From assembly GCA_015232405.1 (NCBI GenBank), contig JADFZS010000035.1:1-43379 (forward strand): DNA of 43,379 nt. The letters are read 5' to 3'. The notes beneath the pieces were generated by a model. The model did not search any database. It was not told the origin of the DNA and worked only from the letters and a program-made list of their open reading frames with translations. Below are positions 1 to 43,379 of the stretch, piece after piece. A program made the position numbers and the translations under genes. The first letter of the stretch is position 1. Each line of letters begins with the position of its first letter. Source of the stretch: Magnetococcales bacterium. GTDB lineage: Bacteria; Pseudomonadota; Magnetococcia; Magnetococcales; JADFYX01.

Positions 1-279
1 CCTGTGATAACTCTCCTTGTTCTCCTCATCGTCGAATTTACGTTCACCAGAGATGGTAAGTTGACCGTTATCAACGTTAACGTTGATGTCTTTCTGTTCC
101 ATACCGGGAACATCGGCTTTGATGAGAATCTGGTTTTCATCCTCACGTATATCGACTCGCATGGGCCAGAGAGTCATCTGACCATCAGATGTTTCATAAT
201 CCCGCTCAAAAAGTCGGTTGATCTCGCCTTGAAGAGTACGGAAATTTCGGAAAGGATCATAAGTGGCAACTATGGACAT
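1..279 (-). CDS. Hsp20/alpha-crystallin family small heat-shock protein, N-terminal part
   Basis: Only the first 93 codons lie in the window; the gene runs off the left edge. The translation starts MSIVATYDPFRNF and continues into the start of an alpha-crystallin domain, with WPMRVDIREDE, the ADVPGM turn, and NGQLTISGER, all typical of bacterial Hsp20 proteins. These are cytoplasmic ATP-independent holdases that bind unfolding proteins and assemble into oligomers. The start is well supported because a GGAGG ribosome binding site lies six bases upstream of the ATG. The C-terminal part of the domain and the I-X-I tail are outside the window. No heat-shock promoter or ROSE-type thermometer was recognised in the short leader. 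Confidence 0.93.
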   Translation of the reverse strand, partial: MSIVATYDPFRNFRTLQGEINRLFERDYETSDGQMTLWPMRVDIREDENQILIKADVPGMEQKDINVNVDNGQLTISGERKFDDEENKESYHR

Positions 280-892
280 TTTGGACCTCCTTCATGTATA
301 TATTGTTTTATTTCAACTTGTTACTGGTGTTGGTGGCCACCTATAATATGAAATATGCATTATTTTGTTGTCTGCAAGAGGAAAATGAAAAAATATTTTT
401 TCAGACGAAGAGTTTTGAACAGGAAGGCTGTATCTTTTTGATAACAAAAAAAGTAAACGTCAAATAAACCGCATATTTAACACCGTAGATGGAGGCTATT
501 AAGCTCCCCTCTTCTTCTTATTAATAACTTAAGAGAGCAATGGAGCAAGAACTCAGCAAACTACAGAAAATAGTGTGAAGCTTATCCACTGGGAAAAGAT
601 TGGGGTTTGCTTGTGGCACAAAAGGTTGGAGAAAGACAATTAGACTCAAAACACAGATACTTTGGCTGGAATGTATCTATTTTTGGTACAAAAAAAAGCC
701 TGATTATAGACCTTAAAGCAAATCAAGAAATCTGCTGTAACCTCTTATGAGGGAGTTCTGGAAAGATGTATGGCCCAGAACTCCCCTAAAGGTTTGGCTA
801 TTTTCTAGATAATATTGAACCCTGTTTTTTATTACATATTAATCTTTTGGTACTGCCACCACATATATTTGAAATATTTAAAAAATTATATT
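280..892. other. gene-free stretch of about 610 bp between hsp20 and the cytochrome gene
   Basis: No reading frame here has protein-like composition or a credible start. The stretch holds the Hsp20 leader at its left end, several A/T runs, and one perfect 11-bp inverted repeat near its right end (listed separately). No tRNA, transposase remnant or direct repeat array was seen. An unrecognised small RNA cannot be excluded. Confidence 0.5.
751..785. repeat. perfect 11-bp inverted repeat, hairpin-forming
   Basis: GGGAGTTCTGG (751-761) and CCAGAACTCCC (775-785) are exact reverse complements separated by 13 bases. Neither side has a run of T, so it does not look like a standard intrinsic terminator. 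It could be a protein binding site or part of an unrecognised RNA or element. Confidence 0.55.
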
Positions 893-1324
893 CTATTTTA
901 AAGTTCTTAGATAAGAGATCAACTCGGTACGCAAGCCCTCTTTGTGAATACCGCCAAAAGCTTCGATATGCTTGGTGTCACTTTTGCTGCGGGCCATTTT
1001 TATGCCCGGCATGAATTTACCAGGATTGGCTATGAGGGAATCCAACTCAGCTTCTGTCCAGGAAAAATCACCCCTCTCAGATACAATTTGTGAAAAAGCA
1101 TCGCTATATTCGTATCCTTTGGCAGTCCCTGCCCTACGGTTGAATATACCCCATAGGTATGGCCCTTTGCGATTAACATTTTGATTAGAAAAATCGTGAC
1201 ATTTTGCACAATGGGTTTTTGCTAAGTTATGCCCGGTGTTAACAATATCCGACGAAATTTTAAACATCGCTATAACGAGTGTTGCAACTATAATTACAGA
1301 AAAAAATACTTGTTGTTGATGCAT
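893..1324 (-). CDS. small membrane-anchored class I c-type cytochrome
   Basis: This 143-residue protein begins with an uncleaved-looking hydrophobic segment (about residues 6-24), followed by one heme-binding motif CAKCH. Downstream are G-P-x-L-W-G-I-F-x-R-x-A-G and a methionine in the sequence GKFMPGIKM, which is the expected axial heme ligand. This arrangement is typical of mitochondrial-type or c2-type cytochromes that carry single electrons between periplasmic complexes. The start chosen is the ATG at 1324, because GGAG lies six bases before it; an in-frame GTG at 1339 has no better site. No oxidoreductase gene is adjacent, so the redox partner cannot be inferred. Confidence 0.88.
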   Translation of the reverse strand: MHQQQVFFSVIIVATLVIAMFKISSDIVNTGHNLAKTHCAKCHDFSNQNVNRKGPYLWGIFNRRAGTAKGYEYSDAFSQIVSERGDFSWTEAELDSLIANPGKFMPGIKMARSKSDTKHIEAFGGIHKEGLRTELISYLRTLK

Positions 1325-1573
1325 TATTTGCTCCATCACATTTGATTTGGTAGTCTGATTTCAAGAATTGTAACTCAATTGTAAAATGATTTGGAACGGT
1401 TAATATTCGGTTTATGAAAGAAAATCCAGGCTAAATGAATTACGTTAATATTCATTTTCATGTTTATCTGCTGGCATTTTGTTACAATTGTGTTTAGCCT
1501 TTAACGGTAGAGTTTTGTACACCATATTTTTAAAGCAATATCCACTACAACCCCATTTTAAGGAATAATAATT

Positions 1574-2014
1574 GTGCTAATCCTCAAACTGATGGAAAAA
1601 ATAGAGTTTTTCTCTGAATTTTCTGACGATGAAAAATTGATTTTTGTCGATAGTGGAAGCTTTTTTAAAAATTATGAAAAAGATGAATATATCATCAAAG
1701 AGGGAGTCAAAGATGATTGTTCCTTGTTTATATTGTTAAAAGGCAAAGTGACAATTAGCAAAAAAGAGTTTCCCAATATGGTGCTTGGAGTACTTGAAAA
1801 AGGCGATATCATAGGAGAGGCATCGTTTTTATCTCGCCATCCCAGAACCGCTTCTGCTGTAGCCCAAGAAGATGTAACTGTATTTAAGGTTGAAAAAAAT
1901 TCAATGGCGGGACTTGATTGTCCATTGCAACTAAAAATAAAAGACCAACTATTTGAAATATTGATTCACCGCATGAACAGCACCAACAACGCCATGTTAA
2001 GCATGTTGAAATAG
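1574..2014 (+). CDS. stand-alone cyclic nucleotide-binding domain protein (first of three)
   Basis: This 146-residue protein consists almost entirely of one CNB domain of the Crp/PKA-regulatory type. The beta-roll is followed by the phosphate-binding cassette GEASFLSRHPRTASAVA, which keeps the glutamate that contacts the ribose and the arginine that contacts the cyclic phosphate. There is no DNA-binding helix-turn-helix, kinase or channel domain, so it is not a Crp-type regulator; it probably acts as a cAMP- or cGMP-sensing partner subunit. The start is a GTG with AAGGA nine bases upstream; an ATG at 1592 is an alternative. Its C-terminal helix (IKDQLFEILIHRM) resembles that of the protein at 12582-13034, suggesting paralogues. 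Confidence 0.85.
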   Translation: MLILKLMEKIEFFSEFSDDEKLIFVDSGSFFKNYEKDEYIIKEGVKDDCSLFILLKGKVTISKKEFPNMVLGVLEKGDIIGEASFLSRHPRTASAVAQEDVTVFKVEKNSMAGLDCPLQLKIKDQLFEILIHRMNSTNNAMLSMLK

Positions 2015-2037
2015 CAGACTCACCATACTTGATACTG

Positions 2038-2832
2038 TTATAGATTGTTTTTTAGAATCTCGGCAAATTTACTATATGCTACACCGTTTAAGTGGAGACC
2101 ATCATAGGAGAACTCATCATTTAAAAAACCATCTTTTATAAAGGTACTGTTAACATCAACATAGTTGATGCCCTCTTTAACACACTCTTTTTCCAACAGT
2201 TGGTTGAAGAGTTGGACACGCTTTTGCAAATCACCTTTAAACTTTTTTAAATAGATTTCCTGCTGTGATTTACCTGGATATATCACAGAAAAAATAGTTG
2301 CTTGAATTTTGCTTTGCTTGATTATTGCAATGATTTTTTTGTAATTTTCAATAGATTGCTCAATATCATACCCCCACTCTATATCATTTATACCAACCAT
2401 CAAAAATAGTTTTTTTGGTTTTTTGCTAAGTGAGTTATTGATCCTCCTCAACACCCCAAAAGTGGTGTCACCAGCAATACCACGATTAACAATGGATACT
2501 CCAACCAGCAGTTCATGCCATTCGGCACTATCTACAATTGAGTCACCAATTATTATATAGTCAGCTGATATTGTTGACTGTTTAAAGGTAGAGAGCCTTC
2601 CTAGATAGTAGTGAGTACGATAATTTTTATTTTTTTGTATTTTAACAGACTGCTCTTTTTTGCTGTTTTGACTCTTTTTTGCTGGGTTGATAATTTTGAT
2701 AACTGCTGTGTGGATATTATCAATAATCTGAAAAGGGAAAATTTTAAAATAGCCTGACGAAAAACCATAGGTAAACATAACAGCAGCAAGCACAAGAATT
2801 TTTATAGTTGAACCCTTGAGTAGTTGACTCAT
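2038..2832 (-). CDS. membrane-anchored SGNH/GDSL-family hydrolase
   Basis: The protein has 264 residues with an N-terminal hydrophobic segment (about residues 9-30) that is a signal anchor or uncleaved signal peptide, so the enzyme should face the periplasm. All SGNH blocks are visible: block I IIGDSIVDSAEW with the nucleophile serine, block II glycine in NRGIAGDTT, block III GINDIEWG with the catalytic asparagine, and block V DGLHLNGVAY with the Asp-x-x-His pair. These enzymes hydrolyse esters, often acetyl groups on glycans or lipids. The actual substrate is unknown; it does not sit in the polysaccharide operon. It is convergent with the CNB gene ending at 2014, with only 23 bases between them. 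Confidence 0.88.
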   Translation of the reverse strand: MSQLLKGSTIKILVLAAVMFTYGFSSGYFKIFPFQIIDNIHTAVIKIINPAKKSQNSKKEQSVKIQKNKNYRTHYYLGRLSTFKQSTISADYIIIGDSIVDSAEWHELLVGVSIVNRGIAGDTTFGVLRRINNSLSKKPKKLFLMVGINDIEWGYDIEQSIENYKKIIAIIKQSKIQATIFSVIYPGKSQQEIYLKKFKGDLQKRVQLFNQLLEKECVKEGINYVDVNSTFIKDGFLNDEFSYDGLHLNGVAYSKFAEILKNNL

Positions 2833-2910
2833 TATATTTTTTCCATGGTTTATCTATTATTTGTGCTACTCGGTTTGTTTAATTTAAAATATCTTGCGTA
2901 TAGAGGTCGA

Positions 2911-3978
2911 TTAAACAATTTTCTTTTTAATTATCTTCATCATTTGGGCACGAACAATTTTTAATGATGGATTTTCGTGGCTTTGAAAGGCTATGGGGCG
3001 ACATAAACGCATGGCCTGTACACCAACTCTGGCAGAAAGCAGACCATTTGCCATCCCCTGCCCGGCTTTGGCAAAGAGAGCCGTGGTAACTGAACTACCA
3101 ACTGTTTCGGCTACTTCATCGGTGATAAAATCTGTCGTGGCACTAGCCACCATACCAGCTAACACCTCCTGCATAATGGTGATAGAGCCAAAAAAACCGG
3201 GCTTGAAACCATAACAGGCGGCAATCTGTCTTACCATACGCACATTTCGCCAGAAAAATAGTAGAGCATCCAACCAAGCCATGGGACTTAATGCTGTTAA
3301 CAGTGCTGCGACAGAGGAGTTTTCAACAACAATGTTGTAGGCCTTTTTATCTAAAACACAAAGTACATTTTTTGAAAACAGATCGAGGATTTCCCGATCC
3401 TGTAAATTGACATCCAGAGAGTCCTGAAAACTGTGCCACCCTTGATCTAGCTCTTTACGGTTTTTATAAAATTTCATAATACCCGTAGACAGAGTAACAG
3501 CATTACCGTGGGCATTATCACGACAGAGTTTAGCACCCTGTATTTGCAGAGAATGGACCTTATTAATAGAGCTGTAGGCTCTTAGCTCACGAAAGGTCAA
3601 AAGCAGCAATGTAACCCCCACACCACCAGCTACCAGCGCAAACAGCCAGCCTAATATCGGGTGCATGGTGAACTGACCTGCGACAAAAAGCACAGTATCC
3701 TGCACCACAACCGCACTTAAAAAAAGCAGACTTAAACCAACAAACCAGCGAAAAACCCGATTTTTCTGCCGTTTTGCTCTTTGAGCCACATACTCTCGCG
3801 CCTTTTTTATCTCCTCTTTTAGAGGGGGGTCTTCAATTATATCGTCTCCCTCTTGCAGTTCACCCGGCAACAGTAGTGGTGATACATTTGACTGCTGACC
3901 ACTCTGTTTTTTGCCGGGCTTATCATCTTTTCCCACTGTAAAAAGGGCAGGAGGCTCCCACTCAACTTGAGCGCTCAT
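2911..3978 (-). CDS. ycjF: YcjF-like DUF697 membrane protein
   Basis: This 355-residue protein matches the length and layout of the TIGR01620/DUF697 family, which includes E. coli YcjF. A charged cytoplasmic N-terminus with a basic stretch (residues about 55-75) is followed by two hydrophobic segments (about 79-97 and 102-127). The C-terminal DUF697 region is rich in alanine and glycine (VAALLTALSPMAWLDALLF and later). The ATG overlaps the ycjX stop by four bases, so the two are translationally coupled. In gammaproteobacteria the pair commonly belongs to the phage-shock (psp) regulon, but no psp genes are visible here. The molecular function is not established. Confidence 0.88.
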   Translation of the reverse strand: MSAQVEWEPPALFTVGKDDKPGKKQSGQQSNVSPLLLPGELQEGDDIIEDPPLKEEIKKAREYVAQRAKRQKNRVFRWFVGLSLLFLSAVVVQDTVLFVAGQFTMHPILGWLFALVAGGVGVTLLLLTFRELRAYSSINKVHSLQIQGAKLCRDNAHGNAVTLSTGIMKFYKNRKELDQGWHSFQDSLDVNLQDREILDLFSKNVLCVLDKKAYNIVVENSSVAALLTALSPMAWLDALLFFWRNVRMVRQIAACYGFKPGFFGSITIMQEVLAGMVASATTDFITDEVAETVGSSVTTALFAKAGQGMANGLLSARVGVQAMRLCRPIAFQSHENPSLKIVRAQMMKIIKKKIV

Positions 3979-5396
3979 ATCAGTTTATCCCCTAGTAGAA
4001 ATTCAATTGCCTGATCCATACGAAGATGGGGAATTGTACCACCACTTCCATATTTTTGTGGTTGAAAATCAAGAAAGTTAAAGCGGTTTTCTTCCCAATC
4101 AGCAAGGGAAGGTATCGCTTCTGGAATCTCCCCGGGAAACAGCATAACCTCCTCTGTTCGACCTATTGGCATCCCTTTTACAAAAGATAGTCGTCTGCCA
4201 TGGTGGTCTCTGACCACAGTTTGGGTGCAAACCACAGAAGACAGTGCCAGGGTTTTCACCTCTACCCCCTGAAAAACTGCCTCATTAACAGGTCGGACCA
4301 CCATACGGTTTAATAGACGCTCCAAGTTGGGATGCTGGTTTGCGGCTACATGGTCTGCTTTGGTAGCTACAAATAGCAACTTATCAATTTTTGGTTGAAA
4401 AAGTCGCGCAAGTAGGTTGGAGCTGCCATAAGAAAAGCTGTTTAAAATACCCTGTAAAGCAGACTGCATATCGGCAAAACTACCAGACCCATGGTTTAAA
4501 GCTTTCTGCATATCCACAAGGACAATCTGCCGATCAAATTTTGAAAAATGATCATAATAGAATTTTTTCACCACCAGCTCTTTATAAGACTCAAAGCGTT
4601 GTTCCATTACCTCATAAAGACTATTTTTTGCTGGGGTTCCTGTTGCAGCTGTAAGAGGACAAAATGTTAGGATGGGGGCATCTTTTAGATCACCAGGAAT
4701 TATAAACCTACCCGGTTGCAGATAACTTAAACCTGTGTTTTTTGCCCGACAACCATGTAAAAAAGTGGTGAAAAGATGGCTTGCCTTACGTAATGTATCT
4801 TCATCGGCACTACGGTTTAAATCAATACTGTTGAGATATTCCAACCATTCTGCAGCCAGTACCGAGCGTGGCTCCTGTTTGCAAAAAGCAAAAATTTGTT
4901 CAGACCACTGGGCATAGCTTAGGTTGAGAAGAGGTAGATCCAATAACCACTCACCCGGATAATCTACAATATCCAGATATAGAGTTGCGGTTTTTGAAAA
5001 CTGTCTGCTAATAAAATTTGCAGGTTGAAAACGGATGGCCAAACGGATTTCACTCAAACCATCGGTGGCTTTGGGAAATTCCGGTTTTTCTCCGGTCAAG
5101 GTGGCGACAAATTGCTCATACTGAAAAGCGGGTATCTCCATATTTGGCTGCAACATGGTTTTTGTACCCAAAAAGCGATTTTCTGCTATCACACTGAAAA
5201 AGGGTAGGTTGGCTCCATCAAGTCCATTTAACAATTGATGTATCAATGAGGTGATAAATGCTGTTTTACCACTGCGACTCAACCCGGTAACAGCCAATCT
5301 AACCCGACGATCCATGGCTAAATGGGTCAGGTTATCTACAGCTTTTTGCGACTCTGTAAGAAGCCCGGAAATTGTGAGGTTTTTAAGTGGCAACAT
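3975..5396 (-). CDS. ycjX: YcjX-like P-loop GTPase/ATPase (DUF463)
   Basis: The 473-residue length matches the YcjX family (E. coli about 465). A P-loop GLSRSGKTAF lies near residues 38-47, followed by family-typical sequence such as LYLDIVDYPGEWLLDLPLL (Walker-B/DxxG-like region) and LLFVATKADHV, which resembles the T/NKxD guanine-recognition motif. YcjX proteins are stress-inducible GTPases whose crystal structure shows a Ras-like core; their role is linked to envelope stress. It is the upstream gene of a two-gene operon with the DUF697 gene, with an ATGA-type overlap. No strong Shine-Dalgarno is seen before the ATG, although GGGATA lies close upstream. Confidence 0.92.
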   Translation of the reverse strand: MLPLKNLTISGLLTESQKAVDNLTHLAMDRRVRLAVTGLSRSGKTAFITSLIHQLLNGLDGANLPFFSVIAENRFLGTKTMLQPNMEIPAFQYEQFVATLTGEKPEFPKATDGLSEIRLAIRFQPANFISRQFSKTATLYLDIVDYPGEWLLDLPLLNLSYAQWSEQIFAFCKQEPRSVLAAEWLEYLNSIDLNRSADEDTLRKASHLFTTFLHGCRAKNTGLSYLQPGRFIIPGDLKDAPILTFCPLTAATGTPAKNSLYEVMEQRFESYKELVVKKFYYDHFSKFDRQIVLVDMQKALNHGSGSFADMQSALQGILNSFSYGSSNLLARLFQPKIDKLLFVATKADHVAANQHPNLERLLNRMVVRPVNEAVFQGVEVKTLALSSVVCTQTVVRDHHGRRLSFVKGMPIGRTEEVMLFPGEIPEAIPSLADWEENRFNFLDFQPQKYGSGGTIPHLRMDQAIEFLLGDKLI

Positions 5397-5575
5397 TGTC
5401 TATCCCGTTAACTGTAAAAAGCAGAATCAAGCTGACCCTGCAAGATTTCGTTAATCAGAATAATACCCACAAGCCAAAGGCACAAGTGATAGTTATTTCA
5501 ATTGCTAAATTGAATAAATTTGCTTTTATTAATTGACCTTAAATTATTACACTTGCCGATACGCTGGTAAAAGAG

Positions 5576-6247
5576 CTATTTATCTGCCTGACAGGTTTTA
5601 GAAAAATATATATTACCGTAATAAGAAGTAGCTTGTTGCCCTGAATTATCAGTATCGGTCATCAGAGCCACACCATCTATTTTATTGATGTTTCTGTCAA
5701 AATATTGATAAAAATCATTTTTGACATTGCGTACCTCCCTAACCCATCTACCTTTTTTTTGTTCTCCACCTTGTATGGAGATTATCATGGCTTTATCGGT
5801 GAATGCGTTGGGCCAGGAGTGGCCTATGTTATTCTTATTTGAAGACCAAACATAACTTATTGTTCTGGTGTTCCATATGGTGATTCCCCCCGATAGAACC
5901 ACATAAACCCTGGCAGGATAGTCGTCACCTTTTTTGGTTTTTTCATCAAGTCCATTGAGAATATTATCTATTTTCCAAGACCAATGCAGACAGGGGGTTT
6001 TATTCAAATCAACGGACATCTCCCTGAACATTCCAGATGCAGATTGTGAGCTTTGGGCCTTGAGAACCCCCCCGATACCTGGCTCTCTTATAATTGTATA
6101 TACCGTTTTATTATTGAATATTTTGTGTTTCCATTGGGCAAGATCACCATCTTTGAAGTTGCCAAGCATAAGTTCAGATGCCCAGCTTTGTGATGTCATC
6201 AACAGTAAAATAATGATAAAATGAGATATAATTTTGAAGTTTTTCAA
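5576..6247 (-). CDS. secreted DUF3047 family protein
   Basis: This 223-residue protein has a typical signal peptide (hydrophobic residues about 9-20, cleavage near SWA-SE), so it is exported. The mature part carries features of the DUF3047 family: HWSWKIDNI followed by KKGDDYPARVYVV, then W-N-x-R-T-I-S-Y-V-W, and a late IDGVALMTDTDNSGQQA segment. Members are small periplasmic or outer-membrane-associated beta proteins of unknown function. The start codon appears to be TTG, with no clear ribosome binding site; it is kept because it begins the signal peptide. The gene is divergent from the signalling gene at 6414 with 166 bases between them. Confidence 0.82.
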   Translation of the reverse strand: MKNFKIISHFIIILLLMTSQSWASELMLGNFKDGDLAQWKHKIFNNKTVYTIIREPGIGGVLKAQSSQSASGMFREMSVDLNKTPCLHWSWKIDNILNGLDEKTKKGDDYPARVYVVLSGGITIWNTRTISYVWSSNKNNIGHSWPNAFTDKAMIISIQGGEQKKGRWVREVRNVKNDFYQYFDRNINKIDGVALMTDTDNSGQQATSYYGNIYFSKTCQADK

Positions 6248-6413
6248 TGTTTATTGCATATTGGTTGTTAAACTATTTGGATAAGTAGCATATAATCTGG
6301 CTGTTTAATACTTGATATTTATCCTTGCAAGAAAAAGCATGCAGTGAGCAACAGCTGTATCCGATAAACAGATTACCAGATAAAATGTTTAAAATTATTG
6401 AGATATCAGTTAT

Positions 6414-8453
6414 ATGACCAACAAAACAAATTCCAGCACAAAACCACTTATTTTTGTGGTTGATGATGATGATATATTTCAGAATATACTGGCGTTATTC
6501 CTTGAAAAAAGTGGCTACAGTGTTAAACGGCTGGATGGTGGCAAACAGGCAATAGAGCTATGTGAAAATCTAATGCCGGATCTTATCATGATGGATGCTG
6601 TTATGCCAGATATAGATGGTTTTACAGCTTGTCAGGCAATCAAAAACAATAAAAACACAGCAAACATACCCATTATCATGGTTACTGGTAATGATGATGC
6701 CACATCTGTGGAACAAGCGTTTGGTTCCGGTGCTGAAGAGTATATTACCAAGCCCATTCAATGGTTGGTTTTGCGGCAACGTATTCGTATCTATCTGGAA
6801 CGTAAAAACAACCTTCTAGCCCTGCAAGAAAGTGAAGAGAGGTTTCGCTCTGTTACAGACTCAACAGTTGATGCCATTATCTCCGCCGACGAAAATGGGG
6901 ATATTATTTTTTGGAACAAAGGAGCGCAAAATATTTTTGGCTATAGTGTCGCAGAAATTGTAGGCAAGCCCGTAACCACTATCATACCAAAAAATTTAAG
7001 AAGCAAACATATTGGTGGTTTTGAACGCTATTTAAAAACTGGTGAATCCAGGTTTGAAGGTCGTAGTATTGAGCTTGAAGGTCTTAAAAATGATGGAACA
7101 AAGTTCCCTTTGGAAATCTCCATCTCATCCTGGGTTAGCACCGATAAAAGATATATCTCGGCTGTTGCTAGAGATATCACTGAACGAAAAAAAGTTATCA
7201 GTTCCAGAGAGGGAGTTGCTCTCTTTGATACCCAGATTATCGAGCAGATATACTCCCTTTGGCAAAGAGTCTGTAGCCGAGATGATTATCAACTAACTTT
7301 TCAAAAACTAAAAAGTATTTTGGAACTGGTGTTCTTGGCAGGAATCCAAAGTGAAGAGGGAGAGTCAATTAGCCTTGCTGTCTCTTTAATAGACCCCAAC
7401 TATTTTGTTAATAGAGGTCAATCAAACGACAGCTCTGTTATTTTCTTTAAAAACCACCTACCTTTCAACCTTGATTCCTTGGGTAAATTGGCTCCAGGCT
7501 TTGATCCTGAAACTACGGTTATTGCGGTTAGTAGCAATACAGATAACCCGGAAACATTGCATATTTGGGGAGCCATATATGTTAGCATGCGAGGTAACAC
7601 CACTTTGGACCCCTACCCTTTTACTCCAGAACCACTTGATGTCATTACAGTATCATCTTTAAAACCAGGCTCCTTGACCATATCATGGGGTGGACAAGAC
7701 CTAGCAAACTTTAGCTCAGGCCATTTTACAGAGACCTCCATAGGTTCAGAATCTTCATGTGTTGCAAATCAAACAATTCAAAAGGTTATCAAAGGCCACA
7801 AAGAGTATAAAAAGGAGGGTAACTCCTACTGGCTAATATATCAGGAGATGATTAACCTTTTGGTAGAAGAGGCAAGCAAACGCTGCCATGGAGCAACTAT
7901 AATATGGTTACCTGAAAAGATGATCAATATATCCAATAGATCATTAATAACCAAATACCCCCTATATCAAGAGACCAACACTCCTGAAATCATTGCCAAT
8001 CTATGTGCTATGCAAAAAGAAAAAATAAATAATGGTAATGGTGAAAAAAGGGGCGTAAAAAGTGAGTTAGCAGATAAACAGGTATTAGAAGATGCAATAA
8101 ACGAATGTAAAAAAATGTTGATTGACCATATTGATTTTGTCAGCCAGCTTACAACCATTGATGGTGCTCTGATTATCTCACATCAATTAACCCCCCTGTC
8201 GTTTGGTTCTGTTTTAGACTCTCCCCAATGGTCAGGCAATACCTACTATTACCAACCTGGTTATCCTGAAAAGCGTGAAGAGGTTAATTTAACCAAATAT
8301 GGTACACGTCACACATCGGCAGTTAATTTTGTTGGCAAACACCCTGGTGTTATCGCCTTTGTTATTTCCCAAGATGGACCAATATCGTGTCTGTTGAGAA
8401 AAAAACAAAATGAAGTGCTGTGGGTTCCAGATTTTCTCAGTTCCCGTTTTTAA
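6414..8453 (+). CDS. response regulator-PAS-diadenylate cyclase (probable c-di-AMP synthase)
   Basis: Three modules are visible in 679 residues. (1) A receiver domain (about 11-130) with acidic cluster D17-D20, phosphoacceptor D61 in MMDAVMPD, T91 and K113. (2) A PAS domain (about 139-262) starting SEERFRSVTDSTVDAIISAD and ending in the usual DITERK. (3) A C-terminal part whose last 130 residues look like the DisA_N/DAC catalytic fold: DGA at 583-585 in TTIDGALIIS and GTRH at 630-633 in GTRHTSAVNF, followed by VIAFVISQDGPIS. The DGA and RHR-like motifs bind ATP in DisA and CdaA; here the third position of RHR is threonine. The region about 265-560 resembles the sensor segments that precede DAC domains in Gram-negative diadenylate cyclases. 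Expected reaction: 2 ATP to c-di-AMP, tuned by phosphorylation and a PAS signal. No histidine kinase is adjacent. The start has no clear ribosome binding site. Confidence 0.85.
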   Translation: MTNKTNSSTKPLIFVVDDDDIFQNILALFLEKSGYSVKRLDGGKQAIELCENLMPDLIMMDAVMPDIDGFTACQAIKNNKNTANIPIIMVTGNDDATSVEQAFGSGAEEYITKPIQWLVLRQRIRIYLERKNNLLALQESEERFRSVTDSTVDAIISADENGDIIFWNKGAQNIFGYSVAEIVGKPVTTIIPKNLRSKHIGGFERYLKTGESRFEGRSIELEGLKNDGTKFPLEISISSWVSTDKRYISAVARDITERKKVISSREGVALFDTQIIEQIYSLWQRVCSRDDYQLTFQKLKSILELVFLAGIQSEEGESISLAVSLIDPNYFVNRGQSNDSSVIFFKNHLPFNLDSLGKLAPGFDPETTVIAVSSNTDNPETLHIWGAIYVSMRGNTTLDPYPFTPEPLDVITVSSLKPGSLTISWGGQDLANFSSGHFTETSIGSESSCVANQTIQKVIKGHKEYKKEGNSYWLIYQEMINLLVEEASKRCHGATIIWLPEKMINISNRSLITKYPLYQETNTPEIIANLCAMQKEKINNGNGEKRGVKSELADKQVLEDAINECKKMLIDHIDFVSQLTTIDGALIISHQLTPLSFGSVLDSPQWSGNTYYYQPGYPEKREEVNLTKYGTRHTSAVNFVGKHPGVIAFVISQDGPISCLLRKKQNEVLWVPDFLSSRF

Positions 8454-8526
8454 ACAGGCGGAAGTTATGATAGTGAACAACGTTTAATTTGATAGATGAC
8501 AACTCCAACCCAACAGGCGATATATT

Positions 8527-9990
8527 TTGTCTGATACTCTTTTAGCAAAAACTACTGCTACATTAAAAAAAGGCATTGCCAAGCAACAAGCCGGGCAGTT
8601 TGATGAGGCCCTTGCCTGTTTTAGTGAATGCCTTAATTATGACCCAAAACACGTTGAGTCTCTCTGTTATATGGGGGCGATATTAGAGGTAAAAGGCAAG
8701 ATTGATGTTGCCATATCATGTTATAAAATGGCGATATCCATAGAGCCGGACAATCCATTTGCCCATTATAGTATGGGTAACGCTTTAACAGAAAAACAAC
8801 AGCTGGATGCAGCAGTAACATATTATCAAAAAGCCATTGATATAAAAGCAGATTATGCTTATGCCTATAACAATATGGGAAATGCTCTGGGATATCAGGG
8901 CAAAATAGCTGATGCTGCCAACTGTTATAAAAAAGCTGTGGAGTATAAAGGAGATTTTTCTGCCGCCTATTTTAATCTATCCCAGGTCAATAAATTTACC
9001 CACATAGCAGAGACCCAAGCTATGAAAAACCTACTTGATAAAGAGCCTCACAACTCAGGCAAAATTGCACTTAATTTTGCCCTGGGAAAGGCCATGGCTG
9101 ATTTAGGGTGTAATGAGGAGTCATTTGACTATTATCTGGTTGGCAACAGGTTGATGCGCAAGACAATCAACTTTGATATTAATAAAACCGCTACCAATTT
9201 TGCTTTTTATAAAAAAATATTTGATAAAAAGTTTTTTGCTACAAGAAAAAAATGGGGCTGTCTGGCAACAACCCCTATTTTCATCCTTGGCATGCCCCGT
9301 TCCGGCTCTACCCTTATAGAGCAGATACTATCTAGCCATCCAGAGGTTTTTGGTGGTGGTGAACAGCTTTTTTTAAAAGAGGTTCTTTATGAAAATATAT
9401 CACAAGATTTAAACTTAATTCCCCAGGCTATTGATGAGATGCCTTTTCAAACAGCTGAAAAATTGGGCCAAGCCTATATTGATAAATTGGCTGGTCTATC
9501 ACCTGGCAGCCCATATATTACCGACAAAATGCCAGAGAATTTTCTTTACATAGGTATTATAAAAGCCATTCTGCCAGAGGCAAAAATAATCCATTGCCAC
9601 CGTTCACCCATGGATACCTGCCTGTCGATATTTCAACAAAAATTCTCCGGGGTACACGATTATGCCTATGACCTGACAGAACTAGGTGAGTACTATAACC
9701 TCTACAGAGGTCTAATGGACCATTGGCACAAAACACTACCAAACACAATTTTGGATGTCACCTATGAAAATTTGATAAATAACCGTGAGATTGAGATCAA
9801 AAGAGTATTAGATTTCTGCAACCTTGAATGGAACGATAACTGCCTTGATTTTCACAAAACCAAGCGCAACATACAGACCGCTAGTAACAGCCAAGTTAGA
9901 AAACCTCTATACTCTAGCTCAATTGACCGATGGAGGCTGTATAAGTCACAACTTCAACCGTTGATAAATGCTCTTGATGATAAAAAATAG
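8527..9990 (+). CDS. TPR-repeat sulfotransferase family protein
   Basis: The 487-residue protein has an N-terminal block of four TPR units (about residues 7-150, for example FDEALACFSECLNYDPKH and DAAVTYYQKAIDIKADYAYA). The C-terminal sulfotransferase domain has the 5'-phosphosulfate loop GMPRSGST at 255-262 and a later HCHRSPMDTCLSIF segment that resembles the 3'-phosphate-binding motif. Related TPR-sulfotransferases are thought to move a sulfuryl group from PAPS to a protein tyrosine or a glycan. The acceptor here is unknown. The start is a TTG with a weak AGGCGA upstream; no later ATG would preserve the first TPR. It follows the diadenylate cyclase gene on the same strand after 73 bases, so co-transcription is possible. 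Confidence 0.88.
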   Translation: MSDTLLAKTTATLKKGIAKQQAGQFDEALACFSECLNYDPKHVESLCYMGAILEVKGKIDVAISCYKMAISIEPDNPFAHYSMGNALTEKQQLDAAVTYYQKAIDIKADYAYAYNNMGNALGYQGKIADAANCYKKAVEYKGDFSAAYFNLSQVNKFTHIAETQAMKNLLDKEPHNSGKIALNFALGKAMADLGCNEESFDYYLVGNRLMRKTINFDINKTATNFAFYKKIFDKKFFATRKKWGCLATTPIFILGMPRSGSTLIEQILSSHPEVFGGGEQLFLKEVLYENISQDLNLIPQAIDEMPFQTAEKLGQAYIDKLAGLSPGSPYITDKMPENFLYIGIIKAILPEAKIIHCHRSPMDTCLSIFQQKFSGVHDYAYDLTELGEYYNLYRGLMDHWHKTLPNTILDVTYENLINNREIEIKRVLDFCNLEWNDNCLDFHKTKRNIQTASNSQVRKPLYSSSIDRWRLYKSQLQPLINALDDKK

Positions 9991-10283
9991 CAAACTTGTA
10001 TCCATATTTTATTGAAGCTTATAGAGACAGTTAGCGGTTTTTTTACCAGCTGTTAATAAATAATATTTGACCATCCCTACAGGTATAAAAAAAACCCAAC
10101 ATTAAAATTTTTATAGTAGCATCAGTATATATATATTGGTTAACGTTTGCTAATATATAATAATAATAAAATACTACATACGCTTAAATTGAATAGAACA
10201 ATCTAGATCATATATATCTCATTGTGCTACTCTACAGATATTATCGAAAGATAGGACTTTTAAATTAATAACAGCCGCAAAGA

Positions 10284-11453
10284 ATGAACAAGACAATCTC
10301 CACAAAAAAAAAGATAATTATTGCACTGCTTCTACTGTTACTCGCTTTCACAATATGGCGACTGCTAAGACCACTCAATATTTTTGTTGTGGAAGATAAA
10401 TTTGCCTATGGTCTTGCTGTTACCATCCCTAAGGGGTTGGACTCCATAAGTGCCAAATCTTGTGGTGTGTGTCATGAAGAGATTTATAATGAGTGGTCAG
10501 AATCTATACATGCCCAAGCATGGAGTGACCCATATTATCAGGTGGACATGAAGTTTGAAGGCTCCCCACCTGTATGTATAAACTGCCATATACCCCTGCA
10601 GGCACAAAGAGAACAGATTATCGTTGGCTATAAAGACTCTGACAAATTAGACCCGATTTTAAAAAATAATCCCGATTTTGATGCCCAACTACAGAGTGAA
10701 GGGGTTACTTGTGCTGCCTGTCATATTAGAGATGGAGTTATAATAGGAACCCATAAAATTGATGATGCCCCCCACCCGGTTAAGCAAGATGAAAGGTTTT
10801 TGTCCCAAAACAGCCCATGTATTATGTGTCACAAGGTATCAGGTGATCGCTGGGATATGTTTTATAAGCGCCCACCTTGCGGAACAATCTCTGAAATAGC
10901 AGAAAAAAATCTAAAAGCAGATTGTGTCGGCTGTCATATGCCGGAAACAGTCCGTCCTGTGGTTTTGGGAGGTGTTGCCAGAAAGAGCGGGAAACATCTT
11001 TTTCATGGGGGACACACCCCAGCAAAAGTCAAGAGTGCTCTTAGTGTTGATTATCGCTTTAGTGAAAATAAGTTTAACAAAACATTTACCCTTACCCTCA
11101 CAAATAGCGGCACCAACCACTATCTACCAACCGGAACCCCTGATAGACATTTAACGGTAGATATAAAACTACTAGATGCTGATAACAGGGTAATAAAAGA
11201 GAAAAAAGAGAAACTAATACGCAATATTATCTGGCGACCATTTATATTTGATCTCTATGATAGTCGCCTACCCTACGGCGAACCGAGGGATTTTAGCATC
11301 AGTTTTAATAACAGAGGAAACAACATTGTAAAAACAGTGGATGTAACTGTTAAATATCATCTATTGGAGGAGTCACGAAGAAAAAGAATAGGTTATATAC
11401 CAACCACCCCCATTAATTATCCCATTTACCAAAAACGGATCGATGTACCATAG
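10284..11453 (+). CDS. membrane-anchored pentaheme c-type cytochrome (cytochrome c554-like)
   Basis: This 389-residue protein has one N-terminal transmembrane segment (about residues 11-27) and five CxxCH heme motifs: CGVCH (60-64), CINCH (98-102), CAACH (143-147), CIMCH (179-183) and CVGCH (214-218). The spacing and the SCGVCHEEIYNEWSESIHAQAW opening resemble the cytochrome c554 / c-prime multiheme family, which handles nitrogen or sulfur oxyanions or acts as an electron conduit. After residue 235 there is a heme-free beta-rich domain of about 150 residues (FTLTLTNSGTNHYLPTG) of the kind found in other multiheme proteins. No quinol oxidase or reductase gene is next to it. The enzymatic role is therefore open. 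Confidence 0.87.
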   Translation: MNKTISTKKKIIIALLLLLLAFTIWRLLRPLNIFVVEDKFAYGLAVTIPKGLDSISAKSCGVCHEEIYNEWSESIHAQAWSDPYYQVDMKFEGSPPVCINCHIPLQAQREQIIVGYKDSDKLDPILKNNPDFDAQLQSEGVTCAACHIRDGVIIGTHKIDDAPHPVKQDERFLSQNSPCIMCHKVSGDRWDMFYKRPPCGTISEIAEKNLKADCVGCHMPETVRPVVLGGVARKSGKHLFHGGHTPAKVKSALSVDYRFSENKFNKTFTLTLTNSGTNHYLPTGTPDRHLTVDIKLLDADNRVIKEKKEKLIRNIIWRPFIFDLYDSRLPYGEPRDFSISFNNRGNNIVKTVDVTVKYHLLEESRRKRIGYIPTTPINYPIYQKRIDVP

Positions 11454-11465
11454 CACTCAATAAAA

Positions 11466-12326
11466 TCAGCCAGCCCGCCTATTTTTATTAAATAATAGAG
11501 ATTTAACAATCAAGAGCATAAATACCACTGCTAAAAACAGAGAAATCAATATGATGATTTTGTTCTGTTGTAATGCAAAAAGATCAAAACCCTCATCCTC
11601 AACAGTGGCATTTGCAACAATTATTTCATCTAGAGGCTCATTGACTGGTGCAACATCAATGGTCTCAGCCACAACTTTATTTTCAGCAGGATCACTCTCA
11701 ACTGTTGGTCCCACTACCCAATTTGCAACCAATGGCTCTTCATCAACGACATCTGCATTGGAGTTCAAACCTACAACGGTGCTGTTATCCATATCTGTAA
11801 GGGGTGCTTTTTCTTGGGGTTCTACTTTTGTTTCTAAAACATCTTTTGTAGCTGGATTATCATCACCACTGGCATCATCACTTTTATCGCTACTGTTTTG
11901 TAATTGGCTTGCAACCTCCTCTTTTTCTCCAGGTTCCATGATAAACACAACTTTTTTTAGTTTGCCAAATTTAAATTTTCCATAAATAGATGTGCCAGAT
12001 GGCAGAGTTTTCTCTCCTTCCCCGTGCTGTAATCCATTTTTCCAATAGCCAATATATTTAGTGCCATCTTCCCAGACAAATGTACCCAAACCATTAAACT
12101 TGTTTTCCTTGAAAAAACCATCATAGTTGGAACCGTCAGGCCAGGTTAGTGTGCCGCTTCCGGTGCGGACTCCATCGACAAACTCACCTCTGTAGTGGGT
12201 TCCTGTATGTGTAATAGACTCCCCATATCCACTTTTACAATCGCCATAAACACAGACAGCTAAAGCGGTATTTGTGAATGAAAAAAATGTAAATATCGCG
12301 AAAAGTATATATTGAGATAATTTCAT
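11466..12326 (-). CDS. exported MORN-repeat protein with C-terminal membrane anchor
   Basis: This 286-residue protein has a signal peptide (about 1-23) and then three clear MORN repeats: YRGEFVDGVRTGSGTLTW, YDGFFKENKFNGLGTFVW and YIGYWKNGLQHGEGEKTL, plus a degenerate fourth. An acidic, low-complexity middle (about 140-255, rich in D, E, V and A) leads to one transmembrane helix (IIILISLFLAVVFMLLIVK) and a short basic end NKNRR. The topology predicts periplasmic MORN repeats tethered to the inner membrane. MORN repeats can bind lipids or proteins, but no function is assigned. It is convergent with the pentaheme cytochrome gene, 12 bases apart. Confidence 0.85.
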   Translation of the reverse strand: MKLSQYILFAIFTFFSFTNTALAVCVYGDCKSGYGESITHTGTHYRGEFVDGVRTGSGTLTWPDGSNYDGFFKENKFNGLGTFVWEDGTKYIGYWKNGLQHGEGEKTLPSGTSIYGKFKFGKLKKVVFIMEPGEKEEVASQLQNSSDKSDDASGDDNPATKDVLETKVEPQEKAPLTDMDNSTVVGLNSNADVVDEEPLVANWVVGPTVESDPAENKVVAETIDVAPVNEPLDEIIVANATVEDEGFDLFALQQNKIIILISLFLAVVFMLLIVKSLLFNKNRRAG

Positions 12327-12581
12327 GATTATTCCTATATTTATATCACACCTAGCAAATACATACTATCAGATAAACAGCTCAAAGGTATAGCTACTCA
12401 TTGTTGAAATGTATCTATTTTGCTTTTTAGAATGCCATATTCAAGCAAAAAGTTAAAAACAGTCCATTCTAAACTCCCTATAAAATAGTTTTTGCATTTT
12501 ATTTTTGCTACAATAGGACAATTACAACAGCTTTCTGTAAACTATAAAGAATGGTTAACTATTTTTAACTTAGGAGATAAT

Positions 12582-13034
12582 ATGAGTACAACTAGGAAAA
12601 ATTCTCTTGCCGGTATGTCTATTATCAACCTGCTAAAGATAGATTTTTTTTCCACTTTCACAGACGAACAAAAAGCGGCACTTAGCAGTAAAAAGATTTT
12701 TTATGCGTTAAAAGATGGCGACTATCTTTTACACAAAGATGACAATGAAAAATCATTTTATGTTCTTATGCAGGGTGAGATAGAGGCTATTGATGATGAT
12801 GGCAATATTCTCAACACTCAACAATCCGGCTCAGTAATTGGTGAAATATCTTTTTTGTGTAACTCACCCCGTACCTGCAATGTCGTTGCCGTTGGCAATA
12901 TTTTTGTGATGAAAATAGATGATGAAATAATGGATAATCTGGATGATAGCCTGAAAATAGCTATAAAAGACAAATTAATTCAGGTTCTTGTTGATCGTGT
13001 TACCGATAATGATCAAACAAAAGTACAGACCTAA
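12582..13034 (+). CDS. stand-alone cyclic nucleotide-binding domain protein (second of three)
   Basis: This is a single CNB domain of 150 residues with the cassette GEISFLCNSPRTCNVVAV, which retains the conserved glutamate and arginine. No output domain follows. The end (IKDKLIQVLVDRV) is similar to the end of the protein at 1574-2014, so the two are probably paralogues. The ATG at 12582 is chosen because TAGGAGATAAT precedes it directly; an upstream in-frame start at 12492 would add 30 residues without resemblance to the family. The protein probably works as a small ligand-sensing subunit that binds another protein. Confidence 0.85.
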   Translation: MSTTRKNSLAGMSIINLLKIDFFSTFTDEQKAALSSKKIFYALKDGDYLLHKDDNEKSFYVLMQGEIEAIDDDGNILNTQQSGSVIGEISFLCNSPRTCNVVAVGNIFVMKIDDEIMDNLDDSLKIAIKDKLIQVLVDRVTDNDQTKVQT

Positions 13035-13055
13035 CCGCTAAAAATTCAGCCACAA

Positions 13056-14540
13056 CTAATACAGATCAGTTAAACCCTGCTGCCAAAATCTTGGATGCAA
13101 CAACCCGCCGTGGGAATTGCTGGTAGTTATGGCTTTTTGAATCTCTTCCATCCTTGTTATCTCAGGAAAAACAGACCATAAAAGAGCTGTAACAACCACC
13201 ACGATAAACAGAGATAATAGCAGATGGTGATGGTTATGCTGGTTATTGGCTGCTGTATTTATGGGAAAATATGAGAGCATAAGAGCAATAACCACCACCC
13301 CGGTAAATTGGCTTACGGGCATAACTATTATTCCACTTAACTGTGCATGGGCTGCTGCCGCAGTAAAAGATGCAGTTAGTGCCATGGGCAGGTAGGTATC
13401 AATATTTGTGGTTGCAGCAACTGTTTTCTGCTTAATGTTTGTTATCCATTGTATCGCCCCTTTTATAATTAAAAAGAATATACTTAAGGCGGCAGGCAGA
13501 CCCCACTCTGCCATAATCTGCAGCGGAGCATTGTGAGGATGGGCCATATCTTGTATGGGGTGATAAAAGGCAAATTGCTGGGGACCAATACCAAGCAATG
13601 GGTTGCTTATAGACATATCAAATGCTGCCAACCACATTGCAACTCGCTGGCTCTCTGCTTTGGTGGCTACTCTTATCAGTCCACCATCTGTGGCCTTTTC
13701 TATTATCAGCGTTGCTCCGGTACTCTTCTCAAACTCCAGAAACATTAAAAAATACAACGCCAACCCTAAAAGCAGGGTTCCTGCTAAAAACAGTATAAAT
13801 GGCACCGCTTTTTTGCGAAATAGCAATAAGACCGCCACAATACCTATAAGTGTAGCCACCCCTGTGGCCCTACCCCCTGAATGTATCCAGAAGGTCCACC
13901 AAAAAATAGCTGGCACAAGGAGCAATATTCGCCAGTGACCAATTTTTTTATAATAGAGCAAAAAAGGCAGAGCCAAAAAAGGAAAAGTCCAGGTTTGAAA
14001 CTGGTTGAAAAACCGCAAATTTGAAAAACGCCAGAAAAAATTATTATCTTTCAGGGTGATACTACCATCTAGTTGAGAAAAAAAGTACTCCAGCACAAAC
14101 TGCCAACTGACAATTGTAATGGAGATAAATATTGCAGCTACCAAAGCCATACGCAACTGGGTGCTATCTTGTTGTATCTGGGAGGCAAGGGTTATAGCCA
14201 AGACAAAAAGCAACAAAAAAAGTGATATCTCTTGGATAGCGTATTTAGGTAGAGGAGCTACAAAAATTGCTGATATAAGACCCAACAAAAAAAAGCTGAT
14301 TAAAAGATAGTAGGTAGTTTTAGAAAAGCTGGCAAAATAGTTTAGCCACCATTTTCGGCTATTGCTGTTTAGCAACAATAACAAAGATATACTACACAAG
14401 AGCAGAATCTCAAATATACGATGCATATCGTAAGATGAGCTAATGGTTGGGATATCAATAAGAAGTATGTTGGGGATAAGCAGAAGGAAAATTACAGCCA
14501 ACCATACTCCCAACGAATTGCTTAAATTACGTAATATCAT
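13056..14540 (-). CDS. O-antigen ligase/polymerase-like membrane protein
   Basis: The 494-residue protein is highly hydrophobic with about ten or more membrane segments. It carries the large periplasmic loop and the short motif IGPQQFAFYHP...AHPHNAPLQIMAEWGLPAAL, typical of the Wzy_C/O-antigen ligase family (WaaL, Wzy, PglL). The histidine in HNAPLQ is the residue usually required for glycosyl transfer. It is the last gene of a minus-strand operon with wzm, wzt and a glycosyltransferase, separated from wzm by only two bases. In that context it may ligate or polymerise the exported glycan. Ligase and pilin-type oligosaccharyltransferase roles cannot be told apart from sequence; a pilin gene is 8 kb away. 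Confidence 0.83.
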   Translation of the reverse strand: MILRNLSNSLGVWLAVIFLLLIPNILLIDIPTISSSYDMHRIFEILLLCSISLLLLLNSNSRKWWLNYFASFSKTTYYLLISFFLLGLISAIFVAPLPKYAIQEISLFLLLFVLAITLASQIQQDSTQLRMALVAAIFISITIVSWQFVLEYFFSQLDGSITLKDNNFFWRFSNLRFFNQFQTWTFPFLALPFLLYYKKIGHWRILLLVPAIFWWTFWIHSGGRATGVATLIGIVAVLLLFRKKAVPFILFLAGTLLLGLALYFLMFLEFEKSTGATLIIEKATDGGLIRVATKAESQRVAMWLAAFDMSISNPLLGIGPQQFAFYHPIQDMAHPHNAPLQIMAEWGLPAALSIFFLIIKGAIQWITNIKQKTVAATTNIDTYLPMALTASFTAAAAHAQLSGIIVMPVSQFTGVVVIALMLSYFPINTAANNQHNHHHLLLSLFIVVVVTALLWSVFPEITRMEEIQKAITTSNSHGGLLHPRFWQQGLTDLY

Positions 14541-14542
14541 AA

Positions 14543-15340
14543 TTAAAGGTGGTAAATAATTTTTTTGCCCAGTTGTCTCTTAACATACCAAGCCAACCAA
14601 ATTGAGGTAAAAACAGTTAAATATGAAATTATTATCAAATGAGGGTTGGGAACAACTCCACCGTGGAGAATAATCTGAAACGGTGAGATTATGAGAGTTA
14701 ATGGATTGTATTTAACAATGTATTTATATGGTGGTGGAAGATTTGACCAGTGGTAGACAATTGGCATCAACCAAAATCCAAAGGTGAAAAATAGAGTTAA
14801 AAAGTGGGATATATCCCTATATATAGGCGTTAAAAAACTGATAATAACCGCCCAGGAAAAGGTAAACAAAATAAGGTTCAACAAAAATAGCGGTACAGCT
14901 AAAAGATGCCAACCCAGGGGAATTCCCAGTAGGGGAACAGATAGAATCAGCAATAAAAAAGCCACTAAAAAGTGCAACACTTCTCCAGTGAGAGTACCCA
15001 GAACATGGGTTTCGTATGAAACAGGAGAGGAGATAAATATGTTGCGGTTGCTTACCAAAACCGTGGAACAAGTCTGAATACCCTGGCTAAAAAATATCCA
15101 TGGCAATAGGCCAGAGGCAAGATAGATAAAATAATTTTCAAAAGCAGGAAACAGGTTACTAAAGACAATCCATAACACAAGAAGATGGACAACAGGGTGC
15201 ATCCAAGACCAAGCCGCTCCCAACCAAGACCCACAATATCGCCGCTGTAGATGAAGATTACCAATAACCCAGATAGACTTTATCAACTGTGGGATGGAGT
15301 TCTGACTACGTCCATCATCTGGATTTAATGATTTTTCCAT
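14543..15340 (-). CDS. wzm: polysaccharide ABC exporter permease (Wzm-type, ABC-2 family)
   Basis: This 265-residue protein has six predicted transmembrane helices and the RRYCGSWLGAAWSWMHPVVHLL opening that defines ABC-2 permeases of the Wzm/KpsM/TagG group. The late segment FWLMPIVYHWSNLPP is also typical. It pairs with the ATP-binding protein encoded immediately upstream; the two reading frames overlap by 26 bases, so their products should be made in a fixed ratio. The complex would export an undecaprenyl-linked O-antigen-like glycan across the inner membrane. Confidence 0.92.
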   Translation of the reverse strand: MEKSLNPDDGRSQNSIPQLIKSIWVIGNLHLQRRYCGSWLGAAWSWMHPVVHLLVLWIVFSNLFPAFENYFIYLASGLLPWIFFSQGIQTCSTVLVSNRNIFISSPVSYETHVLGTLTGEVLHFLVAFLLLILSVPLLGIPLGWHLLAVPLFLLNLILFTFSWAVIISFLTPIYRDISHFLTLFFTFGFWLMPIVYHWSNLPPPYKYIVKYNPLTLIISPFQIILHGGVVPNPHLIIISYLTVFTSIWLAWYVKRQLGKKIIYHL

Positions 15341-16097
15341 ATTCCCTCACCATATCATCTGTATCCCCATCACCTATGACCCTACCATTAGCCATGAGAA
15401 TTGTTCTTGAGCAGGTTTCTTGGACGCTCTCCAACTGATGGCTGACAAAAAATAGCAGAGCCATACTATCGATCCGTTCACGCATTAAAGCGGTGCTCTT
15501 TTTTATAAATTTTGCATCACCAGTTGCAAACGCCTCATCTAAAAGCATTATATCGGCATCACCAATCATGGAGATAGCAAACGATAGACGGGCCATCATA
15601 CCTGAAGACAACAGCTTTAATGGTTGCTCAGAAAATTTGCTTAGCTCGGCGTAATGGAGCACCTCGTCTACAACCTGTTGTGAATAAAGATGGTAACGAC
15701 CTGTATTTGCTAAATTGAGTTGGATATTCTGACGTAGGTTCAACTCCCCATCCAAACCACTGCCCCGCTCCATATTTACCGAAACTGTACCAGATCGGCT
15801 AACTGTTCCTGAGGTTAACGGATAGATACCAGCTATAGCCCGTAACAGGGTGCTTTTTCCGCTACCGTTATGACCGATAATGCCAATACGTTCACCCCTA
15901 CTGCAAGTAAGATCAACAGAGTCTAGTATCAACTTATATGGTGCATTCTGTTTCTGTTGTAGTAACAGTCGTTTAAGTGTGTTGTTGTTTTGGCTGTGTA
16001 TTTTTATAGAGGCGTTGCACAACTCGACATGGACATCGCTTTTAGCTTCAGATCCATCCGAGATATTTTTTGCTGGGGGAAACAAACTATTGAACAC
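15315..16097 (-). CDS. wzt: polysaccharide ABC exporter ATP-binding protein (Wzt-type, short form)
   Basis: The 260-residue nucleotide-binding protein shows Walker A GHNGSGKSTLL, signature LSSGMMARLSFAIS, Walker B IMLLDEA and the switch histidine in VSHQLESVQ. The ATP-binding domain closely follows the Wzt/RfbE/TagH pattern. The carbohydrate-binding C-terminal domain found in long Wzt proteins is absent, so chain-length or terminal-sugar recognition is not expected from this subunit. The likely start is a GTG at 16097, 11 bases after the stop of the glycosyltransferase gene; no good ribosome binding site is seen. Confidence 0.9.
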   Translation of the reverse strand: MFNSLFPPAKNISDGSEAKSDVHVELCNASIKIHSQNNNTLKRLLLQQKQNAPYKLILDSVDLTCSRGERIGIIGHNGSGKSTLLRAIAGIYPLTSGTVSRSGTVSVNMERGSGLDGELNLRQNIQLNLANTGRYHLYSQQVVDEVLHYAELSKFSEQPLKLLSSGMMARLSFAISMIGDADIMLLDEAFATGDAKFIKKSTALMRERIDSMALLFFVSHQLESVQETCSRTILMANGRVIGDGDTDDMVREYGKIIKSR

Positions 16098-16108
16098 TGT
16101 TTACAAAC

Positions 16109-17131
16109 TCACAAATCGGTTACACGAACAGTGCTGTTGGCAGCTGTAGAGTGTTTGGGCGAACTTTTATGGTTGATATGTTCACTACTTGCCTTTTTAC
16201 CCATTTTTTTTGACTTGGAAAAAATAGAGTAGCGGAAAAAACGGTAAAATGCCTTGGGTATAAAAAGAAAAAAGTGAACTGTTAGCAATAAGACCAACGC
16301 CAAAAGCCAGATATAATTTGATGGTTGGGAAAAATGTTTGCGAAAATATCTAACACAGGAGATATAGGTATGATAGTTGGCTAAAAAGGGGCTTACTTTA
16401 CGGCAAACACCACGTTCATGCACCACCCTTGCTCTGGGTTCAAATCTAATTTTTCTCCCCTTATCTGCCAGACGCTGACAGAGATCCAAATCTTCAAAAT
16501 TAAAAAAATAACCCTCATCCAGCCCATTTAACATCTGATAATCTTCACGTCTAATCAAAAAGCAGGCTCCCGATAGAGCTTGAATGGGCAAACTGATCAG
16601 GGGTATCGTGGTTCCATCAAGGTTATAGCTTTTAAACGATTTATATTTAGATAATAAAAAGACCAAGCCAGAACCCATACTTATAAACTGCAAAGGTGTG
16701 GGAAGATCTCGTCGTGCCCCCCCCTGCTCTATGCCGTTGGGATAGACAATCAATGGCCCTACTGTTGCGCAATCTGGGTATTTTATAAGGGTTTTTTGCA
16801 TAATACCCAGTGCACCTTTTGTTATTGTGCAATCGGGATTAAAAAAAAGTACCAGCTGGCTTTTGCTTGCTGCAAACCCCCTATTACACCCCTTGGAAAA
16901 CCCCTCATTGACCTTTTGCAATAATAAAATAATTGGGTTTGTCTCAGGTGAAAATTCTGTGGTCAACAAAAAAATACTATCATCATGGGAGTTGTTATCC
17001 ACCACAATAATTTCAGCTACTTGGGGTTGTGCCAACAGACTTTCTACAGCACGAACAAGATACCCCCCAGAGTTGTAGTTGACTATTACAACACTAATGG
17101 AAGCTTCGTTAAGGTTGGAAAAATCATCCAT
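16109..17131 (-). CDS. family 2 glycosyltransferase (rhamnosyltransferase-like)
   Basis: The GT-A fold is recognisable: SISVVIVNYNSGGYL, nucleotide-sugar binding VVDNNSHDDS, the DXD-like FFNPDC, and FNFEDLDLCQRLADKG (the ED catalytic base region). Near the C-terminus there is a transmembrane segment (LLALVLLLTVHFFLFIPKAF) and a basic tail, suggesting attachment to the inner membrane. It is the first gene of the minus-strand export operon. The chosen start is the ATG at 17131, which has GGTGAG upstream; an in-frame GTG at 17179 would add 16 residues. Sugar donor and acceptor are unknown. Confidence 0.88.
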   Translation of the reverse strand: MDDFSNLNEASISVVIVNYNSGGYLVRAVESLLAQPQVAEIIVVDNNSHDDSIFLLTTEFSPETNPIILLLQKVNEGFSKGCNRGFAASKSQLVLFFNPDCTITKGALGIMQKTLIKYPDCATVGPLIVYPNGIEQGGARRDLPTPLQFISMGSGLVFLLSKYKSFKSYNLDGTTIPLISLPIQALSGACFLIRREDYQMLNGLDEGYFFNFEDLDLCQRLADKGRKIRFEPRARVVHERGVCRKVSPFLANYHTYISCVRYFRKHFSQPSNYIWLLALVLLLTVHFFLFIPKAFYRFFRYSIFSKSKKMGKKASSEHINHKSSPKHSTAANSTVRVTDL

Positions 17132-17360
17132 TTTGCTCTGCTCACCAGTTTGGCTTTTGTAATTATCTATATTTGGCACTAACTGTTGCTTCGTTGGTTT
17201 GTTACGATATTATTGGTTTATCTAGACAAGTCAATACTTATTCAATTTAATGGCATAACAAACCAATATGCTTGCAAACCTTGAGTTTCAAAGATCATAA
17301 TAATGCCGCTTTATGCTAAAATAAGACTAGAATTATTCAATAAATATAGGACTATACTAG

Positions 17361-18359
17361 ATGAATGAGGGTAAAAATCCCATCTGCTGTTTTATTATAG
17401 TCAGCTATAATAGCGGACATTATCTCTCTTCTTGCCTTAGAAGTATTCAAGAACAAAACGAAACAGATTTTCAGGTTATTGTGGTTGATAATAACTCCAC
17501 TGATAACTCAAAAGATGCTATTCCGTTGGAAGATCCCCGTTTTACCCTTATGGATATGCAAAAAAATTGTGGTTTTGCCCAGGCAAACAATTTGGCAGCC
17601 GCCAAAACCAAAGCTCCATATATTGCAACTATAAATCCCGATACCTACCTTGCCGCCAATTGGTTAACAAACATGCTAGCAGCAGCAAAACCAAACAGTC
17701 AGGTGACAGCTTTGGGTTCGGAATTAATATGTATGGATGATCATAACAGGTGGGATGGAATGGGTGATGCCTATTCCATTGCCGGTTTTGCCTGGCGAGG
17801 GGGCCATAAAAAAAAGCGCGTAACTGTTCCTGCTATCGCAGAGACATTTTCTAGTTGTGCTGCAGCATCGCTGTATAACAGAGCAGTTTTTATGGATCTC
17901 GGCGGTTTTGATGAAGAGTATTTCTGTTATTGTGAAGATGTTGATTTGGGATTTCGTATGCGACTTGCTGGTTATGCAATATTACAGGTGAACACCACAT
18001 TTGCCTATCATGCAGGGTCGGCAATCAGTGGTCCCAAATCCCCTTTTTCTCTATATCACGCTACACGTAACACCATATGGACACTATTTAAAAACATGCC
18101 TCCGGCTCTGCTTATTATATCACTGCTACCCCACATAATTCTCAATATAGCAAAGGTACTTTTTGAACGCTGCCATAAAGCAAGGGCGGCTCGATGGCGT
18201 GGAGTTTGGCATGGTTTTAAGGGAGCACCCCGAATTATACGTAAAAGAGTTATAAATAAATCACAGCGTCGTTGCACTGTTTGGCAGCTGGCTAAACGGT
18301 TTTGCTGGTCCCCTGTAACACCACTTAAACGTGGTATAGTTCTGTTTCCTCCATCATGA
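17361..18359 (+). CDS. family 2 glycosyltransferase
   Basis: This 332-residue protein opens with CCFIIVSYNSGHYLSSCLRS and VVDNNSTDNS. It has a DXD-like NPDTYL, and CYCEDVDLGFRMRLAGY corresponds to the catalytic base region. The C-terminus contains a hydrophobic stretch (LLIISLLPHIILNIAKVLF) and many arginines, compatible with membrane association. It is the first gene of the plus-strand glycosyltransferase operon, divergent from the export operon with 181-229 bases between them. AGGA lies nine bases before the ATG. It resembles, but is not identical to, the GT2 protein on the opposite strand. Confidence 0.88.
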   Translation: MNEGKNPICCFIIVSYNSGHYLSSCLRSIQEQNETDFQVIVVDNNSTDNSKDAIPLEDPRFTLMDMQKNCGFAQANNLAAAKTKAPYIATINPDTYLAANWLTNMLAAAKPNSQVTALGSELICMDDHNRWDGMGDAYSIAGFAWRGGHKKKRVTVPAIAETFSSCAAASLYNRAVFMDLGGFDEEYFCYCEDVDLGFRMRLAGYAILQVNTTFAYHAGSAISGPKSPFSLYHATRNTIWTLFKNMPPALLIISLLPHIILNIAKVLFERCHKARAARWRGVWHGFKGAPRIIRKRVINKSQRRCTVWQLAKRFCWSPVTPLKRGIVLFPPS

Positions 18360-18383
18360 TATCTGTCTACACTACCTTAATTG

Positions 18384-19748
18384 ATGTTACTATTAATGCT
18401 CAAAAACGCCATTTATAGAATAAAAAGGCTATTGATGAGAGAAACATTGATAATTAGCTTTGTTAGAGTTGCAAAAAAAACTCTCAAACTGCTGCTGCCT
18501 AAACCCGTAATCAAGGCACTTGTAGCACTGAAACATTTAATTATCAAAATGCGACTATACAACTTTACCCCTTGTGATAGTCCTGGCAGTGGTATTCCGG
18601 TTATTGTTGGTTTACACCGCTCCCCAATTGGTATTGGTGAGTCAGCGCGCTTGTGCAAGGCTGCATTTGACAAGGCCGGATGGTTGGCACACACATTTGA
18701 TGTAAGCAGTCTATTTCTGCCAGACTCAATAACCGAGACCAAACCGGATGACATTGCCACATTTAAAGATAGTGGCCCATTGGTGATCCATGCCAATCCC
18801 CCGGAGCTTCCCTTTATATTGAATAAACTTGGTAGCGCAAAAACCAAAGGACGATTGATAATCTCATACTGGGCTTGGGAGTTGCCAAAACTACCAAAAT
18901 CGTGGATACCAGCCTTTGATCTGGTCCATGAAGTGTGGACTCCCAGCAATTTTTGCGCTCAGGCTATATCCCAGCACACCAGTAAGAAGGTCCGTGTTGT
19001 ACCCCATCCAGTAGACTGTTTTCAACAGACTGAACTATCCTTCTCATTTGATAACTTGCAAATACCCAACAACGCCTGTCGCATATTGACCATGTACGAC
19101 ATGAACTCCAGCCAGACCAGAAAAAACCCAAAGGCAGCCATAGAGGCTTTCAAAAGTGCCATGGGCAAAGATATGAGGGCGGTGCTTATTTTAAAGGTTG
19201 TCCACAGCCAGACAAACAAAAGTGAATTTGCAAAGCTACTAAAAGATATCAACGGCTATCCCAACATAAAAATATTGACCGCAAACATGACTTCAGAACA
19301 GGTTCGTGCTCTTTTAAAGGGGGTAGATATTGTGATTTCCCTCCACCGTTCAGAAGGTTTTGGCCTGGTTATGGCGGAAGCCATGTATCTGGGTAAAGTG
19401 GTTATAGGAACAGACTGGTCAGCCAACCAAGATTTTATGGATGTAAATTGCTCTATTTTGATACCGTGTAGCCTGATTCCCGTTAAAGATACCCAAGGTA
19501 TCTACCAAGAGCCTGGACAGGTATGGGCCGATCCTGATATTCAAATAGCTGCCAAGCAAATAAAACGTATGGTTGATCAACCAGATCTAAGAAAACAGCT
19601 TGGAAATGCTGCCTATGAAAAAACCCATAACCAGTTTACTTCACAAAATTATTTTGCCACGCTGGGAAAAGCATTCATGAAACACGCCAGTAACAGTCCC
19701 GACTTTATTGATAGGGGTGATAAACAACAATATGATAAAAAGGAATAA
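18384..19748 (+). CDS. family 4 (GT-B) glycosyltransferase
   Basis: The protein has about 454 residues. The N-terminal half has GIGESARLCKAAFDKAG, as in GT-B mannosyl- or glucosyltransferases that act on O-antigens. The C-terminal half has the EX7E-type motif SEGFGLVMAEAM followed by GKVVIGTDWSANQDFM. The start is uncertain: TTG at 18381, ATG at 18384 and ATG at 18396 are in frame and none has a strong ribosome binding site. It follows the GT2 gene after 24 bases and is likely co-transcribed. Donor sugar is unknown. Confidence 0.87.
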   Translation: MLLLMLKNAIYRIKRLLMRETLIISFVRVAKKTLKLLLPKPVIKALVALKHLIIKMRLYNFTPCDSPGSGIPVIVGLHRSPIGIGESARLCKAAFDKAGWLAHTFDVSSLFLPDSITETKPDDIATFKDSGPLVIHANPPELPFILNKLGSAKTKGRLIISYWAWELPKLPKSWIPAFDLVHEVWTPSNFCAQAISQHTSKKVRVVPHPVDCFQQTELSFSFDNLQIPNNACRILTMYDMNSSQTRKNPKAAIEAFKSAMGKDMRAVLILKVVHSQTNKSEFAKLLKDINGYPNIKILTANMTSEQVRALLKGVDIVISLHRSEGFGLVMAEAMYLGKVVIGTDWSANQDFMDVNCSILIPCSLIPVKDTQGIYQEPGQVWADPDIQIAAKQIKRMVDQPDLRKQLGNAAYEKTHNQFTSQNYFATLGKAFMKHASNSPDFIDRGDKQQYDKKE

Positions 19749-19818
19749 GCTACTCTTGTTACTTAAAAAGCAACTTTCTTGATTTCAACCAACAGACGGT
19801 AAATATCGGTTTTAGATT

Positions 19819-21072
19819 GTGAAAATATTAATAAATGGTGCATGTCTGGCTCCACCACTTACCGGCATCGGTCACTATACCAATCACCTTATAAAAGGTC
19901 TTGAAAAACATTCAGCAATAACGGGTATTGACTATTTTGGACTTCCTGTTGTTAGTGAAAACAGGCCGGATGAGCCGAAACAAGAGCGACAAACAACTAA
20001 ACAGGCTCTGCTTTCACGTTTGGGACAGATCTATCGAATTGTGCGTACAATTCCTGGGGCAAAACCGGGGGCAGATTGGCTTTATAATAAGGCTAAGAGT
20101 TATAGACTAAAGCCCACAGTTCAACAAAAAAAGCCCCAAGAACCAGAAAAAACAAATTATGATAACCATCTCTACCATGAGACCAATAACGTTTTAACAG
20201 ATTTTCATACCATAGTAGTAGATGGTAACCAGACTCAACTACCAAAGCTCTGCATTACCACTATTCATGACCTATCATGGGTGCATTATCCACAATTTCA
20301 CCCCGAGGCCAGGGTTAAATATATGAATGAAGGTCTGCAACGAACCATTGAGGGATCAAAGCATATTATAACTGTCTCCCAGTTTGTTAAAAATGAGATA
20401 GTTGAAATGTTAGGAGTTCCAGCAGAAAAAATCACAACTGTCTACAACGGTGTTGATGGGCTATTTCATCCAAGGGATACTGAAACGTTGCTGCCAGTGT
20501 TGCAACAATATGGGGTTACTCCCCACGGTTATCTGCTGATAGTCGGTAGTTTTGAGCCGAGGAAAAACTTGCTAAACCTGATTACGGCATACAGTAAGCT
20601 GCCCCAACAAGTACAGCTTCGTTATCCACTTGTTCATGTTGGTCCTCCTGGTTGGTGCAATGATGCTATAGAAAAGGCCATCACCCCTCTTTTAGATCAA
20701 GGAAAAGCAAAACAGCTGGGATATGTTTCAGCAGAGCATCTACCATTTATTCAGGCTGGGGCCAGAGGGTTGGCCTTCCCCTCCTGGTATGAGGGTTTTG
20801 GTCTACCTATTGTTGAGGCCATGGCTTGCGGTGTTCCTGTGTTGACATCAAACCGTTCTTCAATGGCGGAAGTTGCAGGAGAGGCTGCAATATTGATAGA
20901 ACCAGACGATGTGGAGGCTATGACAGCCGGATTGAAGGATCTTTTGACAAATGACCATCTACACCAAAAATTAAGTAAGGCAGGTCTCAAACGTGCGTCT
21001 AACTTTAACTGGGATCGCTGTGTTAATGAGACGGCTGCGGTTTACTCCAAAGTATTGAGAGATCATGAGTGA
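19819..21072 (+). CDS. family 4 (GT-B) glycosyltransferase
   Basis: The 417-residue protein starts at a GTG with MKILINGACLAPPLTGIGHYT, which is the normal N-terminus of GT4 mannosyltransferase-like enzymes. It carries TTVYNGVD, LLIVGSFEPRKNLLNLI, the EX7E motif WYEGFGLPIVEAMACG, and ILIEPDDVEAMTAGL. These identify a retaining GT-B enzyme using a nucleotide-sugar donor at the cytoplasmic face. An insertion of about 75 residues (positions about 45-120), rich in Lys, Gln and Pro, separates the first Rossmann strands and is longer than usual. It overlaps the next gene by eight bases. Confidence 0.9.
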   Translation: MKILINGACLAPPLTGIGHYTNHLIKGLEKHSAITGIDYFGLPVVSENRPDEPKQERQTTKQALLSRLGQIYRIVRTIPGAKPGADWLYNKAKSYRLKPTVQQKKPQEPEKTNYDNHLYHETNNVLTDFHTIVVDGNQTQLPKLCITTIHDLSWVHYPQFHPEARVKYMNEGLQRTIEGSKHIITVSQFVKNEIVEMLGVPAEKITTVYNGVDGLFHPRDTETLLPVLQQYGVTPHGYLLIVGSFEPRKNLLNLITAYSKLPQQVQLRYPLVHVGPPGWCNDAIEKAITPLLDQGKAKQLGYVSAEHLPFIQAGARGLAFPSWYEGFGLPIVEAMACGVPVLTSNRSSMAEVAGEAAILIEPDDVEAMTAGLKDLLTNDHLHQKLSKAGLKRASNFNWDRCVNETAAVYSKVLRDHE

Positions 21073-22066
21073 TAATTCACATAATAATATTGATTTGGCA
21101 AAAAATACAAACCACATCTTTAACAAACCCTTGCTCTCAGTTATAAAAATATTGGTAAAAAATATATTAATTCAACTTAATGTATTTATTAGAAGGCTAC
21201 TAGGCAGGTATAGAGTACTCCTCGTCCACACCAAACCCCTATCTGCGGTGGGAGGGGCAGAAATCAGTTTAGCCTATCATGTTGCCAATCTACCTTATGG
21301 GGTTAAGGTAGATGTAATTCAACCCCAACAAGAGGTTGATCTTTCACAATATCAAGTGGTGATCATCGCCAATATTCGCCCAGATGGTGGCGTTGGTGAA
21401 GAGGGAGAGTATGCCAACGCCAATCTTTGGAGCCAACGATTAGAGGATTACCAAGGGTGGAGCATCAAATCAGAGCATGATCTCCACCCTTGTGGTCATA
21501 GGAATGCAAGCTGTATTGAGGTTGACCCTTTGCGACGTATACCATGTGGCTGTTCTCACATGATTCCCAATGCTTTTGAAAAACTTTACAACAGCTGTAC
21601 CTCAGTGCGTTTTTTATCTCCTGGTCATCAACAGGTAGTAAACAAACTTATCAACATAACATCAAAACAGTTTGTCGTGGGTTCACCAATCGATTTTACC
21701 AAATATCGCAGCTGGACTCCTTACAAGGAGAGAAAAGCAGAGGCTTTGATAATTGGGGATGCCCTGCGAGTTGATCATACAGTTGAACAAAGAGCTATAG
21801 AACAGGGCTTTAAACCGGTTAAAGTTCCTCACCTATCAATACAACCCGAAGATATGCCAGCAATATACAACCAATATCAGGCAGTTGTTATTTCGCCAGT
21901 TACCTATCATCCATTTTGTCGTATGGCAGTGGAGGCCATAGCTTGTGGCTGCAAAGTAATACATAGCAACCGTGTGGGTGCTTTTACCTTTGGTGATCCG
22001 GTTCAAGCCAGTCGCAAATCCAACACTCTCTTTTGGAAAATGGTCTTACGCCAAGGGTTAAGATAA
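21065..22066 (+). CDS. glycosyltransferase-like protein (degenerate GT-B)
   Basis: This 333-residue protein has LLVHTKPLSAVGGAEISLAYHV near residue 55 and a late HPFCRMAVEAIACGCKVIHSN, which corresponds to the EX7E region of GT4 enzymes. The first glutamate of that motif is replaced, so activity is uncertain. A cysteine-containing central segment (CGHRNASC...CGCSHM) may bind a metal, though this is inference. It overlaps the preceding glycosyltransferase by eight bases and ends the operon before a strong terminator. It could be a catalytically active variant or a non-catalytic partner. Confidence 0.72.
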   Translation: MSDNSHNNIDLAKNTNHIFNKPLLSVIKILVKNILIQLNVFIRRLLGRYRVLLVHTKPLSAVGGAEISLAYHVANLPYGVKVDVIQPQQEVDLSQYQVVIIANIRPDGGVGEEGEYANANLWSQRLEDYQGWSIKSEHDLHPCGHRNASCIEVDPLRRIPCGCSHMIPNAFEKLYNSCTSVRFLSPGHQQVVNKLINITSKQFVVGSPIDFTKYRSWTPYKERKAEALIIGDALRVDHTVEQRAIEQGFKPVKVPHLSIQPEDMPAIYNQYQAVVISPVTYHPFCRMAVEAIACGCKVIHSNRVGAFTFGDPVQASRKSNTLFWKMVLRQGLR

Positions 22067-22122
22067 CCAAAAAAACAAGACTAACAATGATATAAACAAA
22101 CTCCCCTACCACCAACAAAAAA

Positions 22123-22145
22123 ACCCGGCTTGCGCCGGGTTTTTG
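22123..22145. terminator. bidirectional intrinsic terminator
   Basis: ACCCGGC (22123-22129) and GCCGGGT (22134-22140) form a perfect G+C-rich stem with a TTGC loop. It is followed by a T run on the plus strand and preceded by an A run that gives a U tract on the minus strand. It sits between the converging glycosyltransferase operon and the pilin gene and can serve both. Confidence 0.92.
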
Positions 22146-22183
22146 TTTTCTTAAGTATTGAGCTTAAGAGTGTATTCTAAGCA

Positions 22184-22645
22184 TTAGGTAGCAGTACATG
22201 AACTTGGTAGGTAGTTCTGTGCAGCACTTGATGTACATGCCCAGGTGACACCACCATCATCAGATCTCAATTCCACCGCTGCACTTGTGATGTTGGAGTT
22301 AACACCTGTGGCTTTCATTGTAGCTGTAATAACAACTGAATCCAGGTCACTTGCAGTTCCAGTAACCGAAGCTACATATTTACCTGTAGTTGTACCAGTT
22401 GCAACCCACGCAGGACTTAGCAAAGTACCGTTGGTTTGAAAATGTTCAGCCACACCAACTTTTTGAGCTGATGCCAGACTGATAGCTTCCGACATTTGCG
22501 CTCTGGCGATGTAGTCTTGATATGCTGGGATAGCAACCGCAGCCAAGATGCCGATGATAGCGATAACGATCATCAACTCGATCAATGTGAAACCTTCCTG
22601 TTTTTCAAATTTATCTATTTGGTTTGCGCTTTTTTTTGTGTTCAT
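22184..22645 (-). CDS. pilA: major type IV pilin (PilA)
   Basis: The 153-residue prepilin has a 17-residue leader ending in glycine, then the class IVa processing site and N-terminal helix [20 protein letters not shown], with glutamate at mature position 5. PilD-type peptidase would cut after the glycine and methylate the new phenylalanine. Near the end are two cysteines ([14 protein letters not shown]), which form the small D-loop typical of gammaproteobacterial pilins. The start has TAGGAG seven bases upstream. It is monocistronic, with a sigma-54 promoter and upstream palindrome (listed separately) and a terminator. No other pilus genes are nearby. Confidence 0.95.
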
Positions 22646-22745
22646 GGTAATTCTCCTAATAAGTGTATTATCAAATTTTTAATAATTATAACGTTGCTGT
22701 CCTGTTATAAAATTTTGTTACGCATATTCGCTTGCAAATCATGTT

Positions 22746-22762
22746 TGCTTTAATCGTGCCAA
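22746..22762 (-). promoter_or_regulatory. sigma-54 (RpoN) promoter of pilA
   Basis: On the minus strand the sequence reads TTGGCACGATTAAAGCA. It matches the -24 element (TTGGCACG) exactly and keeps the invariant GC of the -12 element at the required spacing, although the -12 reads AAGCA rather than TTGCA. It lies about 100 bases before the pilA start codon, as in Pseudomonas pilA. Confidence 0.8.
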
Positions 22763-22827
22763 CCTAAAATAATTTTGATTATCAACTACTTAAAGAACCT
22801 TCCATAAAAAACCAATTAAGACAAAAC

Positions 22828-22860
22828 GACAATCTTTGTCAGGGGCTGACAAAAATTGTC
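22828..22860. promoter_or_regulatory. 33-bp palindrome upstream of pilA, candidate PilR enhancer site
   Basis: Two 15-base arms, GACAATCTTTGTCAG and CTGACAAAAATTGTC, are reverse complements with one mismatch around a GGG centre. It contains four TGTC/GACA cores, the type of motif bound by PilR in Pseudomonas. Its centre lies about 110 bases upstream of the transcription start predicted from the sigma-54 promoter, the normal distance for an enhancer-binding protein. Confidence 0.65.
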
Positions 22861-23048
22861 ACTATAAGGAAATATTATTTATAAACTTGAACCACCCCAC
22901 CACAAAACAGTTATGTTTTATGACTAATTATGATATTGCAGTGGAATTTGTGAAAATTTATTAAGCCTCGCCCCGGTCAAGAATCTAATAAAAGTAAACT
23001 CAAAAGTCAAACTTAATAGAAAAAAATAAATAAAAAAAACTGCTTATA

Positions 23049-25040
23049 CTATTTTTTGCCATGGCCCCAATGATCACCCATTTTTATATGTGATAGATCT
23101 GGCAGATCAAGTAGATCGGTAAAATCCATTACAACTGGACCTATGTGGTTTAGAAGTAGATCTTGGATATGACTAAGCTTGCCATTGGCGGCATTGATGG
23201 CATCCAACTCTTGGGGATCATCCCCCTCCAATATAATTCTGAAAACTGCTTTTGAGGTGCTGATCTCCTCAACCACTTGCAGGTCGTAGAATATCTTTCT
23301 TACCGGGTCAACACCAATTTTGGTTAGCATCTCTTTGGTAATTGTGATCCCCTGTTTATTTAACCATTCAAGAGGCACACCGTTGCGAGAGTTTTTAACA
23401 CGGTCTAAACATTTATATTTTTTTAGCTGTTGTTCTGTAATACCCAGTTTTTTTATCTCATTGGCGTTGATACGCTCCTCAGTACCAGGAAGTTGGATGG
23501 GCAGTTTTTTCAATACTTTAATACCCAAACTTTCAAGCTTTTTTTGGTTTACCGGAACACCACGTCTCTCAAGCCGTTCTGGAGTTATACCCCCGGCTTT
23601 TTTTATCTGATTGATATCAAAATATTTACCCTTTGCCCGCCCCATAAGGCCGGATTTTTCCAACTCTTTAATGGTTAGCCATTTGCGCCATGTATCAAGC
23701 TCTATAACCTGTTGTTCCCTAATCCACTGTGTTTTTACCGGGTTTACACCATGGGCTTCAAAGTTGGCTTGGGAGAAATCTAAATTTAGCTTTTTATCTC
23801 TGCTTATTTTCTTTAAAACATCTACCTTCAACCCACCACGTCTATGTATACGCTCTATATCGTTGCCGACATTTTTAAAAATTGAGATATAGCCCATTTT
23901 TTCCAGCTCATAGAAGGTAAGCAGCATAGTAGGCTTGATTTTGATGGCTGTAAGAGGTGTGAATATACGTTTCTCTTTCTCTCGCGGTAGTGCCATCCGC
24001 AGATCTTTGGGGAGTAACAGTGGGTTTTGTATATTATAAATTTGATGCCATGCAGCGTACTGTTTTGGGTGAAAGTGACCCATACTGGCATCTGAGTTCA
24101 TGATGATCAGAACTTTAAAAGAGTCCAACCCACGTTTATATGCCCTACTCTCTTCTAGGGCTGAGACCATATCTGAAAGGCAGGTAATTTGGATGATCTC
24201 ACGATCATCAATGGACATATTGTTTACAAACTGCCGGACATCTATATCTAGCCCCTCTTGGACCGCTTCATAATGTAGGGTCAAGCCGCCATAGCCCTTA
24301 CCTGCAACCTCTGCAAACCACTCATGGTGTAACAGTGCTGAAAGCATGACCAAATCCGGCTCCTCCCCTTTATGGCAGAGCATCCGCCCACCATATAGAG
24401 GATGAAGTTGAATTTCGTGCCACTGTTCACTGTTTAAACGTCCAGGCCAGTTAAGGGTTTCAAGGTTAACTTTGGCTTTGCCAATATCATGGTTGATCAG
24501 AGCTAGAGCTGCTTTAACAATTTTGGAATTGCTCCACCTCATATGTCTACCGATTGCCATCACCTGAAAAGCAGCAATAAGACTGTGACGAGCGGTACTA
24601 TTGTGGTGTTTGGTCAACGCAACCAGCTTTTCGGTGGCGTTTTCACTAAACAGACCATCAACTTCATCTAGATTATCCAGAATCAGCTTCTCCATTGTGC
24701 GGAGATTCTCTCTGTTTTTCAGGGTTTCTGAGATTTGGTCAATATGTCCATCTTCACTTTTAAATACATTATCAATGACAGCAAATGTGTTATGGACATG
24801 CTCAATGGTGGCGGTGACTGTTTTTTCTTCTATTGGCTCGGCAAAAATTGTTTTAATATCTCGACGTTCGAGCTTTTGCAGTAGCTTCCCATCGATTGTG
24901 GTATATTTTGCAACAAGGATAACACTTTCCCCTGGTACTTGTATGTCACGGGAAAGTCGCATGTTCTCTAGTATCACGGGGTCAGAAATAAGATACTCCC
25001 CATCTTCTAGGTTTTCAGTTGCCTCTTGATCATTCGCCAT
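23049..25040 (-). CDS. HD-GYP-like signalling protein with C-terminal helical repeat region
   Basis: The 663-residue protein has an N-terminal module (about 1-130) and an HD domain (about 140-300) with the order of HD-GYP phosphodiesterases: RHS at 151-153, HDIGK at 184-188, H213-P, HHE at 238-240 and GKGYGG around 247-252 where canonical enzymes have GxGYP. Metal ligands appear retained, so c-di-GMP hydrolysis is possible, but the altered GYP loop makes this uncertain. Residues about 380-580 contain at least seven short units ending in a Gly-hydrophobic step (LEKSGL, IKKAGGI, LERRGV, LESLGI, IKKLGI, LNKQGI, LTKIGV), a repeat that I do not recognise. The end is rich in Asp, Leu and His. The start has AAGGGGG upstream. 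Confidence 0.8.
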   Translation of the reverse strand: MANDQEATENLEDGEYLISDPVILENMRLSRDIQVPGESVILVAKYTTIDGKLLQKLERRDIKTIFAEPIEEKTVTATIEHVHNTFAVIDNVFKSEDGHIDQISETLKNRENLRTMEKLILDNLDEVDGLFSENATEKLVALTKHHNSTARHSLIAAFQVMAIGRHMRWSNSKIVKAALALINHDIGKAKVNLETLNWPGRLNSEQWHEIQLHPLYGGRMLCHKGEEPDLVMLSALLHHEWFAEVAGKGYGGLTLHYEAVQEGLDIDVRQFVNNMSIDDREIIQITCLSDMVSALEESRAYKRGLDSFKVLIIMNSDASMGHFHPKQYAAWHQIYNIQNPLLLPKDLRMALPREKEKRIFTPLTAIKIKPTMLLTFYELEKMGYISIFKNVGNDIERIHRRGGLKVDVLKKISRDKKLNLDFSQANFEAHGVNPVKTQWIREQQVIELDTWRKWLTIKELEKSGLMGRAKGKYFDINQIKKAGGITPERLERRGVPVNQKKLESLGIKVLKKLPIQLPGTEERINANEIKKLGITEQQLKKYKCLDRVKNSRNGVPLEWLNKQGITITKEMLTKIGVDPVRKIFYDLQVVEEISTSKAVFRIILEGDDPQELDAINAANGKLSHIQDLLLNHIGPVVMDFTDLLDLPDLSHIKMGDHWGHGKK

Positions 25041-25355
25041 TAACTAAAAGCCCCCTTAAAAGAGCAGACCTATATCACTAGAGATAAAAAAAAAGACCCA
25101 AATTCCAATTTGACTGTTGATTAATACACTTTTCACCAATTTTTCTCAAGTTTTACGGCTTTTCTCCACCATCATACAAAAGTATATCAACCAATATTGC
25201 TCCATTACAGGCTAGAAATTAACCGGAATATTTGCTAGCTTTGGGTTTTGTTAATAAAACTATAACAAAGTTAGATAGTTTTATAGGACTCCTATGTTGA
25301 TCCCATTTTGTTAAACTTAAATGGGTGATCCTTTTGAAATTATAAAGGTTTAATT
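25041..25355. other. divergent intergenic region, about 315 bp
   Basis: This stretch separates the divergent HD-GYP-like and CNB genes and must carry promoters for both. It is AT-rich. No standard promoter with good spacing, operator palindrome or small reading frame was recognised. Confidence 0.5.
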
Positions 25356-25889
25356 ATGTATGAATTATCAGAAGAGCCTGAAATATCAGACGAAGTCAAA
25401 ATAAATCTGTTTGCTGATAATTTACCGGGAATCTCCCCCGAAGATTCTATAAGTGTGCTGCCTTTTTTAACCTCGGCAAGTTTCAATAAGGATACTGTTA
25501 TTTTTACAGAGGGAGATGTTAGTGATTTTATATGCTTTATTGTCTCAGGAGAGGTAATTGTTGTTAAGGAGGACTCCCAACATCTGCGGTTTGACTCCAA
25601 CTATGAACACCAAATAATGTCAAGGCTCCATAAAGATCAACTGTTTGGTGAGCTTGCCTTCCTTGACGAACTACCACGTTCGGCATCAGCTGTTGCTGTC
25701 TCTGATACAGTGATCATAAAATTGGACCGGGATCATTTTGACAAAATGAGAGAAGAAAACCCTCGCCTTTGGGGTAATATCATATTGAGTATCAGCAAAC
25801 TGGTTTGTGCCAGATTGCGCAGATCAGGTGGAGCTTTGGTGGATCTACGTCTGAGTATTGATTCTGCCCTTAGCGCCTTGGCAAATTAA
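25356..25889 (+). CDS. stand-alone cyclic nucleotide-binding domain protein (third of three)
   Basis: This 177-residue protein has an acidic N-terminal extension (about 45 residues), one CNB domain with the cassette FGELAFLDELPRSASAVAV (conserved glutamate and arginine present), and a C-terminal helical tail of about 40 residues. No helix-turn-helix is visible. It is less similar to the other two CNB proteins than they are to each other. AAAGG lies about eight bases before the ATG. The divergent HD-GYP-like gene is its neighbour, which is suggestive of a shared signalling role but does not prove one. Confidence 0.86.
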   Translation: MYELSEEPEISDEVKINLFADNLPGISPEDSISVLPFLTSASFNKDTVIFTEGDVSDFICFIVSGEVIVVKEDSQHLRFDSNYEHQIMSRLHKDQLFGELAFLDELPRSASAVAVSDTVIIKLDRDHFDKMREENPRLWGNIILSISKLVCARLRRSGGALVDLRLSIDSALSALAN

Positions 25890-25908
25890 TATAAAAATAT
25901 TTTTACAA

Positions 25909-26982
25909 TTAACAGATCCACCCACCACCCAATACCCTGTCACCTTCATATAGTACACATGCTTGACCAGGGGTGATTGATTTTTGCGGTTGGTCAAACT
26001 TTAAATCGGCACAAGAGACCTCAGATGATGGTGATATAGTTGCCGGTACTGGTTGGGATGCATAACGTATTTTTGCCTGTATCTCACGGGGTTCATCAAG
26101 ACCCTTTCTTGATAACCAGTTAAGATCTTTTATGGTTAGCTTGTCACCATACAGAGCAGACTGTGGCCCTACCACCAGCTGGTTTTTCTCGGCTATGATC
26201 TTTACCACATACAGAGGATCTGGGGCCGATATTCCCAACCCCTTACGCTGCCCTATGGTGTGATTACCCACCCCTTTATGTTCCCCAAGTACATTACCTT
26301 CTAAGTCCACAATCAGACCGGGAGTTACCGCTGTACTGCCCTCCCGTTGGAAAAAAGATCGATAATCACCATCGGGAACAAAACAGACATCTTGGCTCTC
26401 TCTTTTTTCGGCAAGATGCAAATTAAACCTATTGGCTAGATTACGGGTTTCGTCTTTGGTCATACCCCCCAAAGGAAATTGCAGATTGCACAGTTGAGCC
26501 AGAGTGGTGGCAAACAAAAAATAGGATTGATCTTTAAAAGGATCTGCCCCCTTATAAAGTAATGGATGCCCATTATCATCCTCTTTTTTTATGGCGTAGT
26601 GTCCTGTTGCCAGATAGTCAACTCCCAATCCAAGAGCTTTATCAAGCAGAGTTTCAAATTTCAGTTTTTGGTTACACCTTACACAGGGGTTTGGGGTCTG
26701 CCCGGCAGCATAGGAAGATATAAAGTCGTCCACCACAGCTTTGCGAAATTGTTCTTCTAAATTTATAACATAAAAAGGAATATCCAATCTTTGGGCCACC
26801 TGTCTGGCATCATAGAGATCTTCTGTGGCACAGCAGGTACGGCTGGAAGGTGCTAGCTGTTCGCCATGATCCCAAAGCTGCATGGTCAATCCAATTACCT
26901 CATGCCCTTGATCAACCAGCCAAGCTGCAGCAGTGGCAGAATCGACACCTCCTGACATGGCAATAGCTACTTTTTTTTTCAT
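25909..26982 (-). CDS. mnmA: tRNA-specific 2-thiouridylase MnmA
   Basis: The 357-residue length and motifs are those of MnmA, which thiolates U34 of tRNA-Lys, tRNA-Glu and tRNA-Gln using ATP and sulfur relayed from IscS/TusE. The PP-loop AMSGGVDSATAAAWL activates the uridine as an adenylate. The catalytic cysteines are in NPCVRCNQKLKF and SQDVCFVPDGDY. The family signature GQRKGLGI and a C-terminal beta-barrel ending VLGGGWIC are also present. It is divergent from the GlmS-like gene and convergent with a CNB gene, so it is probably monocistronic. Confidence 0.97.
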   Translation of the reverse strand: MKKKVAIAMSGGVDSATAAAWLVDQGHEVIGLTMQLWDHGEQLAPSSRTCCATEDLYDARQVAQRLDIPFYVINLEEQFRKAVVDDFISSYAAGQTPNPCVRCNQKLKFETLLDKALGLGVDYLATGHYAIKKEDDNGHPLLYKGADPFKDQSYFLFATTLAQLCNLQFPLGGMTKDETRNLANRFNLHLAEKRESQDVCFVPDGDYRSFFQREGSTAVTPGLIVDLEGNVLGEHKGVGNHTIGQRKGLGISAPDPLYVVKIIAEKNQLVVGPQSALYGDKLTIKDLNWLSRKGLDEPREIQAKIRYASQPVPATISPSSEVSCADLKFDQPQKSITPGQACVLYEGDRVLGGGWIC

Positions 26983-27186
26983 ATTTCACTTCTTTTTAAA
27001 TACTTAGATAGATATTTGTCTGGGTTTACACAGCAAATGCTCTCTTTGACACCTGTTTATGAGCGGTTTTACAACTCTTTCAAATGCCAGAATATTCAGG
27101 TAGTATTAATGAAATTTACACAATTAATGAATCACCTATCGTTCTTAACATTGACAATAATTTGTTTTTAAGAGGGTTTTTTTAAA

Positions 27187-30100
27187 ATGTGTGGTATCGC
27201 AGGCTTTATTTCAAAAGATTTAAACTCTCCTATAAACAATATTTCATGGATTCAAGATATTGCCAAAAAACTGCAAACCATCTCCACTGGTGGTGATGCT
27301 GTTGAAGAGCTATCTGCATTAATATTAATACTTAGAGAAAACTTTACCGAGTTGATGTCCCTTGCCACCCATCAGGCAATTGCCAACAACAACGACATTC
27401 TTAATGATGTAGAGTTTATCATCTCCGCATTTAAAAAGCACGAAACCGCATTGGTAGAGCTTTCCCAAGCTGGTCGAACCGACCTTGACCCTGTTATCGA
27501 GGGGCTGCGTGACTTTGGTTGGCAACTCCATAAAGAGCTTGTTGGTCATATAAAAAGGGTTACAGAGCTTGCGGGTTCTGACCTTGATGGGAACGCAGTT
27601 GGCGTAGCCTTTGCCACTGAACATGTGATGAATGCCATTGATCGTCTAGAGGTACGGGGACGTGACTCTGCTGGTATCACCATACAGTTTCCCATCCCTT
27701 CAGAAAAACTTGCTACACTGCCACCCAATTTAGCTAAAGAGTTGGAGGAACGGCTAACAAGTTCCCATGTTGATCACCTCGCAATTTCCATGACAGACTC
27801 ATCAGGTAAAAGTTTTTTTGGTTTTGTCTATAAAACCGCCAACCTTATTGGTCGCCTTGGGGAAAATGGTGCTGCTCTGCGTGGGGCGATTTCCCAGGAT
27901 AAACTTTTTTGGCATCTTGCAGCATTTGCAACCCAAGTCAGTGTATTGGCCCATACTCGTTGGGCTTCAAGTGGCATTATCTCACTATCCAACTGCCACC
28001 CCCACAACGCCTCTGTTGCAACAAGACAGTCAACCCATAACGAGGTGGGCTGTATGTTTGTTCTAAATGGCGATATTGACAACCATGTTGAACTGGCAAA
28101 AAAAATGGAGTCAAGTGGTCCGAAGGATAGTGAATCAGCCATCACCACCGACGCCAAGATCATACCCATTGTACATCGCCACACCCAACAAGGATCTAGC
28201 TCAAACTTCGACAATTTTCGCGCCACAATCCGCCAGCTTGACGGCTCCATGGCCATTGGCATGATAGATTTAAGCCAACCAGGAGAGACATATTTAGCGC
28301 AAAAAGGGTCCGGTCAGGGTCTATACGCAGCAAACCTTGTTGATGGTTGGATGTTTGCGTCAGAGGTATATGGTCTGGCTAGTGTTACCCGTTCTGCATT
28401 TAATCTTTCAAGCAACGTTCAAGGTGGTTCTGTTACAAGGCTGGATGCCAAATTGAAAAAACCCGATGTCCGGTCAGTAACAGATGGAACTTCAGTAACC
28501 GTAGCCCCTGATGATATTCAAATTTTTGCCCGTGATATCTATCGGGGCCATTTTGATTTCTTTTTGGAAAAAGAGATTCACGAGGCTCCCTCCTCGGTGG
28601 CGAAAACCCTGCGTGGTCGCTATCGCCATGCCGATGGTTCTGTTAAATTTGATGGTCTGCCCTCAGATATCTGGGAAATGCTACGCAAACGGTTAAAGAG
28701 TGACCTACGCTGGATATATGTCATTGGTCAGGGTACAGCAGGTGTCGCTGGTGTTGGTATTGCCCACCTTATTGAACGGGCGTTTTCCAATAAAATGCGC
28801 AATACAATCACCGTCAGGGCGCTGCGCTCCTCCGAGCTTTCTGTTGAGATTGATGAATCCACCTTTGAAAATGCCATTGTTATTGCTGTCTCCCAGTCAG
28901 GTACGACAACTGATACCAACCGTGCTGTAGATCTTGCCCGTGAGCGTGGGGCTTTTGTCCATGCCATTGTCAATCGACGCAACTCCGATCTGGTACGTAA
29001 ATCAGATTCGGTTATTTACACCTCCGATGGACGTGATGTTGAGATGTCTGTCGCTTCAACCAAGGCGTTTTATTCGCAAATAACCGCAGGTAAACTCACC
29101 GCCCTGTTTATAGCTGACGCTCTTGATACCATGACAAGTATGGAAATTCAGCATGAGATGGTTGAGCTAGAGGCCCTACCGGGTAAAATTCAAGAGGTGT
29201 TGGAGATGAAGGAGCATATCTGTGAATGTGCCAAAAGTTATGCTCCAAACGCACGATACTGGGCAGTTACCGGTTCTGGTATCAACCATATTGCTGCCCT
29301 TGAGATACGCATCAAACTTTCTGAACTATGTTATAAATCCATACCCGTTGATTTTACCGAAGATAAAAAACATATCGACCTCTCAACTGAGCCTATGACC
29401 CTGGTGATAGCCAATGATTTAAAACCGGAGGTTGTGGGGGATGTGGTAAAAGAGATTGCCATATTTAAAGCTCACAATGGCAGACCAATCGTCATAGCAA
29501 CCAAAGGGCCGGACTCCCAAGCCTTTACAACCTACGCTGAACGGGTTATCGCTCTACCCAGGGTAAGCACAGATCTAGCCTTTGCATTAGCCGCTGTAGC
29601 CGGGCATTTGTTCTCATTTTATGCAGCACAAGCGGTGGATGATGGGGCTCAATATCTAAAACAAATAATGCTCTGCTTGGGAGAAATGATAAAAACCCAA
29701 GCTAAAGATGATGTGACTGCCACCTTGGATGCTTTTCAGGTTTTTCTCGGTAAGGCAGCTGTTGGTGGCTATGACTCTGGCTTGGGGGCAAGACATATAG
29801 CAAAAATTTCTTTAACTGCCAACGCCATGGCCTATGCACTAAATAAAGATGATATAGCAACCTGTGTAAAGCTAGCCAAAGATACTCTAACCCCATTACA
29901 GACAGCAATTGACGAAACCAGCCGTCCCATTGATACCATTCGTCATCAAGCAAAAACGGTAACTGTTGGCACAAGTAGACCCGACGATGCCCTTTCACCT
30001 GTTGTTAGAGATGCCATTGCCAACATTGGTATTCTAGAAAGCGGCATCTCCACCGATGACCGCAAGACTCTATCTTCCATCTCCCGTCTGGTGGATCAGG

Positions 30101-30549
30101 TTAACTGGAGTGCTGAACTTAAAATTGAGAGAGAAGGCAAAGAAAAACAGCTCAAACTAATTGGTACACCACCACCATCGGAGGCACTGCAACGCTATGC
30201 ACAAGCCACACTGCCTGTGGGTCTGCTAGGTGTAGTGATAGATGAAAACCGGGTAGCAATCGGCAAGCTGGGTACAGTAGAGGCTATTGTAATACCAGTG
30301 AGAGATGAAAACACACCAGAGGCAAGCTCGCTAATTTTCCTATCGGTAACAATGCTCACCTACGCCTCAAGAGAGCAAAAACTAGCCGTACTAAAATCCT
30401 TGGGTATCTTCAAACGTAAACTAAGGGAGTGGGAAGCCTACCACAACACCGAGGTGGAAAAAGAGCTAACAGAAGAGATAGTCTTCAACGACCCCACAAC
30501 ACTATTTTTCGACCCCAACGCCCTAAACCCGGCAAACGCCAGGAGGTAG
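27187..30549 (+). CDS. very large GlmS-like glutamine amidotransferase with two SIS domains
   Basis: The 1120-residue protein is nearly twice the size of GlmS (about 610). The class II amidotransferase core is complete: nucleophile C2 in MCGIAGFIS, RGRDSAG at 157-163, LAHTRWASSG, HPHNAS and FVLNGDIDN. An extra helical segment of about 130 residues interrupts it after residue 12. The first SIS domain has VSQSGTTTDT and VASTKAFYSQ as in GlmS. The second keeps a histidine (KKHID) near the usual catalytic KHGP, but the surrounding loop is changed. The last 300 residues are an extension with no domain that I recognise. GlmS activity (fructose-6-phosphate plus glutamine to glucosamine-6-phosphate) or a related sugar amination is likely. 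The stop codon directly abuts the stop of the next, convergent gene. Confidence 0.87.
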   Translation: MCGIAGFISKDLNSPINNISWIQDIAKKLQTISTGGDAVEELSALILILRENFTELMSLATHQAIANNNDILNDVEFIISAFKKHETALVELSQAGRTDLDPVIEGLRDFGWQLHKELVGHIKRVTELAGSDLDGNAVGVAFATEHVMNAIDRLEVRGRDSAGITIQFPIPSEKLATLPPNLAKELEERLTSSHVDHLAISMTDSSGKSFFGFVYKTANLIGRLGENGAALRGAISQDKLFWHLAAFATQVSVLAHTRWASSGIISLSNCHPHNASVATRQSTHNEVGCMFVLNGDIDNHVELAKKMESSGPKDSESAITTDAKIIPIVHRHTQQGSSSNFDNFRATIRQLDGSMAIGMIDLSQPGETYLAQKGSGQGLYAANLVDGWMFASEVYGLASVTRSAFNLSSNVQGGSVTRLDAKLKKPDVRSVTDGTSVTVAPDDIQIFARDIYRGHFDFFLEKEIHEAPSSVAKTLRGRYRHADGSVKFDGLPSDIWEMLRKRLKSDLRWIYVIGQGTAGVAGVGIAHLIERAFSNKMRNTITVRALRSSELSVEIDESTFENAIVIAVSQSGTTTDTNRAVDLARERGAFVHAIVNRRNSDLVRKSDSVIYTSDGRDVEMSVASTKAFYSQITAGKLTALFIADALDTMTSMEIQHEMVELEALPGKIQEVLEMKEHICECAKSYAPNARYWAVTGSGINHIAALEIRIKLSELCYKSIPVDFTEDKKHIDLSTEPMTLVIANDLKPEVVGDVVKEIAIFKAHNGRPIVIATKGPDSQAFTTYAERVIALPRVSTDLAFALAAVAGHLFSFYAAQAVDDGAQYLKQIMLCLGEMIKTQAKDDVTATLDAFQVFLGKAAVGGYDSGLGARHIAKISLTANAMAYALNKDDIATCVKLAKDTLTPLQTAIDETSRPIDTIRHQAKTVTVGTSRPDDALSPVVRDAIANIGILESGISTDDRKTLSSISRLVDQVNWSAELKIEREGKEKQLKLIGTPPPSEALQRYAQATLPVGLLGVVIDENRVAIGKLGTVEAIVIPVRDENTPEASSLIFLSVTMLTYASREQKLAVLKSLGIFKRKLREWEAYHNTEVEKELTEEIVFNDPTTLFFDPNALNPANARR

Positions 30550-31209
30550 TCACCCACCAAAAGCAGCCCAGTCTACGCTAACTTCCCCTACTCTGCTGTC
30601 GGATTTTGTTTCTAGGGTTATGGTAAAACCGGATTTGTCTATTTTACTGGTTTTTGCTTGTAGTTTGGTTTTTTCGTTTAGTAGTTCAATTGTGGTGATA
30701 CCCAAGAGAATTTTGGGGGGTTGTTTAAAAGGGGTGGTGAAGTTTACACGCTTGCTGAAGTTACGTTTTTTGGAAAACATATTGGCAAGCTTCCATTTTT
30801 TTGATCCTTTTTCCGCTAATATTATACCATTTTCCACCCGTAACTGCTCTGTTTTTGCCAAGGTGCTTAATTGAGATTGCTGTGTGGCCACCTCCCCTTG
30901 GATATCATTTATAATGGAGCTGTTTTCACCAACAGCAGTTTTTAATATGGTAAATTGGGTGCTGTTGAATTTTGCAAGCTGGTTTTCTAGCTCTTTCACC
31001 CTTGCAGCTAACTTGGTTATAGATCTGGTGGTGGCATCTATGGTTTTTGCGTTTTTTGTTGTAGCTGGTATGGCTGTCGATTTGGTGGTTTGAGTTACGA
31101 CGGCCTTATCGTCACTTTTAAAAAAGGTCTGCTTTGGGTCGTTCATAACCCAAACCCCAATAGCGGTGGAAAAAATTAGAAAAAATAGTACAAACACAAT
31201 TGGTCGCAT
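30550..31209 (-). CDS. membrane-anchored coiled-coil protein with H-type lectin-like domain
   Basis: This 219-residue protein has an N-terminal transmembrane anchor (about residues 4-21), a Thr/Lys-rich linker, a coiled-coil segment (ARVKELENQLAKF and following) and a C-terminal beta domain. In the latter, RVNFTTPFKQPPKILLGIT, SGFTITLETKSDSRVGEVSVDWAAFG fit the H-type lectin pattern (sugar-binding fold of snail agglutinin and discoidin C-termini). Coiled coil plus H-type lectin suggests a trimeric surface adhesin or glycan-sensing protein, probably facing the periplasm. The carbohydrate specificity is unknown. It lies 12 bases downstream of the spermidine-synthase-like gene and is probably co-transcribed with it. 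Confidence 0.75.
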   Translation of the reverse strand: MRPIVFVLFFLIFSTAIGVWVMNDPKQTFFKSDDKAVVTQTTKSTAIPATTKNAKTIDATTRSITKLAARVKELENQLAKFNSTQFTILKTAVGENSSIINDIQGEVATQQSQLSTLAKTEQLRVENGIILAEKGSKKWKLANMFSKKRNFSKRVNFTTPFKQPPKILLGITTIELLNEKTKLQAKTSKIDKSGFTITLETKSDSRVGEVSVDWAAFGG

Positions 31210-31221
31210 GACTAAACACCT

Positions 31222-32058
31222 CTATTTTTGTTTACCAACCTTCAACCATCTATTCCAAAAATTATTTCCCGTTGGCATTATTTGATCGAGAAACTCCTTG
31301 AGATCTATATCAAATAGTTTGGATAGCTGCTTTGCCCGTTTTTTTGGTTGGCTAAAATCGCCCCATGTCTGGGGTTTGTTGCTGACTATTATTATCTCGT
31401 TATTGGTTTTATCAACAGGCAAACGTAAAAGACTACCATTAAAACAGTCTCTTAACATATCAACACCACGTTCAAAAAATGCCTTTTCACCTTTTGTCAT
31501 GTTAAGAGCCATAAGACCATTGGCAGATAACAGAACCTTGGCACTTTTAAAAAAATTACCCGTGTATACCGTTTGGGCCATTCCGGTATTGTCAAAAGCA
31601 TCGACCAAAATAAGGTCATAACCTCCGGGGATTGGTTTAGTTGTTTCAACATATCTGGTGCCATCGTCTATAGAGATAGACAGCTTGGCACTCTCTTTTG
31701 GTAGCAAAAAATATTTCCGCGCCAAACGGGGTATACACTCATTAAACTCCACCACCTTGATTTGGCAATCAGGATAATATTTAAGAAAAAACCTTACGAT
31801 AGAACCGCCACCCAGCCCGATCATCAAAATATTTTTAGGTGGCTCTGCAAGAAACATGAGGCACGCTGTCATGTGTCGTGCATAATTTAACACCAACTTA
31901 TCAGGGTCACTCTCCAACATACGTGATTGCACTAAATGGCTATCAAAACGTAAGCTGCGAAATGGACCCTCTTGAATTACCTCAATTAACTGGCCCTGCC
32001 AAAACTGCCTGTAGAGTAATTTTTTTTTTGCTGGGCCACCCATGACACCGTTACTCAT
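31222..32058 (-). CDS. spermidine synthase-like methyltransferase-fold protein
   Basis: The 278-residue protein has the Rossmann core of spermidine synthases: NILMIGLGGGSIVRFFL (nucleotide-binding loop), VVEFNECIPRLAR with the acidic ribose-binding glutamate, DDGTRYVE and DLILVDAFD. Fold and motif order match the SpeE-like family, but the N-terminal part that forms the aminopropyl donor site in true SpeE is short. It may use decarboxylated or ordinary S-adenosylmethionine, so polyamine synthesis is plausible but unproven. No speD is nearby. The start at 32058 has GGTGAAAA upstream; 32043 is an alternative. Confidence 0.82.
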   Translation of the reverse strand: MSNGVMGGPAKKKLLYRQFWQGQLIEVIQEGPFRSLRFDSHLVQSRMLESDPDKLVLNYARHMTACLMFLAEPPKNILMIGLGGGSIVRFFLKYYPDCQIKVVEFNECIPRLARKYFLLPKESAKLSISIDDGTRYVETTKPIPGGYDLILVDAFDNTGMAQTVYTGNFFKSAKVLLSANGLMALNMTKGEKAFFERGVDMLRDCFNGSLLRLPVDKTNNEIIIVSNKPQTWGDFSQPKKRAKQLSKLFDIDLKEFLDQIMPTGNNFWNRWLKVGKQK

Positions 32059-32462
32059 ATAACATTTTCACCTATCACGGATTTTTATCCCATTAATCTT
32101 GGGTTTAATATTAAATAATTATCAACTACTGCAAGTTGACTATACACCATAAACAGCTGACTTTGCTGTGCTTTATATTATTTTTTTAGCAAATTGGGTA
32201 TAATCGTTAAATTCCAACTTCAAGATAGTATCATTTAATGGCCCATTTATGTTTTTTATTCTTCTTATAGCTCCACTACAAAACAGCTATTTTTGAACTG
32301 TTGTATTTTAACTCGATAAGATGTAGAGTCTCGCACTGTTAATTAATTTAATAACATTGGCGGTTGCGTGCCATGCATGTTGTATTTTTGATACACTCAT
32401 GGTAATATTGCAACATTAATTTAGCTAAATTCTATTTCTAATTTATTGGGGGTATTTTTTAA
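32059..32462. other. divergent intergenic region, about 400 bp
   Basis: This AT-rich stretch lies between the divergent spermidine-synthase-like gene and the outer-membrane protein gene. A good -10-like TATAAT is seen near 32200, but no matching -35. No small reading frame or RNA gene was recognised. Confidence 0.45.
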
Positions 32463-33137
32463 ATGGTAAACTCAAAAAGCAAATGTTCTGTGCTCAACTC
32501 GCTATTATCTGCTTTTTTAATAGCAGGAGCACTGTTTGTAACCACACCTAAAACAGCTGATGCAGGTGTAACTCTCAGCGTTAAAGGTGGTGTTGTTGTT
32601 TTTGAAGATGGCGGTGCGGCAGACGGTCTTGATTTTGAGATGGGTTATGATGCTGGCTATGCTGCAGCTATAGCTATTGGTTATGATCTTCCCATGTTAC
32701 CTGTAAAGGTAGAGGTTGAATATCTATATCAAACAGCAGATGTTGATAAAATATCTGATCCACCAGCTGGCTTTACCGCACTATCAACTTTTTCTGGTGA
32801 GGCAACCGTTAACGCTCTTATGGCTAACGCCTATGTAAACCTACCTATTCCACTTATAAAACCATATATCGGTGTTGGTTTGGGTGGTGCAAATGTAAAC
32901 TATTCCAGCATTTCTACCGACAATATGCAGCTGTTTGATGAGTCATCAACACTTTTTGCTTATCAAGGCATGATCGGTATTGTGTTCTCTGTGCCTGTTC
33001 TACCTGTGGAGCTAATGGCTGAATACCGTTATTTTGCCACAACCGACTCCGAACCAACTGCTGATGTGGTTGGAACAGACTTTGAAATTCCCTTTGCTTC
33101 CCACTTGGGACTATTGGGTGCAAGAATAGAGTTTTAA
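32463..33137 (+). CDS. outer-membrane beta-barrel protein (OmpA/OmpW-like)
   Basis: This 224-residue protein has a signal peptide (about 1-34, cleavage near ADA-GV) and then alternating short amphipathic strands with aromatic turns, for example YAAAIAIGYDLPMLPVKVEVEYLY and VPVLPVELMAEYRYFAT. The last residues LGLLGARIEF end in phenylalanine, the usual BAM assembly signal. An eight-stranded barrel is likely. A strong GGGGG ribosome binding site precedes the ATG. A terminator-like hairpin follows. The function (porin, adhesin or scaffold) is not determined. Confidence 0.85.
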   Translation: MVNSKSKCSVLNSLLSAFLIAGALFVTTPKTADAGVTLSVKGGVVVFEDGGAADGLDFEMGYDAGYAAAIAIGYDLPMLPVKVEVEYLYQTADVDKISDPPAGFTALSTFSGEATVNALMANAYVNLPIPLIKPYIGVGLGGANVNYSSISTDNMQLFDESSTLFAYQGMIGIVFSVPVLPVELMAEYRYFATTDSEPTADVVGTDFEIPFASHLGLLGARIEF

Positions 33138-33152
33138 ATATAGCTGCAACAA

Positions 33153-33180
33153 AACACCCAGCCTTCTAAGGCTGGGTGTT
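33153..33180. terminator. strong hairpin, probable bidirectional terminator
   Basis: AACACCCAGCCTT and AAGGCTGGGTGTT are perfect 13-base arms with a two-base centre (effective loop TTCTAA). It sits 16 bases after the outer-membrane protein stop and 27 bases before the nasA stop. The T run is weak (TTATT), but the location and stem strength support termination for both genes. Confidence 0.75.
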
Positions 33181-33206
33181 ATTAGCTCTATAAACCCACA
33201 GAACAA

Positions 33207-35879
33207 CTAAGCCGGAACAGCTTGGGATGGTTGATTTTCCAACAACAGGCTACCAATTTCAGGAATACAAGAGCCACAGTTGGTCCCCGCTTTAAGTAAT
33301 CTACCGACCTCTTTAACATTTGTGGCTGCACCATTTAAAATTGCCGTTATTATTTTTTGTTCTCCCACCCCAAAACAGGCACATACTATTTTACCCTCAT
33401 CCATTTTAGCCTGTGAACTGCCACCCGATAATACAACACCGCGTTCTTGATTGCTTATTTCTGCTTTTTCAAATAGTTTAGCCATCTCACCATTGTGGCA
33501 AACGGGCCTGCTTTTAGCCATAAATAGGGAACCACCCAAACCATCACCAGACATAAAACCACCTCGATAGGCTAAATATCCGGTGTCGATATACTCCAAC
33601 CAAGCACTATCTGCTACATTGCTAAACAGACTTCTGGCAACAGATTGCCAGCTGCTAAAATCATCTTTTCCTGCCAGATCATATCTCCAAAGATTGCTAC
33701 CAACCTTAACCCTATTTGCATACAATAGACTTTTATCTGCTATATCCCCCCGGCAAAAGGCCACCCCTACCCAACCGGGTGTTAACGCTTTTATGGCAAC
33801 AGGGGTCTGTTTAAACTCTGGCTGTTTTGATTGGTGGTCCAAAAATGGGTGAACCAAGCTGTTAACGGTACTGTTACTGGAAAATTGTCTACTCCAGTGC
33901 ATTGGTGCGAAAAGCTCACCAACTCGCTGATTATTGTTTATAACAGCCCTGAACACACCATGCCCCAAAGCACTTTTCAGCTTTACCAATTCACCGTTGT
34001 TTATACCATATCTCTTAGCATCATCTGGGTGTATATCAAAATAAGGCTCTGGCTTGTGCCGCCCTAAACGTGGTGAGTTGCCACTTCTGGTCATGGTGTG
34101 CCATTGATCCCTAACTCTCCCACTGTTTAAAAGCAGTGGATAGGCTCTGTTTATTTTACCTTTTGGATCTTGAGGAATAACCGTAACAAGTCGAGCTTTA
34201 CCATTTTTTCTTGGATAGCCTTCTTGATATAAACGTTTTGTCCCCACACCAGGGGTTAAAACAGGCCACTGTATTGGCTTTAACAAATCATATTCTTCTG
34301 TGTTAAGTTGGGCCAAACCGGAAATATCAAAAACCCTTTGCCCACCATTTTTAAAACCAGACAACTGGGCATGTTCACAAAAAATTTCGTGCTCATTTTT
34401 ATAAGCAAAAGCATCTTTATGGCCCATTTTTTGGGCTACCTTGCTTATTATCCACCAGTCAGCTTTAGCTTGACCCGGTTTTTCAAGGAACGACCTCTGC
34501 CGGGAGATACATCGTTCTGAATTTGTAACTGTTCCCGATTTTTCACCCCATCCTAAAGCCGGCAGCATAATATCGGCATAACGGCTGGTATCGGTATTTT
34601 TAACTACATCAGAAACAACAACCATTGGGCATTTTTTTAACGCTTTTTTTACAAAAGAGCTATCTGGCAGACTTACTGCAGGGTTGGTTCCCATAATCCA
34701 GACAGCTTTTATCTTGCCATCTGCCATGGCTTTAAACATATCAACCGCTGTGTAACCCGGTTTTTTAACCAGGGGCTTACATCGCCAAAATTCTTTAACT
34801 AGTTTTCTATGTTCAGAGTTTGTTATATCCATATGGGCTGCCAGCTGATTTGCCAACGCGCCTACCTCACGTCCCCCCATGGCGTTGGGCTGTCCCGTTA
34901 GAGAAAATGGTCCCATTCCGGGTTTTCCAATTCGACCTGAATAGAGGTGACAGTTTAAGATTGCATTTACCTTACCTGTACCTGAAGTTGATTGATTGAT
35001 ACCCTGGGAAAAGAGCGTTACCACTTTTTGATTTTCTAAAAAAAGCTCATAAAACCTAGCAACATCATCTGTTTTTAGATTACACAGTCCGGCGACGGTT
35101 TTAATAGATGGGGCAGAGCTAACCGCCCACTCAATAGCATCGGCATCCTCTTCAATAAATCTACTATTTTCACGGTTATAACCTAAACTGCGCAACTCAT
35201 TTAACAGACCATTCCAAAGGGTGGCATCACTGCCGGGTTTTAGAGGTAGGTGAAAATCTGCAATATCGCATGTGGCTGTTTTTCGTGGATCGATAACCAC
35301 AATTTTTAAGTTGGGTTTTAGTTTTTTTGCCTCTACAACCCGTTGATAAATCACCGGATGACACCATGCTGCATTGGAGCCGGTAAAAATAACCAGATCC
35401 GCCAATTCAATATCTTCATAACAGCCCGGCACGCCATCAGCCCCAAAAGCCTGTTTTTGACCAGCAACAGTTGATGCCATGCAAAGTCGAGAGTTGCTAT
35501 CGATGTTATTAGAGCCAACAAAACCCTTCATAAGTTTATTGGCAACATAATAGTCCTCTGTAAGTAACTGACCTGAGACATAAAAGCCAACTGCATCGGG
35601 ACCGTAGCGTTTTATCACATCTAAAAAACTTATCGCTACTGCATCAATGGCACTGGGCCATGAAACATCTTTACCTGCAATTGTCGGCTGTAAAAGACGA
35701 CCTTCAATTGTGACAGTTTCCTGTAGAGCAGCCCCTTTTACACAAATTTTACCAATATTAGCCGGGTGTTCTGTGTCACCATTGACCACCACTTCACCAT
35801 CTTTAGCAATGGAACACTCCAATCCACACCCAACTCCACAATATGGACATGTGGTCTTAACTGGCTTGTTATTGCACAT
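33207..35879 (-). CDS. nasA: assimilatory nitrate reductase catalytic subunit NasA
   Basis: The 890-residue molybdopterin oxidoreductase reduces nitrate to nitrite in the cytoplasm. The N-terminus binds a [4Fe-4S] cluster (CPYCGVGCGLEC followed by a later GKICVKG). The Mo-bis-MGD domains include SNSRLCMASTVAG with the active-site region and GTNPAVS. At the C-terminus a BFD-type [2Fe-2S] module (CACFGVGEQKI...AGTNCGSCIPEIG) is fused, as in Klebsiella and other gammaproteobacterial NasA proteins. The ATG at 35879 overlaps the nirD stop by 11 bases; an in-frame ATG at 35912 is possible. It is the last gene of the nitrate assimilation operon. Confidence 0.95.
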   Translation of the reverse strand: MCNNKPVKTTCPYCGVGCGLECSIAKDGEVVVNGDTEHPANIGKICVKGAALQETVTIEGRLLQPTIAGKDVSWPSAIDAVAISFLDVIKRYGPDAVGFYVSGQLLTEDYYVANKLMKGFVGSNNIDSNSRLCMASTVAGQKQAFGADGVPGCYEDIELADLVIFTGSNAAWCHPVIYQRVVEAKKLKPNLKIVVIDPRKTATCDIADFHLPLKPGSDATLWNGLLNELRSLGYNRENSRFIEEDADAIEWAVSSAPSIKTVAGLCNLKTDDVARFYELFLENQKVVTLFSQGINQSTSGTGKVNAILNCHLYSGRIGKPGMGPFSLTGQPNAMGGREVGALANQLAAHMDITNSEHRKLVKEFWRCKPLVKKPGYTAVDMFKAMADGKIKAVWIMGTNPAVSLPDSSFVKKALKKCPMVVVSDVVKNTDTSRYADIMLPALGWGEKSGTVTNSERCISRQRSFLEKPGQAKADWWIISKVAQKMGHKDAFAYKNEHEIFCEHAQLSGFKNGGQRVFDISGLAQLNTEEYDLLKPIQWPVLTPGVGTKRLYQEGYPRKNGKARLVTVIPQDPKGKINRAYPLLLNSGRVRDQWHTMTRSGNSPRLGRHKPEPYFDIHPDDAKRYGINNGELVKLKSALGHGVFRAVINNNQRVGELFAPMHWSRQFSSNSTVNSLVHPFLDHQSKQPEFKQTPVAIKALTPGWVGVAFCRGDIADKSLLYANRVKVGSNLWRYDLAGKDDFSSWQSVARSLFSNVADSAWLEYIDTGYLAYRGGFMSGDGLGGSLFMAKSRPVCHNGEMAKLFEKAEISNQERGVVLSGGSSQAKMDEGKIVCACFGVGEQKIITAILNGAATNVKEVGRLLKAGTNCGSCIPEIGSLLLENQPSQAVPA

Positions 35880-36198
35880 AATCGACAGAAAGGGAGAGGT
35901 ATATTTCTCCATCCTCTATTTTAATTGGATAGTGGCCCGTTGCTCCTTTATCGGCCCCTGTTGCCTCACCAGTTGCCAAATCAAATGTCCAGTTATGTAG
36001 GGGGCAGGTTATTTGCTCACCATGGACTATCCCCTCAGAAATCGGCCCTCCTTTATGGGGACATTTATTGTTTAAAGCGTAAATTGAGTCTGATACAGTA
36101 CGAAAAATTGCAATATCACCAGATGACTCAGTTTTAACCACCCGTGAACCTTGACGGGGAATATCTTCAATACGGCCTATGTTGATCCAAGAGTTCAT
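35869..36198 (-). CDS. nirD: assimilatory nitrite reductase small subunit NirD (Rieske)
   Basis: This 109-residue protein has a Rieske-type [2Fe-2S] site: CPHKGGPISEG (Cys-x-His) and CPLHNWTFDLATGEA (Cys-x-x-His). It is the small subunit that joins NirB in the NADH-dependent nitrite reductase. Its ATG overlaps the nirB stop by four bases, and nasA overlaps its end, so the three genes are translationally coupled. The length matches the NirD family (about 105-110). Confidence 0.96.
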   Translation of the reverse strand: MNSWINIGRIEDIPRQGSRVVKTESSGDIAIFRTVSDSIYALNNKCPHKGGPISEGIVHGEQITCPLHNWTFDLATGEATGADKGATGHYPIKIEDGEIYLSLSVDYVQ

Positions 36199-38648
36199 GC
36201 CACTTTCTCCTTGTTCTGGGTTACCGTATACAGTGGTGTAAACTCATGCCCACCTTCTCCATTTGCAATCTGTTCTTTCCAAGGGTCTACACTGTTTTTA
36301 TGGGCTTTTTTAAATTCATCCGCCAACTTTTTTCGCCCCAACTCATCTTCAACAATACGGGATTTTACATAGTCGATACCTACTCGTTCGATAAAAGGTG
36401 CGGTACGTTCCAAATAGCGGGCCTCCTTACGGTAGAACTGCATAAACGCTGCGGCATACTCCTCAACCTGTGCCGTGGTTTCAACCTTTACCAAAAGGTC
36501 GGTCTCTCTCACCTTTATGCCACCGTTGCCACCAACATGAAGCTCCCAGCCAGAGTCCACCCCAACAACACCAAAATCTTTGATGGTGGCCTCGGCACAG
36601 TTTCGGGGACAACCAGATACTGCCAATTTATATTTATGGGGGGTCCAAACATTCCAAGTAAGTTCTTCTAGGGTAACACCCATAGCTTCTGAACTTTGGG
36701 TTCCAAAACGACACCATTTATCACCAACACAGGTTTTAACTGTTCGCATGGCTTTGCCATAGGCATGACCTGATACCATGTCATGGGTCCCAAGGTCTGC
36801 CCACACCTTGGGGAGATCCTCTTTTTTTACACCCAACATTGTCAGACGTTGACCACCAGTGAACTTCACTTCTGGTATGGAATATTTATCAACAATATCG
36901 GCAATTGCCCGGAGTTGATCCGGTGATGTTACCCCACCAAATATTCGCGGAATAACCGAGTAGGTTCCATCTTTTTGAATATTGGCGTGTACCCTCTCAT
37001 TGATAAAACGTGACTGGGGGTTCTCTTTATGCTCTGCAGGCCACAGTGCATGGATATAATAGTTAATCGCCTGACGACAGGTAGGGCAGCCATCTGAGCT
37101 GCTGAAGTTTAATGATTTATAGGTTGCTGCATGGGTGGTCAGTTTATTTTGCTTAATTTCATCTCTTACATCATCGGAACTCAACTTGGTACAACCACAT
37201 AGCGGTTTTAGACTTATGGCAACATACTCACCACCCAAAGTATCAGCTAGAACCCCCTCGACCAAATTAACACATGAGCCACAAGATGAAGCGGCTTTGG
37301 TAAATGCTTTTACCTCCTCTACCGTCTTTAAACCTTTTGCCAATATTGTATCGACAATGGTCTGTTTTTTAACGCCATTACAGCCACATATCTCTTTATC
37401 CATAGGCATGTCAGCTGTGTTTGAACTGCTTGCTTCACCACCAATAGCACTCTGTCCAAACAGCAGGGTGTCACGTATATCACTGATATCTGTCTTCTGT
37501 TTCATCAAATCCAGATACCACAAACCATCAGCAGCATCCCCCAACAAAACAGCACCTTGAATTTGATTGTTACGAATTATCAATTTTTTATAAACACTGC
37601 GGGAAGGATCCCGAAAAATAATCTCATCGGTGTTATCATCGCCATTTATATCACCTGAGGAGAAAAGATCTATTCCGGTAACTTTTAATCTGGTAGATAC
37701 AGTAGAACCAGTATATGCCCCTGGCTCTTTGTCCCCGGCAAGATAGTTTGCCAACACTCGCCCCTGTTCATAAAGGGGAGCCACAAGCCCGTACAGATCC
37801 CCCCTATGTTCTACACACTCACCAACTGCTACAATGTCCGGGTCGCTTGTGACCATTAAATCGTCAACAATTATACCCCGTTCACAATCCAAACCTGCAT
37901 CTTTAGCCAGGGCTATACTGGGACGAACCCCCACCGCCATAACAACAAGGTCAACATCAATGCTAGAACCATCTTTAAAGCTCACCCCGGTTACCTTGCC
38001 ATTTTCACCTAAAATACTCTTTGTAGATGCCCCAAGCAGAAACTTCATGCCCTGCTCTTCCAACTCACTCTTTAGCATAGCTGCCGATACAGCATCTAAC
38101 TGTCGCTCCATTAATATGTCCATCAAATGGACGACAGTTACCTCCATACCTCTTTTTAGCAAACCATTTGCCGCCTCTAAACCCAACAATCCTCCACCTA
38201 TAACCACAGCTTTTTTCGAACTTTTTGCAGCTGCAACCATCATCTCCACATCTTTTATATCGCGAAAAGCCACAACACCATCTAAGTCATGACCGGGAAA
38301 CGGGATGATTACCGGATCTGACCCTGTAGCCAACATGAGTTTATCGTAGGATACCGTTGTGCCATCTTTTGCCACCACCTGTTTTTTTGCCCTATCAATT
38401 TTTTCAACAGGGTTTCCAATTGATAGCTGGATATTATTATCTTGATACCATTGGGTGGTGTTGATCATTATCTCATGTAGCTCTTTTTCTCCGGCAAGCA
38501 CCGGAGAAAGCATGATGCGGTTATAGTTACCATGTGGTTCAGCACCAAATACTGTAATGTCGTAACGATCTGGAGCTTTGGCAATCAACTCCTCAATGGT
38601 CTTCATGCCTGCCATTCCGTTACCAATTAGTATCAATTTCTCTTTCAT
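36195..38648 (-). CDS. nirB: assimilatory nitrite reductase large subunit NirB
   Basis: The 817-residue flavoprotein reduces nitrite to ammonium with NADH. Domains in order: FAD-binding (LILIGNGMAGMKTIEEL), NAD-binding (VIGGGLLGLEAANGL), two BFD-like [2Fe-2S] modules (CGCNGVKKQ...SSCGSCVN and CGCTKLSSD...CPTCRQ), ferredoxin-like sulfite/nitrite reductase half-domains, and the siroheme/[4Fe-4S] ligands in CVGDKWCRFG and SGCPRNCAEA. The start chosen is the second ATG (38648), because GAGG lies six bases before it; the ATG at 38654 directly abuts that site. It is followed by nirD with a four-base overlap. Confidence 0.97.
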   Translation of the reverse strand: MKEKLILIGNGMAGMKTIEELIAKAPDRYDITVFGAEPHGNYNRIMLSPVLAGEKELHEIMINTTQWYQDNNIQLSIGNPVEKIDRAKKQVVAKDGTTVSYDKLMLATGSDPVIIPFPGHDLDGVVAFRDIKDVEMMVAAAKSSKKAVVIGGGLLGLEAANGLLKRGMEVTVVHLMDILMERQLDAVSAAMLKSELEEQGMKFLLGASTKSILGENGKVTGVSFKDGSSIDVDLVVMAVGVRPSIALAKDAGLDCERGIIVDDLMVTSDPDIVAVGECVEHRGDLYGLVAPLYEQGRVLANYLAGDKEPGAYTGSTVSTRLKVTGIDLFSSGDINGDDNTDEIIFRDPSRSVYKKLIIRNNQIQGAVLLGDAADGLWYLDLMKQKTDISDIRDTLLFGQSAIGGEASSSNTADMPMDKEICGCNGVKKQTIVDTILAKGLKTVEEVKAFTKAASSCGSCVNLVEGVLADTLGGEYVAISLKPLCGCTKLSSDDVRDEIKQNKLTTHAATYKSLNFSSSDGCPTCRQAINYYIHALWPAEHKENPQSRFINERVHANIQKDGTYSVIPRIFGGVTSPDQLRAIADIVDKYSIPEVKFTGGQRLTMLGVKKEDLPKVWADLGTHDMVSGHAYGKAMRTVKTCVGDKWCRFGTQSSEAMGVTLEELTWNVWTPHKYKLAVSGCPRNCAEATIKDFGVVGVDSGWELHVGGNGGIKVRETDLLVKVETTAQVEEYAAAFMQFYRKEARYLERTAPFIERVGIDYVKSRIVEDELGRKKLADEFKKAHKNSVDPWKEQIANGEGGHEFTPLYTVTQNKEKVA

Positions 38649-38859
38649 AACCATCCTCTATTTAATCAATAGTAGTAAAAACTTGTAGATAGTTACCGCA
38701 ACTACTGTTCCAACAGCATTTATACTTATATTTCAATATGTTATAAAACAAATAACAAAATAAACATTTTATTTTTATATTATTTGCCTAATTTTTAATC
38801 ACATATATTTAATAGATAGCTTGATGATGAATAAAAATGCAGCAGGATAACTTGGTGGT

Positions 38860-40566
38860 TTATGGTGTGGAGCTGTTCAACAAAAAGAAGAGAACTAGGT
38901 TTAACAACAGCAACAATCCAGTCATCACCTGCCAGACAAGCATAGGGTTACGCTGGATAAGGGGGATATGTTTTTCTTTAGCAAGCTGAGGGTTTGGGTG
39001 GGTAAAATCTTGGACAAATTCTGACAACAGATCATATCTAAGTTTTGGATCTTGCTGCACAGCTTTGGCTATGGCTCCATCCATCCAGGTAGGTACAAGT
39101 GGGTTGTGTGTGCTAGCTGGTATGTAGCACTCCCTTTTTGTATCACCTTCGGCATAAGGGAGCCTACCTGTTAGCATCTCATAGACGATCACCCCGATTG
39201 AATAGATATCTGACCTTTTTGTTCCGGGATTGTTGGCAAAATATTCAGGTGCGCTATAACTTTTAGTACCAAGATTCTCTTCTCGTTGTATGGGGGTTGC
39301 TATCTCGGCTATTCCACCTATTTTTACCGAGCCAAAATCGATAATTTTTATCAGCCCCTCTTTGGTGATAAAGATATTCTGTGGTTTTAGATCTCTATGG
39401 AGCATCTCCAACCGATGAAACACCCGTACACCATTGACAATCTGGGCTAGCAACTCCTGAACCTTGGTAATTTCCGCCAGAGGATTATCTTCCATCCAGC
39501 TTTGCAGTGTCATACCGTCAAGAGACTCCAATACCATATAGAGAAAATGCCTCCTTTGCCCCACTTCAAGAATATCCATAACGTGGTGGCTATCCATACG
39601 CTTTCCTGCCCACTCTTCATGATAAAACCGTTCAATATAGGCTGGATCATCGCTAAAATTTACCGATGGAGTTTTTATAACCACAACCTTATCATTAATT
39701 TCATCCCTTGCTCGATATAGCTGTGATGTCGAACTTGAATGCAGCTCTGCTACAATACGGTAGCCATCTAGCACCATACCTATCTGAAGCTCTGGTGGAA
39801 AAGGCAGTGTTGTTAAATCTTGACAAACCTCAGCAACATCTTGGCTGGGAAGAGCTTTAACCTCTACAACCATGCAGGTTACATTATCTAATGAGCTGTT
39901 GTTTATAGCACTGTTACAAATATTTTTAGCAACAAGATCGGGATCAACTTGTTTTGCTTGCAACTGTTCTACAAAAAGGCTATCGGGTACAAAATCACGC
40001 ACCCCATCACTCATCAACAAAAAAAAGTCCCCAACCATAAGTGGCACAGTCAGACAATCTATCTCAAGGTCCGAATCCGCCCCCATAGCACGGCTTAGAT
40101 ACTCTCGCTCGGCAGAAACCTGTACCCGGTGTGGACGGGTAAGGGTTTCGACCTCCATGCCCGAAATTTTAACAATACAGGAATCACCAACATGAAACAG
40201 ATGTCCTGTGGTAGATTTAAGTATCAAGGCACTCAAAGTGGTGACCAAACCCCTGCGAGACTCTTGCCTACGTTGTCCCTCACTAAAAAGCCAGCTATTG
40301 GTTGCGGAGAGAATTTTTTGGGCGGAGGTTTTTACAGTCCATGATTCTGAAGTACTAAAATAGTCGTTGATAAAACTTTTTACCGCAAATTCACTTGCTT
40401 CAGCTCCACTATCACAGCAGCTGACACCATCAGCCAGAAGTGCTACAGCCCCTTTAGTTTGCAATAGATGGGGTTCAGGTATCATCCAACCACAAAAATC
40501 CTGGTTTTCATTTTTTTTACCTTTGTCGCTATAATAGCCAACGGATATTTCAAGCTTTTTTTTCAT
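38860..40566 (-). CDS. fused PP2C phosphatase-Ser/Thr protein kinase with C-terminal membrane anchor
   Basis: The 568-residue bifunctional protein has a PP2C domain (about 1-235) with metal-binding D46-G47 (LLADGVS), GDSC at 127-130, MSDGVRDF and DNVT at 227-230. A Hanks-type kinase follows (about 269-520) with the ATP lysine in VVVIK (298), HRDLKPQN at 390-397 and DFG at 410-412; the glycine loop is degenerate (ELHSSSTSQLY). One transmembrane helix (about 546-564) ends the chain, so both domains are cytoplasmic. It sits between narK and nirB on the same strand, a placement recurrent in gammaproteobacterial nitrate-assimilation loci. Regulation of nitrate uptake or reduction by reversible phosphorylation is likely, but its target is unknown. 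Confidence 0.92.
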   Translation of the reverse strand: MKKKLEISVGYYSDKGKKNENQDFCGWMIPEPHLLQTKGAVALLADGVSCCDSGAEASEFAVKSFINDYFSTSESWTVKTSAQKILSATNSWLFSEGQRRQESRRGLVTTLSALILKSTTGHLFHVGDSCIVKISGMEVETLTRPHRVQVSAEREYLSRAMGADSDLEIDCLTVPLMVGDFFLLMSDGVRDFVPDSLFVEQLQAKQVDPDLVAKNICNSAINNSSLDNVTCMVVEVKALPSQDVAEVCQDLTTLPFPPELQIGMVLDGYRIVAELHSSSTSQLYRARDEINDKVVVIKTPSVNFSDDPAYIERFYHEEWAGKRMDSHHVMDILEVGQRRHFLYMVLESLDGMTLQSWMEDNPLAEITKVQELLAQIVNGVRVFHRLEMLHRDLKPQNIFITKEGLIKIIDFGSVKIGGIAEIATPIQREENLGTKSYSAPEYFANNPGTKRSDIYSIGVIVYEMLTGRLPYAEGDTKRECYIPASTHNPLVPTWMDGAIAKAVQQDPKLRYDLLSEFVQDFTHPNPQLAKEKHIPLIQRNPMLVWQVMTGLLLLLNLVLFFLLNSSTP

Positions 40567-40640
40567 AATATAAAAATTTTAAAAATGCAGATCTTAAAAA
40601 GAGTTGCCCATTAAAAACCCAACCTTAAAACCCTAACTGA

Positions 40641-40656
40641 GGGCTATTTCAAGCCC
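40641..40656. other. small stem-loop between narK and the kinase gene
   Basis: GGGCT and AGCCC form a five-base stem with a six-base loop within the 108-base gap. There is no U tract in the narK direction, so termination is doubtful; it may be an attenuator or an mRNA processing point. Confidence 0.3.
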
Positions 40657-40674
40657 CCAGCTTAAAAGTAAAAG

Positions 40675-42147
40675 TTATGAAACTTCAATCATCTGCACTG
40701 TGCCGTCAGGCATAACTTCCGCCATAGCCCCCTCTGGCTCATCTAAAAACTGTACAGCTGCCAGAGCAATTAAGGCTGAAGAGGCAATAATCAAAAAGAA
40801 AACTTGCGCCTCAACAAATGACAATACGGTAAGAAAGGTCACTGCACCAACGTTTCCATACGCCCCTGTCATACCTGCAACCTGACCTGTTAAACGTCTT
40901 TTAACCAAGGGTACCATGGCAAACACCGCCCCTTCACCAGACTGCACAAAAAATGAACACAACATGGTAGCAGCAACCGCTAATGGTAGTGACCAGCTGG
41001 AGTCCACAGTACCGAGAATCATATACCCAACCACCAAACCACTAATTAATATGGTCAAGGTTCTCTTTCTTCCAAAACGATCACTCAACCAACCACCACC
41101 GGGACGGGCAACAAGGTTCATAAAGGCAAAACCGGATGCCAACAGACCTGCTAAAACCGGGGATAGTTTAAAAGTCTCCAAAAAAAACATGGGCAACATA
41201 GAGACAACTGCCAGCTCAGAACCAAAAGTAACAAAATATGATACACTTAAAATAGCAACCTGTTTAAACTTGTATTTATGAATTTCCGGTACAGGTGCGT
41301 TGATGTTCTCCCTGTTAACACTATAAGCCTTCATGGCATCCACTATATAGAGCAGAACCAAGCCAGAATATATCACGGTTGCCACTAATGAGGTGAGCAT
41401 ACCCAAGCCAGCTGGGGATAGCTTCCAGGTTAACACCGCTAAAGCAGCATACATTGGTATTTTCATGAATAGATAAAAAATAAAATCACCCTTACTTGTT
41501 ACCTCCAAAGCCCCACTTTTTTTTGGTTTGAAATAGGTAGAACCCTTGGGGGTATCTGTTACACTTTTATAGTAGATAACAGAATAGACCATGGCGACAA
41601 CACCTGTAACTCCTATGGCATATCTCCAACCATCATCACCACCAAAGACCAAGGCCAGAGTTGGCAACGACATAGCGGCAGCTGCGGAGCCGAAATTACC
41701 CCACCCCCCATAAATACCTTCGGCAATTCCAACCTGTTTTGCCGGAAACCACTCACTAACCATGCGAATACCAATAACAAACCCAGCACCAATTCCCCCC
41801 AACAACAACCGAGAGATAGCCAACTGCTGAAATGAATCTGCCATGGCAAACATTAAACATGGAATACCTGCTATAAACAGCAGCCAAGAGTAAGTGATTC
41901 GAGGGCCAAATTTATCCACCAACATACCGATAATAATTCGGGCAGGTATGGTTAATGCCACATTTAATATCAACAGGGTTTTAACCTCCTGTTTGCTCAA
42001 ACCAAAGCTTCCCTGTATGGCTGCCATCAAAGGGGCATGGTTAAACCAAACAAAAAATGTGATAAAAAAAGCAAACCAGGTTAAATGTAATACCCTTATC
42101 TTGCCAGTGAATGAAATCAGGTTGAGCTTTGCGTCAGCCACAGTCAT
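40675..42147 (-). CDS. narK: nitrate/nitrite transporter, NarK/NasA family (MFS)
   Basis: The 490-residue protein has twelve predicted membrane helices. It shows family features such as [18 protein letters not shown] in helix 1, [15 protein letters not shown] after helix 2, and the glycine-rich nitrate signatures [18 protein letters not shown] with [16 protein letters not shown], and later [12 protein letters not shown]. It would import nitrate for assimilation. The start is the ATG at 42147, preceded by AAAAGGAG at 42154-42161; an upstream in-frame start would add ten residues without support. It is the first gene of the nitrate operon. No sigma-54 site or NasR-type leader hairpin was found upstream. 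Confidence 0.95.
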
Positions 42148-42527
42148 GTACATCTCCTTTTGTCTTAAAAAATCCAAATACCACGAGTTAAATATGCAGC
42201 CACACCCAAACAGAGTGACTATGTTGATAACTCAGCACGATGGATGCCAACGCAGATATGTCTATTTATCATGCTGTTATTACTAGTTATTCTAACAACA
42301 ACCCAACAAACCCAAAAACTTTCTGTGATTAATTTTTACGCATATAGTACTTAAATATTTTGTTTTTACAGGCCATGCTTAAAAAAAGTGCAGATAGAGC
42401 AAACCCTGGCATCACTACAGCCAATTTATCTCTCTTTTCAAAAAGCAGATAACCCCAATAAAATAACAGCACTGGCTGTAGCAAAAAATATCAGGGGTAA
42501 TGAGTAATTTGTATGTTAACCTACGTG
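42148..42527. other. divergent region between narK and rnpB, about 380 bp
   Basis: This AT-rich stretch must hold the promoters of the nitrate operon and of rnpB. No protein-like reading frame was found. A sigma-54 element with correct spacing is absent, and I see no clear pair of hexaloop hairpins of the NasR/NasT antitermination type. Confidence 0.45.
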
Positions 42528-42920
<393 letters not shown>

Positions 42921-42973
42921 TTTTAATTATCTCTATACATCATTTAAATTAAATACAAACCAATACAACAAAC

Positions 42974-43000
42974 TTCGCTAGCAAGCTCGTTCCTACAAGG
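42974..43000. repeat. REP-like short palindromic sequence
   Basis: TTCGCTAGCAAGCTCG followed by TTCCTACAAGG strongly resembles the REP family common in Pseudomonas and other gammaproteobacteria (consensus roughly TTCGCGAGCAAGCTCGCTCCTACA). Only one copy was seen in the window. These elements are usually mobilised by RAYT transposases; none is visible here. Confidence 0.65.
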
Positions 43001-43031
43001 TTTGCAACCATTGACTTTTGCAAACCACAAA

Positions 43032-43370
43032 CTATAGCCCTTTACAGGGAAAACTATCAATCATAGAAGCTGCCACACATCCATATGCATCCCAAATTCC
43101 TCCTCTTTGGTTTGTTTGCGCCCAATTTATAAACTTCTGTGTTAGCTGTTTTGGGGTTGTGTTCTCAGGTATGCAAACTCCAACCTCACCATTATCGGCA
43201 ACAGCTTCCAAATAACCAACACATAAGCCAACCTCAAAAACAGAGGCACTGTTGCAGTGGTCAACTATATCCTGACATAACTTAAATGTAGCTTCAGCAT
43301 TGCCGAGACTACTGAGGCTAATGAATATGTGGATTGAAAAGACAAAAAAGAGATATTTTATTTTTTGCAC
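43032..43370 (-). CDS. Rap1a/Tai-like small secreted protein
   Basis: This 112-residue protein has a signal peptide (hydrophobic about 6-20, cleavage near GNA-EA) and six cysteines in the mature part. The pattern LCVGYLEAVADNG...VCIPENTTPKQLTQKFINWAQ...CVAASMIDSFPC matches the Rap1a/Tai immunity family, periplasmic proteins that neutralise type VI amidase effectors in some bacteria. Many family members are not linked to a toxin, and none is visible here. The start is a GTG only nine bases from the window edge; an earlier start outside the window is possible. Confidence 0.78.
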   Translation of the reverse strand: MQKIKYLFFVFSIHIFISLSSLGNAEATFKLCQDIVDHCNSASVFEVGLCVGYLEAVADNGEVGVCIPENTTPKQLTQKFINWAQTNQRGGIWDAYGCVAASMIDSFPCKGL

Positions 43371-43379
43371 GACACGCCC

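Follow-up and report, generated by a model that had tools for sequence, protein, structure and literature searches.

A receiver-PAS-DACNV protein of Magnetococcales with a predicted diadenylate cyclase domain as its output

The cues to which well-studied diadenylate cyclases respond are the structure of DNA, partners in the membrane and sporulation, and in PleD the pairing of receivers brings two cyclase domains together. Proteins of the DACNV-DAC kind are already known. DACNV (PF21751) is a named Pfam domain, listed there as a "probable sensor domain", and NCBI protein names refer to it in two of the homologues considered here (P0014 and P0029) and to the DisA nucleotide-binding domain in two more (P0022 and P0036). 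No diadenylate cyclase acting as a response regulator was found described in the accessible parts of the literature, and the review by Galperin (2023) may list the architecture. A receiver-DAC protein was likewise not found in the available sections of the c-di-AMP literature, including PMC4263535, PMC6741144 and PMC13022847, and those sections yielded no c-di-AMP work on Magnetococcus.

The protein analysed here corresponds to standalone DACNV-DACs (PF21751 + PF02457) along the whole length of its DACNV and DAC domains, and adds a receiver and a PAS domain that the standalones lack. The receiver-PAS form is thus a variant within an established family. Compared with DisA of M. tuberculosis and T. 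maritima, the DAC domain ends the protein instead of being followed by other parts, with receiver, PAS and DACNV in front of it, the RHR motif reads RHT and the DAC domain holds an additional stretch. A DisA-type C-terminal helix-hairpin-helix was not listed among Pfam hits at E <= 10, a list from which most matches above E 0.1 had been dropped. CdaA/DacA, CdaS and CdaM differ at the N-terminus, which here consists of receiver, then PAS and DACNV; judged from this domain content, CdaA-type N-terminal membrane helices are absent, CdaA being membrane-linked (PMC8573169). In PleD and other receiver-GGDEF cyclases the output domain is GGDEF, whereas here it is of the DAC type. Sequence and computation show the domain order, the retention of the receiver residues and of the catalytic Asp, Arg-His and Ser, a fold predicted to be that of a DAC, purifying selection and, in the same genome, a PgpH-type phosphodiesterase gene. 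We read the protein as a DACNV-DAC synthase with a PleD-like phospho-receiver input. We put the probability at about 70% that it makes c-di-AMP and is switched as phosphorylation of D61 alters the pairing of chains and hence whether DAC active sites face each other.

The gene was located in a window of 43,379 nucleotides, the whole stretch of DNA that was analysed, from an assembly of 335 contigs that is 90% complete and belongs to the Magnetococcales (class Magnetococcia, phylum Pseudomonadota in NCBI taxonomy). It occupies positions 6414-8453 (+, stop codon included), exactly where a preliminary description had placed it, starts with ATG and encodes 679 amino acids in an intact frame with no internal stop. 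The receiver (residues 10-134; 6441-6815, +) matches Response_reg at residues 13-124 (E 8.4e-28, 97.2 bits, above the Pfam cut-off) and is complete, as had been claimed, with D17/D18, the acceptor D61 (codon at 6594-6596), T91 and K113 all present. The PAS domain named in the same description (residues 142-260; 6837-7193, +) is matched by PAS_9 at residues 153-257 with E 3.3e-19 and 69.5 bits, above cut-off. That description lacked the DACNV domain (about residues 270-395; 7221-7598, +), which matches PF21751 at residues 298-388 (E 1e-13, 51.7 bits against a cut-off of 27) and is found in 66/66 homologues. Structure alignments and conservation divide the DAC domain into a first part with the invariant G493 (about residues 447-499; 7752-7910, +), an extra stretch with approximate boundaries that is the least conserved part of the gene (about 500-551; 7911-8066, +) and a second part (about 552-676; 8067-8441, +). 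The second part contains DGA at 583-585, GTRH at 630-633, both positions given correctly before, followed by T634, and Ser652; the GTRHT motif, in which Thr replaces the last Arg of RHR, lies at 8301-8315 (+) according to sequence and alignment.

Identification of the C-terminal domain as a diadenylate cyclase domain is supported by its predicted structure. Solved diadenylate cyclases are the only structures to which the model is matched with a Z of that order, and DAC proteins make up the best 40 of 40 structure-search entries. VIA alignments to DAC structures start at model residues 184-210 (protein residues 445-471) and end at 414-418 (675-679), and the domain appears to begin near residue 447. 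Superposition by Foldseek is loose, with an rmsd that is for the most part 11-13 and a TM by target near 0.5. In a structural search with the whole model, the 50 matches listed were all to receivers, and the full-length model has a pTM of 0.58, so that it does not predict the arrangement of the domains. About 48 extra residues seem to lie between the first DAC strand and DGA, 91 residues here vs 43 in one proteobacterial CdaA, a comparison in which the equivalence of the strands is taken from the structure matches.

Links to DAC proteins by sequence alone are weak and count against reading the protein as a synthase. The search for DisA_N suggested in the preliminary description did return PF02457 (residues 564-661, E 1.4e-4), yet at 21.8 bits, under the curated cut-off of 27. 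A PDB sequence search with a profile of 40 standalone homologues reached a best E of 0.024, and hhalign against 13 proteobacterial CdaA proteins, drawn from 42 genomes with such hits, gave a probability of 60.5 across 31 columns. Since the Pfam DAC profile also misses most Magnetococcia relatives, its score was set aside as an arbiter. With a weak DisA_N match found and the predicted fold being that of a DAC, the computational grounds on which that description would have given up the identification fail. A chance motif match was ruled out by conservation across 66 proteins and by the predicted DAC fold.

In an alignment of 66 homologues D583, G630, R632, H633, S652, D654 and G655 are invariant, and the DGA motif is kept almost throughout (D 66/66, G 65/66, A 64/66). 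S652, present in 66/66, is the equivalent, as placed by the PDB-search alignment, of the catalytic serine after the RHR helix that is named for diadenylate cyclases in the part of PMC10086821 available. The RHR motif is incomplete: R-H is kept in 66/66 and the third Arg in 10/66, and these ten fall within the 18 proteins P0049-P0066, none of them in the clade of 48, which forms one side of a branch with support 97/91 in the DACNV-DAC tree. Within this clade the third position is A13, T6, S2, I1 and G1 in the 23 receiver-PAS or PAS proteins, N15, S5 and H3 in the 23 standalone proteins and N in the two GAF proteins. As the alignment has it, RHT reflects the disappearance of the last Arg across a whole lineage in which the other motif residues are retained.

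This pattern bears on the doubt that the preliminary description had attached to RHT, and on an alternative in which the DAC domain is without catalysis and serves as a regulatory sensor of ATP or c-di-AMP, receiver and PAS controlling something else, for instance the oligomer state or a partner protein. The missing last Arg in 48/48 clade proteins and the sub-threshold PF02457 score speak for such a dead domain. However, Asp583, Arg632, His633 and Ser652 are all invariant in 66/66, although one would expect some of them to have gone if the domain were dead, and the third RHR position is also altered in a natural DisA with GTRHLTA, and with DRA in place of DGA, which is on record in the portion of PMC10086821 available. 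Mutation of RHR to AAA abolished the M. tuberculosis enzyme (available part of PMC3328451), which counts against activity here, but all three residues, R-H included, were changed there. Loss of the last Arg throughout the clade speaks for a change that is tolerated and against one isolated inactive enzyme, and is no proof of activity, which stays a prediction; we regard the non-catalytic alternative as unlikely.

Standalone DACNV-DACs of Magnetococcales share about 36-41% identity with the 679-residue protein, most at 97-98% coverage, and are, judged by frame length, the commoner form in Magnetococcia. In the DACNV-DAC tree, 22 receiver-PAS proteins and one with PAS only (P0006, 597 aa) form a single branch (support 100/100) nested among the standalones, and two GAF-DACNV-DACs sit on a separate branch. 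The closest homologues that have an organism name come from Magnetococcales; one homologue, P0042, is labelled Nitrospirae in one source and Magnetococcales in another. An alignment-based search among relatives of the DACNV-DAC kind (89 proteins; scoring covered the 7997 candidates with the most words in common) added no protein with a receiver. The genome itself encodes a second receiver-PAS-DACNV-DAC, on contig C304 directly upstream of an alaS-like gene, with the motif GTRHA; these two proteins are the only DAC matches in the genome at E <= 10. An E. coli genome used as a control gave no match to either DACNV or DAC. Compared with the same-genus genes of two genomes, dN/dS is 0.110 and 0.093 for the whole gene, 0.117 and 0.097 for the receiver and less than 0.2 in every domain with a computable dS, all rough values given synonymous divergence close to or at saturation (in a third gene, more distantly related, most parts were saturated). 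By these estimates the gene is under purifying selection, and a pseudogene or decaying gene was rejected as the main reading.

The proposal of two-component wiring gains support from the complete receiver and from the descent of the receiver-PAS form within a single clade. Among receiver-bearing proteins D18, D61, T91 and K113 are kept in 22/22 and D17 in 21/22. Alternatively, the enzyme could be active with a receiver that does no phospho-gating, receiver and PAS acting in dimerisation, localisation or stability only. This would agree with the result that no histidine kinase gene was found among the 33 other window ORFs scanned with Pfam, and with the existence of the commoner receiver-less DACNV-DACs, from which the core seems to work without a receiver. 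Orphan response regulators are common, and neither the retention of the acceptor-site residues nor the low omega of the receiver, unusual for a scaffold-only domain, fits an ungated enzyme, which we hold to be distinctly unlikely. At six loci (L008, L009, L011, L012, L013 and L060) a divergent gene that looks kinase-like by eye lies about 0.74-0.85 kb upstream of the receiver-PAS-DAC gene; these loci are close relatives, so the synteny may mean little.

Of the thirteen solved sequences that match the PAS domain at E <= 1e-8, seven are FixL and four DosP; the other two carry the titles "heme PAS sensor protein" and "yddU", and we take them to be DosP as well. Histidine 199 (codon at 7008-7010, +) aligns gap-free to the FixL histidine. 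While this residue is shared with FixL, the position at which FixL has its distal Arg is occupied by I219. For the cluster of FixL and DosP, heme-PAS domains are recognised by a histidine on helix F-alpha (available text of PMC10468136), and H199 sits in a predicted helix, 193-209. The FixL-type histidine occurs in 12/23 PAS domains of the family and is absent in 11/23, and is thus not conserved within its own family. As a control, the PAS domain of the paralogue, which has no such histidine, also finds FixL as its best match, so a FixL match alone proves nothing. The idea of a heme-binding PAS, drawn from sequence comparison, is weakened by this control.

Directly after the DAC gene, 73 bases downstream, begins a gene for a TPR-sulfotransferase (8527-9990, +; Pfam), and the same pair occurs in a second genome of the genus (G011, locus L082). 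A DUF3047 gene lies upstream in divergent orientation. A MORN-repeat protein is encoded at 11466-12326 (-) of the window, and a gene similar by eye follows the pair in L082. In another same-genus genome (G008, locus L079) a receiver-GGDEF gene at 5727-6662 (+) stands directly upstream of the receiver-PAS-DAC orthologue at 6681-8774 (+), an arrangement that, in this single case, hints at c-di-GMP and c-di-AMP being controlled together from a possible operon. Neighbourhoods were compared at 66 loci; seven loci that lacked a called DAC frame (L018, L030, L031, L045, L066, L069 and L074) had been dropped beforehand. The largest neighbour clusters span 12 and 9 loci at varied distances and strands, and the remaining clusters are mostly common to close relatives only.

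The window also encodes small proteins with cyclic-nucleotide-binding domains at 1574-2014, 12492-13034 and 25356-25889 (all +); at one of the 66 loci (L014, 9530-9997, +) only 13 bases separate a related gene from the standalone DACNV-DAC downstream of it. The protein encoded at 27187-30549 (+) combines glutamine amidotransferase and SIS domains in 1120 residues, a GlmS-like make-up at what seems to us about twice the usual length. A fused PP2C phosphatase-Ser/Thr kinase (38860-40566, -) stands beside a molybdopterin oxidoreductase, a nitrite/sulfite reductase and an MFS transporter, a neighbourhood that probably serves nitrate assimilation. A DAC has been shown to matter for phage defence of the CBASS type (PMC13092281, as far as available). 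An anti-phage role was rejected as unsupported for the present gene: PADLOC matches (PD-T4-6, 3.3e-7; SduA, 0.001) lie within the receiver only, at residues 4-133 and 8-71, and the Pfam scan found no CBASS gene among the window ORFs covered.

A PgpH-type protein of 772 amino acids (L085, 721-3039, -) is encoded in the same genome, with 7TMR-HDED, 7TM-7TMR_HD and HD all above cut-off; by eye, from translations, its gene adjoins phoH-like and ybeY-like genes. Also present are a DHHA1-bearing protein of 312 aa and TrkA_C domains in two ion channels and two transporters. Across 48 Magnetococcia genomes DACNV is found in 43 and PgpH in 46, and the Pfam DAC profile scores above cut-off in 3/48 and at E <= 0.001 in 9/48. 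If DACNV-DACs were non-catalytic, PgpH would thus mostly be without a known DAC source. PgpH without DACNV occurs in G002, G005, G023 and G026 (76, 71, 75 and 93% complete), the first of which has a DAC of another frame length above cut-off; G016 holds DACNV without PgpH and G034 neither.

Beyond the class, the picture differs. In a phylum sample of 397 genomes of at least 90% completeness, 30 in the class and 367 others, PgpH scores above cut-off in 30/30 vs 1/367, with three more others below cut-off, and DACNV is found in 29/30 vs 0/367. The Fisher p of 5e-42 for this pattern ignores that the class is one lineage. Of the 42 non-class genomes with DAC above cut-off, where the frame measures 253-320 aa in 41, none has PgpH above cut-off, so PgpH does not follow every DAC; these genomes belong to groups f15, f18, f42 and f59. 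Outside the class 12/28 of the DACNV-holding genomes searched contain PgpH. The pairing of PgpH with DACNV is firm in Magnetococcia and mixed elsewhere, and its restriction mainly to one class brings it close to a single evolutionary event, which weighs against the reading as a synthase.

PgpH is a known type of c-di-AMP phosphodiesterase, and one such protein seemed not to act so (available part of PMC9259658). Its retention bears on a further alternative, namely that the altered RHx has shifted the chemistry, so that the product is another cyclic nucleotide or else a linear dinucleotide. Such a shift would go with a motif change confined to one lineage and with the distance in sequence of the DACNV-DAC group from DisA and CdaA, but the genomes keep PgpH, which speaks against it, and we consider it very improbable.

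For the reading we prefer, a phospho-switched c-di-AMP synthase, the following course may be envisaged. A histidine kinase encoded elsewhere would phosphorylate D61, and by analogy with PleD the pairing of two chains would let the DAC sites meet and convert ATP to c-di-AMP. PAS and DACNV may supply small-molecule inputs, possibly O2 or redox, PgpH would remove the product and the TrkA_C-domain channels and transporters are candidate c-di-AMP receivers. More tentatively, and improbable as a whole, Magnetococcia might run a class-wide c-di-AMP system on DACNV synthases that mostly fall below the DAC cut-off, with the 679-residue enzyme as its two-component arm, in which a kinase signal at D61 and an oxygen or redox signal at a heme-PAS together set c-di-AMP output, so that the control of potassium and of osmotic balance would be coupled to the gradients of oxygen that magnetotactic bacteria navigate.

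If confirmed, two-component signalling would have c-di-AMP among its direct outputs alongside c-di-GMP, and c-di-AMP turnover would extend to nearly the whole class that holds the magnetotactic cocci, in which the standard DAC profile recognises so few genomes (3/48) against the 43/48 with DACNV. The lineage-wide loss of the last Arg offers a natural test of which residues of RHR and the active site are truly needed.
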